This document shows positions 1-64,000 of a DNA stretch of 64,000 nt, one piece after another; the stretch's first letter is position 1, and each line of letters starts with the position of its first letter. Origin of the DNA: Cohnella sp. AR92 (GTDB taxonomy: Bacteria > Bacillota > Bacilli > Paenibacillales > Paenibacillaceae); assembly GCF_003990975.1 (NCBI RefSeq), contig NZ_RZJR01000014.1, forward strand, positions 62,001-126,000, read 5' to 3'. The notes beneath the pieces were generated by a model that was not told the origin of the DNA, made no database searches, and worked only from the letters and a program-made list of their open reading frames with translations. The translations under genes and the position numbers were made by a program.

Positions 1-831
1 ATGAAACATATCATCTGGCAAATAGTTGAGCGAGCCTACCAGCTCAATAACGGCTTGTTCCGTACCGCAGCTCCATAGCATGATCGGCTGGTTATCCGAT
101 GGGAACGGGCTCGGGAGTGTGCCTTCCCGAGCGATCCAATCCCCATAGCGCTTCATCTTGTACTTCATGAACCGCAGAGGCTTCTTCGTTTGCTGTAGCC
201 GTTCGACATACATCACGATCGCTCCAGCTGGCGTGTTCATCTTGACCAGCGCGAGTGGGTTTTCTTCGTTCGGCGCCAAATGCGGATACAAAACGAAGTC
301 CGACTCATGGATGATCCCTTTGAGCAGCAGTTGAACCCGCAGCTCATTGACAGCACAAACGGCAAGGTTGTGGGTTATGTTCTGCGCCAAGGCAATGGGG
401 TTGGGGAGGTCGTGCATGCCCATGACAAACCCCAAGTAATTTCGAGCCGCAACCCCAATGCTCCATACGTATTCCCTGGCGTTATACTCACTTTCCATGT
501 GCCAACCGTCGAACCAGCCAATCTGTTGCAAGAAACGAAGGCGCGATCCAAGCTTATGTGCCTTCGGGAATTGATGCTGATAGAGCCGGCGAAGTTGGTT
601 TTCCGTTAGAACTCTCATTTTGGCAAGGGTAATTGCCACTTCAACATCGCTTTCCGTGATTTGTCCGGTTTCGACGCGGAAAACCGTCAACTCCAAATTC
701 GTATCCGGCCGGCTTTGCCACGGCAACATCTTGATCTGCAAAGCCGGATCATCGAATATCGGAACGCCGCCATCAAGCGACTTCCAAATACGAACCGGGT
801 CTATCTCAGGTGGAGTGGGAGTTGAACGCAT
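1..831 (-). CDS. Replication-relaxation-like winged-helix protein (3' end cut by window edge)
   Basis: This open frame runs from an ATG at 831 to the left edge with no stop, so only the first 277 codons are visible. Residues about 65-105 (VLTENQLRRLYQ...LRFLQQIGWF) read as a winged helix-turn-helix of the sort found in 'replication-relaxation' proteins, and the layout resembles the larger gene at 4850-6529. No catalytic motif is visible. The start overlaps the end of the S1-domain gene by 26 bases, which suggests translational coupling, and no strong Shine-Dalgarno site precedes it. A plasmid mobilisation or replication role is inferred from the coupling-protein neighbourhood only. Confidence 0.6.
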   Translation of the reverse strand, partial: MRSTPTPPEIDPVRIWKSLDGGVPIFDDPALQIKMLPWQSRPDTNLELTVFRVETGQITESDVEVAITLAKMRVLTENQLRRLYQHQFPKAHKLGSRLRFLQQIGWFDGWHMESEYNAREYVWSIGVAARNYLGFVMGMHDLPNPIALAQNITHNLAVCAVNELRVQLLLKGIIHESDFVLYPHLAPNEENPLALVKMNTPAGAIVMYVERLQQTKKPLRFMKYKMKRYGDWIAREGTLPSPFPSDNQPIMLWSCGTEQAVIELVGSLNYLPDDMFH

Positions 832-1741
832 ATGGTCTACGAAGAGACGATTGCAGCGTCGGATCAAGTTTAAAGATACGTGCTCTTCCGCGTCGGTTTT
901 GCTTATCCATCGATACGATTTCAACGTGGACCTTTAATCCTTGCGGCAGGCTGCCGCCGTACTGGCGCCGTAAATTGGACTGGAGATTACCCAGAATGAC
1001 GATTCCCTTCGGCAGCTCCAGGAAGTAGCTGTTCTGGCCGGACCCGAAGCCGGTGATTTTCGCGACTGTGGTATCGCCGCGTGTGTAGTGATCCTCGATA
1101 TTCTCCCAAAGCTTCGCCTTCTCCTCGTCTAGCACTGCCTTACGAGAGAGGCGGACCCGATAGCCGAACTCGGCTGCCGTCGTGCTGGCGCCTGTTGTGG
1201 CCTCTTCTCCCGCTTCCGCTTCTTCCTCCCGCTTCGGAAGCTCGTCGATCGTCAGGATCTTCAGATCGAGCTCGGTTCCGATCTTCAGAAACTCCCGGAG
1301 GTTCGTCGTACGGACATGATCCCACTCTTGCGGCGGAATGAGGCAGGGAACACCCTCCACATCGACAAACACGAGGTTGTTTGCCGTAACGCCGGTTACA
1401 TAGCCGGTTACCATGTCGCCTTCGCTATGATTCCGGATAAAGGTTTTCGCCACTCGCGGAATCGCTTCAAGCCTGCTCACGATAACATGGCCGTCCGGTG
1501 TAACCTGCTTCACGATAAACGGCACTTCGGTTTGCAGGAAGCCGCTGTAGGAGGACAAATTGCGCTTAACGAATTCATCTTTCCGGCAGTACACGATAAC
1601 GCCGTTGAAGTTGATCAGAATCAGTTCTTCTGTGCTGTCTTTCGACAAGCGCACCTGGCTGATTTTCTCTACCACGCCGGTTTGAACATAGTTTTTCCGC
1701 ATCGATTCCTGTAACAGTTCCAGTACCGCTGCATTATTCAT
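806..1741 (-). CDS. S1-domain RNA-binding protein
   Basis: A 311-residue soluble protein. Residues about 105-170 (EGDMVTGYVTGVTANNLVFV through LKIGTELDLKILTID) have the spacing of an S1 OB-fold RNA-binding domain, preceded by a second beta-rich stretch. A C-terminal region of about 100 residues (RVRLSRKAVLDEEKAKLW...) may be a further S1-like repeat. I place the start at the ATG at 1741 because AGGAGG sits just upstream. An upstream in-frame ATG would put a terminator hairpin inside the coding sequence. The gene opens an operon with the partial gene at 1-831. Its own leader carries the plasmid-wide hairpin described at 1771-1832, so autoregulation is conceivable but unproven. Confidence 0.7.
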   Translation of the reverse strand: MNNAAVLELLQESMRKNYVQTGVVEKISQVRLSKDSTEELILINFNGVIVYCRKDEFVKRNLSSYSGFLQTEVPFIVKQVTPDGHVIVSRLEAIPRVAKTFIRNHSEGDMVTGYVTGVTANNLVFVDVEGVPCLIPPQEWDHVRTTNLREFLKIGTELDLKILTIDELPKREEEAEAGEEATTGASTTAAEFGYRVRLSRKAVLDEEKAKLWENIEDHYTRGDTTVAKITGFGSGQNSYFLELPKGIVILGNLQSNLRRQYGGSLPQGLKVHVEIVSMDKQNRRGRARIFKLDPTLQSSLRRPYAFNSHST

Positions 1742-1770
1742 GGATAGCCTCCTAATGGGTAATTTGAGCA

Positions 1771-1832
1771 AAAAAACAAAAAAAGAAGACGCACGTAACC
1801 AATAGGTCGCGTGCGTCTTCCGCTTTTCGCTC
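1771..1832 (-). promoter_or_regulatory. Leader terminator, copy E1 of the conserved hairpin family
   Basis: Read on the minus strand, GAAGACGCACG (1820-1810) pairs perfectly with CGTGCGTCTTC (1795-1785), enclosing an inner GACC/GGTT stem. A T-rich run follows, then AGGAGG and the S1-gene start. It lies after the end of the coupling-protein gene, so it could end that transcript. A promoter just upstream makes it also part of the S1-gene leader. Homologous copies occur at 6551-6600, 47296-47353 and 57141-57194. Confidence 0.7.
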
Positions 1833-1857
1833 ATTTCAATATTTTTCAATTAAGTTC

Positions 1858-1886
1858 ACTATAATCAAATCCCGTTCAACTGACAA
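1858..1886 (-). promoter_or_regulatory. Sigma-A-type promoter for the S1 gene
   Basis: On the minus strand TTGTCA and TATAGT are separated by exactly 17 bases. Transcription would begin about 28 bases before the conserved GAGCG of leader hairpin E1. The promoter lies between the coupling-protein stop and that hairpin. Confidence 0.6.
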
Positions 1887-1907
1887 GTCCTAATGTGCCG
1901 TGTCAAA

Positions 1908-4853
1908 TTACTTATCCTTCGTCACTTCGAATATCTTCTTCAAGAATGGATTGCTGTTCACATCGATCCCTGAATCCTGCAGATGATCCAGCCGCCGTTT
2001 CTTCTCCGGCTTCTTATCGGCAATCGGCTCAGTTTCAGGTGCTTCCTCTGCCTTCGGCGCTGGAGCGGGTTCTTTGGTATCCTCCACTTCAGTAGGAACC
2101 AATCCCGCTTCCACGGCTGTTGAAGCCTTCGGTTCAATGGCTGGAGCTTCTGCAGCTGCTGGAGTAGCCGGCTTTGGTTTGTTCCCGAACATGCTTGAGA
2201 AGCTCACCACTTCCGATTCCTTCTTCTCCGGCTTCTCCGTCTTAGGGTTAGGCTCAGATGCACGCGGAAGCGGGATCTCCTGCTTCGTCTCCGCCTTAGA
2301 TGTCTCCCGTTCCTGCGGACCAGTTGATTTCACGGCAGCCGGCTTAGAGCTATTCTTTCCGTATACGAATTGGGACGCTCGCGGAACAGGAGTATTCTCC
2401 GCAGGTGCTTCCTCCGGTCCCGTCTCCTCATTTCCGCCCGCTTCCGTATCTTCATTCCTTGGGGAAAGGGCTTGGAAGCGGCGAACGCTGCTGTCCGTTT
2501 TGGCAATCTCCTCGAAGACAGGAGCTGTTTGCTTGATTTGGATTTGTTGTTCGAGATCGGCCGTATCGTCGTTTTGATCCGATCCAACCGCTTCTCCCCA
2601 TGTATCAATCCAATTCATATCAAACGCGTCTTCCTTCTCCGAATCGTTCTGCCAATACTGCATGAACGCCTTAACCGCGTCCTCATTGAGCGCCTTTTTC
2701 CACTTGTTTGCATCACCCATGTCCACGAAGTCGCCTTCAGCCTTAATGGCTTTTGTCGTGCTGCCTTCTACCACAAGCCGTATATAGCTGAATTTGAACT
2801 TATTGAACATGATCTCGTCTTCGCTGACCAGTTCCTTTTCCTCTCGCGTAACGGTCTGGGCATAACTGACATTCGGGCTTTTGGTATTCTCTGGCGACAC
2901 CGATTCTCTCGTCGAAACGACCTCTTCGACCTGGGTACCGAAGATCGGCATTAGCTTCTTGGCGTCATATTGGCCGACACCTCCATAGACGATAAAGTTC
3001 CGGATCGTGCCAACCATCGCATCGACAAACGACTCATCGAACTTGAACTTGAATTGGGAAAGAGACTGGCAGGCGACCAAGAAGGCAACCTTATATTTCC
3101 GTCCCTGTCCGGCCAGCTTCAGGAATGGGCTATTCATGTAGTCATAGAACTCATCGACATAGACGGATACGAGCGGCCGGGTGTCCTCGTCTCCCTTACG
3201 TCTGAATACGGCATTCTGGGTACTCATGAGGACGAGCTTACCAAAGGCGTCGGAGACATTTCCGAGGAGACCATTATCCGTATTACAGAGCAAGATGCCT
3301 CCTTTCCCCATCAGCTTGTCCAAGTCTACTGCGTTGCTGCCGACAAGAATGCGCGCCAGATAAGGGTTTTGAATCAAGTCGGCAAGTAGGTTACGGGTTT
3401 GCCGCGTGAATTCAGTCTGCTTGTCCTTGATTTTAACTTGTCCTCTATACGGACCAGACTCATATCGGAGCACCATACCTGTCTGGCGGTCCCGCTCCTC
3501 CTCGAGTCCATCGTTATCGAACCAGCGTAGCGTCCGAGTGACGAGCATCCAGTAGATCTGCATATCGTTCGGCATGCGGTTGATATCTGTCTGACTAGGT
3601 AGCTTCTTGCGAACCTCTTCCACCATGTCTTTTGTGAACCTCGGATCCTGATACATCTGATCCAAGTCCAAAAGTGAACAGGTGTTCTTCATGTGGAATT
3701 TGAGCAAGTAGATATACTGCTTAAGTACGGTCCGGCATGCCTGGCGGAAGAATTCATTGCTTACTTCGCTCATACCGTCCAATACCGCTGTTATTGTTTC
3801 GGCTACTTGCTCGATCGGTCCGATCATGCAGTTAAAGCCGGGCGTCCGCGGATTCGATGGATCCAGATAAACGATGAGACGATCCGGAATCCCATGCTCT
3901 TTTGCAAGGTGAAAACTTTTATCGCATAAATCTTTAGCCGGCTCAATGACCACGGTACCGATCAGATGCTTACCCATCTTCTTCTTGAACTCCGGGCTGT
4001 CGGTCCCATACTTTTGTGCCAATACAGGAAACGCATTGATCATCTTCTGCATGTGCGCAAGGTCCTGGCGAACACCTTTAATGATCTTAAGTGATGTCTT
4101 ACCGCTACCGGGGGGACCGATAAGCAAGGTTCCAAGCTGCCGAGATGCCCCCATTAAGACAACCGGAACCCGCAGGACAGCATCTATCGCCAGTGTGATA
4201 TCCGGGAAGACGTTAGCCATTTCATCACCGAAGCGGGATAAGTACTTCCACTGGAACTTGTAATCCGCAAACCAGTCCTGAACGACTTTATCCTCGCGGT
4301 AGACGCCTATCAGCCAGCTGAGGAAGAAGAACGAGACGATCTCAGGGATCATCATTACCGCAATGCCAAGAAACCGGAGAGCGCCAGGATTTACATACTG
4401 ACGATCCTCGCCCTTCACAAACGTATCGATCGTCATGATCTTGTCATAGGTGATCGGTCTCAGATAGTTTGAAGCAAATACGTTAAAGACTACGGTAAAT
4501 GTGATCACCACAAAGGCAAAGAAGAACATTCTTCGTCTTACGCTGGCGGTGCTTACTTTTACCCTGGTGCTGAATAGCCAACCGCATACGGCTAATACGG
4601 CCGTAATGAGCAGCAAGGAAAAATGAGAGGAAGCGGGAGGCGAATAGAAGACTAATAATCGTCCCAGTTCTGGAATTGCCTTGGTAAGCTGATCCTTGCC
4701 CATTTCAAAGTTCCCTGTGACGGTCGCCAAGAACATTCCTATGCTCGACAGCAGAATCAAAAATAAGGTGCCGTATATGAGCCATAAGACAATGAGCGGG
4801 GACGTTTTGCGCCAGTTGATGCTTCCGACCCGCTTCAGCAGGAAGCGTTTCAT
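1908..4853 (-). CDS. VirD4/TraG-type conjugation coupling ATPase
   Basis: A 981-residue coupling protein that would bring the DNA-relaxase complex to the secretion channel at the inner face of the membrane. Four hydrophobic segments lie in residues 18-180. A Walker A motif, GPPGSGKT, is at about 246-253. A Walker B motif, VYVDEFYDY, is at about 564-572, followed by the conserved glutamine-serine of the TraM-recognition region. Residues after about 750 form a Pro/Glu/Ala/Lys-rich, probably disordered tail, which is longer than usual for the family. The start at 4853 has GGGAGGAGG at good spacing, and its ATGA overlaps the upstream gene's stop by four bases. The rest of the secretion machinery is 35 kb away on the same strand. 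Confidence 0.9.
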   Translation of the reverse strand: MKRFLLKRVGSINWRKTSPLIVLWLIYGTLFLILLSSIGMFLATVTGNFEMGKDQLTKAIPELGRLLVFYSPPASSHFSLLLITAVLAVCGWLFSTRVKVSTASVRRRMFFFAFVVITFTVVFNVFASNYLRPITYDKIMTIDTFVKGEDRQYVNPGALRFLGIAVMMIPEIVSFFFLSWLIGVYREDKVVQDWFADYKFQWKYLSRFGDEMANVFPDITLAIDAVLRVPVVLMGASRQLGTLLIGPPGSGKTSLKIIKGVRQDLAHMQKMINAFPVLAQKYGTDSPEFKKKMGKHLIGTVVIEPAKDLCDKSFHLAKEHGIPDRLIVYLDPSNPRTPGFNCMIGPIEQVAETITAVLDGMSEVSNEFFRQACRTVLKQYIYLLKFHMKNTCSLLDLDQMYQDPRFTKDMVEEVRKKLPSQTDINRMPNDMQIYWMLVTRTLRWFDNDGLEEERDRQTGMVLRYESGPYRGQVKIKDKQTEFTRQTRNLLADLIQNPYLARILVGSNAVDLDKLMGKGGILLCNTDNGLLGNVSDAFGKLVLMSTQNAVFRRKGDEDTRPLVSVYVDEFYDYMNSPFLKLAGQGRKYKVAFLVACQSLSQFKFKFDESFVDAMVGTIRNFIVYGGVGQYDAKKLMPIFGTQVEEVVSTRESVSPENTKSPNVSYAQTVTREEKELVSEDEIMFNKFKFSYIRLVVEGSTTKAIKAEGDFVDMGDANKWKKALNEDAVKAFMQYWQNDSEKEDAFDMNWIDTWGEAVGSDQNDDTADLEQQIQIKQTAPVFEEIAKTDSSVRRFQALSPRNEDTEAGGNEETGPEEAPAENTPVPRASQFVYGKNSSKPAAVKSTGPQERETSKAETKQEIPLPRASEPNPKTEKPEKKESEVVSFSSMFGNKPKPATPAAAEAPAIEPKASTAVEAGLVPTEVEDTKEPAPAPKAEEAPETEPIADKKPEKKRRLDHLQDSGIDVNSNPFLKKIFEVTKDK

Positions 4854-6529
4854 CGATCGGCCTCCTCCCATACCAACGTCAGTTGGCCACGGACTTTACG
4901 ATAAGTTGGTTTTTTGTAATGCCCCCACGCACCTGTCCGCAGAACATCTTGCCAGTTCATGTAATGAAGCTGCGCCTGGGTTTCCAGCAGATGAACGTCA
5001 TTGCTCATTTCCTCATCGTTCGGATAGACGATGACAACCTTTGCCTTCTGATTGCCCTCATCGATCCATCTCTGCATGGCAAGCGCTTTGGCGACTTGGT
5101 TTACCCAACCGATTCGAGCAAAAAAGATCATGTGTGTCTCAGCCTCACCGAATCGCCTTACACGTACAACCTCATCGGGGAATACAGGCATAGGCGGGGT
5201 GACGGACACGTTCTTTAATTCTTCGGTGAAGGGAATGAGCTCGTAATCCAGAACACTTGGGGCAGCATTCACATAAGCGGCGAAGGCCTCCCCTCTCGTA
5301 AAGCCGGCAAGCATATTCCCTTCCTGCTCGATAAAAATCTCACAAGATTGCCGGCACGTTAATTCGTCGCCATGGAGAACGTTCGTCCTGTCATGGATAA
5401 GAGCATCCTCCAGCTGCCGAATGATTACCTTCTTCGTGTTGCGGCCCCGCTTCTGATTGTGAATCTTGGAGGACGGAAGCAAGGTGTCGTTCTCATACCA
5501 TTCGTTAATGCTAAAAAACGCCATGCTGTTACTCGGGTAGTAGTCGAGTGAGTATAAGAACTTCTTGCACTTGTCTTCAATCTCTTTCAAGTCTTCTGTC
5601 TTCAGGTCGCATTCCACAGAGAGCAGTCCCTTGAAGTGCTGCTTCAGTAGATCGAGCTCTTTCGATGACCTCGATTCAACCGGAGTATGGAGCGGGCATT
5701 CCGAGGTTCGTTTCTCTTCTACGAGAGAAGTGTAGTACGCATTCGGTTTAAAGATGAACCAGTCCGGACGGTAATAAGCACTCTTCCCCGCAACGCTCGG
5801 ATCCTCAATCGGATATCGCCGCCACTCAGTGCTCGGCGGGTGGATGCCCCGATCCGCCAAATTACGAAGAAGACGACTTACAAAGTCCTGTGTTTCAAAG
5901 TGGTGGCGTTCTTGGCTTCCGATCGCCAGGTTCTTCAGCATGTAGTGCTGCTTCGGTTCATTCAGATGGTCATAAACCCAAAGCGCCTGCATATCGAAGA
6001 CCGCGATGATGTAAAGGCCAAGGCGAGCCAGCCGATAATGGTATTTCTTTTCATCCCCCTTCGTCCTCCACGTCTTAAACGAAAGGTCCCGGCTGAGCAG
6101 GTTCTGCCCATACATCTCGGCAAGCAGATTGCCGACGGACTTTTTGTGCATATGCGGCACAGCTAACCGGGAGATCTGAAACATGTCGAGTTGACGGTGG
6201 ACATATAAGCAGCGAAGGATAGACATTTTATTCTCGTTCTTCAAACAGAGCTTAATGACCTTATCTTCGTCGTGCCCCGATTTTAACCGGCTACTCTTCC
6301 CGCTTACCCATCGCTTTCGTCGGCCGCTCTTTTCACGGAGCTCCGGAGTAGAAACCGAGGCATTCTCGTCCTCAAGTTCCTCATCTAGCAAATCGTCATC
6401 GGATTCCTCGTCTTCTAGGATGTCAGTAACGCCATTCACTCGCATACCATCAGTCGGAGAAAACGACTCGGTCGGATCATAATCCCCCAGGTCAAATTCG
6501 TCGCCGACGAAGTGCCTTACTTCCGTCAT
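4850..6529 (-). CDS. Replication-relaxation family protein, first gene of the coupling-protein operon
   Basis: A 559-residue protein. Residues 1-90 are acidic and low in complexity (runs of D, E and S), then basic. Residues about 100-170 form a winged helix (SILRCLYVHRQLDMFQISRL...NLLAEMYGQNLLSRDL), followed by a domain containing YYRPDWFIF, which is reminiscent of nuclease-like folds in replication-relaxation proteins. Such proteins commonly accompany conjugation modules and may help process or recognise the origin. No relaxase tyrosine/HUH motif could be picked out. AGGAGG lies 12 bases before the ATG at 6529, and the leader contains conserved hairpin E2. The gene is translationally coupled to the coupling protein. 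Confidence 0.65.
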   Translation of the reverse strand: MTEVRHFVGDEFDLGDYDPTESFSPTDGMRVNGVTDILEDEESDDDLLDEELEDENASVSTPELREKSGRRKRWVSGKSSRLKSGHDEDKVIKLCLKNENKMSILRCLYVHRQLDMFQISRLAVPHMHKKSVGNLLAEMYGQNLLSRDLSFKTWRTKGDEKKYHYRLARLGLYIIAVFDMQALWVYDHLNEPKQHYMLKNLAIGSQERHHFETQDFVSRLLRNLADRGIHPPSTEWRRYPIEDPSVAGKSAYYRPDWFIFKPNAYYTSLVEEKRTSECPLHTPVESRSSKELDLLKQHFKGLLSVECDLKTEDLKEIEDKCKKFLYSLDYYPSNSMAFFSINEWYENDTLLPSSKIHNQKRGRNTKKVIIRQLEDALIHDRTNVLHGDELTCRQSCEIFIEQEGNMLAGFTRGEAFAAYVNAAPSVLDYELIPFTEELKNVSVTPPMPVFPDEVVRVRRFGEAETHMIFFARIGWVNQVAKALAMQRWIDEGNQKAKVVIVYPNDEEMSNDVHLLETQAQLHYMNWQDVLRTGAWGHYKKPTYRKVRGQLTLVWEEADR

Positions 6530-6550
6530 TAGATCTTATCGCCTCCTAAA

Positions 6551-6600
6551 ACGCAAAAAGACGCGACGTAGCCATAAGGCATACATCGCGTCTTCCGCTC
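6551..6600 (-). promoter_or_regulatory. Leader terminator, copy E2 of the conserved hairpin family
   Basis: On the minus strand GAGCGGAAGACGCGA leads into a stem whose other arm is TCGCGTCTTTTT, with an inner TGTA/TACG and GCC/GGC continuation and a TTAT loop. AGGAGG of the next gene begins about 12 bases after the T-run. No confident minus-strand gene lies upstream, so this is a terminator inside a leader rather than the end of another operon. A TATAAT-type -10 (6619-6624) sits upstream with a poor -35. Confidence 0.7.
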
Positions 6601-7440
6601 ACAGTATGATTATCACGAATTATACATCACGGACACGGAGAATTGGAACGGATTGTGGCAAGAAATATATGGAAGATGTTCCAAGGGTGGAATTGATGGT
6701 ACAGCCCTCGTTTTGGGGGAATGGGATAGGGGATGGTAATCGGGTCAGTCGATATACTTACTCTCGGTTCCGGAACACGCCCCTAAGCGAAAAATCTTAG
6801 CCCCGGGAAATCGAGAATGTAAAGAACGGAATAATCACTTGGAGTCCCTTGTTTGATCACGATTCACTGTCGTCCAAATTTATGCCTATAAACAACGGAT
6901 TCAAACGGTAAATGGCAACGGGTTCTAATGGTGCATATAGACCGTTGCCATAAGTAACCTCGCTCGATATTGATACCCACTTCCCTCTTGAGGGTGAATA
7001 ATTGGCAATAATCTGGCTATATTTGAGAGCCTTTTGGTCCCTTTTAAGAACCTCACTCAACAGGAATACCATGATTTGATGTGATAGGTTATCGCATATC
7101 ATAAGGTCAATGCCGGCGATTCAGCTCCTTCCAAACATGCATTACAAGCTAGGAGCAGCTGCTGCTTCTGATAAGTGGAATACCCCTCCCACCTCCTCCT
7201 ACTCGTTTATCATCATTCGGCCTACATTATCCTCTAGGGTCATTCTTCCACGTTTCCATGATTCCACTTGAAGGAATCCCATGCTCGAGTGCTTCAGCAG
7301 CTTGGTGCCAGACCTTAAAACTCTGTATCGACTTAAGTTTGAGTTCTATGCCTTCGATTCAACTAGAATGGGCATTGAATGAACGAACGTGATGATCCAA
7401 TTAACGTCATGATGGCCACCAACCAGAGTTCTTCTTACAC
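6601..7440. other. Gene-poor spacer
   Basis: About 840 bases without a convincing gene. The longest frame (minus strand, 6857-7102, 81 codons) has no recognisable ribosome site and no known domain. The only structure noticed is a 33-base motif around 7233-7268 that recurs near 58405-58450. Confidence 0.5.
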
Positions 7441-7480
7441 CGTCAAAATCAATTAAAAATCATTGAGATAAAGGCGATAA

Positions 7481-7820
7481 ATAGATTCTATTATAGTTTC
7501 TTTTATAGTTTCTATTGATTTAAAATTCTTTATAATCCCTTTATTATCAATACACCATATATAGTTACTACATATTATTTCGATTCAGATAATTGATCAT
7601 AAATTGATCAACTTCAATTCAGATTTGCCATTTTATTCCCATTTCAATACGAAATTCTGCGAATTCCCGTTCTTTAAAGTGCAATAATCGCTCATTGTAA
7701 CTATTTTAGTTTCTATTATAGTTACTATCTGTAAAGCCTTTAATATCAAGGATTTTATTGTCGTGTTGAAATATGAATCAGTCTGATATACAATGTCTAT
7801 AGAATCTATATTAGTAACTA
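7481..7820. repeat. tubC-like centromere: repeated TAGTWWCTA motif
   Basis: At least seven copies of a 9-base motif, TAGTTTCTA, TAGTTACTA, TAGTAACTA or close variants, occur at about 7482, 7494, 7506, 7562, 7707, 7719, 7800 and 7812, in AT-rich DNA immediately before tubR. TAGTTACTA is nearly self-complementary to TAGTAACTA, so sites exist in both orientations. Type III partition systems bind TubR to iterons upstream of tubRZ, and this array is in the right place. The last two copies sit on the predicted transcription start, which would also give autorepression. Confidence 0.7.
7766..7794 (+). promoter_or_regulatory. tubRZ promoter
   Basis: TTGAAA and TACAAT are separated by 17 bases. The predicted start near 7801 falls inside the TAGAATCTA/TAGTAACTA repeats, consistent with repression by TubR. 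Confidence 0.65.
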
Positions 7821-7864
7821 TTACCACCGTATTGAGGGGGTGTTTTCGATTCGTGGAGATCCAA

Positions 7865-8281
7865 ATGCATCAACGCTACATAGACGTGGAGTTCACAAAA
7901 GAGCAAGTAGCCATGTTCACCGACATTGTTGAATCGGATCTGCCGATGAGACGGATTCTGCTAGCTATAGGGCAGCATGCTGATACGCACAAAGATGATG
8001 AGCTGAGCTCGGGAATATCAATCAAGCAATTATCCGAGAAGGTTATCATTAACCGAAAAGTGCAGGATCGCAAAAACAAGAAGAAATTTAGCCTCCAAGA
8101 TACATACATCGAGCGGAAACATGCTGAACGAGTAGTTGAAACGCTTCTGAAGATGTCCCTCTGCTACTACAAGTCATTTCATCCAACGAAGCTGATCTTC
8201 CTCTCCCCTCGCGGCCGTATGGTTGCAGGCGAGATCGTACGGCGTCACAAGGATAGTATAAAAACCACGACTAGGAGTTGA
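7865..8281 (+). CDS. tubR: TubR-like winged-helix centromere-binding protein
   Basis: A 138-residue basic protein immediately before tubZ, with the size and position of TubR, the DNA-binding adaptor of tubulin-type plasmid partition. Central residues (IKQLSEKVIINRK, then ERKHAERVVETLLKMSLCYY) fit a winged helix-turn-helix that reads the centromere iterons upstream. I chose the ATG at 7865, which has GTGGAG about seven bases ahead; a GTG four codons earlier is possible. The stop is four bases before the tubZ start, so the two are surely co-translated. Identification rests largely on context, because TubR sequences diverge strongly. Confidence 0.7.
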   Translation: MHQRYIDVEFTKEQVAMFTDIVESDLPMRRILLAIGQHADTHKDDELSSGISIKQLSEKVIINRKVQDRKNKKKFSLQDTYIERKHAERVVETLLKMSLCYYKSFHPTKLIFLSPRGRMVAGEIVRRHKDSIKTTTRS

Positions 8282-8285
8282 TTGA

Positions 8286-9725
8286 ATGTCTTTCCGTGAT
8301 AACACCCCTTCTATCGATATTACTGTTGTCGGTTATGGACAAGCTGGCTCTCGGATCGCAGATAAGTTTGCAGCTTATAAATCGCGCGACGGAAAGCCGG
8401 TCTACAATTGCTTAGCACTTAACTCTAACGATGGTGACCTCGAGGAGTTAAGATATATCCCCCAAGATAATCGGATCTCCTTAAAGCTCGGTGGTCTGGG
8501 CAAAAACCCAGAAAAAGCACTCAATATTCTCGAACAAAACGAACAGGCAAAGGAAACGTTGAAGGATTTCATTACGAAGAAAGTTCGTGTCCAGGATTCC
8601 TTAGTATTATTCATCGCTGGTCTGGGCGGCGGTACCGGCACTGCGACTATCGTAAAAGCGATCGAGGAATTCCACGAGTTCTACAATCTTCGTCTTGTTA
8701 AACAAGCCTTAGTAGAGATTCGTAAGCAAGTCGGTGATGCTGACTTCAAACAAAATTTCAAGAAGCACCAAAGCAACGCATATAACCAGGTCAAAGATCA
8801 GTTTAAAAAGATCGGCGTCATTGCAACGATACCTGTAAGAAGTGATGGTCCTGATGTGCTCCGCCAGGTTAACGATTTTGCTTCACGCATATGGGATATG
8901 GCTAAGAACCCGACCAAGGGAATTGCGTTTGTTGACTTCCCGGATAACCAAATGTTTTATGAACGATTCCAGAATGAAGTCGATACAAACTCTAAGAATT
9001 ACCGCGATTTTGCAAATAACGAGATCAGCTCCATTTTCCATGAACTGAATACTGCAACGAATGGCAGCGGAACCTCGGTAATCATGGACTCCAATGACTT
9101 TAAGCGCATCCTCCTTGAGAAAGAAGGCTGCTTAGTCCTCAACCGGGTAGAACAGAATGTAAAATCGATTACGAACTCGGATGATCTGACGAAATTATTC
9201 GTAAAGTCCATTGAAAGCAACAACCTCCACGACCCTATTGCACTGCAAAAAGTGAGCGAGGATGGAGAAATTACTTATGCCCGAGTCCATCACGTTGGCT
9301 TGCTTGGTGTAATTCCTCCAGATCTCAGCAAACTGGGCAGCTCTTTCATCGATAATGCCAAAGAAGATATCGTCAACAAACTCCCACTTCAAGGAACAAT
9401 CTTCTCTGGTTACTTGAATGAACCTAATAACTTTAAAGTGACGGTATATTCCTTCTATAAAGCCGATGCCTTGCCAGAACGTCTCTCCAAAGGCCTTGTT
9501 AAAGAATATGAAGAGTTCATGGCCAAGCAAAGAACAATGAATTTCTCGTCGGATACAATCCAACAAATCGCGGTTGCCACTGATGAAGAATTCGATCTCG
9601 GGTTAGACCCTGGCGACTTTGGTATTTCTATTGCTGATGTGCAAGAAGACAAACCCACTGACGACGATTTCACAGCTGATGATGTTGAGCTCGACTTCTC
9701 AGGCATAGATCCTAACAACCTATAA
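8286..9725 (+). CDS. tubZ: TubZ-type tubulin/FtsZ-family plasmid partition GTPase
   Basis: A 479-residue cytomotive GTPase that would polymerise in the cytoplasm and move plasmid-TubR complexes apart. The N-terminal beta strand with VGYGQAGSRIAD (residues about 14-25) and the tubulin signature LGGGTGTA (about 113-120) make the nucleotide pocket clear. NSNDG at about 46-50 fits the following loop. The C-terminal 40 residues are acidic, as in other TubZ proteins, where the tail contacts TubR. TAGGAG precedes the ATG. A strong intrinsic terminator follows at 9731-9773. This is the best single marker that the window is plasmid-derived. In some Bacillus plasmids the same protein (RepX) has been tied to replication. 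Confidence 0.92.
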   Translation: MSFRDNTPSIDITVVGYGQAGSRIADKFAAYKSRDGKPVYNCLALNSNDGDLEELRYIPQDNRISLKLGGLGKNPEKALNILEQNEQAKETLKDFITKKVRVQDSLVLFIAGLGGGTGTATIVKAIEEFHEFYNLRLVKQALVEIRKQVGDADFKQNFKKHQSNAYNQVKDQFKKIGVIATIPVRSDGPDVLRQVNDFASRIWDMAKNPTKGIAFVDFPDNQMFYERFQNEVDTNSKNYRDFANNEISSIFHELNTATNGSGTSVIMDSNDFKRILLEKEGCLVLNRVEQNVKSITNSDDLTKLFVKSIESNNLHDPIALQKVSEDGEITYARVHHVGLLGVIPPDLSKLGSSFIDNAKEDIVNKLPLQGTIFSGYLNEPNNFKVTVYSFYKADALPERLSKGLVKEYEEFMAKQRTMNFSSDTIQQIAVATDEEFDLGLDPGDFGISIADVQEDKPTDDDFTADDVELDFSGIDPNNL

Positions 9726-9730
9726 GCTTT

Positions 9731-9773
9731 TAATAGCCTCCCAATAACCCTGTACATGGGGATTGGGAGGCTA
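9731..9773 (+). terminator. Terminator after tubRZ
   Basis: AATAGCCTCCCAAT pairs with ATTGGGAGGCTATT around a short loop, and TGTTTG follows. The hairpin is near-perfect and could act on both strands. Confidence 0.8.
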
Positions 9774-9834
9774 TTGTTTGCCCTTTCCTCAACCTCTTCT
9801 CCCCCACTCTCCGTTCATCGCTCCAACTGTCTTG

Positions 9835-9925
9835 AGAAAATAAAGTTTTAGACTGGATGTATTGAATCTACACGGTTTTTCGAATTGCTAAACCGTCAGG
9901 CTCCGAAAAATAAGTATTAGACTGA
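9835..9925 (+). repeat. Transposon-end-like repeats, set A
   Basis: Two copies of an approximately 21-base sequence, AGAAAATAAAGTTTTAGACT (from 9835) and AAAAATAAGTATTAGACTGA (from 9906), flank an inverted repeat ACGGTTT/AAACCGT. The same unit occurs three times in tandem at 21308-21368. Tandem ~20-base sites like these are typical of transposase-binding ends of IS21- or Tn7-like elements, but no transposase is present. Confidence 0.45.
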
Positions 9926-10042
9926 CCCTAAAAACGGAACAGCAGCAGCCAGGGACGAGTAAAGAAAGTCCAAGACTGCTGTTGTTTTATTAAACTAACG
10001 TTACCCGTTAGCTTACTCCTATGATGCAATATTTTCTTAATA

Positions 10043-10699
10043 TTAAGCATTTAACTGAACGTCGTAATCATCATTTCCATTTGTAATAAACAGTTTCTTT
10101 GCAACTTTTCCGATAACTACAGTAGAAACTCCATCAGCAGTCCCCCCGATGAGTCCACCAGCTAACGGAATCATCTTGCCTAGATTAATTGCACCTTTAC
10201 TTCCGAATTTGGTAAGCAAACGAAAGCCTACTTTTTGATTTATTTTTGTAATTACTGCGCCTGAGATCATATTAATGGCTGCTTTCGCTAGTTTATTACC
10301 TATTACAATCCCACAGCGTTTAAGGATTTCCTTTACCTCATTGCCACATAAACACATGATCACAAATGCTTTAACCTTATCGTCACGTAGGTCGTAACCA
10401 CCCAAGTGAGCAATTGCTGCAATCATTCTCAATTGAACATATAACACACTTGCTAAATTAGCAGGTATAGCAACAGGCAGAGTTACAATTCCGCCAAGTC
10501 CGGTCAGGAATCCCGAACTGGCTGAATATGATGTTTGCCATCTAATTAGTGAGTCAACTGCTTCATCTATAGATTTGGCTTTACGCAGATAATTCTCCGC
10601 AAGTTCTTCAGCGTTATCAGTACCTGGCAGACCATTAAGGGCTTTATCATATGCCCAATCTAAAGCCTTTACAATTACCTCTTGGTTCAGTTTCGCCAT
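10043..10699 (-). CDS. EcsC family protein
   Basis: A 218-residue protein with strong resemblance to the EcsC family. It has an N-terminal helical stretch ending in AVDSLIRWQ, then the conserved SGFLTGLGGIVTLPVAIPAN and VLYVQLRMIAAIAHLGGYD segments. A C-terminal part follows with INQKVGFRLLTKFGSKG and the glycine-rich IPLAGGLIGGTADG. EcsC proteins are membrane-associated and of poorly known function. The gene stands alone, convergent to tubZ and divergent from the tubY-like gene. GAGAGGG lies upstream of the ATG. The name does not imply a link to the EcsAB transporter here, because no ecsA/B genes are nearby. Confidence 0.85.
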   Translation of the reverse strand: MAKLNQEVIVKALDWAYDKALNGLPGTDNAEELAENYLRKAKSIDEAVDSLIRWQTSYSASSGFLTGLGGIVTLPVAIPANLASVLYVQLRMIAAIAHLGGYDLRDDKVKAFVIMCLCGNEVKEILKRCGIVIGNKLAKAAINMISGAVITKINQKVGFRLLTKFGSKGAINLGKMIPLAGGLIGGTADGVSTVVIGKVAKKLFITNGNDDYDVQLNA

Positions 10700-10739
10700 T
10701 TCATTTTTCCCTCTCTGTTCGATGAATTAATATGAATAT

Positions 10740-11480
10740 TCTAGGTGATTTTTTAAAAACCTTCTATTCATTTTTCAAAATCAGACAAATTTATACATAT
10801 GACACCTTATCCGAATTACTTATGCAAGTAATCTCCCGATAGCTTAATGCCAACGGCCAGTCTATAACTTTATTTACTGGTCTAATCAAACCGTTACTTA
10901 ACCAAACAGGCGAATTATTCGGCTAATAAGCCCGGATTCCCCTCCCCGATGTTAATGACAGCTGCAATTGTCGCTCAACAATCCCATCTCAACAGGCTCT
11001 TAGCTCACAACAGCCTAAATAGAGCCTATTAATAGGTCATTTCCGTGTGCTTTAACAGCTATACTGATAGCCTCTCTATAGATGATAGCCTATTAATAAT
11101 TATTAACTAACTACCTCCTAGTATATCATCATCTAAAAGTAATCAAATTCAGTTGAATCTCCGATAGTCTATCGATAGTTGGTAGTCTATTACTAATTAT
11201 CGGTGTTCTATCTCATGATATATCAAGCCCTTTTATTATTTATCAGTCATCTCCCGACCAACATATGAAAGGTTACTAATAGGTAGATTACAGACAGCCA
11301 ATCTTGCGTGAGTAGTAGCTTGTTAGGAGTTAGGAGGGTCTTAGTAATTGCCAACAATCTACTTAAAGAGCTAACTATATGATATAATTGGTTCGGTTAT
11401 GCCTATAATGAGCTATAAGAGGCTATCAAAGAGAGACTATTAACATATAGGAGCTAATTATTAAGAGGCGGAAGGAGGCT
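10740..11480. repeat. Repeat-rich spacer before the TubY-like gene
   Basis: About 740 AT-rich bases hold many related elements built on AGYCTATTAMTA. Examples are AGCCTATTAATAGG (11023, containing a perfect CCTATTAATAGG palindrome), AGCCTATTAATAATTATTAA (11087), AGTCTATCGATAG and AGTCTATTACTAATTA (11166-11200), TTACTAATAGGTAG (11273) and GACTATTAACATATAG (11434). No gene is apparent. The density and placement directly upstream of a MerR-type gene suggest operators or a second centromere-like region. Confidence 0.5.
11380..11388 (+). promoter_or_regulatory. Extended -10 promoter for the TubY-like gene
   Basis: TGATATAAT is an extended -10 (TGn-TATAAT). The -35 region is poor. Repeats GGCTATCAAAG and GACTATTAACAT follow in the predicted 5' leader. 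Confidence 0.45.
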
Positions 11481-11484
11481 CTCA

Positions 11485-12231
11485 ATGACTTTGGCAGATC
11501 AATTCGAACAATATGAGGGCTATGTGACCATTGGAATAGCTAACGAAATGCTGAAGAAAGAAAGTGTAACAATCCCAGTTCCTACGATGCGCAACTGGGT
11601 CAACGACTTACATCACCTTAAAGTCCATACCATACCTCGAAACCAAAGAGGGGAGAGGATCTTTAGCCTAAAGGATATCGAAATCCTGCGTTTCATTTAC
11701 GAAGCTAAACAACGATTCGGAAATAATATAACCATGCAGGCCATCGGTACAATGATCGTCGAAAAGTTCCCGCAACATCTCCATTACGATCCTAATTTTG
11801 ATTCGGAGGAAGATGGGGTAGGGGGCCTGCCGGTACTAGCAGAAGATCGTTTGCGCGAATTCCTTCGTAAGGAACTTCAAGAAATACAAACGATAAAAGA
11901 AGAAATGAATGAAGTAATCGACTCCTATAAACAACGGCTTAGCTTAATGCCTAGCCCAGAAGAAGAAGCTCGGATGAAGGAAGAAGAGCGTATTCGCTTG
12001 ATAACAGAAATGCGACAGAATGATCTCAACCGAATGTTTACTGAAGATCGGGTCCGCCAACGTCTCCGAGCGAAAGCAACTGAGCTGTGGAATCAGAACC
12101 CGAAGAAGATTGGGGTCTTTAAAAAGAAAGAAGATACAGCTGCGAAATTAGAGTTTATTAAGAAGTATGAAGATGAAAATTTCCAAGACGAAATCAAAAA
12201 AGAATATACTATTCCAGAGCAAACTGATTAG
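11485..12231 (+). CDS. MerR-type HTH plus coiled-coil protein (TubY-like)
   Basis: A 248-residue protein with an N-terminal MerR-like helix-turn-helix (residues about 14-75: VTIGIANEMLKKESV...RIFSLKDIEILRFIYEAKQRFG). A long charged coiled coil follows (about 115-200, EFLRKELQEIQTIKEEMNEV onward) and a basic C-terminus. This is the architecture of TubY, the third component of some tubRZ partition loci, and of RacA-like chromosome-anchoring proteins. It lies 1.8 kb from tubZ in the same orientation and is preceded by a dense repeat field it may bind. AAGGAGG precedes the ATG. The assignment rests on architecture and context rather than clear sequence identity. Confidence 0.6.
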   Translation: MTLADQFEQYEGYVTIGIANEMLKKESVTIPVPTMRNWVNDLHHLKVHTIPRNQRGERIFSLKDIEILRFIYEAKQRFGNNITMQAIGTMIVEKFPQHLHYDPNFDSEEDGVGGLPVLAEDRLREFLRKELQEIQTIKEEMNEVIDSYKQRLSLMPSPEEEARMKEEERIRLITEMRQNDLNRMFTEDRVRQRLRAKATELWNQNPKKIGVFKKKEDTAAKLEFIKKYEDENFQDEIKKEYTIPEQTD

Positions 12232-12268
12232 TACAGCTGCACCATTACGAATAATTGGCTCCGAATAC

Positions 12269-12310
12269 ATGAAAAGACCACAGGGCAGTTAATCCTGTGG
12301 TCTTTTTTTT
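12269..12310 (+). terminator. Terminator after the TubY-like gene
   Basis: AAAAGACCACAGG pairs with CCTGTGGTCTTTT, followed by a run of eight T. Confidence 0.9.
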
Positions 12311-12500
12311 CACTTAGTTTGATCAATTGAGCTCTTTCATGATTTAAAGGAATAGTTAAAAAATCAATGCGCATAATAGCGGAAAGATAAGGAGCTTTCA
12401 TAAGTTATTAAATAAACCTGTACATATTTCTCAGGCGAACCACCGTTTCCATATACCTTTCCATTTCTTTAAATGATAAGGTGTTGGCGGAGGAACGCCC

Positions 12501-13379
12501 ATGTTAAATCAACCAATAAAACCGATGTTATTACAGCCATTACCCCCTGAAGAAATAAAGCAGGATTGGAAATCCAGTATAAAATGGGATGGCTTCAGAA
12601 TTATCATTCATTATGATGATGGGAAAGTTAGGGCATTCACAAGACATGGAACAGAAGTGACGGATCGTTTTCCTGAGCTCCTGAACATCAAGCTCCCGGT
12701 AACCTCTGCAATATTAGACGGAGAGTGTATAGCGTTTGATCTTACGCAAACTTCCGATCAGCCATATAAGATTTGGTGGGACGATGCGATGATGAGGTTC
12801 AACACCAAAAAGCCGGCAGCCGTTCAGCAAATCTGCAGGACTTTGAAGGCCCATTTTCCGGTTTGGGATCTCTTATGGATTAACGGCAAATCGGTTTTAC
12901 ACAAGACATTTCAGGAACGCCGGGATCTGCTGCAGACGTTAGTCCAAACGACAGATATCTTATCGGTTACTCCTTTATATGATAATGGCGAGCAACTATT
13001 CACGAATGTCCAGCAGCAGGGGCTAGAAGGCATCGTACAGTACAACGCGAATTCGACATATCATCTTGATTCAAGGCCTCAAGATGTCATTGTTAAGATA
13101 AAAGATTATCAATACGTTACTTGCCAGGTCTCATCAATCCGAAAAAATTCCTTTGGGTGGGGACTGCAGCTTGAAGGAAAGTATGTCGGTGTTATTGAAT
13201 TTCCCCCTCATAGGAACGTCATACGAGCATTTCATACAATCTCAAAGCAAATTATTAAAGGCGAAAACAAAGAATGGGTCTTCTTAGAACCAATCTTAAG
13301 TTGTCGAGTTAAGTATCAGTGTTTTACAAAAGACGGAAAACTAAGGTCTCCTAAATTTGAAGAGTTTTGTACGGTGTAG
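12501..13379 (+). CDS. ATP-dependent DNA ligase, LigD ligase-domain type
   Basis: A 292-residue ligase that would seal breaks using ATP. The adenylation lysine lies in KWDGFRI (residues about 29-35, motif I KxDG). Further nucleotidyltransferase motifs are visible in LDGECIAFD (about 73-81), PVWDLLWINGKS, GLEGIVQY and VIVKIKDY. An OB-fold-like C-terminus follows. The length is that of a stand-alone ligase domain, without the polymerase or phosphoesterase domains of full LigD. GGAGGAACG precedes the ATG. With Ku at 19.8 kb it could form a two-component end-joining system, known in spore formers, although a surface-protein block lies between them here. Confidence 0.88.
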   Translation: MLNQPIKPMLLQPLPPEEIKQDWKSSIKWDGFRIIIHYDDGKVRAFTRHGTEVTDRFPELLNIKLPVTSAILDGECIAFDLTQTSDQPYKIWWDDAMMRFNTKKPAAVQQICRTLKAHFPVWDLLWINGKSVLHKTFQERRDLLQTLVQTTDILSVTPLYDNGEQLFTNVQQQGLEGIVQYNANSTYHLDSRPQDVIVKIKDYQYVTCQVSSIRKNSFGWGLQLEGKYVGVIEFPPHRNVIRAFHTISKQIIKGENKEWVFLEPILSCRVKYQCFTKDGKLRSPKFEEFCTV

Positions 13380-13440
13380 TCAGAAGACAGAGACAGGAAG
13401 GCAAGGGATTTTGAAGACTGCTACTTATGCTGCCTGGCGC

Positions 13441-13810
13441 TAGGAAAGGGACTTAGATCATTTAGGCGATCTGGGCGATCTGTAACACCTGATCCGTCGT
13501 AGACGGAGGGGTAGGGGAGAGCAGGACCTTCGAGCTTCTATCAACTGTACACGCTGCCTGACGCCTCCTAGACGCTGAGATAGGGGAGAGCAGGACCTTC
13601 GAGCTTCCGTCAGCTGTTCGCGCCGCCTGATCGCGTGCTATAGGTGGGGGATAGGGGAGAGCAGACCCTCGAGCTTCTATCAGCTGCTCACGCTGCCTGA
13701 CGCCTCCTACACGCTGAGATAGGGGAGAGCAGACCATTCGAGGTTTTATTAGCTGTTCATGGATGCCTGATGCCTCCTAGACGGTGGGATAGAGGGGAGC
13801 AGACCCTATT
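13441..13810. repeat. About 70-bp tandem repeat array
   Basis: Five clear units begin with TAGGGGAGAGCAG or close variants at 13512, 13581, 13652, 13720 and 13790, spaced 68-71 bases. A decayed unit may precede at about 13441. Each unit contains CTTCGAGCTTC, AGCTGTTC and GCCTGACGCCTCCTAGACG-type segments. Reading frames across it are low in complexity and I do not regard them as genes. The array follows the ligase gene and its function is unknown. Confidence 0.75.
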
Positions 13811-13839
13811 CATGACTTATACCCAGTTTCTACACTTAG

Positions 13840-13868
13840 TTGACAGATATCTGTAAAAGGATTACTAT
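13840..13868 (+). promoter_or_regulatory. Consensus sigma-A promoter
   Basis: TTGACA and TACTAT are separated by 17 bases. The start would be near 13875, giving a leader that runs into the terminator at 13913-13962 before the gene at 13994. Confidence 0.75.
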
Positions 13869-13912
13869 CAGTACAACCGAATATAGTCTCTGTGACGAGA
13901 CAAAAAAAGGAG

Positions 13913-13962
13913 AAGCACTCCTCTGCTGACACGATGTGTCATCATTGGAGCGCTTTTTTTTA
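13913..13962 (+). terminator. Leader terminator ahead of a small gene
   Basis: An outer AGAAGC-CTCC / GGAG-GCTT stem encloses TGACAC-GAT-GTGTCA and is followed by T8. It lies between a consensus promoter and the ribosome site of the gene at 13994. A smaller GTCTC/GAGAC hairpin precedes it. The arrangement is that of a transcription attenuator, but the signal is unknown. Confidence 0.6.
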
Positions 13963-13993
13963 TTCGGAATTTGAGTGTGGAGGTTGGTTAATT

Positions 13994-14257
13994 GTGAAGA
14001 AGGCACTTTTCTATTATCTTACGTTTGATAACCAGAATTATTTTCTTCAAAGAAGCGATGGTTATTCAGAGGACTTGAAACGAGGAGTGACATTAAAATT
14101 CTCGTATCAAGATACTTGGCTGATGGAGCGCGAGCAACCCACATTGAAAGGAATCGTAGGACGCGATCTTAAAGTAACATCCGTTTATGAGTGCGATGGC
14201 ATGGTAGGGGTATTTCTCGAATTGGCTTTCCCGGACTACCTCTCCAGTCAAAAATAA
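13994..14257 (+). CDS. Small hypothetical protein
   Basis: An 87-residue protein beginning (GTG) KKALFYYLTFDNQNYFLQ, with GGAGG about ten bases upstream. It is predicted to be mostly beta and soluble (KGIVGRDLKVTSVYEC and so on), with no signal peptide, and I do not recognise a family. Its leader carries a promoter and a terminator hairpin, so expression may be conditional. The next 120 bases contain a frame (HQVSKYEVARIVVHLFYAYE and onward, ending at 14397) without a start codon, which may be a remnant of another gene. Confidence 0.55.
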   Translation: MKKALFYYLTFDNQNYFLQRSDGYSEDLKRGVTLKFSYQDTWLMEREQPTLKGIVGRDLKVTSVYECDGMVGVFLELAFPDYLSSQK

Positions 14258-14384
14258 GAACTGCCATCAGTGGCTGGCCGCACAACACCAAGTATCGAAA
14301 TACGAAGTCGCTCGCATTGTTGTACACCTGTTTTATGCGTATGAAACGGCTGAGTATGCCGTTATCCACCACGCCTTTTGGTAC

Positions 14385-14407
14385 AAAGCCCCTTAGGGGC
14401 TTTTTTT
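14385..14407 (+). terminator. Intrinsic terminator
   Basis: AAAGCCCC-TTA-GGGGCTTT with a T7 run. It separates the small gene at 13994 from the surface-protein pair. Confidence 0.8.
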
Positions 14408-14492
14408 ATTTGCCAAAAAGCACGATGGATCGACAAGCATTGGGAGTATGGGATAAGATGGAAACAACTGCGGGAAGAAAAGGGGAACGGCA

Positions 14493-15789
14493 ATGAGAAC
14501 AGGTTGGATGCTTGTGCTTATCGCGCTTCTAGTCGAAAGCTTCTTGTTTGCTGGCGTGAACGGGCACGTTGTGGCTGCCGCCGCGGCGCAAAAGGTGGGC
14601 GTGATCGTCCGCGCGGAAGAAGGGGGCGCCTCGCAAATCCCTGGCGGGTACGTGTGGCTACGGGTCGGGCTTTACCATACCGATGCGGCCGACAAAAACG
14701 GCCTCTCTGCAGCCGATATTACGATCAGCTACGATGAAACCGAATTTGAGGCGCAAAACAACCTGGTCATTTACGACGAGGCGGCAGGGCATGAGGTTTG
14801 GCGCCAGCACACGTTTATGCAAAATTACGAGTGGCAAAACCCGAAAGCAAACAATCCTTATGGCGTTGAATTTTTCTCGGACATTTCCGTGAGCGCTCCT
14901 GTTTCGCTGGACCTTGACCCCAGTGATGGCCGAAAAGAGATCCGCTTGACGGTTAAGGCAACGGGGAAGAGTTTCTTAAAAAACAAGACCGATGCGCCTG
15001 ATGACCTGCTCTCCTTGCGGCTGGGCGTGAAGATGTACGCCCCGATGAAAAAGTCGGCCATCACCGTGCGTACCGATAAAACCGTATTAACCGACAGCAA
15101 AGGCAGCATCGTAAGCGGGTTCTATTACAAAGCCGCGCACCTTACGGTCGGGATGCCGCAATCGGTAACGATCGCAAATGGATCGAGGGTGCTTCCCGCC
15201 GCTCCGCTCACGCTTCACGTGGGGGATGGCTTCCTTCTTGGGGGCGTGGCCACGTACGCGAGCGGCGACTATTTTTCGACGTTTGGTTCGTGGAGCACCT
15301 CCGACAAACACGTCATCACGGTAAGTAAGTATGGGGATTTGGATGCGGTCGGTATCGGCACGGCTAAAATTACGTTTATCTCCGATGAGCTGGGCGAAAC
15401 GGGGGTCACCTTAAAAACCGAAAAAGTCGTCCACGTGGTCGCAGATTCGGTCGCGATTCCGCCTGAGCCAATGGAAGTGTATCCGAGCGCGGCACAAACC
15501 CCCGTTCAAGATGATGTGCAGATGCTCGTGAACGGTGAAGATGCGGGGTTTGCGCGCCTTGTCGGCGGCAGCCTCTATGCTCCGCTGAAAGCAGTCGGGC
15601 ACGTGCTGGACGCAGACGTGTCCTACAGCGCGGCAAAAAAAATCGCCAACCGTAAACGGCAAAGCGGTCAGCTATCAAGTCGTCGACGGCGTCACCTATC
15701 TAAAGCTTTCGGACCTGCGCACGCTTTTTGGCGCCAAGTTGGCGTACAGCGGCAAACAAAAACTGCTGACCATTACCCTGCCCATTTAG
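14493..15789 (+). pseudogene. Secreted protein with Ig-like and copper-amine-oxidase-N-like domains, frameshifted at an A8 run
   Basis: The frame opens with a signal peptide (MRTGWMLVLIALLVESFLFA). A beta-rich cohesin-like or Ig-like region follows, then a BIG2-like segment (VITVSKYGDLDAVGIGTAKI) and the start of a copper-amine-oxidase-N-type repeat (MLVNGEDAGFARLVGGSLYA). At 15635-15642 there is a run of eight A. Continuing in the original frame gives an arginine-rich tail. Dropping one A restores the expected domain (KSPTVNGKAVSYQVVDGVTY, ending at the TAG at 15787-15789), 37 bases before the next gene. It is therefore a broken gene, a slippage-regulated gene or a sequencing error. Domain order suggests a cell-wall-associated partner of the SLH protein that follows. 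Confidence 0.7.
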
Positions 15790-15826
15790 TGCGTAGGGAG
15801 AATCATTACAACAAGGAGGCCGCCTC

Positions 15827-17062
15827 ATGAAGAAAGGGATCATCGTTATAACAAGTACGCTTATTGCGATCACCTTATTTTACGGGCAAACCCGTACCAC
15901 CGAAAAAGCAGAAGCGGAAGCAGCGGCAGCCAATGCCCCATTCAGCGATGTCACGACACACTGGGCAAGCGCTTCGATTAGTAGAGCGGCAAAAGAGGGC
16001 TACGTCGGGGGATTTACGGACGGCACCTTTAGGCCCAATAACACGATCACGAGGGCGGAATTTATCAGCATCCTGGTCCGCGCATCAGGGGGCAGCGGGG
16101 AACCAGCAACGGCGAGCCCTTTTAGCGATGTTCCCGCGACATACTGGGCGGCATCCGACATCACGGCAGCAGTAACCAAGGGGTATCTCAACGTAAAGGA
16201 CTTTGCAGGCGGCGCCTTCAAGCCCAATCAGCCCCTTACGCGGTATGAGATGGCCAAATGGCTCGTACAGGGGCTCATGAAAACCGACAAAGGGTACGAC
16301 CAGGCTTACGAAGACACAAAAAGCACCCTGCTGCCATTTGTCGAACAAGGCAAAGGGCAAATCAGTCAGGTGATGACGCCGTATATTGCGGTTGCGCTCG
16401 GGAGCGGGCTCATGGCAGGGCTTCCAGACGGGAATTTCGGGATCGCGAATACGACCACTCGCGCAGAAGCGTGCGTACTCCTTTATCGCTATTTGAACGC
16501 GGCATCGAAAGAGGCATCGTCTTTTCTCGCACTCGATGAGTTAAGAGAAGTCGGCACGACGGGAACGAACGTGGTGAGTCGCGGAAATGCGGATTTTAGC
16601 AAATACCGAAACACCTTAGGTGAAGTCATTGGGCACGAAATTAATTTCAAAAATGGAGCCGCAACATTTAAAATCGAGAAATACATTGTGGTCGATGCAG
16701 ATGTGGGCGTGACCGATCGCGGCGTCTACTTCCCGCTCTTTAACGATCCAGCCACGTACAAAGGGGAATACCCCAATGAATATGAAGTCTATGCCCTTCT
16801 TACGGTAACAACAAAGACGTCCATTACAAACTCCACCACCTTGGCGAGTGGGTATAACTTTATCACCTCGCCATATCGTGTAGATGAGAAACAAGCCCAA
16901 AAATATGGTTTGCCGATTTTGGACAGGCCTACCTTTTTGGCCCTCGGAGAAAAAGGGGTTACCAAATCCTATTGGGTAAAAGAAGACTATGTACATAAAG
17001 GCGGGATACCGATATCTATCTTAACTGCCGATGGTCTTCAAACCGCCATTTATTTGAAATGA
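15827..17062 (+). CDS. S-layer-homology (SLH) domain surface protein
   Basis: A 411-residue exported protein with a short N-terminal hydrophobic signal (GIIVITSTLIAITLFYG) and three SLH domains. These lie at residues about 38-85 (FSDVTTHWAS...FRPNNTITRAEF), 98-147 (FSDVPATYWA...FKPNQPLTRYEM) and 170-225 (ending NTTTRAEACVLLYRYL). Such domains bind pyruvylated secondary wall polymer. The remaining 185 residues are beta-rich and unfamiliar. AAGGAGG precedes the ATG. The gene follows the frameshifted secreted protein and probably shares its transcript. A terminator follows at 17072-17091. Base composition is GC-richer than the flanking plasmid genes. Confidence 0.88.
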   Translation: MKKGIIVITSTLIAITLFYGQTRTTEKAEAEAAAANAPFSDVTTHWASASISRAAKEGYVGGFTDGTFRPNNTITRAEFISILVRASGGSGEPATASPFSDVPATYWAASDITAAVTKGYLNVKDFAGGAFKPNQPLTRYEMAKWLVQGLMKTDKGYDQAYEDTKSTLLPFVEQGKGQISQVMTPYIAVALGSGLMAGLPDGNFGIANTTTRAEACVLLYRYLNAASKEASSFLALDELREVGTTGTNVVSRGNADFSKYRNTLGEVIGHEINFKNGAATFKIEKYIVVDADVGVTDRGVYFPLFNDPATYKGEYPNEYEVYALLTVTTKTSITNSTTLASGYNFITSPYRVDEKQAQKYGLPILDRPTFLALGEKGVTKSYWVKEDYVHKGGIPISILTADGLQTAIYLK

Positions 17063-17071
17063 CCCTTCACC

Positions 17072-17091
17072 AGCCCCCTTTGGGGCTTTTT
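17072..17091 (+). terminator. Terminator after the SLH gene
   Basis: AGCCCC-CTTT-GGGGCT with a T5 run, very similar in sequence to the hairpin at 14385-14407 that precedes the pair. Confidence 0.8.
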
Positions 17092-17410
17092 CAATGCCCC
17101 TGTAAAACCCATGTTTTTTTGCGACACTTCCCATGAGCCATGTGCTCGTTTACTGGGCTCGGGCAAAGGGGAATGGCCAAGATGACAAGCACCAGGGCGC
17201 GCGCAGTGGCCGTCAATAACGGCACCTTCCTCGTGTATAAGGAAAACGGCGCCTCATGGTCTCTTTGGCGTCGCCCAGCGTGATTTCGCTCCCAAGGTCA
17301 AAGAAGGCATGCGAGCCGCTCGCTCGCCAGGCGTTTTTGGAAACCGTGACCTACTCCTGGTGGCGATGCAATGCGAAAAAAAGAGTAAAGTCTATGAGAA
17401 ATCTGAAGTT
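17092..17410. other. Spacer with gene remnants
   Basis: About 320 GC-rich bases. Short frames such as MTSTRARAVAVNNGTFLVYK (17181 on), which stops after about 33 codons, look like fragments. No complete gene is supported. Confidence 0.4.
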
Positions 17411-17414
17411 TGTC

Positions 17415-17423
17415 TGCTATAAT
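17415..17423 (+). promoter_or_regulatory. Extended -10 promoter for a small gene
   Basis: TGCTATAAT is an extended -10. A leader hairpin CTGCCCG/CGGGCAG (17454-17493) lies between it and the gene at 17523. Confidence 0.45.
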
Positions 17424-17522
17424 ACTCAAGCGGGCAAGACAGGGAAAGATTTACTGCCCGAACCTCTTGCCATGTACTAATCGCTACGGGCAGCTTCCGT
17501 TTTGTGGTTAGGGGGGATTGTA

Positions 17523-17777
17523 ATGTGGACGTTAACGTCTAAGGTAATTAAGTGGATAGTTGTTCCGAGAATGGAAGATTCGGCGATGTGCAATGGGTGG
17601 GGAATCGTCCAGTGGCGATTCAATTGGACATCGAGAATTGGTGTCTTCACTGCACTGAAACTCGGAGCGACGAGGTCTGTGGATTTTTCCCTGACTGACG
17701 CGAAGAAGTATGGTGGGATGAGGCTCATTCGCATGTCGAGCTTTCAGCTCATCATAGTTTGGGAGCGGGGACGCTGA
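17523..17777 (+). CDS. Small hypothetical protein
   Basis: An 84-residue protein starting MWTLTSKVIKWIVVPRMEDS, with GGGGGGAT close upstream, an extended -10 promoter and a terminator behind it, so it is a self-contained unit. It is rich in tryptophan and beta-prone, with no signal peptide. I do not recognise a family. Confidence 0.5.
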   Translation: MWTLTSKVIKWIVVPRMEDSAMCNGWGIVQWRFNWTSRIGVFTALKLGATRSVDFSLTDAKKYGGMRLIRMSSFQLIIVWERGR

Positions 17778-17842
17778 AAGCCACCAACCTAACTAAGACA
17801 TTATAGCAACAAAGGGGCAGGCTCTGCCTGACCCTGCAAGCC

Positions 17843-17873
17843 AAAAGCCAGGTCTACACCCGCCTGGCTTTTT
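17843..17873 (+). terminator. Bidirectional terminator
   Basis: AAAAGCCAGG pairs with CCTGGCTTTTT. It lies between the converging gene at 17523 and the polymerase operon. Confidence 0.8.
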
Positions 17874-17906
17874 GGCATGCCATATTCTAGAGCAGATTCA
17901 ATAGTT

Positions 17907-18377
17907 TTAAATGCTTTTCTTCGATGGCGACAACATCTCTTCAGAAAATTTATTCATTTTGACCCTAATCTCTGACTTCATTACTTCTCGAGTGAATCCG
18001 ACTTTCTCAACGAAGCCGCGGCAGCGTACTTGGAAATAATATACATCGTCGAAATGCTCATCTTGGTTCACTTTTATGTTGCGCCTATTTAGCTCGCGGA
18101 CAGTTTTTTGGATTTCACCACTAATCCGATCCATAAGCGTCTGAAGAAAGAGATCGATAACTGACTTAAGCGGATTTGCTGATGAACTATTGGTTTTTTG
18201 GCTGTTATCTGCCATCGTAAGCATATGAGGAAGCACGACATAATCCCTGACTAAAAACCGTTCTTCCTGGGTTTGGCGCTGACTCATTGGTTTGTCGTTG
18301 CGCGCCTCATACTGCTCTTGGTGTTCTGTTAGCAGCATTTTGGACTTCCAACGCTCATTGCCGTCCAACTTGCTCAT
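17907..18377 (-). CDS. YolD-like protein, partner of the Y-family polymerase
   Basis: A 156-residue protein. Its N-terminus (GNERWKSKMLLTEHQEQYEA) matches the opening of YolD-like proteins, which in Bacillus sit behind uvrX/yqjW-type polymerases and are SOS-induced. The rest has a charged helical centre and a beta-rich C-terminus. Its ATG overlaps the polymerase stop in ATGA, so it is translated with it. Its biochemical role is unknown; proposed functions as polymerase modulators are inference from co-occurrence. Confidence 0.65.
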   Translation of the reverse strand: MSKLDGNERWKSKMLLTEHQEQYEARNDKPMSQRQTQEERFLVRDYVVLPHMLTMADNSQKTNSSSANPLKSVIDLFLQTLMDRISGEIQKTVRELNRRNIKVNQDEHFDDVYYFQVRCRGFVEKVGFTREVMKSEIRVKMNKFSEEMLSPSKKSI

Positions 18378-19636
18378 TTATAATGTCCTCCAATCTGACC
18401 GGCTCTTTCCCGAGCTACTCCTGAATTGAGCAAAGAAGAAGCCCTCATAATCGCGGTATCCCCGTATCGATCCTTGATTGAATCCGTTGCATGCTCAATC
18501 GCGTACGCAGCGGGCCGGTTGTCGAACAGGGTAAGTTGGTAAACATCGTCTCCCGCAAGATCTGTCAGGGATATAAATAGCCGGCTGATCGGGAGTCCGC
18601 GCCAATGTTCAATAAATAGTTTTCGTGCAGCTGCAGCTACCTCGTGTGTAAGCGAAGTGGCATGGGGCAAGGTTAATTGTCTACCGAAATGAAAGGCTCT
18701 CTCTCCATCAGTTTCGACAGCACCGACAGAAACAACTCGCCCCATATATCCATGTCTCCTTGCTCTTCGGCATACCTCAACGACGAGCTCCAGTAAAACA
18801 ACCTCGATATCCTCAATCTTTTTGTATAAATGACTACGTAGTGCTTTGCCATGGCTAACGGATTTAAGCTTGCCACGTATGCTTGGGACAACAGGGGAGG
18901 GGTCTATACCTCTGGCTGTTTGCCAATAATATTCGGCCTGGATATCCGCTTGCTTTCCCATTTCTCTCCGCATGCGCCGCTTAAAATCACCAAGTTCGAG
19001 TCTGGCGACATGCCCGATCGTAGGCAGCCCCATCCGTACAAAGTGCTTTGTCATTCGAGATGCGACCATAAACATTTGGTTAATAGGTAACGGCCAGAGA
19101 TCTTTTTCGATATTCTCGGGGCCAAGTTGAAAAATGCCATCTTCGCGCTTCTTTGCAAAATTATCAGTTGCCGTTTTGGCAAGTATCTTAGTCGGACCGA
19201 TACCCACACGTGACCATACGCCAGTCGAGGCAAGAACTTGAGCTTGAATTTGGCGTGCAATCTCTTCTGAACTGCCGAACAGGGCGAGAGACCCTGTAAT
19301 GTCGAGAAATTGCTCGTCTATCGAATACGGTTCAACCAGGTCAGTGAAATTCTCGAAAATCTTCGTAATAAGAAGCGATATTGTGATGTATCTCTGCATT
19401 CGTGGCCGAATGACGATGAGATCAGGACATTTCGCTTGTGCTTCGAAAACGCGCTCAGCGGTCGTTACTCCGCGGGCTTTGGCAATAGGACATGCGGCGA
19501 GTATTATTCCGGACTTGCGATCCGGATCTCCAACAGCGACGGGCTTATTTTTATATTCCGGATAAGCGGATTTTTCAACGGAAGCATAAAAAGATTGCCC
19601 GTCAATTAGAAGTATGGTTCGTTCGTTCTTTCCCAA
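18374..19636 (-). CDS. uvrX: Y-family (UmuC/DinB/UvrX-type) translesion DNA polymerase
   Basis: A 420-residue lesion-bypass polymerase. The first catalytic motif is LLIDGQSFYASVEK (near the N-terminus), and SIDEQFLDITGS carries the second acidic pair. VGIGPTKILAKTATDNFAK is the family's helix-hairpin-helix lead-in, and a little-finger domain follows. I place the start at a TTG (19636) with CGGAGG eight bases upstream. Longer frames back to 19699 would place the SOS operators inside the gene. Two DinR/LexA-like boxes overlap the promoter. The downstream YolD-like gene is coupled. Plasmid-borne uvrX-type genes are common in Bacillales. The exact subfamily symbol is tentative. Confidence 0.88.
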   Translation of the reverse strand: MGKNERTILLIDGQSFYASVEKSAYPEYKNKPVAVGDPDRKSGIILAACPIAKARGVTTAERVFEAQAKCPDLIVIRPRMQRYITISLLITKIFENFTDLVEPYSIDEQFLDITGSLALFGSSEEIARQIQAQVLASTGVWSRVGIGPTKILAKTATDNFAKKREDGIFQLGPENIEKDLWPLPINQMFMVASRMTKHFVRMGLPTIGHVARLELGDFKRRMRREMGKQADIQAEYYWQTARGIDPSPVVPSIRGKLKSVSHGKALRSHLYKKIEDIEVVLLELVVEVCRRARRHGYMGRVVSVGAVETDGERAFHFGRQLTLPHATSLTHEVAAAARKLFIEHWRGLPISRLFISLTDLAGDDVYQLTLFDNRPAAYAIEHATDSIKDRYGDTAIMRASSLLNSGVARERAGQIGGHYK

Positions 19637-19654
19637 TATTCTCGCCTCCGATGG

Positions 19655-19709
19655 GAATGTATGTTCTTCAATATTAATACGAACTAGTGTTCCCTTCAAT
19701 AGGTTAAAT
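19655..19709 (-). promoter_or_regulatory. SOS-controlled promoter with two LexA/DinR boxes
   Basis: On the minus strand TTGAAG and TAATAT are spaced 17 bases. A LexA/DinR box GAAC-ACTA-GTTC, matching GAAC-N4-GTTC exactly, lies in the spacer (19681-19692). A second, weaker box GAAC-ATAC-ATTC is at 19655-19666, next to the ribosome site. This predicts DNA-damage induction of the polymerase and its YolD-like partner. Confidence 0.75.
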
Positions 19710-19841
19710 TATACTGTCCGTTGAGATCGTCTCATTACGTTGATTTCTTGGTTGACTAATTTACTTCGAGAATATAAAAAGTCTATATTTATCCAAGCAA
19801 GGGAATACTAAAACTCAATAAATTCTATTGAGGTGAGTCTA

Positions 19842-20699
19842 GTGCATGTTTTATGGAAGGGCTCTATCACGTTTGGACTGGTTAGTGTTCCCGTTAAACT
19901 CCATTCTGCAACAGAAGAGAAGGAGATCACTTTTAAAACCGTACACCGGCCATGCGGGACCCCGATCAATCAAGTCCGTAATTGCTCTACATGCCACACT
20001 CAAGTAGATTCCGCAGATGTCGTTAAAGGCTTTGAGTATGAAAAAGGGCGAATTGTGTTGCTCGAGAAGGCGGAATTAGATCAAATTCTTCCTGAAGCGA
20101 GTAAAGAGATTCGGGTTCTTCATTTCATGCAAAGAGATGAAATTAACCCACTCCATTATCAAAAAACGTACTTCCTGTCTCCTGATACCCTTGGTGTGAA
20201 TGGATACCAATTACTTTTAGCAGCAATGAATCAATCGAAAAAAATCGCGATCTGCAAGCTTTCCATTAGATCGAAGAGCAGTTTGGCTGCCATACAATCG
20301 GTAGGGGAGTGCTTAACATTAACAACCATGTACTACCCGGACGAGATTCGATCCGTCGAGGCAGTGCCCAACCTACGGGCAGAAGCAAAGATTGAACGTA
20401 AAGGAATTGAGCTTGCTCAGTTGCTTATTGAACAGATGAGTAAACCATATACGGCAGCCGATTATCGAAATGACAGCCGTGAACAGCTGATTTCTTATAT
20501 CCAAGAGAAGATTGCAGGGAATCAGATTATTATCCCGCCTCAAGCGAGCAACACAACGATCCTTGATCTCATGTCTGCACTGCAAGCAAGTATCGAGGCT
20601 ATCCAAGCGGATAAGAAGAGCAGGGGAGCTAAGCGCACCAAGGCTAGTAAAAAGAATTTGGAGAGTATCGAATTACCTGGGAGTACTGAAACTGCATAA
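19842..20699 (+). CDS. ku: Ku protein, non-homologous end joining
   Basis: A 285-residue bacterial Ku that would ring-bind double-strand ends. The N-terminus VHVLWKGSITFGLVSVPVKL and the segment FKTVHRPCGTPINQVRNCST, VVKGFEYEKGRIVLLEKAEL are characteristic. Two cysteine pairs (CGTP.. and CSTCH) give a zinc-ribbon look. The lysine-rich tail (KKSRGAKRTKASKKN) is the usual extension that engages ligase or DNA. I prefer the GTG at 19842, with GAGGTGAG upstream, to the GTG three codons earlier, which lies inside that ribosome site. It is divergent from the polymerase and shares the repair theme with the ligase at 12.5 kb. Confidence 0.9.
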   Translation: MHVLWKGSITFGLVSVPVKLHSATEEKEITFKTVHRPCGTPINQVRNCSTCHTQVDSADVVKGFEYEKGRIVLLEKAELDQILPEASKEIRVLHFMQRDEINPLHYQKTYFLSPDTLGVNGYQLLLAAMNQSKKIAICKLSIRSKSSLAAIQSVGECLTLTTMYYPDEIRSVEAVPNLRAEAKIERKGIELAQLLIEQMSKPYTAADYRNDSREQLISYIQEKIAGNQIIIPPQASNTTILDLMSALQASIEAIQADKKSRGAKRTKASKKNLESIELPGSTETA

Positions 20700-20803
20700 A
20701 AATAAAGCAACTGACCCAGTAGAGGGAAAGGTGGCATGGTGACAGCAAATGCTTATTTGCTATACTGAAGCTAATAATCCATCCAACAAGATCAGGGGGA
20801 GAC

Positions 20804-21001
20804 ATGACAAGAAAGCTGGATATTGAGCTGCTACAGAAACTTCCGAGCCAGACTGGTGAGTTTGCCCGACTCAAAGCCAACGGCGGCTATATCATCTATA
20901 AAAGTGCCGATAGTGGCCAATGGGTAAAGGAAGATACGACTAGTGGGGGAGTGACGTTGCTGGGCGTGGATGAATTCCTTGTTAAGGATAAAAAGCCATG
21001 A
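20804..21001 (+). CDS. Small hypothetical protein
   Basis: A 65-residue protein, MTRKLDIELLQKLPSQTGEF onward, with AGGGGGAG directly before the ATG. It is hydrophilic, with no recognised domain. It follows ku by about 100 bases and may be transcribed with it. Confidence 0.5.
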   Translation: MTRKLDIELLQKLPSQTGEFARLKANGGYIIYKSADSGQWVKEDTTSGGVTLLGVDEFLVKDKKP

Positions 21002-21167
21002 GGCACGCGACGGAGCCACCATCGGACCTCAGCCTAAAGATGCGCTGCTGTTTGGCCCAACGGAATTAAGTGCCGCAGACTTCATTCGCGAAATGCGGAC
21101 CCTTCGTAAGCAAAGAAGCCAACTCATTAAATCGCGTCTAGAAGAGGCATTCCGAAGATTAACTTAA
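20970..21167 (+). CDS. Possible small protein overlapping the previous gene
   Basis: A 65-codon frame whose C-terminal half (ELSAADFIREMRTLRKQRSQ...EEAFRRLT) has the look of a real amphipathic, probably coiled-coil protein. It overlaps the preceding gene by 32 bases and has no clear ribosome site. A terminator follows at 21206-21230, so the transcript ends here. The assignment is uncertain. Confidence 0.3.
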   Translation: MNSLLRIKSHEARDGATIGPQPKDALLFGPTELSAADFIREMRTLRKQRSQLIKSRLEEAFRRLT

Positions 21168-21205
21168 AGTAACAATGTCGGAGGACAAGAACATATATCC
21201 TTTAG

Positions 21206-21230
21206 AAGCCGCGCCGAGCGTGGCTTTTTT
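21206..21230 (+). terminator. Terminator of the ku transcript
   Basis: AAGCCGCG-CCGAG-CGTGGCTT followed by T6. Confidence 0.75.
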
Positions 21231-21307
21231 ATTTTATGAATGCAAGGCAAATATTAATGATATTGCAAGCGGGCAGGAGTCTCTGTATCGACAGTATCAA
21301 TGTTTAA

Positions 21308-21368
21308 AGAAAATAAAGTTAGACTGAAAAACAAAGTATTAGACCAAGAAAAAGAGTTGTAGACTGAC
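21308..21368 (+). repeat. Transposon-end-like repeats, set B
   Basis: Three tandem units about 20 bases apart: AGAAAATAAAGTTAGACTG, AACAAAGTATTAGACCAAG and AAGAGTTGTAGACTGACAC. They match set A at 9835-9925 in the same orientation. No transposase gene is nearby, so they look like an orphan element end. Confidence 0.45.
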
Positions 21369-21374
21369 ACGCCG

Positions 21375-21635
21375 GTGACGGCGGAAGTCGGTGGCTGCAG
21401 TTCACACTCGGGTCTCCAGCCTGTTGTTCCATTATGTCGTAAAAGCCTAATGGGATACTATAGCTCAGAATGCATGACGGCAGCCGGCCAAGAAACACCG
21501 CTCCGTCATGCATTCTTAGAGAGAGTTTCTAATGCGGTTCGGTGGCACCTTATTGATGAAATGAGGAGGAACCTGTCAATACTGCTACTACAGATGGCAA
21601 GGAAGATCGAGACACTTGACCAAATGTATCAATAG
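21375..21635 (+). CDS. Doubtful short open frame
   Basis: An 86-codon frame without a convincing ribosome site. The C-terminal half (HAFLERVSNAVRWHLIDEMR) faintly recalls a sigma-factor region 2 helix, so a gene fragment is possible. It lies directly after the orphan transposon-end repeats. Confidence 0.2.
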   Translation: MTAEVGGCSSHSGLQPVVPLCRKSLMGYYSSECMTAAGQETPLRHAFLERVSNAVRWHLIDEMRRNLSILLLQMARKIETLDQMYQ

Positions 21636-21732
21636 TTTTTTCGCGTTACATATTCTCACTCAAATAGTGATATATAAATGGGAATACACATAAAACAACG
21701 ATTAAGTAACGCGACATGTAATATATTTTTGA

Positions 21733-21748
21733 TTGAAAGCGCTTTATA
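21733..21748. promoter_or_regulatory. cre-like catabolite control site
   Basis: TTGAAAGCGCTTTATA matches the CcpA cre consensus WTGNAANCGNWWNCAW except for two 3' positions. It sits upstream of a sugar-utilisation operon, where such a site would be expected. Confidence 0.5.
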
Positions 21749-21814
21749 TCTGTCATTCTTCGTCGAAACCTATTGAAGTCTGAACTTTTATGTAATAGAA
21801 TGAGTTCAGCAAAT

Positions 21815-21896
21815 GTGTAAACGTTATGACAAATAAAATAATTATGTTGTCATGAATGTTTAATTTAATGATCCCACAGGTATAAAAACGTTTTTA
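21815..21896. promoter_or_regulatory. LacI-family operators
   Basis: A perfect 14-base palindrome TAAAAACGTTTTTA lies at 21883-21896, 25 bases before the regulator start. A weaker GTAAACGTTATG lies at 21817-21828. Central CG palindromes of this form are typical LacI/GalR operators, implying autoregulation and sugar-induced expression of the operon. Confidence 0.7.
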
Positions 21897-21920
21897 CAAT
21901 AATGGGGAAGAAGGGAAGCT

Positions 21921-22934
21921 ATGAGCAACCGGAATATCACGATTAAAGATGTAGCCAAATTAGCTAACGTTTCCGTCGCCACCGTATCCCGAGTCATCAA
22001 CGGGTTAGACCGTGTGAGCGATTCCACCCGTAAGAGCGTGCTCAAGGCCATACAGGAGCTGAACTTCGTTCCGAATACGATGGCCGCCTCGATGGTGAAC
22101 AAGAAAACGAAAATGCTCTCAGTCGTGGTACCGGATATTCAGAATCCTTTCTTCACGGCGGTAATCGAAGGAACGGTAGAAGTAGCCAAGCGGGAAGGAT
22201 TCTTTACACTGGTTCTCTCCACCAACGGGGAAGAGAGTGAGGAAGAAGAATTCCTCGAGAGCTTCCTTGGGAAGAATGTAGATGGCATCATTTTGATCGG
22301 TAGCCACAAGGAAGCGGAGTTCTACCGAGGGATTCTAAAGCCCACCATCCTCGTGGACCGTTATTTTAATGACTGCGGGCATGATGGCGTCATGATAGAT
22401 AACTATCGGGGTGCTTATGAGGCGACGAAACATTTTATCGAGCTCGGGCACGAACGGATTGCCATCATCGACGGCGAGCATGATTTTAATGATGGCAAGG
22501 ATCGATATTGGGGCTACCAGCAGGCGATGCTGGAAAGCGGGCTATCAACCGATCCCGATTACCACAAGCAGGGACACTGGGCAGAAGCCGACGGATATCA
22601 ACTTACAATCGAGTTACTAAAATCGGAACTCCCGCCTACGGCGATATTCGCCGCGAACAACGTGCTTTGCAAGGGAGCAATCCGGGCGATTCGGGATTTG
22701 GATCTGCAGATAGGAGAGGACATTTCTCTAATCGGCTTTGACGAGAACGAACTGGCCCAGTTTGTGAAACCGCAAGTAACTGTAGTTCGAAGACCGACCA
22801 GGGAGATGGGGCTTCAAGCGGCAGAATTACTTGTTCGTAAGATCAGGGATACCCCGCGGGAAGCAGGAAACCCCATGCGGGTTGTTCTCGGGGTGGAACT
22901 GTTGAAGCGCGGATCGGTCAAGAATCTCAGGTAG
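21921..22934 (+). CDS. LacI/GalR-family transcriptional regulator (RbsR-like)
   Basis: A 337-residue repressor. The N-terminal helix-turn-helix ITIKDVAKLANVSVATVSRV and hinge helix (PNTMAASMVN) are textbook. Residues from about 60 form a periplasmic-binding-protein-like sugar-sensing domain (VVVPDIQNPFFTAVIEGTVE, ILVDRYFND, ERIAIIDG, TAIFAANN). A start at 21921 gives an AAGGGAAG ribosome site. It heads the ribose-type uptake operon, which it presumably represses, and a perfect palindromic operator precedes it. The inducing sugar cannot be read from the sequence. Confidence 0.92.
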   Translation: MSNRNITIKDVAKLANVSVATVSRVINGLDRVSDSTRKSVLKAIQELNFVPNTMAASMVNKKTKMLSVVVPDIQNPFFTAVIEGTVEVAKREGFFTLVLSTNGEESEEEEFLESFLGKNVDGIILIGSHKEAEFYRGILKPTILVDRYFNDCGHDGVMIDNYRGAYEATKHFIELGHERIAIIDGEHDFNDGKDRYWGYQQAMLESGLSTDPDYHKQGHWAEADGYQLTIELLKSELPPTAIFAANNVLCKGAIRAIRDLDLQIGEDISLIGFDENELAQFVKPQVTVVRRPTREMGLQAAELLVRKIRDTPREAGNPMRVVLGVELLKRGSVKNLR

Positions 22935-23018
22935 TCCTTAAGTAACGCTAACTTTGAAGAATCAGCTAAATAACATGCCCCAATGACCCCAATCGACGGG
23001 AATAGGGAGGGAGTTACC

Positions 23019-24533
23019 ATGGAAAATCCGGTTCTGACAATGGAAGGAATCAGTAAGGAATTCCCCGGCGTAAAGGCTTTGTCCAACGTTCATTTCGAAC
23101 TGTATCCGGGTGAGGTTCATGCCTTGATGGGAGAGAACGGTGCCGGCAAGTCGACACTGATGAAGATTCTGTCCGGGGTTTACCAGGCGACGGAGGGGAC
23201 CATTCGTTTGAAGGGCGAGGAGGTCGTGTTCGGTAACCCACTCGACGCTCAGAGACAAGGCGTATCGATTATCCATCAGGAATTCAATTTGTTCACTAAC
23301 CTATCTGCCGCCGAGAACATCTTTATCGACCGACCAGAGATGGTCGGAAGCCTTGGGCGGATCCGATGGTCCAAGTTATACGACGAAGCGCAACGTCTCG
23401 TCGACTCCATTGGCGGCGGCGAGATTGACGTCCGTCGAGAGGTGCGCCATCTTGGGGTGCACAGTCAGCAGGTAATCGAGATCGCTAAGGCGTTGTCTTT
23501 CCAAGCAGATGTGCTGATAATGGACGAGCCTTCCGCGGCTTTGCCTGAGAACGAAGTGCAGAAGATGTTCGACGTTGTAAAGCGGTTAAAGGCACAGGGT
23601 GTGGCGATTGTGTACGTATCGCACCGCATGAAAGAAATTTTTGAAATTGCGGATAAGGTCACGGTACTGCGAGATGGTACGAAGATCGAAACTCGGAGCA
23701 TTGGGGAGGTTACAGAACAGAGCCTGATTCAGATGATGGTAGGCAAAGAAGTAAACCAGCTCTATCCGGTCCGCGATCAGAAGCCTCGCGAGGAGCGTGT
23801 TCTAGAAGTCAGGCAACTGTCTTTGGACGCATCCCACGCCGTCTCGTTTGATCTACGAAAAGGCGAGATTCTCGGAGTGTTTGGCGTTCCTGGCTCCGGT
23901 TCTCATACGATTGCCGAGCGGTTATTCGGCCTGAGACGTGGAACAGGCGACATTCTCGTCAACGGTGAAGCGGTGCGGATTCGACGACCTGGCGATGCCA
24001 AGGTAAAGAGGATCGCTTATGTGCCGCCGGATCGCCATCGCCAAGGTATTATAAAGCCAATGTCCATTCGGCAGAATCTCTCCCTTCCTTTGCTTCAGGA
24101 GCTATCGAAAGGACCAGTGTTGGACCAAAAGCGCATCAAGCAGATGAGTCATGACTATATGGACAAGCTGCGGATTAAAGCCCCGAACGATCAGCAGAGC
24201 GTCGATTTCTTAAGCGGCGGGAATCAGCAGAAGGTTGTTATCGGCAAGTGGCTTGCGGCAGAACCGGAGATTCTGATTCTGGAAGAGCCGACTCGTGGTG
24301 TCGATGTCGGAGCCAAGGCTGAAATTTATAGTATCATTCATCAACTGGCGCAGGAGGGCCTGAGCATTCTTCTGATCTCTTCCGAGATGCCGGAGGTGAT
24401 CGGTCTCAGCGACCGTATTCTGGTTCTCTATAAGGGTGAGATTGTACATGAATTCGCTCGTGGAGAAGCCGATCAGGAACAGTTGCTCAGACGTGCTTCG
24501 CACCCTCGCGCTACGGAAGGAGAGCTTCTATGA
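23019..24533 (+). CDS. Sugar ABC transporter ATPase, RbsA-like (two ATPase domains)
   Basis: A 504-residue duplicated ATPase. The first Walker A is GENGAGKS (about 37-44), followed by a signature region with HSQQVIEIAKAL and LIMDEPSAAL. The second half has a degenerate P-loop (GVPGSGSH), LSGGNQQKV and LILEEPTRGVD. This is the RbsA/XylG/MglA layout. The ATG at 23019 has GGGAGGGAG upstream; an earlier in-frame ATG lacks one. It overlaps the following permease gene by four bases. Confidence 0.93.
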   Translation: MENPVLTMEGISKEFPGVKALSNVHFELYPGEVHALMGENGAGKSTLMKILSGVYQATEGTIRLKGEEVVFGNPLDAQRQGVSIIHQEFNLFTNLSAAENIFIDRPEMVGSLGRIRWSKLYDEAQRLVDSIGGGEIDVRREVRHLGVHSQQVIEIAKALSFQADVLIMDEPSAALPENEVQKMFDVVKRLKAQGVAIVYVSHRMKEIFEIADKVTVLRDGTKIETRSIGEVTEQSLIQMMVGKEVNQLYPVRDQKPREERVLEVRQLSLDASHAVSFDLRKGEILGVFGVPGSGSHTIAERLFGLRRGTGDILVNGEAVRIRRPGDAKVKRIAYVPPDRHRQGIIKPMSIRQNLSLPLLQELSKGPVLDQKRIKQMSHDYMDKLRIKAPNDQQSVDFLSGGNQQKVVIGKWLAAEPEILILEEPTRGVDVGAKAEIYSIIHQLAQEGLSILLISSEMPEVIGLSDRILVLYKGEIVHEFARGEADQEQLLRRASHPRATEGELL

Positions 24534-25492
24534 AGCGAATCGCGAACATTCAAGAAGCACCGATCATTCTGTTTACTCTCTTGGTCATCGTGCTGTTTTC
24601 CAGCTTGTCGTCCGGATTTTTTCAGGCCGACAACGCCAAGCTGATACTAGACCAGAATATTACCTCCTTAATCGTGGCGATTGGCATGACGATGGTCATT
24701 TTGCTGGGGGGAATGGACTTGTCCGTCGGCTCCGTGCTGGCGCTCACCGCCACCGCTGTCGGCGTGTTCCTTAATCACGGTATGCATCCGTGGATCGCAG
24801 CACTGTTAGGCGTCTGTATCGGAGTGCTGTGCGGAGCCGTGAATGGTTACTTTATCGCGATACGGAAAATTCCCGATATAATCGTGACACTCGCTACAAT
24901 GTACATCTTCCGGGGGATTGCGGTCGGAATTAGCGGTGGCACATGGATGACGAATTTTCCGAATGGTTTCAGGTATTTCGGACAAGGTGAATTGCTTGGC
25001 CTGTCGTTTCCGCTCATTGTGGCCATCGTGCTAATCGCTTTTTTCATCTACCTAATGAAATTTACCCGAAGTGGCCGAAGGATTTACGCTATCGGCGGGA
25101 ATGGTTCAGCAGCTAAGCTTGCTGGCATCAGCGTAGCCCGAACGAAGTTTACTGTATACGTGTGGAGCGGCATGTTGGTTGGCATCGCAGCTGTGATCTT
25201 CGCCTCTAAGGTGGGGAGTGTGCAAGCTTCAACGGCAGGAAGCAACTTGTCCTTCGAAGTGATGGCTGCCGTCCTCATTGGCGGGGGCAGCATCTTTGGT
25301 GGCGTTGGCACTGTGGCGGGCACGATGATAGGTGTTCTATTTATGGGAATCATTAAAAACGGTTTGATCATTACTAAGATTTCTCCTTTCTGGGTAGATG
25401 CAACCACTGGATTTCTGATAATTCTGGCAATTATAATCAATACCTTGCAACGCATCAGACAAAATAAAAGAAAAGAGGGTGATCTGTTATGA
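24530..25492 (+). CDS. Sugar ABC transporter permease 1, RbsC-like
   Basis: A 320-residue polytopic membrane protein of the RbsC/AraH family with about eight to ten hydrophobic segments. The conserved MDLSVGSVLALTA motif near residue 65 and GGSIFGGVGTVAGTMIG near 255 are visible. The ATG overlaps the ATPase stop, and the next permease starts in the same ATGA fashion. The presence of two different permeases points to a heterodimeric channel. Confidence 0.92.
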   Translation: MKRIANIQEAPIILFTLLVIVLFSSLSSGFFQADNAKLILDQNITSLIVAIGMTMVILLGGMDLSVGSVLALTATAVGVFLNHGMHPWIAALLGVCIGVLCGAVNGYFIAIRKIPDIIVTLATMYIFRGIAVGISGGTWMTNFPNGFRYFGQGELLGLSFPLIVAIVLIAFFIYLMKFTRSGRRIYAIGGNGSAAKLAGISVARTKFTVYVWSGMLVGIAAVIFASKVGSVQASTAGSNLSFEVMAAVLIGGGSIFGGVGTVAGTMIGVLFMGIIKNGLIITKISPFWVDATTGFLIILAIIINTLQRIRQNKRKEGDLL

Positions 25493-26442
25493 ACGTGCTG
25501 AAGATTGGGCTCTCTTTCAAGCAGAACAAGCTGCAGGTCCAGCTTCTCCTTCTGCTCTTCATTCTCGTCCTGTTCAGCATCATTTCTCCCTACTTCTTGT
25601 CTGTTACCAACTTCATGAACGTCTTCAATCAGATGGTCGAGGTAGGCCTGATCGCCATTCCAATGACGATGATCATCATCTCTGGTGCGATGGACCTCTC
25701 AGTTGGCTCCATTCTCGGTTTCTCGGCTGTCTGCATGGGGATCGCCTTCCAGCAAGGCCTGAACATCTGGGTTAGCGTCTTCGTTGCACTACTCGCAGGT
25801 TTGTTGTGTGGTGCGGTCAACGGATATCTGATCGCCCGGCATCGCATGCAGGCGATTGTGGTGACGATTGGAATGTTAGTTATGCTGCGCGGTCTGGTTT
25901 ACGTTCTCAACGAGGGCCGACCAATCAGTGGCTATCCGGACAGTTTCTACTTTCTGGGTCAACAATACATTGCCGGCATTCCATTCAACGTGATTTTTCT
26001 CGTGGTCGTTTTCCTGTTGGCCAACTTCGTTATGAAGCGGACGCGATTCAGTACCTACGTATACGGTATTGGAAACAACGAAGAGGCAGTTCATTATTCT
26101 GGGGTTTCCGTTGTGCGCACACGATTTATCTTATTTCTACTCAGCGGCTTGTTCTCGGCAATGGCGGGTGTCTTTCTGGTATCGCGTCTGGCAAGTGCGG
26201 AGGCGACATCAGGTACCAATATAGAGCTGGATGTTCTCACAGCTACTTTGATAGGCGGCACACATATTTTTGGGGGGAGGGGGAGCTTGTCGGGGACATT
26301 CGTTGGGTTACTAATCATTGTGTTTCTTCGCAATGGGCTGAATTTGTTAGGCGTATCGGTGCTCTATCAGGCGGTTATTCTCGGTGCATTGTTGCTCATC
26401 GCTGTAGGTAATAAACAGTTTAATAGGGGGTTATCTAAATGA
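25489..26442 (+). CDS. Sugar ABC transporter permease 2, RbsC-like
   Basis: A 317-residue paralogue of the preceding permease, with the same MDLSVGSILGFSA and GGTHIFGGRGSLSGTFVG signatures and similar hydrophobic profile. The ATGA overlaps at both ends show tight translational coupling in the operon. Confidence 0.92.
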   Translation: MNVLKIGLSFKQNKLQVQLLLLLFILVLFSIISPYFLSVTNFMNVFNQMVEVGLIAIPMTMIIISGAMDLSVGSILGFSAVCMGIAFQQGLNIWVSVFVALLAGLLCGAVNGYLIARHRMQAIVVTIGMLVMLRGLVYVLNEGRPISGYPDSFYFLGQQYIAGIPFNVIFLVVVFLLANFVMKRTRFSTYVYGIGNNEEAVHYSGVSVVRTRFILFLLSGLFSAMAGVFLVSRLASAEATSGTNIELDVLTATLIGGTHIFGGRGSLSGTFVGLLIIVFLRNGLNLLGVSVLYQAVILGALLLIAVGNKQFNRGLSK

Positions 26443-27461
26443 AAAAAGTAGCATTGATGGTTCTCACAGGCGTTATGGCATTAAGCTTGGCGGCATGTGG
26501 AAGCACGAGCACTAACAATGCGTCATCGGCCGACAGCGGCAGTTCGGGTTCCCGTACCTACTTCATCAATCCGAAGTCCATCGGTCCAGCCTACTGGGCG
26601 GCGGCACAGAAGGGGGCAGAACAGGCGGCTAGTGATCTGAACGTAAAGGTTGTCTACAATGCGCCGACTGAAGCAGACTCCTCAAAGCAGATCAACATGA
26701 TTCAAGATATGCTGACTCGTAAGGTCGACGGAATCGGCGTATCGCCTAACGACGCGAAGGCGGTCGGCCCGATTTTCAAAAAAGCGTTAGGGCAGAACGT
26801 CAAGATTGTTACCTGGGACAGCGACGCGCCGGATTCGGATCGCCAGTACTATGTCGCTCCGGACACCGATAAAGCCGTCGGTGAGCTGTTGGCCAAGACG
26901 ATCGGGGACGAAATCGGCGGCAATGGTAAAGTGGCCTTCATGGTTGCCGGGCTGGGATCGGAAAATCAGATTGCCAAGTCGGATGCGGCAAAGGCTTATT
27001 TCGAAGCGAACTATCCTGACATCGAGGTAGTGACGACCGTCTCGAGCGATGATGATCAGCAGAAGGCGTATGCCAACGCGCAAAACCTGATCAAGACGTA
27101 CCCGGACTTGCGAGGCATTATCGGCTTTGCTGGTGGTGAGCCTCCGGCTGCCGCGGAGGTTGTTGAGCAAGCTATCAAAGACGGAACGTTGAAACAAGGT
27201 CAGATTGCGATTACCGGCATTGCCGTACCGAGCGTCGTGAAGAATTACATCAAAAACGGCACAATCAAAACAGACATCATCTGGGATCCAGGTAAACTGG
27301 CGTACGCGACGGTGTATGTTCTTGATCAACTGGCACAAGGCAAGGAGATCACGGACGGCATGGACATTCCGACTGTCGGAACGGTGAAAGTGGATGGCCA
27401 GAACGTATTCATCGGTACGCTCCAGGTGACCCAGGACAACGTAGACAGCTTCGGCTTCTAA
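26439..27461 (+). CDS. Sugar-binding lipoprotein, RbsB-like
   Basis: A 340-residue solute-binding protein. The signal peptide ends in a lipobox, LSLAACG (Cys about 20), followed by a Ser/Gly/Asn linker, so it is tethered to the outer face of the membrane. The body (FINPKSIGPAYWAAAQKGAE, VDGIGVSPNDA, GIIGFAGGEPP, ITGIAVP) is a type I periplasmic-binding fold of the ribose/autoinducer-2/rhamnose-binding family. It would deliver substrate to the two permeases upstream. Confidence 0.93.
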   Translation: MKKVALMVLTGVMALSLAACGSTSTNNASSADSGSSGSRTYFINPKSIGPAYWAAAQKGAEQAASDLNVKVVYNAPTEADSSKQINMIQDMLTRKVDGIGVSPNDAKAVGPIFKKALGQNVKIVTWDSDAPDSDRQYYVAPDTDKAVGELLAKTIGDEIGGNGKVAFMVAGLGSENQIAKSDAAKAYFEANYPDIEVVTTVSSDDDQQKAYANAQNLIKTYPDLRGIIGFAGGEPPAAAEVVEQAIKDGTLKQGQIAITGIAVPSVVKNYIKNGTIKTDIIWDPGKLAYATVYVLDQLAQGKEITDGMDIPTVGTVKVDGQNVFIGTLQVTQDNVDSFGF

Positions 27462-27493
27462 GAAGCGCAAGCTGAACGGGGAGGCAATTAATC

Positions 27494-28003
27494 ATGCAGC
27501 ATGAAATACAAATCGAGGAACTGACGCCGGAGGCGTTCGCTCCATATGGAAAGGTCATTGACCTGCCCGACAGCGCTCCTTCTAAGAGTGGAGACGGCTG
27601 GGACTGTTGGAGTTATGTTCAAATGCTAGACGCGAATGTGCCGGTTGGGTTCGGATTGGTCGTTACACGGCGTCGGGAGCCAATTGTGGATTCGATGGAA
27701 CGGCACGTCAGCCGGGAAGAACTACTGTTGACCTTCGATCGGGAGATCATTCAACCGGTAGCCCGCTGCGCGGATATTGATGACCCGGATGAGCGGCCAG
27801 ACCCTACCACGGTAAAGTGCTTCAAGATCAAACCTGGTCAAGCGATCGTAATCGGGCGGGGGGTCTGGCATAGTCCAGCGTATGCGGCCGCGGAAGACGC
27901 GCGTTATTTGTTCGGCATTGAGAAAAAGCCGGACAAGTTTGGTGATGAGATGGTCGAGCCATGGGTGTATTTCCAAAGAAACGACACGATTCTATTCGTT
28001 TAG
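27494..28003 (+). CDS. Ureidoglycolate-lyase-like cupin (AllA family)
   Basis: A 169-residue single-domain cupin. The opening IEELTPEAFAPYGKVIDLPD and the later ALVIGRG-type segment (QAIVIGRGVWHSPAYAA) fit the ureidoglycolate lyase family, which releases urea from ureidoglycolate in allantoin breakdown. No other allantoin genes are nearby. In this operon it more probably acts on a related carbinolamide or sugar derivative, which is inference. AACGGGGAGG precedes the ATG. Confidence 0.75.
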   Translation: MQHEIQIEELTPEAFAPYGKVIDLPDSAPSKSGDGWDCWSYVQMLDANVPVGFGLVVTRRREPIVDSMERHVSREELLLTFDREIIQPVARCADIDDPDERPDPTTVKCFKIKPGQAIVIGRGVWHSPAYAAAEDARYLFGIEKKPDKFGDEMVEPWVYFQRNDTILFV

Positions 28004-28021
28004 ATAGGAAGGAGTAACAGC

Positions 28022-29332
28022 ATGAATCAGGAACAACGAATAATGCAGTGGATCGACGAGCACCAGGATGAGATTTTAACATTTCTACAAGAGCTCATCC
28101 GTATTCCTAGTGTAAATCCATGGTTCTTCGACGAACCGGTGCCTTCGAAAGAAAAGGATCTGCAAGAATTCCTTCTACAGAAGTTGTCCGGGCTAGGGGC
28201 GAGCACTGAGCTTTGGGAGCCGATCGCCGATGATTTGAAGCAGTATGAGGGGATGGCCGGTTACTACGCGGGAAGAGATTTCACCGGTAGACCGAATCTG
28301 GCTGCGACCTTCGAGCCGGAAGCCAAGGGCAAGTCGCTTCTACTGTTTGGTCACATCGATGTCGTCATGGCGGGTAGTAAGTGGACCGTAGATCCGTTTG
28401 AAGGAAAGATCGTGGACGGCAAGATGTACGGTCGCGGCACAGTTGACATGAAGGGCGGCGTCGCCGCTATGATTATGGCGATCGAAGCAGTCATCCGTAG
28501 TGGCTTTAAGCCTAAGGGCTCGGTTGTCGTTGGAACAGTTGTGGATGAGGAAGCTGGCGGCATGGGCGCGCTAGATTTCATCCATCACGGCTATCGTACC
28601 GATGCTTGCATCCTAACCGAGCCGACATCTCTGACGATTGCTCCGCTGTGCAGAGGGATTTTGTGGGGCAAGATCAAGGTACAGGGCCGAAGTGGACATA
28701 TTGAAATGCCGCAGGCGGACTGGAAGGACGGCGGCGCGGTCGATGCAATCAAGAAGGCTCGTTTTCTGCTGGAGAAACTGGACCTGTTGAACGAGGACTG
28801 GGCAGCGCGGAAGAAGCATCCGTATCTATCGATTCCGTGCCAGGTGCATGTCGCGCAACTCAACGCAGGCGAGTACCCTACCTCCTTTGCAAATGAGGCT
28901 GAGATTGTGTTCAATGCACAGTATTTACCGTCCGAACGCGACGAGAAGTTGGTCGGCGGCAATGTGAAGAAGGAACTGATAGACTTTCTAACGGTAGCAG
29001 CCAAGGAAGACCCCTGGCTAAGCGAGCATTTGCCGGAAATCGAGTGGTTGGTTGACGCTGACTGCGCGGAAACCGATGCCTCTCATCCCTTCGTACTGAC
29101 CTGCGTCCAGTCGTTGAAGGCGATCGGAGAAGAAGGCAAGATCGAAGGATTGGGCTTCCACACGGACATGGGCTGGCCCGTCAATGTCGGCATTCCCACC
29201 ATCAACTTTGGTCCTGGTGACCCAAGCTTGGCCCATCACAGCGATGAATTTACGCCAGTGGACGAAGTAATTCAAGCGGTCAAGATGATCGCGAAGACAA
29301 TTATTAACTGGTGTGGCGTAGAAGAGGCCTGA
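28022..29332 (+). CDS. M20-family metallo-amidohydrolase (ArgE/DapE type)
   Basis: A 436-residue zinc hydrolase that cleaves an amide. The metal and catalytic residues are visible: FGHIDVV (His111, Asp113), GTVDMKGG (Asp142), DEEAGG (Glu176/177), TEPT near 200 and the C-terminal HHSDEF. A lid/dimerisation domain lies between about 210 and 330. The family includes acetylornithine deacetylase, desuccinylase, carboxypeptidase G2 and allantoate amidohydrolase. Pairing with a ureidoglycolate-lyase-like cupin hints at an N-acyl or ureido substrate. GGAAGGAG precedes the ATG. Confidence 0.88.
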   Translation: MNQEQRIMQWIDEHQDEILTFLQELIRIPSVNPWFFDEPVPSKEKDLQEFLLQKLSGLGASTELWEPIADDLKQYEGMAGYYAGRDFTGRPNLAATFEPEAKGKSLLLFGHIDVVMAGSKWTVDPFEGKIVDGKMYGRGTVDMKGGVAAMIMAIEAVIRSGFKPKGSVVVGTVVDEEAGGMGALDFIHHGYRTDACILTEPTSLTIAPLCRGILWGKIKVQGRSGHIEMPQADWKDGGAVDAIKKARFLLEKLDLLNEDWAARKKHPYLSIPCQVHVAQLNAGEYPTSFANEAEIVFNAQYLPSERDEKLVGGNVKKELIDFLTVAAKEDPWLSEHLPEIEWLVDADCAETDASHPFVLTCVQSLKAIGEEGKIEGLGFHTDMGWPVNVGIPTINFGPGDPSLAHHSDEFTPVDEVIQAVKMIAKTIINWCGVEEA

Positions 29333-29391
29333 CGGTTCGCCCGCGCCTCAAGGTAGAGCGTTCTTCCTGATTAGAAATGGATGGTGAGACT

Positions 29392-30126
29392 ATGATGAAA
29401 ATTTTATTTATTGGTGAATCATGGATTATCCATATGATTCATACGAAGGGCTACGACAGCTTCACCTCGACTAAGTACGAGGAAGGTGCGACTTATCTAT
29501 TGTCCTGTTTGAGGGAGAACAAAATAGACGTCACCTACATGCAAGCACATGAAGTACAGGTGCGCTTTCCTCAGTCGCTTGAGGAACTTCAAGCTTACGA
29601 TGCCATCGTGCTCAGCGATATCGGCGCGAATACATTCTTGCTTCAGAATTCGACGTTCTATCAGATGCAAGTTGTTCCGAACCCGTTGGAACTAATCAAG
29701 CAGTTCGTGACTGAAGGCGGTGGCCTTCTGATGGTTGGCGGATACCTGACTTTCATGGGCATCGAGGGAAAGGCCAATTACAAGAACTCGGTGCTAGCCG
29801 ATGTGCTTCCGGTCATTATGGCTGACGGAGATGATCGTGTGGAGATGCCGAACGGTTTCGCGCCATCCGCGACCGCTTCCCATCCACTAGTGGACGGTTT
29901 GGGTGTATGGCCAAAGTTACTTGGCTACAATCGCTTAACTGCAAAGCCTGATGCTGAGATGCTCCTCGGACACGAAGACGATGCCATTTTGACCGTGGGT
30001 CGCTTCGGTGCGGGCAAGACGGCAGCATTCGCTAGCGATTGCTCACCACATTGGGGGTCGCTGGAATTCATGGGATGGGATAAATACCCATTGTTCTGGT
30101 CCAATCTTATTCGGTTTTTAAAGTAA
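29392..30126 (+). CDS. Class-I glutamine-amidotransferase-like / ThuA-like protein
   Basis: A 244-residue cytoplasmic protein with a flavodoxin-like fold (MKILFIGESW; YDAIVLSDIGANTFLL; EGGGLLMVGGYLTF; GAGKTAAFASDC). It resembles proteins often labelled 'glutamine amidotransferase' that accompany sugar-catabolic operons. A nucleophilic cysteine at the usual elbow is replaced by VGGYLTF, so amidotransferase activity is doubtful. I chose the ATG at 29392 (GGTGAG upstream). A terminator follows at 30163-30188. Confidence 0.7.
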   Translation: MMKILFIGESWIIHMIHTKGYDSFTSTKYEEGATYLLSCLRENKIDVTYMQAHEVQVRFPQSLEELQAYDAIVLSDIGANTFLLQNSTFYQMQVVPNPLELIKQFVTEGGGLLMVGGYLTFMGIEGKANYKNSVLADVLPVIMADGDDRVEMPNGFAPSATASHPLVDGLGVWPKLLGYNRLTAKPDAEMLLGHEDDAILTVGRFGAGKTAAFASDCSPHWGSLEFMGWDKYPLFWSNLIRFLK

Positions 30127-30162
30127 CATTATAATACTTCATTTCTACTCTCATTTAGAAGC

Positions 30163-30188
30163 AAAAGACGCCCAATTGGGCGTCTTTA
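30163..30188 (+). terminator. Terminator inside the sugar operon
   Basis: AAAGACGCCC-AATT-GGGCGTCTTT is a perfect ten-base stem followed by ATACT rather than a long T-run. It would reduce transcription into the ribokinase gene. Confidence 0.65.
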
Positions 30189-30307
30189 TACTATCAAAGA
30201 ACGAAAGAATAGAAATGCTGATTTTATTTTCTTTCCGTGAAATTGTAAATATTGTTGGTCCAAAGAATTGTCAATCATACTTAGCGAATAGAGGCGGAGG
30301 AATAAAG

Positions 30308-31216
30308 ATGGGCAAGATCGTAATTGTAGGTAGCATTAACATGGATATCGTAAACGAGGTTGTCCGTTTCCCGGAACCTGGGGAGACTATTCACGGACGC
30401 GGGGCTGCTTATCATCCAGGTGGCAAAGGGGCTAATCAGGCGGGTGCAGCTTCGCAAGCTGGCGGCGAAGTCGTCATGGTGGGGGCAGTTGGCAGCGACG
30501 AGTTTGGCAAGGTTCTTCGTTCTTCCTTGCGGGAGCTCGGTGTGGATACTACACATTTGAAGACGAAGCAAGGATCTTCCGGCTTGGCCTTCATCACGGT
30601 GTCAGATAGCGGCGAGAACCAAATAATTTTGTCTGCAGGCAGTAATGGGGAACTAACACCTGATGACATTTCCAATGGGCCCTTCGAGTGCGCGGCATTC
30701 GCACTTCTGCAGAACGAAATCCCATTGGAGGCCAATCTGCACGCGATGAAGCTGTGTGCGGACAGAGGGATCAAGGTTTACTATAACCCTGCGCCCGCGA
30801 CTACAATTCCTCCGGAAGCTTTCCCATTAATCGATACGATAGTCGTTAACGAGACGGAGGCCGCTGTTGTTAGTGGCTTAGAGGTCAGAACTGCAGTAGA
30901 CGCGGAGGCTGCCGCTTACAAGCTGAGACAAGCCGGTGCATCCAATGTAATCGTGACCTTGGGTGGGAAGGGTGCCTATGCGCTTGATGCATCAGGTGTA
31001 TCGTATCAGGTTCCTGCATTCCACGTCCAAGCTTTGGATACGACCGCTGCAGGCGATACGTTTATCGGTTCATATGTAGCTGCAATGGCGGATGGACTTG
31101 CGGTCTTTGACGCACTTCGTTTTGCGTCTGCGGCCGCCGCGATCGCCGTTACACGACAGGGGTCACAGAGCTCAATTCCGACGCGAGAAGAGATTGTAGA
31201 CTTCCTCGAGGGCTAA
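30308..31216 (+). CDS. rbsK: Ribokinase (PfkB family)
   Basis: A 302-residue sugar kinase. The first PfkB signature GGKGANQAGAASQAGG (about 41-56) and the second, DTTAAGDTFIGSYVA (about 250-264), which carries the catalytic aspartate, are both clear, as is the substrate-contact opening GSINMDIVNEV. The ATG at 30308 with GGCGGAGGAATAAAG is the start. It would phosphorylate the pentose imported by the upstream transporter, which supports a ribose or ribose-like substrate. Confidence 0.92.
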   Translation: MGKIVIVGSINMDIVNEVVRFPEPGETIHGRGAAYHPGGKGANQAGAASQAGGEVVMVGAVGSDEFGKVLRSSLRELGVDTTHLKTKQGSSGLAFITVSDSGENQIILSAGSNGELTPDDISNGPFECAAFALLQNEIPLEANLHAMKLCADRGIKVYYNPAPATTIPPEAFPLIDTIVVNETEAAVVSGLEVRTAVDAEAAAYKLRQAGASNVIVTLGGKGAYALDASGVSYQVPAFHVQALDTTAAGDTFIGSYVAAMADGLAVFDALRFASAAAAIAVTRQGSQSSIPTREEIVDFLEG

Positions 31217-31226
31217 GCACACTCGA

Positions 31227-31258
31227 GTGAACCGGCTGTTTCCGGTTCGCTCGCTTTC
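31227..31258 (+). terminator. Terminator after ribokinase
   Basis: GAGTGAACCGG pairs with CCGGTTCGCTC, one G.T wobble, followed by a T-rich stretch. The remaining 230 bases to the germination operon hold no gene I can support. Confidence 0.7.
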
Positions 31259-31492
31259 ATTTAGAAAACACTACACATTAATTTTGATGGAGCCCGTTTA
31301 AAACAATGTTTAACATGCGAATACTTTGGAAATCCCGCAAGCTTAACGGCCCTGACGTTGTAGCTCAGTCAGATACCTAGCCGAATACAAACCAGGAGCG
31401 AGTTGAATTGAATAACTGTAACCCCTTACTTTACTGCATACGTTTACCTAACTCCGACTAAGGGGATAATGGAAATCAGAGAGGTGTGACGC

Positions 31493-32821
31493 ATGAATCT
31501 GCCGGAGTTTTTAAAGTCGAGACAGGAAGTGGATTCGGATTTATTCCTTCATCCTATGATTCTCGCATATCAATCAGTCGTACTGGCCGGCTACAGGTCC
31601 TTGATCGACCTCCCGCAGACGGTCACCTTGCTCAGGCAATTGACCTTGAATGCAGACGCTGCTGATAAGCCGTTATTCGATCTAAAGAGTGGAGTCGGCA
31701 TTCCGATGAACGATCCGGGCGAACGGGAAGTATTGAACGCAATCGCCGACGGGCAAATGCTCATCTATTCAGACATTAGTGATCGGTGCATGAGGTTGGT
31801 CCCTGTCAGTCGTACATTGTCCCGCTCCATCGAATCCCCGACGACGGAAAACGTGGTACGGGGCGCCATCAGCGCTTTCAACGAGGAGCTCGATACAAAT
31901 ATCGGGCTTATTAAACAGAGCATGCCAACTGAGAAACTGCAAATGCAATCCTATGCGCTAGGACGGGACCAGCGCAGAAGGATAGTTCTCCTCTATGTGA
32001 AGGGGAAGATCCACGAACGCCTCCTGCAATCCATCTCGCAAAAAATAGAGTCCCTCCCCGAGAAGGACATCCCCGACTTGCAGGCATTATCCGATTTGCT
32101 TGGATTTTCAAAATGGACGATAATCACCCGTTATAATACGACCGAAATACCTCAGGAAGCAGCCTCTGCGCTGGCTGCAGGCAAAGTTGTATTACTGCTT
32201 GACCGGTTTCCGTTTGCCCTAACGCTCCCGATTTTGTTATCCGATATGTTCGTCTCGCAGAGCGACCGCAACGTCCCTGCCCTTTTACAACTTTCATTAC
32301 TGGTCTTGCGCGTCCTCGGTGTTTTGCTCAGTATTCTGCTGCCTGGTTTGTACGTCGCGCTAGTGTCGGTGAATCCCGAGGTTTTACGGATCGAGATCGC
32401 GCTCTCGATCGCCGGGAGCCGTGTAGACGTCCCGTATCCGGCCCTGGTCGAAACGCTGCTCCTGCTGCTGGTCCTTGAATTGACATTTGAATCCGCCGTC
32501 CGTCTTCCCAAAACGATCGGACCGACGATCACGATGGTGGGCGGCATCATATTGGGACAGGCCGTCGTTCAGGCAAAGCTAGTCAGCAACGTTCTTATCA
32601 TTATATTGGCAGCATCGACGATCGCAAACTTTGCGGTTATCGGCGTCCAAAATACCATGTCCATCCGTATCTACAAATATCTATTGTTGATTCTGTCATC
32701 GATGTTCGGATTATTGGGCCTGTTCGTAGGAATCGTCGTTATCTGCGCGTATCTGGGGCATGTCAATACCTTCGGCATCCCTTACTTATCTCGCTGGAAA
32801 GCAGGGCGCCGCTATGGATAG
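31493..32821 (+). CDS. Spore germination protein, GerAA family (A subunit)
   Basis: A 442-residue member of the GerA family. The first about 190 residues form a soluble domain. The conserved core follows (SKWTIITRYNTTEIPQEAAS, LLLDRFPFALTLP) and about four to five membrane segments from residue 250. The protein sits in the spore inner membrane as the ligand-gated A subunit of the germinant receptor. Canonical A subunits are nearer 480 residues, so this is slightly short at the N-terminus. GAGAGGTGTGACGC lies before the ATG. It is followed by B and C subunits with overlaps. Confidence 0.9.
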   Translation: MNLPEFLKSRQEVDSDLFLHPMILAYQSVVLAGYRSLIDLPQTVTLLRQLTLNADAADKPLFDLKSGVGIPMNDPGEREVLNAIADGQMLIYSDISDRCMRLVPVSRTLSRSIESPTTENVVRGAISAFNEELDTNIGLIKQSMPTEKLQMQSYALGRDQRRRIVLLYVKGKIHERLLQSISQKIESLPEKDIPDLQALSDLLGFSKWTIITRYNTTEIPQEAASALAAGKVVLLLDRFPFALTLPILLSDMFVSQSDRNVPALLQLSLLVLRVLGVLLSILLPGLYVALVSVNPEVLRIEIALSIAGSRVDVPYPALVETLLLLLVLELTFESAVRLPKTIGPTITMVGGIILGQAVVQAKLVSNVLIIILAASTIANFAVIGVQNTMSIRIYKYLLLILSSMFGLLGLFVGIVVICAYLGHVNTFGIPYLSRWKAGRRYG

Positions 32822-33899
32822 AAGCATCCAAGTCATTGCTATGTGCCTGATCACTAATCTCGGCCTAATCTTTTTCCTCTATCCGGCGGACATCATCGCC
32901 AGTCTCTCCACCGGACATTGGAGCGCTGTGTTGCTCGGTTTTGTGATCCATATCGGCATGGTATCTGTTTATATAAAAGGGTTGAGTAAATGCGCGCCGA
33001 AAAACGTCATCGATTTGTTTCAAAGTGCAGGCAACGTTTTTGCTTTTCTGATGCTGCTTCCACTTGCCGTTTATTTCGTGATGATGCTCATCATCACGGT
33101 TCGCGCTTACGCCGAGATCGTTACCATGGTATTTCTGGCCCAAACGCCGCTTTGGACGATCATGCTGCTTTTTCTTGCGTTGAGCACTCTGGTCTCCTTA
33201 TGGGGCATCGAATCGCTATTTAGAACGAGCATGCTCATCGCGCTACTTTTCTTCCCTTTTTTAATCATAGTCGTCATACTATCTTTCCAAAACGTGGACT
33301 GGCACTACATGCTTCCTTTCGTGGATCGCAAGACTGCAACTTTCTCCTATGTATTTCACCGCCCATTCCTGCAGAGCTTGTTCGCTTTTGTGGGCGGCTT
33401 TTTGTTTTTGGGCTTTATCCCTCCGTATGTTCCATACCAAAGCCGCAAAATCATCATGGCTAGCCTCTTATTGCTGCCGTTTTTTCTCATATCGGTTTAT
33501 GTACCGCTCTTGACGTTCGGTGAAAATACGGCTTCCAAGTTTCCTTTCCCGTTCATAATGGCAGTGGACACGGTGGATATCAGTTGGCTGATGTTCGACA
33601 GAATCACGATTTTTTTTATGATCAGTCTTTTATGCTTCGTCGTCTTATTTTTATCTCTGGTCATGTGGATGACTTTACAACTGCTCAAACGCAGCATGCA
33701 TTTCTTTAATGCCCCGATCGCAAGCGTGCTACTGGCAGCAACTGTGTTTATCGTTTGCTTGCTCGTACCGAGTTGGAGCAATGTCGAGCAGATGATTTGG
33801 TGGAATACGTATCTGCGCTTGTATGCAGCTTTCGTCATACCGCTCGTTACCTTCGCGCTCGGTGTAAGCCGCCGTCGGAAAGAGGTCATTCGACCATGA
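32814..33899 (+). CDS. Spore germination protein, GerAB family (B subunit)
   Basis: A 361-residue integral membrane protein with about ten hydrophobic helices, of the GerAB/amino-acid-permease-like family. It is thought to recognise the germinant amino acid. The ATG at 32814 overlaps the end of the A gene by eight bases, and the C gene starts in ATGA at the stop. Confidence 0.88.
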   Translation: MDRSIQVIAMCLITNLGLIFFLYPADIIASLSTGHWSAVLLGFVIHIGMVSVYIKGLSKCAPKNVIDLFQSAGNVFAFLMLLPLAVYFVMMLIITVRAYAEIVTMVFLAQTPLWTIMLLFLALSTLVSLWGIESLFRTSMLIALLFFPFLIIVVILSFQNVDWHYMLPFVDRKTATFSYVFHRPFLQSLFAFVGGFLFLGFIPPYVPYQSRKIIMASLLLLPFFLISVYVPLLTFGENTASKFPFPFIMAVDTVDISWLMFDRITIFFMISLLCFVVLFLSLVMWMTLQLLKRSMHFFNAPIASVLLAATVFIVCLLVPSWSNVEQMIWWNTYLRLYAAFVIPLVTFALGVSRRRKEVIRP

Positions 33900-34972
33900 G
33901 AAAATGCCGCCTGTTGCGTATGGCATTATTTCCGTTGATGTTCGCAGCTACGATGGCCTTAAGTGGATGTTGGGATATCAAAGACATCAATCATCGCTCT
34001 CTGCCGATCGTTATGGGCGTCAAGCAGACCGGTCAGAAATATAAAGTGCTACTTCTAATACCTGAAGTGAGCCGAAGTGAAATGAATATAAAGATCATTT
34101 CCGAATCGGGAATTACGATTAACGCAATTTTGGACGAAATCAACAAATCCTTAGAAAGCAAACTCGATTTGCTTCATCTAAAGGTCATTATTTTCGAACG
34201 TCCCGTTGCGGAAATGGGATTGGCGCAAAGCATAGAAAGCTTCATGAGGTCCCGAGACATTCCCAACAAAACGTTCGCCGCGATCAGCGACGGAACGCTT
34301 GAGCCGCTTTTCGATAAGCTGGGGGCTTCATCCCAAGGCGGTGGCACTCAGCTCTACAATTTTTTTGAAAAAAACGCGGGATGGTCGCCGGAAGTCGTGC
34401 AAACCCGAATCTGGGAAGTGTACCGCAGCATAGACTCGTACACGCGGGATGTTGCCATACCGTCCATAAAGCCCGGCCGAACGACGACGATCGAAAGCAC
34501 CGGAGCGGCGGTTATCAAAAACGGCCGGATGGTCGGCTCCATCGATTCGGAAGAGTCGCTGCTGTATAACCTGTTCAAAGGGATAGGGACGCAAGGCAAA
34601 ATCGAGGTCATGGATCGCGCGACGGTAAAAATCGTAGCGGATCGATTGACTCTAAGCAGCACGCTGCGCGAAGACCAAGCGACAATAAACGCCCAGCTTA
34701 ATTTAAAAGTGACCGTCCTTGAGACTGTGGGCGATCCTTCCAATGTTGAAATCAAACAGGAAATCGACGAGCAGTTATCATCGCGGTTTGATACGATGCT
34801 TCGGGCCGCTCAGGCCAAAGAAGCCGATATTTTAGGAATGGGGCAGTTTTTCCGCAACAAGCTCTCCCGGGAAGAATTGCAGCATTGGAGATCGAAGTAT
34901 TACCCCTCTATGAAAATCAAATTCAAAGTCCATGTCATTATCCAGGACGAAGGTCAATTGAAAATAAGATAA
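33896..34972 (+). CDS. Spore germination lipoprotein, GerAC family (C subunit)
   Basis: A 358-residue lipoprotein. The signal peptide ends in ALSGCWDIKDINHR, with the lipobox cysteine at about 23 and the W-D-x-K/R-E/D-I hallmark of GerAC. The C-terminal region (VEIKQEIDEQLSSRFDTMLR, DILGMGQFFRNK) is the conserved third domain. It completes a full A-B-C receptor operon, presumably expressed in the forespore. No convincing sigma-G promoter could be fixed upstream of the operon. Confidence 0.9.
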   Translation: MRKCRLLRMALFPLMFAATMALSGCWDIKDINHRSLPIVMGVKQTGQKYKVLLLIPEVSRSEMNIKIISESGITINAILDEINKSLESKLDLLHLKVIIFERPVAEMGLAQSIESFMRSRDIPNKTFAAISDGTLEPLFDKLGASSQGGGTQLYNFFEKNAGWSPEVVQTRIWEVYRSIDSYTRDVAIPSIKPGRTTTIESTGAAVIKNGRMVGSIDSEESLLYNLFKGIGTQGKIEVMDRATVKIVADRLTLSSTLREDQATINAQLNLKVTVLETVGDPSNVEIKQEIDEQLSSRFDTMLRAAQAKEADILGMGQFFRNKLSREELQHWRSKYYPSMKIKFKVHVIIQDEGQLKIR

Positions 34973-34984
34973 ATTCATAATTCA

Positions 34985-35036
34985 TGAGCGAAAGACACGA
35001 AATCACCCGGAAGGGTTGGTTTCGCGTCATTTTTTT
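34985..35036 (+). terminator. Hairpin E3, variant copy of the leader element, ending the ger operon
   Basis: GACACGAAA (34994-35002) and TTTCGCGTC (35020-35028) flank an inner part TCACCCGGAAGGGTTGG identical to that of leader copy E5 at 57141-57194. T7 follows. Outside the core, three substitutions separate it from E5. A short AGGACTTAATG with a nine-codon frame follows, as if this were once a leader too. Here it probably serves as the ger terminator. Confidence 0.75.
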
Positions 35037-35081
35037 ACTCAGGACTTAATGCCATTCCTTCGAGAGATTCCGCCCTAACTG

Positions 35082-36130
35082 ATGAGGAAAATCGAAAAGA
35101 TTAGAATAGAGCTCGGAATCCAGGGTCGGATGCTCCTTCCCGTCTATATGCGAATTTATGGGTGGGAAAAGCCCTTGTCGCCTCAGGAGAAGCAAACGAT
35201 GGAATACGCTCTTCGAGATAACGCGGAACGCTTCTTCCATACCGCGAATCACCCTTGCCAAGCAGTATCGTTGTCACAAGATTGCTTGCTCATCACGGTC
35301 GTCTTGGACCAGAACGTGGAATGGGAGCCGGAGCCGTGGAGTGAACTATGCATCGCTTACATGGAAGAATGTCATCAGTTATTTTACTGTGAATTAAGAT
35401 GCGGCATGGGGATCCCAATCCCGTCAAGTGATATTGGTCATTATATGAAACGGTTGAAGGAACTGGTAGACTCTGAGGGCTTGGACAACCGAAACCGTAT
35501 GTTTGAACTGAGATTGGAGCCGGGCTGTTCGACGCCAGTTGAGGGGATGCGTCCACCTGTTGCATTCTGGTCGGATTTACTGAGGTTGGGATTAATTCAG
35601 GCACTCGCGCTTGATACGAAAGCGTATTTAGAGAGCTTACACGGAGCGCTGTCATCAGATACTTCCATACTAGAGAGATATTATGCGGACTTCTTACAAT
35701 TGATTGTCGTGTAGGAGCAACAAGAAGCATTTATGAGATGAACATCTGGACGCAGAACGTCCTGAATCGAGTAGATGCACTTATTGCGGATAGCAGATCC
35801 CCAGAGGGGCTGATCGAGCGAATCAAGCAGTTCATACAGTCTCATTTGGATCACAGTTTTTCGCGTGAACAAATCGGGGAATCGGTTGGTCTTCATCCAG
35901 ATTATACTGCTAAGCTGTTTAAGAAAGAGACTGGTATGTCAATAACCGACTACACGGCGAAGTTACGGATCGATACGGCGAAGAAACTGCTCGTCAAGAC
36001 TGAAATGCCCGTCAGCGCGGTCGCACTAGCCGTAGGATATTCGAACTTTTAATATTTTGCAAAGATCTTCAAGAAGTGGACTAATACCAATCCCCAAGAT
36101 TTCCGTAAAGTGAATATGAATGTTAAGTAG
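35082..36130 (+). pseudogene. Degenerate AraC-family (YesN-like) response regulator
   Basis: Two frames together spell the linker and C-terminal half of an AraC-type regulator. The first (35082-35714) is a helical linker ending YYADFLQLIV. The second (from about 35720, other frame) contains the DNA-binding domain FIQSHLDHSFSREQIGESVG...HPDYTAKLFKKETG and the second helix-turn-helix SAVALAVGYSNF. There a TAA (36050-36052) interrupts what otherwise continues YFAKIFKKWTNTNPQDFRK to 36130. The receiver domain is missing, and there is one frameshift and one nonsense codon, so it is dead. It abuts hairpin E3. Confidence 0.8.
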
Positions 36131-36175
36131 ATTGCATTGAATTAGCAAGCTAGATTTGTTAACGACGAGCTCGGG

Positions 36176-36219
36176 AATCGGTCAATGTTTTTGTCAATTA
36201 TCGGCCAATGTTCTTGTCA
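36176..36219 (+). repeat. Two direct repeats resembling a transposon end
   Basis: TCGGTCAATGTTTTTGTCA and TCGGCCAATGTTCTTGTCA lie 24 bases apart. Tandem about 20-base sites ending in TGTCA are typical of IS21-like ends, but no element is present. A weak AAAAACC/GGGTTTTT hairpin follows at 36227-36256. Confidence 0.5.
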
Positions 36220-36441
36220 TCCAACAATAAAAAACCTTGAAAAATAAGGGGTTTTTGCTTTTATTGGACATATGTACAAAATCCACCTTTTGCGAACATG
36301 TGTACCCATTAAGATTATGTATTTGAAATTCTTATTGCCACCTATAGAATCGACAGTGTTTTTATGTTGAATAGTTATAATATTTGGTAAGGAAGAATAG
36401 GTCTTTATTTGCTCACCAGTTAAGTTAAGGACTGATAACTA

Positions 36442-36768
36442 ATGGTCGCTGTTATCAAATTCGTTCTTTACGTCTTCGGAATAATCTATATGTTTACACT
36501 TGGATTTAAGGGTTCGTATCAACTTTTGCAGATGAAACGATATTTGCGATTTTTGATTGTCACTTCGTTTTGGTTTGGGTACCCTATAATTGCTATAACC
36601 TTATTTTGTTTCGCTGAGAAACATTTTGATTCTCAGATAGTCTTATTGATTCTTTGTCCGTTAGCTTTTGTAGGTTGTTATTGGTTATTTTTTGGTTTAT
36701 TTATCAACGATATGGTCGAAAAATTAAAGATGGAAAGAAAAGTACAAGAGAGACAGCACATGAGATAG
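36442..36768 (+). CDS. Small membrane protein
   Basis: A 108-residue protein with three hydrophobic segments (about 4-20, 36-60, 66-92) and a basic C-terminal tail. AAGGA precedes the ATG at about eleven bases. No family is recognised. Low GC compared with neighbours. A hairpin, GGATC-AGGC / GCCT-GATCC plus T5 (36803-36838), ends the transcript. Confidence 0.55.
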   Translation: MVAVIKFVLYVFGIIYMFTLGFKGSYQLLQMKRYLRFLIVTSFWFGYPIIAITLFCFAEKHFDSQIVLLILCPLAFVGCYWLFFGLFINDMVEKLKMERKVQERQHMR

Positions 36769-36802
36769 ATCAAAAATAATGATATAATCTACAGCAAAAA
36801 AA

Positions 36803-36838
36803 GGATCAAGGCCATTACGCCTCGATCCAGTTCTTTTT
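36803..36838 (+). terminator. Terminator after the small membrane protein
   Basis: GGATCAAGGC-CATTAC-GCCTCGATCC with one mismatch, followed by AGTTCTTTTT. Confidence 0.7.
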
Positions 36839-37138
36839 AGCCTGCTTTGTTCTGCATAATAAGCAACCAGACTGCGATTGCCACCTTAAGCGCCACAGCT
36901 TCCACGTTCGCTCTGATCTCGGAGTTAAGGATGTTAACTATTGTCCATCCTTGCCTCCTGAGATACGCTTCTCTCCTAAATGCCCTTGGCTTGTTCTTGT
37001 CGTCGGCATTAATTTCGATCGCTTCCTTAATTGGCCCATGCAACACCGCATAGTCAATCCAACAGCGATCTACGCCGAATTGCTGACCAGACTCTTTGAT
37101 GTCAATCGCCCTCAGCCATTTTGGCAGACAACTTGAAG
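36837..37138 (-). pseudogene. Fragment of a DUF559-like (Vsr/PD-D/ExK) endonuclease
   Basis: A frame of about 100 codons without a proper start reads WLRAIDIKESGQQFGVDRCW, IDYAV, EAIEINADD, RREAYLRRQGWTIVNI. This matches the C-terminal core of DUF559 nucleases, in which D-A-V...E-I-N and R-x-A-Y-L-x-x-Q-G-W are typical. The N-terminus is absent. It begins directly at the stop of the upstream gene, so either it is a truncated remnant or a frameshift separates it from that gene. An internal ATG would give 69 residues. Confidence 0.55.
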
Positions 37139-37930
37139 CTATCGTACACGGATTTCGAACTCCGGATGTTCGAGCGGGAGCGATTCGGGCGTTAATCCGA
37201 GCAGAATTCTTGAGACATGAACCGCAAATTGATTCTTGGGCAGGTTAATCGGAGATCCCCTCAAATCACAAAACAGAATAGGTAAACCACCTTCGTTGAA
37301 TCGATACAGTTTGAAAGAAAATGAATAATCCTTGCCGCTATGCTTTCTAAGAACGACTTCCATTTCACGAGATACATTATGCTTATCTAGTAAACGAATC
37401 CAATCGTTGCTGACTGAGAAGATCGCCTTTGCTCTTCTGTTTACAGCAATGTCTTTCAATGCATGAAACGTTAGGTCGGCCAGTGGAAAATCATTGACCC
37501 AGGCACGCTTGAAGCGCTCTGTCAATTCATCCTTTCTTGAATGGAACGGGAAGAACTCCATCGTATGCAGAAAACCAATGTCCCCAACGATGCCTCTCGC
37601 CTGCTGAAAACGCTTGTCCCTCCAGCGATTTTGCTTCTTTAGGACTTCTTCCTGCTGATTGTATTCTTCTTTCGACCAAAGTCGCACATATCGATCTTTT
37701 ACAATTTCATTCCATCCTTCTTCGCGTGTTCGTTCATCCCTTGCGCCTGGGTTAAGCAATAGGAGTAGTACGTCGTTAGACAAATCTTCATGAATATATC
37801 CGTAATACGGCTCAGGAGCCGCTCCGATCTCGAATTGGGTGAGATCCTTCCCATTTAACCCCAACGCTTTAATAGGATCTTGTGATGAAAAGACGGCTTG
37901 CCAATAGCTAACGAATTTTTGTGTGCTCAT
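37139..37930 (-). CDS. Hypothetical protein, possibly uracil-DNA-glycosylase-like fold
   Basis: A 263-residue soluble protein. LLLLLNPGARDE at about 53-64, the helical middle and the strand FSVSNDWIRLL loosely recall the glycosylase-like fold (a short motif after beta strand 1, then a later His/Ser loop), but no diagnostic motif is certain. GGGGGCG precedes the ATG. A nuclease fragment follows immediately, so this may be a defence or DNA-processing cargo pair. That is inference. Confidence 0.5.
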   Translation of the reverse strand: MSTQKFVSYWQAVFSSQDPIKALGLNGKDLTQFEIGAAPEPYYGYIHEDLSNDVLLLLLNPGARDERTREEGWNEIVKDRYVRLWSKEEYNQQEEVLKKQNRWRDKRFQQARGIVGDIGFLHTMEFFPFHSRKDELTERFKRAWVNDFPLADLTFHALKDIAVNRRAKAIFSVSNDWIRLLDKHNVSREMEVVLRKHSGKDYSFSFKLYRFNEGGLPILFCDLRGSPINLPKNQFAVHVSRILLGLTPESLPLEHPEFEIRVR

Positions 37931-38006
37931 TATGCGCCCCCTACTTGATTATGCTCATGAAACTGCGAAGTATATTTAACTTAGAGATTGTTGTGTTGTT
38001 ATAATT

Positions 38007-38567
38007 TTATTTTGATTCGATTTCGTTCTTGAATGTTGCCAAATCACAAATGCTCTCTAACCCTTTATGTGGTCCTGAGTGGATTACATATTTTACGCGA
38101 TCAGACGTCATACTGATGTCTACGATCTTACGAGAATGTGCGCGCATTTTAAAAACAGCCCCGGACACATATACGCGTCCTTCTTGTTTAGCTGCCTTAA
38201 ACTTCGCAATTTCTTGATCTATGCGATCCCATTGCACTTGTCTAAGTGTTGCTAGATCCGGCTTCGGAGGTGCTATTTTTGGTGGTTTCGGCTGTGAATT
38301 AGTTTTTGCATTGCCCGAGTTTGTTTTCTTACCTTGCTGCGAATAAACGTTATCAAAGTACATGCAATTGGTTGCCATCGATTTTTGATCACGTGGACTG
38401 ACGTAGCCGCTCGATTGTCCTTCCGTGTTCTTCCGGATTTTCGAGCAATTATTTCTTCTCCTGTCCATGAATTTACAGTTGAAACAATTGCGGGATTGCT
38501 TATCGACTTTTCTCGGTCTACGAACGATTGCACCCATCGAGACGCCAAAATGACCTTTATGCGGCAT
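38007..38567 (-). CDS. Hypothetical protein with N-terminal cysteine cluster
   Basis: A 186-residue basic protein. Residues about 27-72 hold CFNCKFMDRRRNNCSKI and, further on, CMYFDN, a four-cysteine arrangement that could bind zinc. A proline/asparagine/lysine linker follows. The C-terminal 90 residues are mixed helix and strand (QWDRIDQEIAKFKAAKQEGR, VYVSGAVFKMRAHS). It is the last minus-strand gene before the transfer operon's terminator. No family is recognised. Confidence 0.5.
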   Translation of the reverse strand: MPHKGHFGVSMGAIVRRPRKVDKQSRNCFNCKFMDRRRNNCSKIRKNTEGQSSGYVSPRDQKSMATNCMYFDNVYSQQGKKTNSGNAKTNSQPKPPKIAPPKPDLATLRQVQWDRIDQEIAKFKAAKQEGRVYVSGAVFKMRAHSRKIVDISMTSDRVKYVIHSGPHKGLESICDLATFKNEIESK

Positions 38568-38733
38568 ATTACTGATTCCATCCTTTGCGTATCTTAGACT
38601 GTGCTTTTCTATTATCTTTCAATTTTTTTCTTAAAACCCCTGCTAAATTAAATGACATTATTGTTTATTAAATAATTTGTTCACAGAGAACAGTTTTCCC
38701 GTGATGTTGATTAGCCGCTGTCGGAATAAAGAA

Positions 38734-38755
38734 AGCAACTTCCGAAGAAGTTGCT
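38734..38755 (-). terminator. Terminator of the T4SS operon
   Basis: AGCAACTTC-TTCG-GAAGTTGCT on the minus strand, nine perfect pairs with a TTCG tetraloop, then TTCTTT. Confidence 0.8.
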
Positions 38756-38770
38756 AAACACTTTCAATTT

Positions 38771-39337
38771 TTATTTAGTTTCTAAGGAGGTAAAGTACCA
38801 TAGCTTCTCTTGTGAATGATCGTCGATCATTTCCGATAACCCAAGAGTTAATTTAAGCGTCTTGTCTCCCTTCAACTTCAGTTCTACTTCGCAGCTCATA
38901 TCATGATTGATCTTGGTTAACGGCTTCACCTTTGTTTTCAATAATTCCCCTGGCTCAAACAAATGAACATAATCTTGCATATATAGCTGCCGGCTAGCGG
39001 GTTTATCCTTTGCCATGAGATCAAGCATATAATTCGCATCAATCATGGTTGCCGCGTCGTCCAGTCTCCCCTCATTGATGAGCTCAAAGAAGAAACCTAC
39101 AACATCTTCTAGCTTTTCCCGTTGTCCAGCTGACTCCCCTTCTATCGGCCCTTCCTGAGCCGTAGGCTCCGGGATCTCTGCTATAACTTGGCTATCTAAA
39201 GCTGTGGTCGCTACAGGACTAGGGGTCGGAGTTAAACTTTCTTTTGTTGTACCGTGACTAAGGAGCTTTGGTAAAACGATTATCAGCACCATGATGACCA
39301 CCCATGCACCTGCAAGAATCAAGACCCAACGCCGCAT
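38771..39337 (-). CDS. VirB8/TcpC-like bitopic conjugation protein
   Basis: A single N-terminal membrane helix (VLILAGAWVVIMVLIIVLP) is followed by a Pro/Thr-rich linker. A domain of about 110 residues (DVVGFFFELINEGRLDDAAT...LWYFTSLETK) comes next, with the helix-then-sheet order of the NTF2-like fold shared by VirB8 and TcpC. It would face the wall side and scaffold the channel. A GTG at 39349 overlaps the upstream stop and is an alternative start; the ATG at 39337 has GGGAG upstream. It is the last gene of the operon, before a terminator at 38734-38755. Confidence 0.7.
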   Translation of the reverse strand: MRRWVLILAGAWVVIMVLIIVLPKLLSHGTTKESLTPTPSPVATTALDSQVIAEIPEPTAQEGPIEGESAGQREKLEDVVGFFFELINEGRLDDAATMIDANYMLDLMAKDKPASRQLYMQDYVHLFEPGELLKTKVKPLTKINHDMSCEVELKLKGDKTLKLTLGLSEMIDDHSQEKLWYFTSLETK

Positions 39338-39345
39338 GACTACGA

Positions 39346-41274
39346 TCACTCCCTGCTTACATACAATAGTGGATTTACAGGTTCGCCTTTCACATGGACT
39401 TCGAAGTGTAGATGGCGACCGTCAACATTCCCGGTTTCCCCCATTGTGCCTAATACCGTGCCGGCAGTCACTTCCTGGCCAACTGTCACTTTCAAACTAT
39501 TCGCCTTCATATGGGCATAAAGCGTCTCTATGCCACCACCATGATCAATAACCACTTTATATCCGTATCCATCCTCGCTATAGCCAGCCACGGTCACAAT
39601 GCCATCCATTGCTGCAATATTGGGATAATCCCGCTTGTCTGAATTTGCAGGGGCAATGTCGACTCCTTTGTGTAGTTTATAAACTCCACTTACCGGGTTA
39701 GTTCGCATTCCAAAATTTGATGTCACATAGGTCGCCGTTGTTGGCCAGACCATCTGTCCTGCTATTGCTTGAACTGGCACACTGGTTCCATCTTCAGATC
39801 CAACAAGTGTGGTATCGCTTAAACCGATACCAAATATACCGTTATACCCAAGCATCAGAGTCTTTGTCTCATCATTTTCATTAATGCCTTCTGCAATCAA
39901 CTCGACGTCTTCTTGAGTAAAGTCATACTTCTGCATTAGTTTGTCGAACTTGGTGAAATTCGGAGTCGAGCATCCATCAAAGATATTGCCGACGTATGTA
40001 ACGTCCTCCCAGTGCTCGCCTGTGTCCGGATTTATTCCACTGTTAGCGTCATACTGAAATAAGTTATAGGAATTCATGATGTTTTTTAATTTTGTTGCAT
40101 AGTTCGGATCCGTAGCATAGCCTGCCCTGGCTATTTCATTGACGAACTCATACGGATTTGATTTCGTCAATGCAACTTGATACCGCGGATTCTCTAGGAA
40201 AAATGAAGTGTGATCATGGAACCCCTCAACAGCATTTTGATATGCACGAAATGCTGCTTTCTCTTTATATACAACTCCTTCATCACTCACTTCAGTTGTC
40301 CACATTAATACTTTGGATCCTGTCCAACTCTCATCGGCTTTTATACCAAAGAAATTGTAATACTTAGAAGCGAGCTCGCTGGTTCCCCATCCTCCTTCTA
40401 ATACCGCTTGGGCAAGAGTAACACTAGCTGGTACTCCACTTTCCAAGCTTTCTTTTTGAGCTAAAGGCCCCCATGTATCAAAGAAGGAATTCGTTTTGCT
40501 CCCGATCGTCGTTATGGTTGAACCCGATGCGGAATTTGACACTAAGCAAGCCGACACATCCTTAACCCACCTGGTTGAGGTTGTTGTAACTGTGGCGCTC
40601 TCCTGTCCATCGCCTGAGGAATAATGGGTTGTCGCGGTGCTTGATTCTTGTTTATACGGGATCATGATATCCCGATTCCAAGTGTGTGCCTCCGTAAGCA
40701 ATTTGAGAGTAGTATTGCTCTCATTAGTCTTGGTTGTGATGCTACCGTCTGCAATTGCCGTAGTCGTTGTCGTTGTCGTAGTTGTATTGGTGAAGTTTTT
40801 ATATACGAGGTCAGGCTTTAACGCGTTCGCGATTGTTTCGGGATCGATATCATCTATATCAAGTTCTGCTTTCGTAATTCGCATGCTATCTATGACTTGC
40901 ACAACAAAAATTGGAGGCCGGTACTCTTCGATTTCTGAGGTTTTAACGATCGCGGCTGTATAGGCATCTGTCACATTTTGAGAAACATCGCCGTCATCGC
41001 CCCCAAGCCACATCAAAAAGATAATTGCGCCTCCGACAAGAATTACAACGGCGGCTAATATCAGTGCTGGTATGCCTATCAATGCGGCCAGGTAGCCCAA
41101 TAATTGCATAATCGCTCTCATGAGCATGCTTGCTAACTTCTTAACGAGCTTTTTGATGAGCTTTTTAACAGCATGCTTAATTACTTTTTTTATCTTATCT
41201 TTTACTTTGTCCTTTGCCTTGTTTCCTATTGATCTCGCGACTTCCAACATATTGCCATCGGTAAATCCACTCAT
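39346..41274 (-). CDS. VirB1-like wall hydrolase: glucosaminidase plus M23 endopeptidase
   Basis: A 642-residue protein that opens a hole in peptidoglycan for the conjugation channel. A very basic N-terminus (repeats of KKLIKKLVKK) leads into a membrane helix (residues about 60-90). A Thr-rich linker follows, then a glucosaminidase domain at about 255-390 (VTLAQAVLEGGWGTSELASK, NFFGIKADE). At the C-terminus is an M23/LytM peptidase with HKGVDIAP, HGGGIETLYAHM and GRHLHFEVHV zinc ligands. The start is unusual. GGGAGGTGA lies 27 bases upstream, but a perfect 8-bp hairpin between it and the ATG would bring them to normal distance. Confidence 0.88.
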   Translation of the reverse strand: MSGFTDGNMLEVARSIGNKAKDKVKDKIKKVIKHAVKKLIKKLVKKLASMLMRAIMQLLGYLAALIGIPALILAAVVILVGGAIIFLMWLGGDDGDVSQNVTDAYTAAIVKTSEIEEYRPPIFVVQVIDSMRITKAELDIDDIDPETIANALKPDLVYKNFTNTTTTTTTTTAIADGSITTKTNESNTTLKLLTEAHTWNRDIMIPYKQESSTATTHYSSGDGQESATVTTTSTRWVKDVSACLVSNSASGSTITTIGSKTNSFFDTWGPLAQKESLESGVPASVTLAQAVLEGGWGTSELASKYYNFFGIKADESWTGSKVLMWTTEVSDEGVVYKEKAAFRAYQNAVEGFHDHTSFFLENPRYQVALTKSNPYEFVNEIARAGYATDPNYATKLKNIMNSYNLFQYDANSGINPDTGEHWEDVTYVGNIFDGCSTPNFTKFDKLMQKYDFTQEDVELIAEGINENDETKTLMLGYNGIFGIGLSDTTLVGSEDGTSVPVQAIAGQMVWPTTATYVTSNFGMRTNPVSGVYKLHKGVDIAPANSDKRDYPNIAAMDGIVTVAGYSEDGYGYKVVIDHGGGIETLYAHMKANSLKVTVGQEVTAGTVLGTMGETGNVDGRHLHFEVHVKGEPVNPLLYVSRE

Positions 41275-41310
41275 TTGGAAATCTCGCTATTTAGCGAGAA
41301 TTCACCTCCC
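41272..41310 (-). promoter_or_regulatory. Ribosome site with a hairpin between Shine-Dalgarno and start codon
   Basis: On the minus strand GGGAGGTGA is followed by TCTCGCTA-AA-TAGCGAGA, a perfect stem, then nine bases and ATG. An in-frame TAG inside the hairpin rules out a start upstream of it. Folding would shorten the effective spacing to about ten bases, as known for phage T4 gene 38. Confidence 0.65.
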
Positions 41311-41326
41311 TTCGCAAGGTAGTCTC

Positions 41327-43501
41327 TTAAATTTTTGCACGCTGCAGCGCGGAAGGAGCCGACTGCAAAGAAGGAACACTCATGTTCTTTCTTCTTAGAT
41401 CAACATGGTTTGCAGGACGACCTTTCTCAAGGAATTCTGCAGGATTAACCGTCCTTCCCTGGTAGACCATTTGAACCCCCTCGGAATCATAAGTGACTGG
41501 AGGCACTTCTTCCATTGAGCCTGGTCTGATCTCGGAAGGTTGCATCATTGGTTTAATAGCAAAAGGCTGCCCGTTCACTTTACTTGCGGTATAGGTTCTT
41601 GCAACAACTTGTCCTTTTCCAAGAGAGGCATTTCCACGTCCGATATTGGAAATACGAGTGAATTGTCCATTTTCTTGGGTAGCTAGGAAGCTGCCATCGC
41701 GGGTTTCGACCGTATACACCTGCTGATCTGGCGTAAAGCTTCCGGAAGATAGCGGTTTACCTGTATGGCGCCATTGTGCAAACTTCTCGCCAAGTTGGTA
41801 GCCACCTTTACCACCGATAACCTCACTAATTGCGCCGTATACTTTTTCAGCGCTGGCACGCTTGATAGCTGGATCATTCCTTTCTTCTACCCCTCCGGCT
41901 ACTCCCTTAAAGGCAGAAGTAACGGCTGATCCGACCATTGGAGCCGATCTTACAACCGCTTTAGTAAGTGGATCCGCGTTTTGATAGCGTGGTTCATCCA
42001 GAGGATTGCCCTTCTTTTGTTGTGCATCGTTAAAATGCTCTTTCGTGTTTCTCACCCAGGAGTGAGCACCTTTACCGGCAGCAACTGACAATGCCCCTGC
42101 ACGATAGCCTGCTGCCTCGCCAACTGCTGCTCCAGCCTCGCTGAAGGCAAACTGACCCACTGGTCCAAGACCAACGCCCATCGAGGCACCAGCAAAGCGT
42201 CCAGCCCCTTTGCTAAAGCCTCCGGTCAATGCACCCGCTAAACGCATACGAGAAGCAAAGGAGTTTGAAGGAGCTCCATCAGCAGAACCATTAGCAGCAG
42301 CACCAGAACCACCCATCATTCCACCAACATGCGCCATGACGCTTGCACCAGCCTTAGAGCCGCCTCGCGCACCGCCTTGCTCAGCAGATCCGCTTTTGCC
42401 AGATGCCTGTTTATCGCGAACGGTAGAGATGCCGTTCTTCACATCACCGATGGCGCGGCCCATGTGCATAAACGCGCCTACGCCTGCAACCGTGCCCGCC
42501 ATAGCGAGCTTGGACCCGGTTTGACTCGTGGAACCGAATATAAATCGAACAGACTCAGATATTGGTATAAATAGAGCCATCGCAACTGTTACATGGAACC
42601 ATCCGATATTTTCACCGAACAAGTTAAAGAACAGCCAGAATAAGGCAGCATGTATGCCTTGTGCAATGATTTGCGACCATAGCTCCTTAAAGGCGGCTAT
42701 CGTTATCCCCTGCAACATGGGATAGAACATCATCGATATCCATAAAGGAGCCAGAACAAGCAGAAGGGAAATGAACATGTACCTTTGCAGATAGAAGACT
42801 TCCCACCAAATTGATAGCCCTCGAGTAGCGAAAGAAACAATAAGTCTTCCAAAACTGCTTTGTTCAGATGAGAAATCTCGTAACTTGATACGATCTCCCT
42901 CAGCCACACTCGACTGTAAATCACCGTTTAGGTTTTCACCGTAATAGGAAAGGTCTACTGGTTGCTTGATATCCTGGTAGAACATGCTCACGACCATGTC
43001 ATTTGCCTTAAACAGGGTACCTGATACGGTGAAGAAGTTTGTGATTAGCACAATGCCTATCATGCATTTGATAAGAGTTTCAGTTGTCTCGATCTTCATG
43101 GTCGACGAAAGTGGAGTCACCGAATATAGGGTACCGGCTTTCACTACGGCTGCCGTAATAATGAATCCCATTGCAATTGAAAGAAGCGCATAACCGCGGC
43201 GGATGACGTGGTTAAAATTGTCCTCCGAGTAAAGACCAAAAACTTTATCGTCGCAGCCCGTTTCATTTTCAAAACAAGAATGATAGAAGACGTGGTCGGC
43301 TGGATCGTGTATTCCACCAAAGACAGATAAAATCTGATCAAGAATCCATAGGAACGGTTTTGCATACCAGGGATCGGACCCCAGCTCGATTGTAGACCCA
43401 AGTTCAACTGGAGAAGCGAGTGCCGACGACAAAGGTAGGAATATGCTGGTCATTACAAACAAAAGCAAAAATACAACGGCTACTCTTTGCTTTGATTTCA
43501 T
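41327..43501 (-). CDS. VirB6/TrbL-like polytopic membrane protein
   Basis: A 724-residue protein with a signal-like N-terminus (VVFLLLFVMTSIFLPLSS). A soluble loop with two cysteines (CFENETGC) comes next, then about five to six membrane segments between residues 100 and 330. From about 335 a Gly/Ala/Ser-rich tail contains possible phase-variable low-complexity sequence and a final soluble part. This is the layout of the channel-forming VirB6/ConG proteins of Gram-positive conjugation systems. Its ATG overlaps the VirB4 stop by four bases. Confidence 0.75.
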   Translation of the reverse strand: MKSKQRVAVVFLLLFVMTSIFLPLSSALASPVELGSTIELGSDPWYAKPFLWILDQILSVFGGIHDPADHVFYHSCFENETGCDDKVFGLYSEDNFNHVIRRGYALLSIAMGFIITAAVVKAGTLYSVTPLSSTMKIETTETLIKCMIGIVLITNFFTVSGTLFKANDMVVSMFYQDIKQPVDLSYYGENLNGDLQSSVAEGDRIKLRDFSSEQSSFGRLIVSFATRGLSIWWEVFYLQRYMFISLLLVLAPLWISMMFYPMLQGITIAAFKELWSQIIAQGIHAALFWLFFNLFGENIGWFHVTVAMALFIPISESVRFIFGSTSQTGSKLAMAGTVAGVGAFMHMGRAIGDVKNGISTVRDKQASGKSGSAEQGGARGGSKAGASVMAHVGGMMGGSGAAANGSADGAPSNSFASRMRLAGALTGGFSKGAGRFAGASMGVGLGPVGQFAFSEAGAAVGEAAGYRAGALSVAAGKGAHSWVRNTKEHFNDAQQKKGNPLDEPRYQNADPLTKAVVRSAPMVGSAVTSAFKGVAGGVEERNDPAIKRASAEKVYGAISEVIGGKGGYQLGEKFAQWRHTGKPLSSGSFTPDQQVYTVETRDGSFLATQENGQFTRISNIGRGNASLGKGQVVARTYTASKVNGQPFAIKPMMQPSEIRPGSMEEVPPVTYDSEGVQMVYQGRTVNPAEFLEKGRPANHVDLRRKNMSVPSLQSAPSALQRAKI

Positions 43502-45609
43502 TCATTCCCCACCCCAACCAGTTCAGTAGTTTCCTCTCCATCCTCGATCTCCGGAAGTAATCCTTGTGTTTGAAGGTAATCTGGATCGGTATCGATAAAC
43601 TTGCGCATCTCACCAGAAACCGTCACCTTTATGTAGGCTGAGCTACCGCCTACTCGAAGCACACCTTCACCTTTACTATCATCCTTGGAGGACTCCGGAG
43701 GCCGCCGGCAAATAATGTCCATCTCGCCCTCTGAGAAGTTAAAGATCGATTTTAGTTTGTTCTTCTCATCGAATGAGATTTGACCTAAGCGGAGAAACAG
43801 CGCTGTCGTCGCATTTTTAACTACAGCAATCCCGTTCGGGTCATCAAGGAATGGCATTAAGTCCTGAGTAATGATATCGATGCCCCCGTTATATTTGCGG
43901 CTGCGTCGGCCCATATCCTCGACGAATTCCATCCCGCCCGGAATACGTTTTTGTCTCCATGCTTCCTCGAGCTTTACGCGCTTGCGGAATTTACGCAAGG
44001 AAGGTCGCTTTACGAAATATTCCCAAGCCAGAGTTGTAACGATGTGATTCATCAAATCATAGATATCGCTTCCCTCAATCGGTTTAAGATTGAAGTTGAT
44101 CCAACAAACCTCATCTAACATGTTGTCGACTGGCTTACCATCATCAAAATTGGTTTGGCCATCAAGTAGCTTGCCGTCCGGGTAGTCTCTCAAGTAGCCT
44201 CGAAGGACCTTAATCAAGCGGGCAGCGAATTCATCCTTTAGCCCGTCAAATGTTAGCGTCTCTAAATTAGGATTAGTCGTGCAGTTCAACAGGATACGAT
44301 GGTAAATATCCGTCAAAGTCATTTCCCTTTTACGCTTTTTGCGATAATCAATCCCACCGGATTCTGTTCGGTAGGCGATCTTCTCTGCTTCGTAGAGAGA
44401 CTCCGGATCCTCATTGATGCCAAAGTCATTGAATACGTCCATGATGGCTGATTTGACGATCGCTTTTTCTTCAGAGGATAGTCCACCTGCCAACTTGTCA
44501 TAAAACTTCAGTAGTTGGCCGGTCTTGGAGCCGATTGGAACAGTGACCTTATTGACTCGCCGCCCGTTTGCTAGCGTCACTTCTACTTCTTCTTCTGTAA
44601 TCGCGCAAACATTTATGCAAACATTACTGCCTTCGCGGATCTCTACTTCTCTACCGCCCATAAGCCGGCAGATAGGTCCGTTCTCTCCGTCCGGATCAAT
44701 GGAGAAGATACGGTAGCCGAGAAGTACCTGTGTAGCCGTAATATGCTTATTGCTAAAGCTCTTGCCAGAACCGGACGCTCCGACAATGAGAGAAGTATAG
44801 GAGTCGAGGTACGGAGCGAACACATTTAGAAATTCCATGGTGTAGGTGTGCTTGTTTACGCCTATCGGTACGCCGCCGGTGAATGGAATCTTCGATGAAT
44901 AGAACGGTGATGCAGCGACAAGTGATGTCCTGTCAAAAAACCGACGATCGCCGCGCTCTTTCAAGCGGTTATTTCCGGTAGGTAACGTTGACAACCAGCC
45001 ATCTCTTTGCCGATCATAAAGGACTCTTAGGTTATGGTCATTCCCGATAAGATCGTCCTGGATGATCATTCCAATGTTATCGAGCGTTCTCTCATCGGGT
45101 GCATAGACGGTTGCAACACAGGTTGCTAAAAAACCATCGTTATAGCCATCCGATATTTCATCCAGCAACCTTCTGGCTTGATTCATTGACTTTTCGGCAT
45201 CCGCTGCCTCCAGATCGTTCCCACTCTTAAGCATGCTGACTAATCGAGCGCCTTCATCTGTTGCAGCTGACTTATAGGTTCGGACCGCCTGGCTCTTAGT
45301 CAACTTTGTCATGTAGAATGTCACATTGACGGCGCCTGCGCGGTATAAGGTATCCAAGGCACCAGTGGTGAGGGTGGTTGTTCCAAATTCCAAGATGAAG
45401 GAACGGAACGGGTAGTCGCTGACAGCCCCCTCACTTTGATAGCCAATGTCTCGAATATTCGTCGGAATTTCATGGCCATTTAAACGTATAAGGTCAAAGA
45501 GGTTTTTTTTGTTTCCAGCGTATTGGTCTTCCGTCGTATCCGCTTCGTGAAGTTGAGGTTGAGGCTTTTGAGCTTTCTTGGATTTACTAAATGGCAACTT
45601 TATCTTCAT
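43498..45609 (-). CDS. VirB4/TraE-family conjugation ATPase
   Basis: A 703-residue cytoplasmic ATPase that powers assembly and DNA transfer through the secretion channel. The first 250 residues are the CagE/TrbE-type N-domain. A Walker A, GASGSGKS, lies at about 277-284. The later IFSIDPDGENGP, VCWINFNL and IDIITQDLMPFL segments fit the arginine-finger, Walker B and motif regions. I chose the ATG at 45609, with GAGGAG upstream. The longer frame would overlap the preceding gene by 77 bases. It overlaps the VirB6-like gene by four bases. Confidence 0.9.
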   Translation of the reverse strand: MKIKLPFSKSKKAQKPQPQLHEADTTEDQYAGNKKNLFDLIRLNGHEIPTNIRDIGYQSEGAVSDYPFRSFILEFGTTTLTTGALDTLYRAGAVNVTFYMTKLTKSQAVRTYKSAATDEGARLVSMLKSGNDLEAADAEKSMNQARRLLDEISDGYNDGFLATCVATVYAPDERTLDNIGMIIQDDLIGNDHNLRVLYDRQRDGWLSTLPTGNNRLKERGDRRFFDRTSLVAASPFYSSKIPFTGGVPIGVNKHTYTMEFLNVFAPYLDSYTSLIVGASGSGKSFSNKHITATQVLLGYRIFSIDPDGENGPICRLMGGREVEIREGSNVCINVCAITEEEVEVTLANGRRVNKVTVPIGSKTGQLLKFYDKLAGGLSSEEKAIVKSAIMDVFNDFGINEDPESLYEAEKIAYRTESGGIDYRKKRKREMTLTDIYHRILLNCTTNPNLETLTFDGLKDEFAARLIKVLRGYLRDYPDGKLLDGQTNFDDGKPVDNMLDEVCWINFNLKPIEGSDIYDLMNHIVTTLAWEYFVKRPSLRKFRKRVKLEEAWRQKRIPGGMEFVEDMGRRSRKYNGGIDIITQDLMPFLDDPNGIAVVKNATTALFLRLGQISFDEKNKLKSIFNFSEGEMDIICRRPPESSKDDSKGEGVLRVGGSSAYIKVTVSGEMRKFIDTDPDYLQTQGLLPEIEDGEETTELVGVGNE

Positions 45610-46459
45610 CCGATTCGTTCTCCTCTTCTTCAAGATAGCGGTAGCCCTTTCTGGAATAGTCACTCATTACAAATGGCGACAGAGGGTTTTCCCGGTCAAA
45701 TAAACTACGGAAATGCTCAATGCTTGCCGATTTCTTATGCGTTGCAAAATACAAAGCCTCGTATAGGTCTCTTTGCTGGCAGATTTCTGCTATTCCGCCC
45801 ATTCTTCCATAATTACTGATAATGTTGCTCGCAAGCCGGCCGAACTCGTTTCTAACCTTAACCAAAATTGAATCTTCATCCATGTCCCCGATCATTTTAT
45901 TGGAATAATCCAGAGTGACAAGGAAGTACCGCCCATAATCGAATTCTTCAACGCCCTTTTGCCAAGTTTCCATGAAAGGGAAAAACATCGTTTGTGCATA
46001 CCTTTGAGCGACCGGGTCAAGATTCTGAAAATTGTTATAGTAGACTTTCATTTGGTCTACCAGTTCGATCGGTCGCGAGTGAACATGAGTCGCGACATGA
46101 ACTTCTCTCCCGGGTCCAAGTGATAAGCTGGCGAACAAATGCTCATATGCATTATCTGTGTCCGCTTGCTCATCGTTGGAGCGCAATGCGTAATTAATGG
46201 GTTCACATTGAACTGCTCCAACAAATACTCGTACATCCTTCTGCTCTGTCTTCAGCTCAAACAAGTTGCCATGAACAGTCTTGATTCCAAGGAGTTCATT
46301 GAATGGCCCCTTGATTTCACGAGTATTTATTGCTAATTCTCGCTTGTTTTTTTGTTTTTTAGCTCTTTTCCGTAATGGAATAATGGGTTTATGGTTGAGG
46401 CCTCGGTAGAGGAGGTATCCGACAAGTCCAAGCGCTACGTACATAATCAAATCTGCCAC
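45587..46459 (-). CDS. T4SS accessory protein in the TrsD/ConD position
   Basis: A 290-residue protein with one N-terminal membrane helix (MYVALGLVGYLLY), then a basic stretch and a soluble domain. The soluble part (VHGNLFELKTEQKDVRVFVG; FFPFMETWQKGVEEFDYG; YFLVTLDYS) resembles the N-terminal domain of VirB4 proteins, so it may be a split-off or paralogous form. GGAGGGG lies seven bases before the GTG start, which shares one base with the upstream stop. A transfer role is inferred from operon position. Confidence 0.6.
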   Translation of the reverse strand: MADLIMYVALGLVGYLLYRGLNHKPIIPLRKRAKKQKNKRELAINTREIKGPFNELLGIKTVHGNLFELKTEQKDVRVFVGAVQCEPINYALRSNDEQADTDNAYEHLFASLSLGPGREVHVATHVHSRPIELVDQMKVYYNNFQNLDPVAQRYAQTMFFPFMETWQKGVEEFDYGRYFLVTLDYSNKMIGDMDEDSILVKVRNEFGRLASNIISNYGRMGGIAEICQQRDLYEALYFATHKKSASIEHFRSLFDRENPLSPFVMSDYSRKGYRYLEEEENESDEDKVAI

Positions 46460-46785
46460 TAGTTACCCCTCCATACTCCACTCTGTGTTTTTTTGTGTCT
46501 CAGATGATACCAAAGGTGACGGTCCAAAAAGTGGCCCGTTTGGGGATGCCTATAAAGGGCGAAAACGACGAAAGGAACGACAACGGGTATGCACAATACC
46601 CATATGATGAGGTTCACGATTATGCTTAGTGAACTGGTATAAACCCATTGACACAGTTGGAGAAGCAGCAGAACGGCCGCACCAAAATAGGCAGATTGTC
46701 TCCAGGAAAACGTCCAATCCCATATTTTCACGGGTCTTCGTTCTTTTTCTGTATCAAATGGTAGAAGAGCTCTCAAATAACTCAT
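46459..46785 (-). CDS. VirB3/PrgI-like small membrane protein
   Basis: A 108-residue protein with two hydrophobic helices (about 30-48 and 55-80) between basic ends, matching the size and topology of VirB3/PrgI components that partner VirB4. GGGGG touches the ATG at 46785 directly; a TTG three codons later has better spacing and may be the true start. Confidence 0.6.
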   Translation of the reverse strand: MSYLRALLPFDTEKERRPVKIWDWTFSWRQSAYFGAAVLLLLQLCQWVYTSSLSIIVNLIIWVLCIPVVVPFVVFALYRHPQTGHFLDRHLWYHLRHKKTQSGVWRGN

Positions 46786-46802
46786 CCCCCTTTAGGAATA
46801 AA

Positions 46803-46823
46803 ACCCCTACATAATGTAGGGGT
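46803..46823 (-). terminator. Intergenic hairpin after the pilin gene
   Basis: CCCCTACAT-T-ATGTAGGGG on the minus strand followed by TTTTATT, between the pilin-like and VirB3-like genes. A partial terminator here would make pilin mRNA more abundant than the rest of the operon. Confidence 0.65.
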
Positions 46824-46843
46824 GGCCCGAGTGCCGTATTTGG

Positions 46844-47239
46844 TCAAGTTGCTGACTGATTGATGAAGTAATCGGCCAACGTCGGCGCTTTACCGATGAT
46901 AACGATCCCGATAGCAGCACCTATCAAACAAGCTATTGCTATTCCCCGTCTCTGTGCGTTACCTAATGAAATAGAGAATAGAATGCCGCCGATTACGATA
47001 CCAAAGACAGCTACCACAGCGCCAATAATCCGTAGCGTTAGGATCCAATCCTTCAAAGTGGTCGTAATGTCCGTTATGTTGCCTGTGCCGCCGCCAATCT
47101 GGCTCTTGTCAACATAATCATCTGCCGCAAATGCGTGACCGGATCCTAGCATTGCTCCGATGGAGAAGAACGAGAATAGTAGCGCAAAAACGACAAGATA
47201 CGGTACAGAGCCTCGGAAAATCTTCTTGGTCATAACCAT
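46844..47239 (-). CDS. VirB2/TrbC-like pilin subunit
   Basis: A 131-residue protein with a long signal peptide (residues about 8-38, cleavage near AFAA-DD). Two hydrophobic helices (IIGAVVAVFGIVIGGILF and GIAIACLIGAAIGIVIIG) are separated by a basic turn NAQRR. This is the classic VirB2 layout. It is the first gene of the type IV secretion operon. GGAGG precedes the ATG, and leader hairpin E4 lies upstream. Confidence 0.75.
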   Translation of the reverse strand: MVMTKKIFRGSVPYLVVFALLFSFFSIGAMLGSGHAFAADDYVDKSQIGGGTGNITDITTTLKDWILTLRIIGAVVAVFGIVIGGILFSISLGNAQRRGIAIACLIGAAIGIVIIGKAPTLADYFINQSAT

Positions 47240-47295
47240 TTTTCAACCCTCCATTTAATTTGAGTAATCCGAGCGGAACAAAACTGCACCTCCTA

Positions 47296-47353
47296 GCAAA
47301 AAAAGACGCAAAACCAATCCCCTCAAAGGGATTTGATTTTGCGTCTTCCGCTC
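47296..47353 (-). promoter_or_regulatory. Leader terminator, copy E4 of the conserved hairpin family
   Basis: On the minus strand GAGCGGAAGACGCAAAA pairs with TTTTGCGTCTTTTTTT around an inner AATCCC/GGGGATT hairpin. The nearest gene upstream is transcribed the other way, so this is a true leader terminator of the T4SS operon. Directly after it AGGAGG faces a possible leader-peptide frame (TTG at 47281, eight codons, stop at 47255), and only then comes the pilin ribosome site. Confidence 0.75.
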
Positions 47354-47558
47354 TTATCGATATGAATTGAACCCAAAGCTCTGTTCAATTTGTATATTAC
47401 TGAGTCTTATTTTAAAGAAATTTGGTATTTCTGGCAACATGAAATATCGAAAATAGATATTTATAAACGTTTTACGATATTGCACTATCCATTTCTTGGT
47501 TGTATAATTGGCGCACAAGGAATATTTTCCATGACCCTAGAAAGTGGGTGAGCGATAT

Positions 47559-48182
47559 ATGCTGGATCCATTGATTAACTATTTCATGAAATCACTACAT
47601 TACACCTCTGATTTTCCTGTAATTGCTCTGTTCGCAGGAGTTGTAATTTATGGGTGTTGTTCTTTCGTACCTAAACTATGGGCAGCAGTTTCGGTAGCCA
47701 TTATCGCGATCGTCGTTGGGTATTTCCCAGCTTTCTACTTTGCTCCAGACATTGCATTCTCGTTAGCCAATATGGGCTTGTTTGGAAAACAGTGGTTAAC
47801 GAATGAGGATCATGCCCGGAGTATCGGAATTGGCTCGATGATCGGCATTGTTCTTGCCATCATGCTCCTTTATCTGTTGATTTCGACCGTTGTAGAGCTG
47901 ATTCGAAGAACAGATTCCGTATACATGCTCAAAGCCAAAAAGGAACCATCGCTGAAGACATATGTTAGAGCGACATCCCCCATGGTAGCTGAGTATGCAA
48001 AAGCCGATCTTGAATATTTGAGATCAAAGCTTGATGCTGCCGATTTGAACTTCATCCAAAATAGCTTCACGAGTGAGCAGCTCGTTAGAAATGCAATAGC
48101 TTGGGTACTGTTGGGGGTTCCGGTAAGGCGGGCAGTTAAGAAGGCACAACTTGATTCACATTCAATTTCCGCGGCTGCTTAA
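47559..48182 (+). CDS. Membrane protein of unknown function
   Basis: A 207-residue protein starting MLDPLINYFMKSLHY, with GGGTGA upstream. Four hydrophobic segments lie in residues 18-115, then a soluble, mostly helical C-terminus (VRATSPMVAEYAKADLEYLR; LDAADLNFIQNSFTSEQLVR). It is divergent from the T4SS operon and ends at a strong bidirectional terminator. A role in transfer, such as entry exclusion, would be guesswork. Confidence 0.6.
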   Translation: MLDPLINYFMKSLHYTSDFPVIALFAGVVIYGCCSFVPKLWAAVSVAIIAIVVGYFPAFYFAPDIAFSLANMGLFGKQWLTNEDHARSIGIGSMIGIVLAIMLLYLLISTVVELIRRTDSVYMLKAKKEPSLKTYVRATSPMVAEYAKADLEYLRSKLDAADLNFIQNSFTSEQLVRNAIAWVLLGVPVRRAVKKAQLDSHSISAAA

Positions 48183-48240
48183 TAGCAGACTGCGGATTCT
48201 TTCTATCGGGATGAATTCGAGAGGACGTCGCAAGAAATTA

Positions 48241-48279
48241 GAAAGGTCACATCAGCCCTATCGGCTGTGTGACCTTTCG
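48241..48279. terminator. Bidirectional terminator
   Basis: GAAAGGTCACA(C)...CAGCC-CTAT-CGGCTG...TGTGACCTTTC, a near-perfect stem of about 16 pairs between two converging genes. Confidence 0.85.
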
Positions 48280-48280
48280 T

Positions 48281-48505
48281 TCAATTGATCTTTCGATTAC
48301 GATGTGCAAAAAATCGATCTGCAGTCTCCCTGCACTCTTGGATGAAAGATGCCGGCCAGTTAGACGGCAATTCATCAACCCGATGGCAGTTAATGATCTC
48401 CCCTGTGTTACGTCTCATTTTGATGATAAAAAATGGACCATCAACTTTGTAGTGACGTAAAGCCAACATGACTGGAGAACGGTCAAACATAGAAGTTACT
48501 TCCAA
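48281..48505 (-). CDS. Small hypothetical protein
   Basis: A 74-residue protein with a TTG start preceded by GGGGTGAT. It is hydrophilic (VDGPFFIIKMRRNTGEIINC; SFIQECRETADRFFAHR), with no recognised domain. The stop lies within the flank of the bidirectional terminator. Confidence 0.5.
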   Translation of the reverse strand: MEVTSMFDRSPVMLALRHYKVDGPFFIIKMRRNTGEIINCHRVDELPSNWPASFIQECRETADRFFAHRNRKIN

Positions 48506-48740
48506 AATATCACCCCGTTTGTATTACCGGGGGTTTTTCATGGGCACATTAATTTTACCATATGGCCATTACCTGTGGAAGATATGGATGTGAATCCGAC
48601 TATTAAAACACGATAAATATTTGCTAGAAACACCGGTAACCTTGACCCGAAAGATGCGCCGTTCTATTGAATGAAGTACCCAGTTAGCGTTATGAATCTT
48701 GCCGAATGGTCTGACGAAATGTGAAAATTGTGTATTAAAA

Positions 48741-49253
48741 TCACTTGAAATCTATTTCCATGACATCGATTGGATTTTTGGATAGCATACTATCAATTAA
48801 CTTCAACACTAATTCATTTGATTCTTTCAATTTTTCAAATCTAACTCTATAGATTCTATAAGGGTCCTCAAAAGCCTTTTCTTTAATGTCTGACTTGATA
48901 CTACTTTCAAATTGATTAATCTCATTATTTGTGATTCTCAGTCTTTCGTAAATTATATGTAGACAGTTTCTTTCCTTAACAGTTAAGTGATTATACAGAT
49001 CTGTGATGTTATTCTTATAACCAATTTCTAAAATGCCCACGGTTTGACCTGGAGTAATAACTTTCTTACTCAAAGAATCTATTATTAATTGAATATGGTC
49101 TGATTTTTGTTTAATCAAAGAAATTAAAGACTGTAATTCAGAGAATAATACACTTTTCAGTTTTCTCTTTCTTCTACTTTCTCTAATTATTCGAGAAATT
49201 TCTCCTAAAGAGAATCCGAGTATAACTCCAACCAATCCAATAAGTGGTTCCAT
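48741..49253 (-). CDS. Hypothetical membrane-anchored protein
   Basis: A 170-residue protein with an N-terminal membrane helix (LIGLVGVILGFSLGEISRII), then a long helical, lysine/glutamate-rich domain that looks coiled. GGAGGC precedes the ATG. The AT content is notably higher than in neighbouring genes, suggesting a separate origin. It resembles phage- or plasmid-borne proteins of unknown role. Confidence 0.55.
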   Translation of the reverse strand: MEPLIGLVGVILGFSLGEISRIIRESRRKRKLKSVLFSELQSLISLIKQKSDHIQLIIDSLSKKVITPGQTVGILEIGYKNNITDLYNHLTVKERNCLHIIYERLRITNNEINQFESSIKSDIKEKAFEDPYRIYRVRFEKLKESNELVLKLIDSMLSKNPIDVMEIDFK

Positions 49254-49383
49254 TTCAAGCCTCCAAGTAATATTCTATGGTTCTTTCGTAGATATCTATT
49301 TCTCAAATTCGTCTATGTATTCGACAAAATTATTGGACTATCCTGCCCGTTACCTTAACGCCGCAGTCAGTCTAAATAACAAC

Positions 49384-49442
49384 GAAACCCCCTTCCTATC
49401 TTGGAGAATGGAAATTCCATTCTCCATTAGGAAGGGGGTTTC
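49384..49442. repeat. 59-bp near-perfect inverted repeat
   Basis: GAAACCCCCTTCCT (49384) pairs with AGGAAGGGGGTTTC (49429), and inside them TGGAGAATGGAA pairs with TTCCATTCTCCA. That is 26 base pairs with one small internal mismatch and almost no loop. It lies just after the stop of the minus-strand gene at 49454. It may terminate that gene, but it is longer than a normal terminator and lacks a T-run. Confidence 0.75.
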
Positions 49443-49453
49443 AGTTAATTCGA

Positions 49454-49867
49454 TTACTTATAAAACCCTTGTTTTTGCAGATTGTTTAACCATGTGTTGA
49501 GAAATTGGTTTAATTCCTTTTTCCGCGACGGATAAAATTGTCTCCGATCGTCGTCAAGATACACGGTCTTGAAACCGAACGTATCCTGATAAGTAAGCGC
49601 CTCTGCCATTTTCATCTCCGGATGAACGAGTATTTCCATATCCGGGTCAGGTACCAGGTCGCCGTTCAGCAAATAGTAGTGGGTCAATGCAAGTTTCCCA
49701 TTATACCCGAAAGATTCTATTGTTAAATCCATAAAACCTTTCGATTGAAGCTTCAATGAACGGTGCTCAGCAACAAATTCGTTAATTCCCCCAGTCAGGC
49801 GATTTAACCTATCATATATTCTTTCATAAATGCATTTGGTCACTTTGGGTGCCTTCATTGTGGTCAT
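49454..49867 (-). CDS. Hypothetical protein
   Basis: A 137-residue soluble protein (MTTMKAPKVTKCIYERIYDR...). AAAGGAG precedes the ATG. It is mixed alpha/beta with no recognised motif. It is rich in aromatic and charged residues, and probably a DNA- or RNA-associated plasmid gene by context only. A terminator hairpin (49939-49979) separates it from the upstream gene. Confidence 0.55.
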   Translation of the reverse strand: MTTMKAPKVTKCIYERIYDRLNRLTGGINEFVAEHRSLKLQSKGFMDLTIESFGYNGKLALTHYYLLNGDLVPDPDMEILVHPEMKMAEALTYQDTFGFKTVYLDDDRRQFYPSRKKELNQFLNTWLNNLQKQGFYK

Positions 49868-49938
49868 GAGATTTCTCCTTTGTTCCCTTCCGATTTAACC
49901 GCAGAAGGGTAAATGTTATCTCCGCGGCCGGGAGCATG

Positions 49939-49979
49939 AAAAAAAGGGATTGCCGGCCAGTCTGCCTAGGCAATTCCCC
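49939..49979 (-). terminator. Terminator upstream of the gene at 49867
   Basis: On the minus strand GGGGAATTGCC pairs with GGCAATCCC, followed by T7. It ends the transcript of the gene at 50007-50657. Confidence 0.75.
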
Positions 49980-50006
49980 TGTTTATTTGTTCGATCCTCA
50001 ATTGAG

Positions 50007-50657
50007 TTAGCCGATTGAAACCGCAGCACTCCTTGGTTCCAAACGAAAGCCATTGCCAATGCCATAGGGCTGTTTCAAAATCACATAGCCGATAAGATTA
50101 GCCATACGGAGGCCCGGTAAGACCATTAATCCCTCTTCATCGACGATGGAATAGAAATGGTGTTCGCCGGAGAACAGCATGTCGACAACCGCTATGCTTG
50201 CCAGTTCCCTCCACATATGTTTCAGCAGTGGATTATGAGCGGCGTTCTCTTCGACACTTGGCGGACAAACAAAGTGGTTCTCATTTGCTGCAACGAATTG
50301 CTCGCAAAGCTGCCGGCATTCATGCCAGACCACCTGTTCCAGATCCGCTTCCATTTCTTCATATGACACATCCCCATCGAGGAAAAAGGTCCAAGTAACC
50401 GCAGACAGCTCGTCTCCTGGTACCGAACGAAAGATATGAGCAAAGCCATCATTAGTCCGAGGTACCTTATCCAACTTGTCCTGATAACCGTTTTTGCTCA
50501 GATACGCACGGATTAATTGACTTGCTTTCTTAGCAATCCCATCCGCCTCCGAGTAGACGGTTACATGCTGAACCATACCCTTGTCGTATAGAAGAAACAC
50601 ATAGCTTGGCACGATTAGGTTTGTCGTTTGAATTGCCTCCTCAACGCCCCCTTTCAC
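50007..50657 (-). CDS. Hypothetical protein
   Basis: A 216-residue soluble protein (IVPSYVFLLYDKGMVQHVTV; PRTNDGFAHIFRSVPGDELS; EEMEADLEQVVWHECRQLCE). No known family is recognised. The start is uncertain. The GTG at 50657 sits at the base of a perfect CCGCGGGGA/TCCCCGCGG hairpin and lacks a normal ribosome site, while GAGGAGG lies a few codons inside the frame. Confidence 0.55.
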   Translation of the reverse strand: MKGGVEEAIQTTNLIVPSYVFLLYDKGMVQHVTVYSEADGIAKKASQLIRAYLSKNGYQDKLDKVPRTNDGFAHIFRSVPGDELSAVTWTFFLDGDVSYEEMEADLEQVVWHECRQLCEQFVAANENHFVCPPSVEENAAHNPLLKHMWRELASIAVVDMLFSGEHHFYSIVDEEGLMVLPGLRMANLIGYVILKQPYGIGNGFRLEPRSAAVSIG

Positions 50658-50660
50658 CGC

Positions 50661-50690
50661 GGGGAGTCGTTAATCCATCCCCGCGGCAGG
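50661..50690 (-). promoter_or_regulatory. GC-rich hairpin at the start of the gene at 50657
   Basis: CCGCGGGGA (minus, from 50690) pairs perfectly with TCCCCGCGG, which ends at the GTG start. There is no T-run, so it is more likely to influence translation than to terminate transcription. Confidence 0.5.
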
Positions 50691-50723
50691 GATCATAAAG
50701 AAAAGCTATTTCAGATGAGCCAA

Positions 50724-51221
50724 TCAGAACGGCAAATCATCATCCGATATATCGACCGGTCTGCTATGCCCGGCGAATGGATCTTTGCCGTTTCCACTGT
50801 TTCGTGAACCGTTTCCTTGGTTATCACTACCGCCAGAACCATAGCCGGAGCCTCCGCTGCTGCTTGGTCCTTGTCCAGTGCTCTCTCGATTCTGAGATTC
50901 GAGGAAACGAACATTATCGGCGATAACTTCCGTTACATAGACTCGGCGTCCTTCGTTGTTCTCGTAGTTACGCACTTGAATGCGACCTTCTACGGCAGCC
51001 AGACGGCCCTTCCGAAGGTAATTCGCACAAGTTTCGGCCAATTGGCGCCATGTCACAACGGGAATGAAGTCCGCCTCGCGTTCGCGCTCTCCTCCGTTAT
51101 CTCGGGAGGAGAAGGGACGATCGACAGCCAGCGTGAATGTCGCCACGGCTACGCCTGCCGGCGTATAACGAAGCTCAGGGTCTTTGGTCAAACGCCCGAT
51201 TAGAATTACTCGGTTCAACAT
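50724..51221 (-). CDS. ssb: Single-stranded DNA-binding protein
   Basis: A 165-residue SSB. The OB-fold opens [20 protein letters not shown] and covers residues 1-105. A Gly/Ser/Asn-rich linker follows, and the acidic tip ends DISDDDLPF, the conserved partner-binding tail. GAGGAGG precedes the ATG. It lies 56 bases after the Rad52-like gene and is presumably co-transcribed with it, giving a strand-annealing pair for plasmid establishment. Confidence 0.95.
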
Positions 51222-51277
51222 GGAAAATCCTCCTCTGCCCTGCGTGCCATTCGGTCACGGCTTATGAGTCTCATCAA

Positions 51278-52324
51278 TTAAACAGCCTTACGTATGTCAC
51301 GTAGTACATTTCTTCCTTTAGCAGTCCTTGTCCAAAGACTGTAGGTACTTCCTTCTTGAAGGTTGAGCACATCGATTCGTTCCATTAGCGGACCGACAGC
51401 CATAATCTCCTTCGTTGTGCCATTGAAATTGAAGACGAGCTTGTAATATGGGTCATCCTCTCCTTCAACGGAGATCATCTGATACACCCCGCTTATGGGC
51501 CCTTCAGGTTGTTTGTTCTTTAGCGGCGCCTGATCCTCTTTCTGTCTGTTCTCCATGGAGGCAAACCTACTGTCAGAGCTAGGGACATCCTTTGGCGTCT
51601 GATTTCCAGCACCTTTTTTGTTTAGGGCATCCTGCAAAACATAATCCATATGAGCAAGCGAGGCACCCTTTTCATCTAGCCTTTTGAACCAGGCGTTGAA
51701 GCCAGCTTCAGATCCATTGCCGGAAATGTACTTCTCCATGAGTGTCGCCATTGTAATGATGTCGGATTGAAAAATACCCTTCCAGTTATTCCCTTCATAG
51801 ATCGACTTATAAGAATCAGGCAATATCACGATTCCATTCTTAAATTGCTTTGAATTGGTATCAAGATTCAGCCTACTTGCCGTTTCCCTATACTCTCGAG
51901 AGTCATTTCGGAGAGCAGTTAGCCTACCGCGATAAACGTCAGAGGCGACACTTAACAAAGACGCACATTTTTTCATGCAATCGGATGCAGCCTTCTTCTT
52001 TGCATCGTTGATCGCTTGTGCAGTTGGTGTTCTTTCCCCTCTTTTGATGACCATCGTGGCATCGCCGAATTGACTCTTTTCAATCCATTCACCATCATCA
52101 TTTTGAATCGCAATCTTCCCGAAGATGGAAACGTAAAACATCTCCATATCGACATTTTGATCGATGATCTGGAATGTCCATCTGAGCGGCCCGATAACCT
52201 GGTTGAGGCGATCCGCGGTTGCTTGAGGACTAACAGAAACAAACCCATCATGATTAACAGCATACTCCTCATAAAGGAATGGAGCGTTTAATTGTTCGAA
52301 GATGCTTCCAGCGTCGTTAGTCAT
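51278..52324 (-). CDS. Rad52-family single-strand annealing protein
   Basis: A 348-residue protein. Residues about 30-135 fit the Rad52/22 double-stranded-RNA-binding-like fold (QATADRLNQVIGPLRWTFQI; FGDATMVIKRGERTPTAQAI; NDAKKKAASDCMKKCASLLS). The motif AQAxNDAKKxAxSDCxKKCAxLL is the family's signature helix. The C-terminal half is charged and ends in a small beta domain. It would anneal complementary strands with SSB. AGGAGGT precedes the ATG. The leader carries two successive terminator-like hairpins. Confidence 0.8.
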   Translation of the reverse strand: MTNDAGSIFEQLNAPFLYEEYAVNHDGFVSVSPQATADRLNQVIGPLRWTFQIIDQNVDMEMFYVSIFGKIAIQNDDGEWIEKSQFGDATMVIKRGERTPTAQAINDAKKKAASDCMKKCASLLSVASDVYRGRLTALRNDSREYRETASRLNLDTNSKQFKNGIVILPDSYKSIYEGNNWKGIFQSDIITMATLMEKYISGNGSEAGFNAWFKRLDEKGASLAHMDYVLQDALNKKGAGNQTPKDVPSSDSRFASMENRQKEDQAPLKNKQPEGPISGVYQMISVEGEDDPYYKLVFNFNGTTKEIMAVGPLMERIDVLNLQEGSTYSLWTRTAKGRNVLRDIRKAV

Positions 52325-52365
52325 TTCACTTACCTCCTATGATTGATGTAAAAACTGCATATATA

Positions 52366-52503
52366 TAAAAAAGCCGAGCTATGATGAGAAACATTCATCA
52401 TGACTCAGCTTAAAAGCATCAAAAAAAGCCCTACGATGCAGTATCCTCTTTGAAATAGAACATACCTATCCCAAAAAATCATACCGCCCATAGGGCTTTT
52501 ATC
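52366..52503 (-). promoter_or_regulatory. Structured leader with two tandem terminators
   Basis: First element: AAAGCCCTA (52499-52491) pairs over a long distance with TAGGGCTTTTTTT (52433-52421), and inside it GCGGTAT pairs with ATACTGC and ATAG with CTAT. Second element: AAGCTGAGTCATGATGA pairs with TCATCATAGCTCGGCTT (52411-52371) and is followed by T6. Both lie between a promoter and AGGAGGT of the Rad52-like gene. The first resembles a riboswitch or a small RNA fold. I could not match it to a known class. Confidence 0.6.
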
Positions 52504-52549
52504 TTCGAAAACAAGCTCAGTAAAGAGCAATAAGAAATTAACTACCTGA

Positions 52550-52578
52550 ATCATAGCATAATTTGGTAAGGTGAACAA
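52550..52578 (-). promoter_or_regulatory. Promoter of the Rad52-like/SSB operon
   Basis: On the minus strand TTGTTC and TATGAT are spaced by 17 bases, about 45 bases before the first leader hairpin. Confidence 0.55.
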
Positions 52579-52579
52579 T

Positions 52580-53066
52580 CTGGCGGAGATAGATGGAGAT
52601 ATATTTATCTTTTAAAGATTAGTACCTTATAAAAAGAAAAACCTTTTAGATCAGGTCAAGGAACCTTCGAAGCTTTGAGGGGAAAGCGTTCTTGAGCTGC
52701 TTGTGATCATTTTTTTAGACGAGGCCTCATCGATCGGATATTTATTTAGAAGGAATGAGGAGTTTGATAATAAATTAGAAATTCAACGCTCGGATAGAAA
52801 AGTGAACGACTGAACCAATAGTTGAACAATATCTATCCCCAGAAATGGCTTACTATTAACGTCTTTCGTCTGAAAATATATCAATCTGAAGCCCTATTAT
52901 TCTCTTTTGAACGCAAATTTCTGAAAAAATCACATTCAATCTTCAGATAAAGGCAACTGCGCATTGGTTTGCTGACAGCTGCCTTCTCGTCTATAGGGGG
53001 ATATATTGAAAAATGGAGCCTGCGTTGAAGTGATTCCAGGAGAAAAAAATGCAGTACCGCACGACG
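52580..53066. other. Spacer without genes
   Basis: About 490 AT-rich bases between the replication gene end and the Rad52-like promoter. No ribosome site plus frame worth reporting was found. A hairpin ATAACTCCC/GGGAGTTAT (53068-53092) overlaps the stop of the next gene. Confidence 0.4.
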
Positions 53067-53088
53067 AATAACTCCCTATTACGGGGAG

Positions 53089-54438
53089 TTATGCCGTCCG
53101 AGTCGTTTTCGATTGAGCAAGATCGATTAGGAAGTCCTCCAGGAAGAAGGTTTCATATTCTACGGTCATTCCTGGCCGGCTTGGCTGAATCATGTTGATG
53201 ATCTCACTTCGAAGCGCTTCACCGAATCGTTGCCGCAGAAGCGGGAACGCCCGGATACAGGTCCGTTTAAAGGTCTTTATCGTGAAGTGTTGATTAGCGG
53301 ATCGGAAGAACTGAAGAGGTCTCGCATTATCGAATGCCCCATCGCCCATTCCCAGATAAGCATATACGCCAGTGTCCTTCATGATCTCGACAAAACGAAC
53401 AAAGGTTTGATTTTGTAACTCCGATTGAATAGCTTGAAGCATATGCTGGTCATAACCATTTCGCTGCAGCATCTCTTTAATTCGGGCAACGACGAATCGG
53501 ATTGTCTTAAAGCTTGCATTGTGGAGCAGCTGCGCGAGCTTTAGGAAAAACCTTCCGTTATCGAGGAATTGAACCTCGCCAATCCTGAAGTGCTCGAGCA
53601 GCAAGCGAAGACGAGCAACTGTTTTGGAATACGGAATCTTTGCTTGTGGCACCATGCGGTAATGAGCGCCCTCGATGTGCTTGACCAGGTAGACCGGATT
53701 AAGGACACAACGAACCGACCATCTGCCGAGCAGATCCTTCTCCACGCTTCCTTCAAGCAAGAGCGGTTGGCCCTCAACCGGCTCTAAGGATTTAAGCGAT
53801 TCGAGTAGTTGCCGAACTTGAGATGGCCGTGACTTATGAGTTAGGGTATAGATCCAGGAGTTTGATTCGATGAATTCTTTGAATTCAGCCTTCACCTTAT
53901 CTCCGTTCCGGGAGACGATGTACATATAGAGCTTTTGCGCTGCAACCTCCAGATCAGTGAAGCCTTTCGAGAAGACAAGCGGGTTAAAGAGAATAAAGCG
54001 GCTTGTCTTACGTTTAAAGGACTCTAGCTTCCACTCGTTCACGATTCCGTCGCGGGAAACCGACAGCAGGCCGAGCTCAATAAATTTCCGAATCTCCGCA
54101 TAGAATTGCTCTTTGGAGCCGCCCTCTTCGTATTCCTCATTCATGAGGCAGTACAAACGGTGGATTGGGACCCCTACTAGTGCTCCCTCCGTATTGAAGC
54201 GGCGGAAGATGGTCATCATGAGTCGGATCGACATGCCGGTTACGTGGAACTTTCGCAGGGGATGGCTTTGGCGCCGGAACATAACGACACTATCACTTGC
54301 ATATGATCTTTCTAGGTTGAATAAGTCGGTTAGGAAGGTATAATCTACCGAAACCGGATAGGTCGGGCCATTAGATTTGTTGTTTAACGATAAGAGTCGA
54401 AAAGCATTTGGTCCTGACACAATCTTTTCCTTCGCCAT
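53089..54438 (-). CDS. Plasmid replication-associated protein with winged-helix domains
   Basis: A 449-residue basic protein. Residues about 65-145 (MSIRLMMTIFRRFNTEGALV; HRLYCLMNEEYEEGGSKEQF; FIELGLLSVSRDG) form a winged-helix unit. A second helical-plus-wing region lies near 190-260. The layout is like plasmid initiator or replication-helper proteins, but no named family is certain. AGGAGG lies 12 bases before the ATG. The predicted mRNA has a leader of about 270 nt that is fully covered by an opposing small RNA. It lies 300 bases from the iterons. Confidence 0.55.
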   Translation of the reverse strand: MAKEKIVSGPNAFRLLSLNNKSNGPTYPVSVDYTFLTDLFNLERSYASDSVVMFRRQSHPLRKFHVTGMSIRLMMTIFRRFNTEGALVGVPIHRLYCLMNEEYEEGGSKEQFYAEIRKFIELGLLSVSRDGIVNEWKLESFKRKTSRFILFNPLVFSKGFTDLEVAAQKLYMYIVSRNGDKVKAEFKEFIESNSWIYTLTHKSRPSQVRQLLESLKSLEPVEGQPLLLEGSVEKDLLGRWSVRCVLNPVYLVKHIEGAHYRMVPQAKIPYSKTVARLRLLLEHFRIGEVQFLDNGRFFLKLAQLLHNASFKTIRFVVARIKEMLQRNGYDQHMLQAIQSELQNQTFVRFVEIMKDTGVYAYLGMGDGAFDNARPLQFFRSANQHFTIKTFKRTCIRAFPLLRQRFGEALRSEIINMIQPSRPGMTVEYETFFLEDFLIDLAQSKTTRTA

Positions 54439-54483
54439 CCGGTTCGGGCACCTCCTTTTGACCTAATTTCAGCAAACAATAAA

Positions 54484-54512
54484 TTGATATATACGGGAAA
54501 TGGAGCTATAAT
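54484..54512 (+). promoter_or_regulatory. Strong promoter of the predicted antisense RNA
   Basis: TTGATA and TATAAT are separated by exactly 17 bases, facing away from the adjacent replication gene. No open frame follows, only a structured stretch and a terminator. Confidence 0.75.
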
Positions 54513-54518
54513 AAGTCC

Positions 54519-54680
54519 ATTGGACAATATGAAAGCAGGCCTTCAAATGCTCCGTTTTTTCGGAATTTGAGGCGTTTGCATGAGATTCCTGGTGGGGACC
54601 GCGGATCTCGATATAGAATCCTTGCTTCGAGTGGTGGTACACTCGATCAGCTAAGCTCCCAGTGACATGGGGGCTTTTTG
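54519..54680 (+). ncRNA. Predicted counter-transcribed small RNA in the replication region
   Basis: A stretch of about 160 nt between a consensus promoter and an intrinsic terminator (AGCTCCC/GGGGGCT plus T5, 54654-54679). It has no gene but strong hairpins: CC-TCAAAT-TCCG / CGGA-ATTTGA-GG around T6, GATTC/GAATC, and TCGAGTG-GTGGTA-CACTCGA. A minus-strand promoter at 54718-54746 would make the mRNA leader of the gene at 53089-54438 pass through this whole interval, so the RNA is antisense to it. That is the arrangement of copy-number-controlling RNAs on many Gram-positive plasmids. Confidence 0.6.
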
Positions 54681-54717
54681 CTTTGTTAAGAAAGATGACT
54701 TCTTTCTTACTGTTTCG

Positions 54718-54746
54718 ACAATACCATGAGAAGAAATATTAGGCAA
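54718..54746 (-). promoter_or_regulatory. Predicted promoter for the gene at 53089-54438
   Basis: On the minus strand TTGCCT and TATTGT are 17 bases apart. The -35 ends three bases from the first iteron, so initiator binding could repress it. Confidence 0.45.
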
Positions 54747-54748
54747 TT

Positions 54749-54988
54749 GGAGTAGAAAGTATGCGAAAACCGGAGTATGAAGTATTTTTCGGAGTATGAA
54801 GTATGGAATTTCCGGAGTACAAAGTATTTTTCGGAGTAGAAAGTATATTCCGGAGTATGAAGTATATTATTTCGGAGTACAAGGTATTTTCCGGAGTATG
54901 AAGTATTTTATGCTGGAGCACGAAGTATTTTTCGGAGTACAAAGTATAAAATTCCGGAGTAGAAAGTATTTTCCGGAGTATGAAGTAT
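54749..54988 (+). repeat. Twelve iterons: probable replication origin
   Basis: Twelve direct repeats of GGAGTANNAAGTAT start at 54749, 54772, 54791, 54814, 54833, 54852, 54874, 54893, 54915, 54934, 54956 and 54975. The spacing alternates mainly between 19 and 22-23 bases, i.e. about two helical turns, and the linkers are AT-rich. The two variable bases are AT-, CA- or GA-like. They lie between the initiator gene's terminator and the second replication gene. Iteron arrays next to a rep gene are the usual binding sites for Rep_3/RepA-type initiators. Confidence 0.88.
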
Positions 54989-55022
54989 AAAAAAAAGTGA
55001 AACATTTTTAGAATGTTTCACT
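54989..55022 (-). terminator. Terminator of the initiator operon
   Basis: GTGAAACATT-CTAAA-AATGTTTCAC on the minus strand followed by T8, overlapping the rep stop codon and ending just before the iterons. Confidence 0.85.
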
Positions 55023-56238
55023 CACTCATAGGTAGACTCAGTTGTTCTGGTTTAATATCAATCAACTCAGGTGCTTCTAGCTTTCCTCTCGCTCGGTACT
55101 CCGGATGCGGTTTAAATGAAACATAGTAGCGACCTGCTAATTTCTTGCTGGTAGGCTCTAGGATCAGTTCAGCTGTTCCCTCGAGCTCTTCCATCGCATT
55201 CATGATCAGAGAACGAGATCGGGATTCATTATCTGGGCTGATATTAAATTGCTCCACCATCAGGTTCATATCCAGCATATAAAGATCTTGGTTCTTGCTC
55301 AGCTCCGAGAGGATAAACGGATAGAGAACCTTCGTCGTATCGTTTTTCAAGTCGTTATACAGAAGCATGTTGATCATGATAAAATTGCCGCCGGCCATGC
55401 TGCTTTGCACGTAATCATGGAAAGTGACCGTCGCCGCACGTTCTTTATTCGGCTTGCCAATAAGCTTTAAGGTATGGATTGGCCGGTGATATTCACGGCT
55501 TATGCTCTCATTGCTCGACGGATCCATGTACTCTTCCATAACGATCGACGTTGAGTACAAATTCTTAAGCGAGTTAAGGATTGCATTGTACTCTCCGCCT
55601 GACGGCTCAACAATAAACATTTCATCTGCGAGTTCTTTGAAGTCAAAGGAAATGGTCTGCTGCTTGCCGTGCGTCAGCCAGAGTCTGAAGAGTCCAATTA
55701 GCACTCTCTCGTCGTGCATGGTGAGGTAAGTCCCACGTTCGTTCTCATAGTACAATTTGCGGAACCCATTGCGCTCCTGCACGATGACGCCTTTGTTGTT
55801 CCTCATCTGCTTCATCTTGGTTTCCTTAGGCGACGAAGCGGATATCAGAGGATATTTGACCATCTCTCGCTCAATCGGATGCTCTCCGCTTGGCTTCTTA
55901 TGGTATTGCTTCTTCATATTAAGCGCATTTTCGATGATGCGAATCTGCATGGTTATAAGCTCTTTCTGCTTTAGATCCAGTGGGTCCGGCTCCACGTTGT
56001 TTCGCTGGCAGTCCAGGATCTTCTTTTCCCAATTCGTTTCTTCCGATTTCAAGACCACGAAGGCGTTATTGAGATCAGCAGAATAAAGATTCATGAGCAT
56101 ACTCGTCCGATTTTCCATTTCGCCCTTAATTGACTGTTTGATGAGATAGTCTGATTGGCCAATCTCCTTCAGGTTTCGCTCAAGCTCCAGCAATAGTGGG
56201 GCTTCCTTTTCAATGATTTTCTGCAGCTTCTTATTCAT
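55018..56238 (-). CDS. Plasmid replication initiator with Rep_3/RepA-like winged helices
   Basis: A 406-residue protein. The first 140 residues are helical and charged. From about 165 the order is that of an initiator winged-helix pair: YLTMHDERVLIGLFRLWLTH, FDFKELADEMFIVEPSGGEY, ILNSLKNLYSTSIVMEEYMD, then a second unit around DLYMLDMNLMVEQFNI. It would bind the adjacent iterons and open the origin. Possible starts are GTGs at 56259 and 56253 and the ATG at 56238 (AAGGA seven bases upstream), which I prefer. It is third in the operon after the HD-GYP and Spo0E-like genes. Confidence 0.75.
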   Translation of the reverse strand: MNKKLQKIIEKEAPLLLELERNLKEIGQSDYLIKQSIKGEMENRTSMLMNLYSADLNNAFVVLKSEETNWEKKILDCQRNNVEPDPLDLKQKELITMQIRIIENALNMKKQYHKKPSGEHPIEREMVKYPLISASSPKETKMKQMRNNKGVIVQERNGFRKLYYENERGTYLTMHDERVLIGLFRLWLTHGKQQTISFDFKELADEMFIVEPSGGEYNAILNSLKNLYSTSIVMEEYMDPSSNESISREYHRPIHTLKLIGKPNKERAATVTFHDYVQSSMAGGNFIMINMLLYNDLKNDTTKVLYPFILSELSKNQDLYMLDMNLMVEQFNISPDNESRSRSLIMNAMEELEGTAELILEPTSKKLAGRYYVSFKPHPEYRARGKLEAPELIDIKPEQLSLPMSE

Positions 56239-56270
56239 CGGCTGATCCTTCACCTCCACTCATCTCCTCT

Positions 56271-56483
56271 CTATTGTATGTTTTGTTCGCCTGCTCGTCT
56301 AGTAAGAGAAGCTCGCAGATTGTAATAGCGAATGACCAACTGATCAAGCTCATCGGATTTGAGCTGCAGCTCATTTGATTGGAAGGCATACTCGGCATTC
56401 TGTCCGAGCACATGTAGCTCATGCCTGGCTTGTTCGATTTGATCTTCAAGCTCTCTCTTTTGGCAATTGGAAGAATGACTCAT
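56271..56483 (-). CDS. Spo0E-like aspartyl-phosphate phosphatase
   Basis: A 70-residue protein. Two helices joined by a short turn (ELEDQIEQARHELHVLGQNA and DELDQLVIRYYNLRASL) with the Spo0E signature S-x-E-L-D-x-L-I-x-x-Y, here SDELDQLVIRYY. Such proteins dephosphorylate Spo0A~P and delay sporulation. The ATG shares one base with the HD-GYP stop (TGATG), and AAGGTG precedes it. Its presence in a replication operon is unusual. Confidence 0.78.
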   Translation of the reverse strand: MSHSSNCQKRELEDQIEQARHELHVLGQNAEYAFQSNELQLKSDELDQLVIRYYNLRASLTRRAGEQNIQ

Positions 56484-57127
56484 CACACCGGCACCTTCTT
56501 GGGTAATGAAGAATATGCGTTCCATTCCGCGAGGAACGATCGCAGTTGCTGCAGGAAGTCATTATCAAACTGCTGAGGGTTGTCCGACAGGTAATTCAGA
56601 ATGCCTTCATCGTCAATCGTATTTAGCCGATAGAGCCGCGGCATCTTCATAGCCGAATACACATCAGAAATAGCCGCAATCCTTCCGATGAAGCTCTCTT
56701 CCGGGATACCCTGCGGATAGCCGCTTCCATCGAGGCGCTCATGATGCGATTGGCAGAAGTGTATGATGTCATCGCCAAAATGGAGTTCCGTTAGTGCGTC
56801 CACGCCTTTTTGAACATGTTCAATCAGGCCGAGCCGCTCCTCCTCCGATAATTTGCGGGATGATTTTAAGATGTCATCGGGCATCGTGAGCTTGCCAATG
56901 TCGTGGAGTAAGCCGGCTAAAAACATTCGTTCTGCCAATTGAGGGCGATCCATCCGCAAACAGAGATGATAGGCTGCGAAAGCAACGACAAGCGAATGAT
57001 CCGCTGTTGCTTGGCACCTGTATTGAAGGGCAAGAAATAGCGTTTTGCCTTTCTCCCACTCCATGTCCTTGTGTTGGGAACTCAGCTGCATAAACAAATG
57101 CTTAGAATCGTCCAGAATAGCCACCAT
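56483..57127 (-). CDS. HD-GYP domain protein, probable c-di-GMP phosphodiesterase
   Basis: A 214-residue protein consisting almost only of the HD-GYP domain. The metal-binding HD is in GLLHDIGKLTMPDDIL (about 71-86). The GYP motif is HHERLDGSGYPQGI (about 125-138), and ISDVYSAM follows. No sensory domain or membrane segment is present. The family cleaves cyclic di-GMP, and some members cleave cGAMP. GGAGGTAA immediately precedes the ATG; an in-frame GTG is the next codon. Leader hairpin E5 lies 14 bases further up. It heads the operon containing the Spo0E-like and initiator genes. Confidence 0.85.
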   Translation of the reverse strand: MVAILDDSKHLFMQLSSQHKDMEWEKGKTLFLALQYRCQATADHSLVVAFAAYHLCLRMDRPQLAERMFLAGLLHDIGKLTMPDDILKSSRKLSEEERLGLIEHVQKGVDALTELHFGDDIIHFCQSHHERLDGSGYPQGIPEESFIGRIAAISDVYSAMKMPRLYRLNTIDDEGILNYLSDNPQQFDNDFLQQLRSFLAEWNAYSSLPKKVPV

Positions 57128-57140
57128 TTACCTCCTTGGA

Positions 57141-57194
57141 TGAAAAAAAAGACGCGAAACCAACCCTTCCGGGTGATTTCGCGTCTTCCGCTCA
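57141..57194 (-). promoter_or_regulatory. Leader terminator, copy E5 of the conserved hairpin family
   Basis: GAGCGGAAGACGCGAAA pairs with TTTCGCGTCTT around an inner CCC-GGAA-GGG hairpin and is followed by T8 and then AAGGAGG of the HD-GYP gene. A TATAAT-type -10 (57214-57219) with a weak -35 lies upstream. The core is nearly identical to hairpin E3 at 34985-35036. Confidence 0.75.
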
Positions 57195-57332
57195 TGTATT
57201 GTGAATTTATCTCATTATAATACAGCAAGAAAATAAAAGGAACGTTTTTATCCCTTCGAATTTCCATATTTCCGGGCGCCGACGCTTGCGGGGCCCCATG
57301 CCGATCTCAAGAGCGAGCTGCCAGCTATTCGG

Positions 57333-57914
57333 TTATTCAAATTGATCCAGGCGATCGATGATCATCCGGATCAGCTCGCGCTGCTTCCCTTTTTGGATCT
57401 CGACGATGAAGTCCATAAACAAAATGGAGAGGAGCTCGTCCAAACTCATCGCGAAGCCGGGCGAGGCAACCGATACGTCATGCAGGAAGATTTCCCCGCG
57501 CAATGCCAGCTCCCGCTTCATCTGAAGAGAAAGCACCATCCACCGGAGGCGCCGCTGGTAGTCTCCCGCTCCAGCCGGCTTCTTCTGATAGTAGTGGCGC
57601 TTCTGTTCGATGAGACGCTTTGCGATCATATCTGGAACAAATTCATCGCGGATCTGGACCAAGAAGTCTTCATACAGCAGACGTATCAAAACATCCGTTG
57701 TAAAAACGTCCGCGAACTCATTTTGTGTTAGCACGTTCAAGTCGGCCAGGAAGACTTCCGCGCGCAGAAAGTCAACATCCCGGCCGCGAACACGGACCTC
57801 TACCACTTTAGGACTCAGGAATAGGTTTCTCCAGCTGGCTTTATGGCTGCCGTGACCGTGAAGTTCGGATAACTTCTGCCGGACAATGCCTAGACTACGA
57901 TTCACCCCCTCCAC
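57333..57914 (-). CDS. Hypothetical plasmid protein
   Basis: A 193-residue soluble protein with alternating strands and long helices (VVEVRVRGRDVDFLRAEVFL; LLYEDFLVQIRDEFVPDMIA; KRELALRGEIFLHDVSV). Two segments, FLADLNVLTQNEFADVFTTD and FLHDVSVASPGFAMSLDELL, look alike and may reflect an internal duplication. GGGGAGG lies nine bases before the GTG start. It overlaps the upstream gene by 20 bases. Function unknown; a relaxosome or replication accessory role would be guesswork. Confidence 0.55.
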   Translation of the reverse strand: MEGVNRSLGIVRQKLSELHGHGSHKASWRNLFLSPKVVEVRVRGRDVDFLRAEVFLADLNVLTQNEFADVFTTDVLIRLLYEDFLVQIRDEFVPDMIAKRLIEQKRHYYQKKPAGAGDYQRRLRWMVLSLQMKRELALRGEIFLHDVSVASPGFAMSLDELLSILFMDFIVEIQKGKQRELIRMIIDRLDQFE

Positions 57915-58386
57915 GGAATAAAACCTCCCCTCTAAATATGTAGTTCATGATCAGCCGGTGCGCCGCCTTCCGGATGGAGACATTCCATTGCATGGACAGC
58001 TCCACGATCTGATCATAGACGGCGAGCGTCGGCTCGGCATGCATATATTGCTTGGTGTCCTCGTAGACGAGCTCCGGATACTGCTCCGGAAAGAGCCGGT
58101 GCTGATTAAGCGCAGCGATAAGGATTTTTGTATTCGAGATCGTCTCATTGCGGGCTGCCACTTTAAGCGCTAGGGCTCTGCGGCGGAGTTCCTCCCGCTG
58201 CCGCGGCGTCACCGGAAATTTGATGTCCTTCAGCTTATCGGATCGCTCTTTCCTGTCCTTCTTAGGACTCGCTTCTCTCGTAGTCGCTGTCGGCGTCGTA
58301 GTCATTTGAATCGAAGTCTTTGAGACGGATCCCGCTTCGGACTGGAATATGATGTTTAGGTTGTCCCTCTCCTTCTCGCTGATCAT
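57895..58386 (-). CDS. Hypothetical basic plasmid protein
   Basis: A 163-residue protein. The first 60 residues are Thr/Lys-rich and disordered. The rest is helical (TPRQREELRRRALALKVAAR; PTLAVYDQIVELSMQWNVSI; RKAAHRLIMNYIF). This could be a ribbon-helix-helix or accessory DNA-binding protein, as small relaxosome proteins are, but I see no diagnostic motif. GGGAGG precedes the ATG. Confidence 0.5.
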   Translation of the reverse strand: MISEKERDNLNIIFQSEAGSVSKTSIQMTTTPTATTREASPKKDRKERSDKLKDIKFPVTPRQREELRRRALALKVAARNETISNTKILIAALNQHRLFPEQYPELVYEDTKQYMHAEPTLAVYDQIVELSMQWNVSIRKAAHRLIMNYIFRGEVLFRGGGES

Positions 58387-58404
58387 CCCCGCGTGCCTCC
58401 CTTA

Positions 58405-58450
58405 TCTCCTAGGGTCATTCTGCCATGCTTCCACGAATCCATAATTCCAC
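58405..58450. repeat. Second copy of a 33-base motif shared with 7233-7268
   Basis: CTAGGGTCATTCTGCCATGC followed by TTCCACGAATCCA matches TCTAGGGTCATTCTTCCACG followed by TTTCCATGATTCCA at 7233. Both lie in non-coding DNA, this one just upstream of the gene at 58386. A binding site is likely but its nature is unknown. Confidence 0.5.
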
Positions 58451-58567
58451 GCCTTGATTAATACAAGCTTATGCGAAAGGGAAGCGGGTAGAACGCGGTT
58501 GCCGTTTAAATCTAGCACTTCCGGACAATACTAATCTTATAGATCCTGGCGGAAGGAGTGCTCTCCC

Positions 58568-58669
58568 GTGGACAATCAACTCACTTCAAAAGAAGCGGCG
58601 CAGCTGGGCAGCATCATGAGGAAAATCAGCAGTCTGCATGCCACCAAGGGCAAGCCCAAGAACAAATAA
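58568..58669 (+). CDS. Very small basic protein (33 residues)
   Basis: A GTG start with AAGGAG nine bases upstream opens a 33-codon frame: (V)DNQLTSKEAAQLGSIMRKIS then SLHATKGKPKNK. A terminator follows 20 bases later, so the unit is complete. The sequence is helical with a basic tail. No family is recognised. Confidence 0.5.
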   Translation: MDNQLTSKEAAQLGSIMRKISSLHATKGKPKNK

Positions 58670-58688
58670 ATCGCGATCGGAACTGCCG

Positions 58689-58716
58689 GCCCGGGCGCCA
58701 CAAGCCGGGCTTTTTG
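58689..58716 (+). terminator. Terminator after the 33-residue gene
   Basis: GCCCGG-GCGCCACAAG-CCGGGC followed by T5. Confidence 0.75.
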
Positions 58717-58730
58717 ACGTTTCGCATACC

Positions 58731-59222
58731 CGCAAACAGTTTGTAAACAAACACTCGGCGCCCGGCTCTCGCTCCTTTCGCCGCCGTGCCTCTCCTTCCC
58801 CTCTCTCCCGCTCCAGCTCATGTGATTATTTCCGTTCGGCTGCTGGGTAGTCTTGCTGCCCGCTTCCTTTGCTCCATTGTCTACCCCTGCAATTTATGTG
58901 CTCCCACCTCGATGTTCGGCTTGACTTCGACTTCGATCTCTGGCACTTCCCTTCCCCTTTTAAACTTGTTTTCCGCGCAGCGCGCGGCGGTCCCTCTCGC
59001 CCCCTGACTGCCTTCTACCTGGGTACGGATTAAGTAGCAGAACTGATGTCTTCGTCTAGATCCGTACGAAGTTTAGATCCGGATCAAGGATCAGAGTTGA
59101 ACGCTGCAGCTAGATCCGGACTTAGGATACGGAGTAGAAGAATTGGTATAAAGGGGAAGGAAACGGAAGAATGCGAAGTAGCGTGCTGCGGCGGAGCGTA
59201 GTTTGTTAACAAACAGTTTGCG
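58731..59222. repeat. 22-base inverted repeats flanking a GC-rich spacer
   Basis: CGCAAACAGTTTGTAAACAA (58731 on, ending AC) recurs in inverse orientation at 59201-59222 with two differences. Each copy contains a perfect palindrome GTTTGTWWACAAAC. The right copy overlaps the -35 of a promoter. The 450 bases between them hold no convincing gene but do contain GTACGGAT/ATCCGTAC inverted and TAGATCCG direct repeats (59025-59110). Confidence 0.6.
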
Positions 59223-59246
59223 AGTAAGTGGTCGTCGTGATATACT
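59218..59246 (+). promoter_or_regulatory. Promoter of the 59.4-61.1 kb operon with overlapping operator
   Basis: TTGCGA and TATACT are spaced by 17 bases. The palindrome GTTTGTTAACAAAC plus GTTTGCG overlaps the -35, implying repression. The repressor may be the winged-helix protein in the operon. Confidence 0.6.
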
Positions 59247-59380
59247 GGTAATAATTAGTACATGCTCAGCTATTCATCCCTATTGCGAGGAGGCGCCATG
59301 ACAGATTAGCCCATCTCCACTTCCCTAGAAATCTCTGGCCAAAGAAACGGTCAAGACTCAGAGCATAAGGAGAACTCGTT

Positions 59381-59719
59381 ATGGAAGTCTCATATTGCGG
59401 AAAGCACGGTCAGTCCTATTTAAACGATACCGGCATGAGCAAGTGCCCGGAATGCCAGAAGGAATTGAATGAAAAAATCCTAAGTAGTTGGTATCAGCAG
59501 CGTGATAGTTCTACCCTGGATCCGGAACTTATCGTGCCGGAGGAACCTCGAATAGAAGCTTGGAAGCAGGAAATGAAAAAAATACACGATTGCCCACAAA
59601 GACAGGATTCCACTTCGGATCAGATGATCGACTTATATGATGTCGCGGTTAAATTGGGGTTCTACGATGCTGCCGATTACATCAGACAAGTATTTATTGA
59701 GAAACGTAAAGGAAGTTGA
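59381..59719 (+). CDS. Small zinc-ribbon protein
   Basis: A 112-residue protein. CGKHGQSYLNDTGMSKCPEC at residues 6-25 is a C-x2-H...C-x2-C zinc ribbon. The rest is charged and helical, ending DAADYIRQVFIEKRKGS. AAGGAG precedes the ATG. It is the first gene of a four-gene plus-strand operon. Confidence 0.6.
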   Translation: MEVSYCGKHGQSYLNDTGMSKCPECQKELNEKILSSWYQQRDSSTLDPELIVPEEPRIEAWKQEMKKIHDCPQRQDSTSDQMIDLYDVAVKLGFYDAADYIRQVFIEKRKGS

Positions 59720-59738
59720 AAAGGAGTGTTTGGGTTAT

Positions 59739-60137
59739 ATGAACCCTAAAAAGCTAGTTGATAAAGATGAGACTCTTGGGAATATCGTGAAGGTGTCCGA
59801 GATTCTTGAATATATCGTCCTCGCAGAGCTGATGACGCATGGTCCTACCTTTCAGCAAAACCTTGAGCAGCGCATAATTGAAGTCCTGGACCGCGTTGGA
59901 GTCAATAAAGGGTACCTTTCCCAACGGACTAGCAAGCTCATTGAAACAGGAAAGGTTGAACACGTTGGAATAGACCCGGAACACCGTTCCCGACACTTCC
60001 TGAGCATCACCGAGGATGGTGTGGACTACCTGAAAAAGCTCATGCAAGAAGTACCTGGTAAAGTGGAAATTGCGATGAGGACTTATAATGCCTTCGAGAC
60101 ATACATGAAGAAGTATGCCAAAATGCCGCTAAAGTGA
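59739..60137 (+). CDS. Winged-helix regulator (MarR/PadR-like)
   Basis: A 132-residue protein starting MNPKKLVDKDETLGNIVKVS. The core (EYIVLAELMTHGPTFQQNLE, GVNKGYLSQRTSKLIETGKV, HFLSITEDGVDYLKKLM) has the helix-turn-helix plus wing of a MarR/PadR-type repressor. It may bind the palindromic operator at the operon's promoter. AAGGAG lies about 12 bases before the ATG. Confidence 0.6.
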   Translation: MNPKKLVDKDETLGNIVKVSEILEYIVLAELMTHGPTFQQNLEQRIIEVLDRVGVNKGYLSQRTSKLIETGKVEHVGIDPEHRSRHFLSITEDGVDYLKKLMQEVPGKVEIAMRTYNAFETYMKKYAKMPLK

Positions 60138-60149
60138 GGAGTTCTTTCG

Positions 60150-60515
60150 ATGACTTATGATGGAAAAACAGTAGTTACCGATGCAGAATTATTCCGTTGC
60201 TCCCTCTTCCGCACTCCCGTAACGATTAACATGGGTGATTGTTCCGATCATGGGATTATCGTGAATCAGTTCGACGAGGATTGCCTCTATGTTGATGGAG
60301 CTTTTTATATCCGGAGCGGGATCCAGGTTGAGCGTACGGAAATAAAAACAGACGCCGATCTGTATAACTGCCTCCTGTTCCAAACTTCTGTCGAGGTCCG
60401 AACAGCTGGGATCGTCAATACCTATGCTTCAACGATAAACGCGTTTAATGAAGAAATTGTGTTTGCAGACAATGAGTTCTTCTTCAGAATGCTGTCGGAG
60501 TTCTATGCAGCCTGA
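60150..60515 (+). CDS. Hypothetical protein with internal duplication
   Basis: A 121-residue protein made of two similar halves: DAELFRCSLFRTPVTI...FDEDCLYVDGAFYIR and DADLYNCLLFQTSVEV...FNEEIVFADNEFFFR, each about 45 residues and beta-rich. GAGGAG precedes the ATG. The repeated module suggests a small beta-barrel or SH3-like fold. No family is recognised. Confidence 0.55.
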   Translation: MTYDGKTVVTDAELFRCSLFRTPVTINMGDCSDHGIIVNQFDEDCLYVDGAFYIRSGIQVERTEIKTDADLYNCLLFQTSVEVRTAGIVNTYASTINAFNEEIVFADNEFFFRMLSEFYAA

Positions 60516-60552
60516 TCGCTCGTCCATTCCCCCTAATCAAGCAGGTGAACTT

Positions 60553-61146
60553 ATGACGAAACCATATTCTGAGGTGGTTAAAGACCTCAAAGAACGCTTC
60601 CCTAATGGAACCGTAGTAAATAACCGCTTCATCCCTAATCAGGTGTATATAGACCGTCTGGAAGCCGCTACAGAGAGTGAATGGAGCAAAGAGATCCTTC
60701 GCTTGGATATCCGCCCGGAAGCGGGATATGTATGTGCAATCGTTCGGGTGAAGATTGGTGACTACCATCGGGACGGCTATAAGGTCGAGAAAATTAAACC
60801 AGGAGCGGATGACAAAGCACTCACAACAGCGATCGATCTGGCCGTTAATGGAGCATTAGTAACCGCGATCGATGATTGGCAAGTTGGCTGGATAAATCTA
60901 GCCGAGACAGGCAATCGTGACTGGGCCACGAATCCAGGCATTACGCTTCTGCAGGCAGAGAAGGCAAATACGCAATCGACTAAGGCTACAGGAGCTGCCG
61001 TCCCTTCCTCTTCCACTCGGAATTGCTCTAATTGCCGTCAGCAGCTAACAGTTGAAGATATCGATTATCTAAAAACCATCCCAAAGTTAAAAATCGACTT
61101 TTGCAGAGCACATGTCCCTAAGTTTTATCTGAAGAATAAAAACTAA
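60553..61146 (+). CDS. Rad52-like annealing-type protein with C-terminal zinc motif
   Basis: A 197-residue protein starting MTKPYSEVVKDLKERFP. IRPEAGYVCAIVRVKIGDYH, then ALTTAIDLAVNGALVTAIDD, resembles the beta-strands-plus-helix core seen in Rad52-like single-strand annealing proteins, though less clearly than the gene at 51278. The C-terminus CSNCRQQLTVEDIDYLKTIP...DFCRAHV gives C-x2-C...C-x2-H, a likely zinc site. AGGTGA precedes the ATG at 60553. Last gene of its operon, before a bidirectional terminator. Confidence 0.5.
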   Translation: MTKPYSEVVKDLKERFPNGTVVNNRFIPNQVYIDRLEAATESEWSKEILRLDIRPEAGYVCAIVRVKIGDYHRDGYKVEKIKPGADDKALTTAIDLAVNGALVTAIDDWQVGWINLAETGNRDWATNPGITLLQAEKANTQSTKATGAAVPSSSTRNCSNCRQQLTVEDIDYLKTIPKLKIDFCRAHVPKFYLKNKN

Positions 61147-61184
61147 AGAGCCTTCGAGGTTAATCCTCGAGAGGCTCTTTTTCT
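61146..61184. terminator. Bidirectional terminator
   Basis: AAAGAGCC(TT)CGAGG...CCTCG(AG)AGGCTCTTT, with T5 on the plus strand and A-rich on the other side. It serves both converging operons. Confidence 0.85.
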
Positions 61185-62119
61185 AACGCTTTCGCTAATA
61201 ATAAGTTTACTGTCTGATCAAACGTATTTCCGGTTTGATGAGTTAATTCAGTTATTCGCTCATATATAGCCTTGGTGTAATTTGTTCTCTTTGCTACGAG
61301 GCTTCCTTCCAGCTCAATGTACTCACCATTAAAATGGATGTTACCTTCAACTAGATACTGCTCTAATAGCTTATAGTCAGAATTACTACCTTTAAACCGT
61401 CCAATTCTACAAGTAACAAAATAGTGATTCTCACGTTCAAAAACACGAATATTTTTTGTGCCCATGAATTCGATCATAGTTGTTAAAAGACTATATATTT
61501 TAGAATTTACATCAGATTCCCTAGGGAAGTTAAACAGAATGCGTCCAGTTTTTCGCTCATAGGGTAAATCTAAACAAGGTTTCGAAGTAGGCAAATACCC
61601 ACTCGGCTCTATGATATTCATATTTTGATCCATCAATCGAATAGGATCGACAGATAGTACGACAACTTTTTGATTATGCAAGGTAAAACTATCAAACAGC
61701 CTTAAATTGTTTTTATATAAGTTAAGTTCTCTTCCACTGTCTCTAGATAATGGGCTACTTGAGCTATTGTCTAAAGATTCTTTTAGAGCCAGACAATCGG
61801 ATCTTTTAAAAACCCTTCGGAGTTGACTCCCGTACATAATCATCTGGCTTGGAATTTGATCTGATTTTGCAAGCACGCCTAAATATTGTTTAGAAACCCC
61901 AATTAGTTTCGCTGCATCTACTACAAACAAGGTGTCTTGATCAAACCACTTCTTCTTTAATTTTTGATACTCTTCATCTGTAAAACGATAGCCTCCATCA
62001 CTCCTGTAAGTGTCCGGATTCACAGGTGTAATGAGCCCTTTCTCAACCCAATGGCGTATCGTATTTACAGACTTATTCAATTGATTAGCCATTTCTTTTT
62101 GAGATATATAGTTTGACAT
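61160..62119 (-). CDS. MerR-type helix-turn-helix protein
   Basis: A 319-residue protein. Residues 4-55 form a MerR-like helix-turn-helix (YISQKEMANQLNKSVNTIRH...GYRFTDEEYQKL). A second helix-turn-helix-like unit lies at about 62-105 (LFVVDAAKLIGVSKQYLGVL). The rest is unknown, ending in a ribbon-helix-like segment (TKAIYERITELTHQTGNTFD). ACGAGGGCC precedes the ATG. It could regulate the neighbouring genes or act in plasmid maintenance. Confidence 0.6.
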   Translation of the reverse strand: MSNYISQKEMANQLNKSVNTIRHWVEKGLITPVNPDTYRSDGGYRFTDEEYQKLKKKWFDQDTLFVVDAAKLIGVSKQYLGVLAKSDQIPSQMIMYGSQLRRVFKRSDCLALKESLDNSSSSPLSRDSGRELNLYKNNLRLFDSFTLHNQKVVVLSVDPIRLMDQNMNIIEPSGYLPTSKPCLDLPYERKTGRILFNFPRESDVNSKIYSLLTTMIEFMGTKNIRVFERENHYFVTCRIGRFKGSNSDYKLLEQYLVEGNIHFNGEYIELEGSLVAKRTNYTKAIYERITELTHQTGNTFDQTVNLLLAKALEKEPLED

Positions 62120-62260
62120 TTAGGCCCTCGTTCTTCCGCACTATATTAGGGGAATTTTTGGAGATAACTAGTACTGTAGAATCAAGAATAACATATCATA
62201 TGTGACATGACTATATAGATTACCCACGATATTCCAGCTAATTATACCTTACTTCGTGTA

Positions 62261-63349
62261 TTATTTTGCATACCTAACGACTTTGTTTTTACCGGTTGTT
62301 TTTGCTTGATACATCGCTTGATCGGCCTGCTTAATCAGCTCTTCATGGGATACTCCTTCTTCCCTTGTACTGTATCCAATACTTGCTGTTACGCCTGGAT
62401 CAGTCTCTTTTTCAATCCGGAAACGGATTCTTTCTGTTAGCTGCTTCAAATCAACTGCCTCATTCCGAACAAGTCCCACTAGTTCTTCTCCGCCATATCT
62501 TCCGGCCATACCGATGCCATCTAATTCTTCCTTTAGAATATTTGCAACTTGTTTTAACACATCATCGCCAGCTTTATGTCCTCTAGTATCATTTAAACGC
62601 TTGAAATTATCAATATCGCTGAAGATTACAGTTACTGGGCGCCCTGCATTCACAGCCCTTTGTACATTCTCGTAAAAGTGCCGGCGGTTAAAGATGCCAG
62701 TTAAAGCATCTGTTATCGATGATAAATGAGACTTCTGCATAACCTCTATAACCCGCTCCAACAGTATGAAGAAGAGGATCGAGTAAGATAATACAGGCAG
62801 CACTTTAACAGCGAATAATGGCCAGTGCTCAGGCTGCTCCTTCCACTCCATCCACACTTTTACCCCATCTGTAAGTAAAAAGGTAAAGATCGCCCAGCGG
62901 AATTTATGATCATTACCAACCCGACTACCCAATAGGATCAAAGATGCCAACATAATTACCGCCATATAAGCCATTTGAAACCAACTATTAAGTAAGGATA
63001 ATCCACCGGCTGCCAAACATAGCCCATAGAACAATCCCTGCACTTTAACGGATGTAAGGTGGTAAAGTTGATAAAACCCCAACAACAGAAGGATAAAGGC
63101 GCATTCGCCTACTACCGTTATTCCTCGATCGATCCAGACGTTGGTTATGGTAATGGAAGATAACCAAATGGAAGCGAGATGATCGAGCAATGTAAGCAGC
63201 AGAGAGATAGATAGCGTCAAATACGATTTCTTGCGTCTTTGCCTGAAGAGCTTAATCGATATTAGTAACATCAATAGAAGCACCGGCAGTAATATTAGCG
63301 ATGATATGATGGCGCCTTGTAAGCCAATAAAGATGTCAAAAAAATTCAT
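62261..63349 (-). CDS. Membrane-bound GGDEF diguanylate cyclase
   Basis: A 362-residue protein with seven or so hydrophobic helices in residues 5-200. A GGDEF domain follows (DALTGIFNRRHFYENV at about 215-230; RYGGEELVGLV carrying the GGEE(L) active site; ASIGYSTREEG). An inhibitory-site RxxD is not obvious. It would make c-di-GMP at the membrane. I place the start at the ATG at 63349, with AGGTGA upstream. An earlier in-frame ATG directly follows a terminator. Its leader contains a hairpin at 63407-63439. Confidence 0.85.
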   Translation of the reverse strand: MNFFDIFIGLQGAIISSLILLPVLLLMLLISIKLFRQRRKKSYLTLSISLLLTLLDHLASIWLSSITITNVWIDRGITVVGECAFILLLLGFYQLYHLTSVKVQGLFYGLCLAAGGLSLLNSWFQMAYMAVIMLASLILLGSRVGNDHKFRWAIFTFLLTDGVKVWMEWKEQPEHWPLFAVKVLPVLSYSILFFILLERVIEVMQKSHLSSITDALTGIFNRRHFYENVQRAVNAGRPVTVIFSDIDNFKRLNDTRGHKAGDDVLKQVANILKEELDGIGMAGRYGGEELVGLVRNEAVDLKQLTERIRFRIEKETDPGVTASIGYSTREEGVSHEELIKQADQAMYQAKTTGKNKVVRYAK

Positions 63350-63406
63350 TTCAATCACCTGACTTCCATAGTTTGTTTTTCCTTGTGGTGTATTAAAAGA
63401 GACCAT

Positions 63407-63439
63407 AAAAAAGAAAAGAGCACACCACGAGTGGCGTGC
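63407..63439 (-). terminator. Leader terminator of the diguanylate cyclase gene
   Basis: GCACGCCAC-TC-GTGGTGTGC on the minus strand, nearly perfect, followed by a T-rich run. It lies between the promoter at 63475-63504 and the gene, so it may act as an attenuator. It could also mark the end of the partial gene upstream. Confidence 0.65.
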
Positions 63440-63474
63440 CTTGAGTCTTTCTCCTAGGCGAATATTGTATTTAT

Positions 63475-63504
63475 ATTATAGTTGAGAAATTATGTAATTC
63501 GCAA
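63475..63504 (-). promoter_or_regulatory. Promoter of the diguanylate cyclase gene
   Basis: On the minus strand TTGCGA and TATAAT are separated by 18 bases. Confidence 0.6.
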
Positions 63505-63542
63505 TCCTTCCTTTTCTGCACATCTTCTCTTCTTTAACCAGG

Positions 63543-64000
63543 TTAGTTATTTATGATGTAGCGACGGTCTTCGTGACTTTTTTCTTTGAGCTCCACGTGC
63601 GGTATAGACTCTATGTAGTGGCAGACAGGTAAGAAAATATGAGGCTTGCCTGTTAGGAAGCGGATATCCGGCGCCTGGTGCTCCGATATGAGAAGCTCGC
63701 TTATGATACGCGCGCTTTGGACACCGCTTTCTAGGAGCTGTTTTGTCGGTCCTTGTAGGTAATGTGGGAGCTCAAATATTGGAGCGGGACGATCGCTCTT
63801 GAGTGGCTTATTCCAGGTGAATAAATCAATGTCTGCAGCCGGCTCCGGCGCCGTTGGCGGCGCAGAAACGATCTGTGGTGGACTTGGTGGTGCAGAAGCG
63901 GCGCTACGCCGCTGACGCAGGCGCCGGATCTGACTCTCCAGGAGTGGCAGCCCACGTTTGAGTTGCTCGGAAACATCCTTCGGAAGATCCTCTCCTTGGA
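63543..64000 (-). CDS. C-terminal part of an unknown protein (5' end outside window)
   Basis: An uninterrupted frame enters from the right edge and ends with TAA at 63543, giving about 152 residues. A coiled, arginine-rich piece (QIRRLRQRRSA) is followed by an Ala/Pro-rich linker (PPSPPQIVSAPPTAPEPAAD). A compact C-terminal domain comes next (YLQGPTKQLLESGVQSARII; ISEHQAPDIRFLTGKPHIFL). No family is recognised. Its frame does not join that of the truncated gene at the left edge. Confidence 0.5.
   Translation of the reverse strand, partial: QGEDLPKDVSEQLKRGLPLLESQIRRLRQRRSAASAPPSPPQIVSAPPTAPEPAADIDLFTWNKPLKSDRPAPIFELPHYLQGPTKQLLESGVQSARIISELLISEHQAPDIRFLTGKPHIFLPVCHYIESIPHVELKEKSHEDRRYIINN

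Follow-up and report, generated by a model that had tools for sequence, protein, structure and literature searches.

The DNA analysed here (the window, 64,000 nucleotides) comprises positions 62001-126000 of contig C25 (127,176 bp) in the 6.02-Mb genome of Cohnella sp. AR92. Among the genes of this contig are those for a tubulin/FtsZ-like protein, a coupling protein, a replication-relaxation protein and a T4SS; the nearest named relatives of its examined loci are Paenibacillus, and the contig is very probably a conjugative plasmid. Four operons of the window, all on the minus strand, are each preceded by a hairpin of the same kind. One lies at 57143-57199 in front of a gene for an HD-domain protein (56483-57127, minus; 214 aa; Pfam HD_5 E 2e-21), which is followed by a Spo0E-like gene (56271-56525, minus; Pfam SpoOE-like E 2.5e-6). 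The second, at 47297-47359 (minus) with a divergent gene upstream, precedes the T4SS operon, which opens with a pilin gene (46844-47239, minus; Pfam T4SS_pilin E 1.8e-10) and includes a PrgI-like gene (46459-46785; Pfam PrgI E 8.5e-9), an ATPase gene (43498-45663; Pfam P-loop_TraG E 1.3e-11) and a glucosaminidase/M23 gene (39346-41274; Pfam Glucosaminidase E 1.6e-38). The third (6552-6606, minus) stands before a gene of the Replication-relaxation family (4850-6529, minus; Pfam Replic_Relax E 3.5e-7) and the coupling-protein gene behind it (1908-4871, minus; Pfam TraG-D_C E 1.4e-8), and the fourth (1780-1831, minus) before the gene of a bS1-like S1-domain protein of 311 aa (806-1741, minus; Pfam S1 E 7e-6, model and fold search). 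The earlier note had placed these copies at 1771-1832, 6551-6600, 47296-47353 and 57141-57194, where we find all four. It named the S1, coupling-protein and T4SS operons correctly, but what it took for a replication operon behind the copy at 57141 is the HD-domain gene followed by the Spo0E-like gene; its proposal of copy-number control is not supported by our analysis. The HD-domain and Spo0E-like genes, together with a GGDEF gene on the same plasmid (62261-63406, minus), may connect it with signalling and sporulation of the host.

Each copy follows the same order: a predicted promoter, a short 5′ leader, the motif GCGGAAGACGC, a variable upper stem and loop, the 3′ arm GCGTCTT, a U-tract, a Shine-Dalgarno (SD) site and the start codon. 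The 5′ side reads GAGCGGAAGACGC, with the variant GAGCGAAAAGCGGAAGACGC in the copy at 1771-1832. In the HD leader, the motif occupies 57191-57181 and the 3′ arm 57155-57149 (minus), the U-tract following. All four hairpins are strong, at about -22 to -27 kcal/mol (-26.2 kcal/mol in the HD leader). A consensus scan predicts -10 boxes TATAAT at 57214-57219 (minus), 22 nt upstream of GCGG in the HD leader, and at 6619-6624 (minus), 20 nt upstream of it in the replication-relaxation/coupling leader, as well as a promoter TTGTCA-N17-TATAGT at 1858-1886 (minus) for the S1 leader. Including three minus-strand copies outside the window (C25:55087, 53890 and 44715), the contig holds seven copies and one decayed copy. 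The latter, GCGAAAGACAC at 34980-35036 (plus; E 1.1e-4 with the second covariance model, R2), is of the HD type: it duplicates the HD leader element plus about 20 nt of its upstream sequence, GACGC has become GACAC in it, and no SD site or start was found behind it. Two of the outer copies (C25 53851-53898 and 55048-55095, minus) share a further 80-90 nt of conserved upstream sequence, GGGTGGCATGC...GAGAACAGAATAGG, in front of genes with signal-peptide-like starts; this sequence found no match in Rfam and is possibly another leader RNA or a duplication.

The hairpin bears the marks of a selected RNA structure. In an alignment of 29 loop-trimmed copies, 97.8% of stem cells are paired, and both sides have changed in 42 cells, compared with 13.1 in shuffles, affecting 6 of 11 pairs; shared descent of the 29 copies means that shuffle and Fisher significance are overstated. 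Sliding the register abolishes the pairing signal. The upper-stem pairs listed in the earlier note (CACG/CGTG, CGA/TCG, CAAAA/TTTTG and CGAAA/TTTCG) are correct, and its reading of them as compensatory change in a selected RNA structure is borne out by these counts. Compensated changes occur in the lower stem as well, in plasmids of Cytobacillus oceanisediminis (NZ_CP062791, hereafter W01; W01:104572, AGCACGC/GCGTGCT) and Metabacillus (pB218, NZ_CP088246, hereafter W02; W02:323317, AACACGC/GCGTGTT). These features bear on whether the inverted repeat, lying as it does downstream of predicted promoters on a plasmid with HTH/MerR-type regulator genes, is instead a DNA operator bound by a plasmid repressor. 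An operator calls for fixed helical spacing, whereas the arm-to-arm distance ranges from 20 to 38 nt; the maintenance of upper-stem pairing through compensatory change and a U-tract kept in all copies on one side only also argue for RNA, which makes an operator very improbable.

The position of the copies speaks for leaders. No same-strand ORF of at least 100 aa ends less than 78 nt upstream of any copy, and on five replicons the gene upstream of the T4SS copy is divergent and lies 172-207 nt away. In most copies, predicted -10 boxes lie about 20-41 nt upstream of GCGG, or about 51-61 nt in several T4SS leaders, and their distances match between orthologs in the consensus scan; S1-leader promoters of the form TTGTCA/T-N17-TATAGT are likewise predicted in P. 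periandrae, P. agricola and G250. The stem is followed after 17-66 nt, in most copies, by the start codon, and a transcript start 3′ of the hairpin is unlikely on this geometry because that interval also has to hold the SD site. A GC-containing hairpin with a U-tract thus lies between predicted promoter and first gene, the arrangement by which attenuators are recognised. Of the terminator-like sites, 9 of 12 with the GCG[GA] flank are leader-type, compared with 21 of 188 other terminators (p 2e-6). The placement of the 6551 and 47296 copies inside leaders, as the earlier note had it, agrees with a predicted promoter upstream and no nearby same-strand gene end. Same-strand genes do end upstream of the other two after all (84 nt from 1832 and 141 nt from 57194), but with a predicted promoter in between, so that these copies also look leader-type. 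That the hairpins end upstream genes as ordinary terminators, or insulate against read-through, and owe their likeness to chance or recent duplication, is therefore hard to credit and the least probable of the readings we weighed. Some chromosomal pattern matches do sit 12 nt behind a gene; the spacing, the divergent genes and the predicted promoters tell against this origin for the plasmid copies, and since the upper stems of orthologous copies have diverged between the two families, recent duplication is excluded as the sole cause.

In our searches, the element turned up on a small set of related replicons. The exact pattern GCGGAAGACGC-N8-38-GCGTCTTTT matches three times in its own genome, always on C25 (the fourth window copy, with GCGTCTTCTTT, escapes it), while the reversed pattern gave 0 matches there and the exact pattern 0 in 36 congeners. 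In a scan of 84,980 species, each represented by one genome, it occurs only in P. periandrae (two contigs), in P. agricola and in one Spirochaetaceae match, which was rejected as a family member because its context is unrelated. A covariance model built from eight copies (R1) found copies in both Paenibacillus genomes, in the two Bacillaceae plasmids and on a contig from another genus of the same family as our strain (G250:C13), and R2 found all of these again. In its own genome, R2 gives nine matches at E<=0.05, all on C25, and strong matches are absent from the chromosome; the four window copies, all part of the model seed, score between 2e-7 and 4e-10 (HD 3.7e-10, T4SS 9.9e-9, S1 1.3e-8, replication-relaxation/coupling 2.3e-7). 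Weak covariance matches in 396 family and 399 class genomes are mostly ordinary terminators without the GCG flank. The earlier note would have been refuted by a covariance search finding only terminators behind genes. This did not happen: the strong members of the family are leader elements on related plasmids.

What unites these replicons is the company the element keeps. It precedes the same four operons (S1, replication-relaxation/coupling, T4SS pilin and HD) at 24 of 24 positions on six replicons from two bacterial families, a count in which the G250 pilin was assigned by eye from its first residues and the HD gene of W02 looks truncated. The idea of one common element for several operons, put forward from the window alone, thus extends to six related replicons; for P. 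periandrae and P. agricola, whose genomes are drafts, the plasmid location of the copies is inferred. In Metabacillus pB218 (locus L082, 1602-2600), the HD frame retains only an N-terminal part (67 aa) before unrelated sequence, with the leader element kept. On the Bacillaceae plasmids, the element is also found ahead of XRE-type regulator genes and of two further genes related to each other (W02:307577 and W01:98496). Four type I pattern matches on chromosomes were set aside as ordinary terminators 12 nt behind one gene, and a phage origin was rejected after pattern scans of IMG/VR returned a single contig whose match looks like chance.

While the earlier note was right about the structure, it missed a competing hairpin within the conserved 5′ motif. 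GCGGAAGACGC can fold alone as a mini-hairpin, GCG-GAAGA-CGC, using the terminator's own 5′ arm, and the two folds are therefore mutually exclusive. When leaders are folded up to just before the 3′ arm, GCG pairs with the 5′-arm CGC in 23 of 23. The mini-hairpin stem contributes only -1.2 to -2.6 kcal/mol, against about -25 for the terminator; a hairpin this weak would have to be stabilised by a bound factor. Its GCG/CGC stem is invariant in all copies, so covariation neither proves nor disproves it. The invariant 5′ bases are exactly the mini-hairpin stem and loop positions 2 and 5, with positions 1, 3 and 4 varying. One-sided changes of the lower stem fall in the 3′ arm (5 of 58 opportunities) and never in the 5′ arm (0 of 145; p 0.0017, subject to the same shared descent), and the 5′ arm is therefore constrained by more than the terminator. 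Seven of the eight GCG-RARNA-CGC sites on C25 are leader terminators and all five in the W01 and W02 segments precede a U-tract, whereas GCG-N5-CGC with other loops coincides with a terminator at only 1 of 75 sites. The copy at C25:44715 even retains GCGGAGGACGC despite a differently pairing terminator. The first loop base is G in 26 of 29 aligned copies and A in the other three as well as in the outer C25 copies; the loop thus approaches a GNRNA-type pentaloop in part of the copies only, and in one relative, W01:98496, it ends in T (GAAAT) and so falls outside RARNA. Separately, the T4SS leader carries TTCCGCTC shortly after the SD site (window 47271-47278, minus), as do two further loci at the same place (three species in all); it is the exact complement of the conserved GAGCGGAA, and a second pairing of the two, enclosing terminator and SD site, is possible.

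We propose that these hairpins act as attenuators in the leaders of one regulon spanning the plasmid, relieved together by a plasmid RNA-binding factor, and give this reading a probability of about 0.5; its attenuation part, a prediction from sequence, is well supported by anatomy and conservation. RNA polymerase would start at the predicted sigma-A-type promoter, about 13-35 nt upstream of the motif in most copies, and an intrinsic terminator just before the SD site would keep the operon off by default. The invariant 11 nt of GCG-GAAGA-CGC would be transcribed first and form a mini-hairpin that sequesters part of the terminator 5′ arm. If a plasmid-encoded RNA-binding factor held this mini-hairpin, the terminator could not form, and read-through of all marked operons (S1, coupling protein, T4SS and HD) would become joint. 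The leaders measure about 13-54 nt before the motif, about 13-35 nt in most, and hence leave little space for a ligand-binding domain; none known to Rfam was found in them. One constant tag on the terminator that every operon transcript must pass points instead to one trans factor. The same anatomy would suit constitutive partial terminators acting as brakes, or 5′ stabilising hairpins, with low unregulated expression. We consider this unlikely, although the factor is a candidate only: without regulation, a hairpin would have no use for a single-stranded GCG that never varies or for a lower 5′ arm kept constant across two families while the rest drifts, and a stabilising hairpin would have no need of the U-tract that every copy keeps.

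But which protein could read the tag? The best candidate, albeit a weak one, is the plasmid's own S1-domain protein, which may thereby control its own gene. It is RNA-binding by family, its model (mean pLDDT 77.7) matches ribosomal protein bS1 in a fold search, and its gene is itself marked by the element on six of six replicons. Close S1 homologs (71-100% identity) and strong element sets occur in the same 2 of 396 family genomes; in about 20 of these 396 with distant S1 homologs only, strong type I copies are absent. Shared plasmid descent could explain this link equally well. LoaP, ANTAR and LicT were ruled out as plasmid factors by their absence from C25, W01 and W02: no NusG/LoaP paralog scores above cut-off on the three (the own genome has one match, on contig C9), no ANTAR domain (PF03861) was found on them (matches in G000 lie only on contigs C18 and C29), and no CAT_RBD protein was found in the own genome, W01 or W02. 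A riboswitch or T-box identity was likewise rejected, as no Rfam match was found. A trans-acting RNA complementary to the motif was considered too; beyond the antisense of the element itself, TCTTCCGC sites offered no conserved intergenic candidate.

A factor could also act more broadly. In processive antitermination, the motif would be a nut- or boxB-like loading site from which a factor rides RNA polymerase past the adjacent and further terminators, and the loop pattern indeed resembles phage boxB pentaloops (P22 GACAA, PMC12550061). On the minus strand of C25 between 8 and 63 kb, 22 of 78 terminator-like sites lie within 60 nt of an SD site or start, compared with 1 of 47 on the plus strand; perhaps a single operon here contains numerous terminators in its interior, in the manner of pLS20, whose conAn system provides an earlier example of a conjugation operon with multiple terminators (PMC8955417). 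Ordinary terminators may, however, account for many of these internal sites; every operon has a separate copy that overlaps the terminator of that same operon, which is what local control predicts, and the contig yielded no NusG/LoaP paralog; we therefore regard a processive mechanism as rather unlikely.

Related signals extend beyond the plasmids. A sister form, GCGAAGCACGC...GCGTGCTTTTT, occurs as a joint pattern in 72 of 392 family genomes, often behind a -10-like sequence and before XRE-type regulator, Rpn-like, surface-protein or topoisomerase-like genes (named by eye), and four copies lie on a 543,320-bp replicon that carries a distant S1 homolog; other matches to the sister pattern are ordinary terminators. 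At nine loci, long leader terminators beginning with GCGAAGCACGC precede Rpn-like genes (starting KKRLNPKNDYLFKRLFGE), and at seven loci from several genera, a TGTATAAATAAA-like promoter is followed by a GCGAAGCACGC leader terminator and then by a small XRE-type regulator gene. It is tempting to speculate that GCG-RARNA-CGC represents a new kind of antiterminator, a minimal hairpin bound by a bS1-like, self-regulating plasmid protein that activates transfer genes by overcoming the terminators in their leaders, with the sister form marking leaders on plasmids and chromosomes across Paenibacillaceae; we consider this extended version unlikely as it stands.

The common hairpin at each main transfer-related operon suggests that one plasmid factor may switch all of them on by overriding stops. 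Should this prove true, transfer-related operons in a class of large Bacillales plasmids would be controlled by termination through one short RNA tag, and multi-operon protein-dependent attenuation would join the known ways in which conjugative elements keep genes silent. It would also provide a testable regulon, a candidate antiterminator protein and a route to regulated operons from sequence only. Rfam gave no match at gathering score, only sub-threshold hairpin matches, and a literature search that reached few subscription journals returned no description; neither the element nor its deployment at the main plasmid operons nor the terminator-sharing mini-hairpin appears to be described in Rfam or in the papers that could be searched.

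Finally, we would like to compare the element with known leader systems, since protein-dependent attenuation as a kind is already known. The LoaP leaders of Bacillus velezensis combine leader RNA and antitermination in Bacilli (PMC12691694), but LoaP is a NusG paralog, of a kind that C25, W01 and W02 lack above cut-off. Lambdoid boxB/N shares the short stem and the purine-rich five-base loop near G-N-R-N-A (P22 boxB GACAA, PMC12550061); here, however, the hairpin overlaps a terminator, has a 3-bp stem and begins its loop with A in some copies, and no N-like peptide was identified. The conAn system of pLS20-type plasmids likewise controls conjugation operons of Gram-positive plasmids through termination, but there a single protein and a single RNA, placed where one long operon begins, allow many terminators to be bypassed (PMC8955417), while in our case each operon has its own tagged leader terminator, a distinction drawn from architecture. 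Two further systems work by excluding the terminator. ANTAR leaders stand before several genes belonging to one pathway, as in the EutV-controlled eut genes of Enterococcus faecalis, and there a small hairpin stabilised by the protein keeps the terminator from forming (PMC3369936), much as proposed here; EutV requires two hairpins, P1 and P2, whose loops carry the residues A1 and G4, whereas our element shows one 3-bp stem with a five-base loop, and its replicons C25, W01 and W02 lack an ANTAR protein. In the RAT/CAT systems of the BglG/SacY/LicT family, a protein-stabilised antiterminator and the leader terminator are mutually exclusive (PMC3369936), the same principle again, but the RAT stem is longer and contains two internal loops, and no CAT_RBD protein was found in the own genome or on W01 and W02. 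By analogy, the element would thus work like the ANTAR and RAT leaders without being a member of either.
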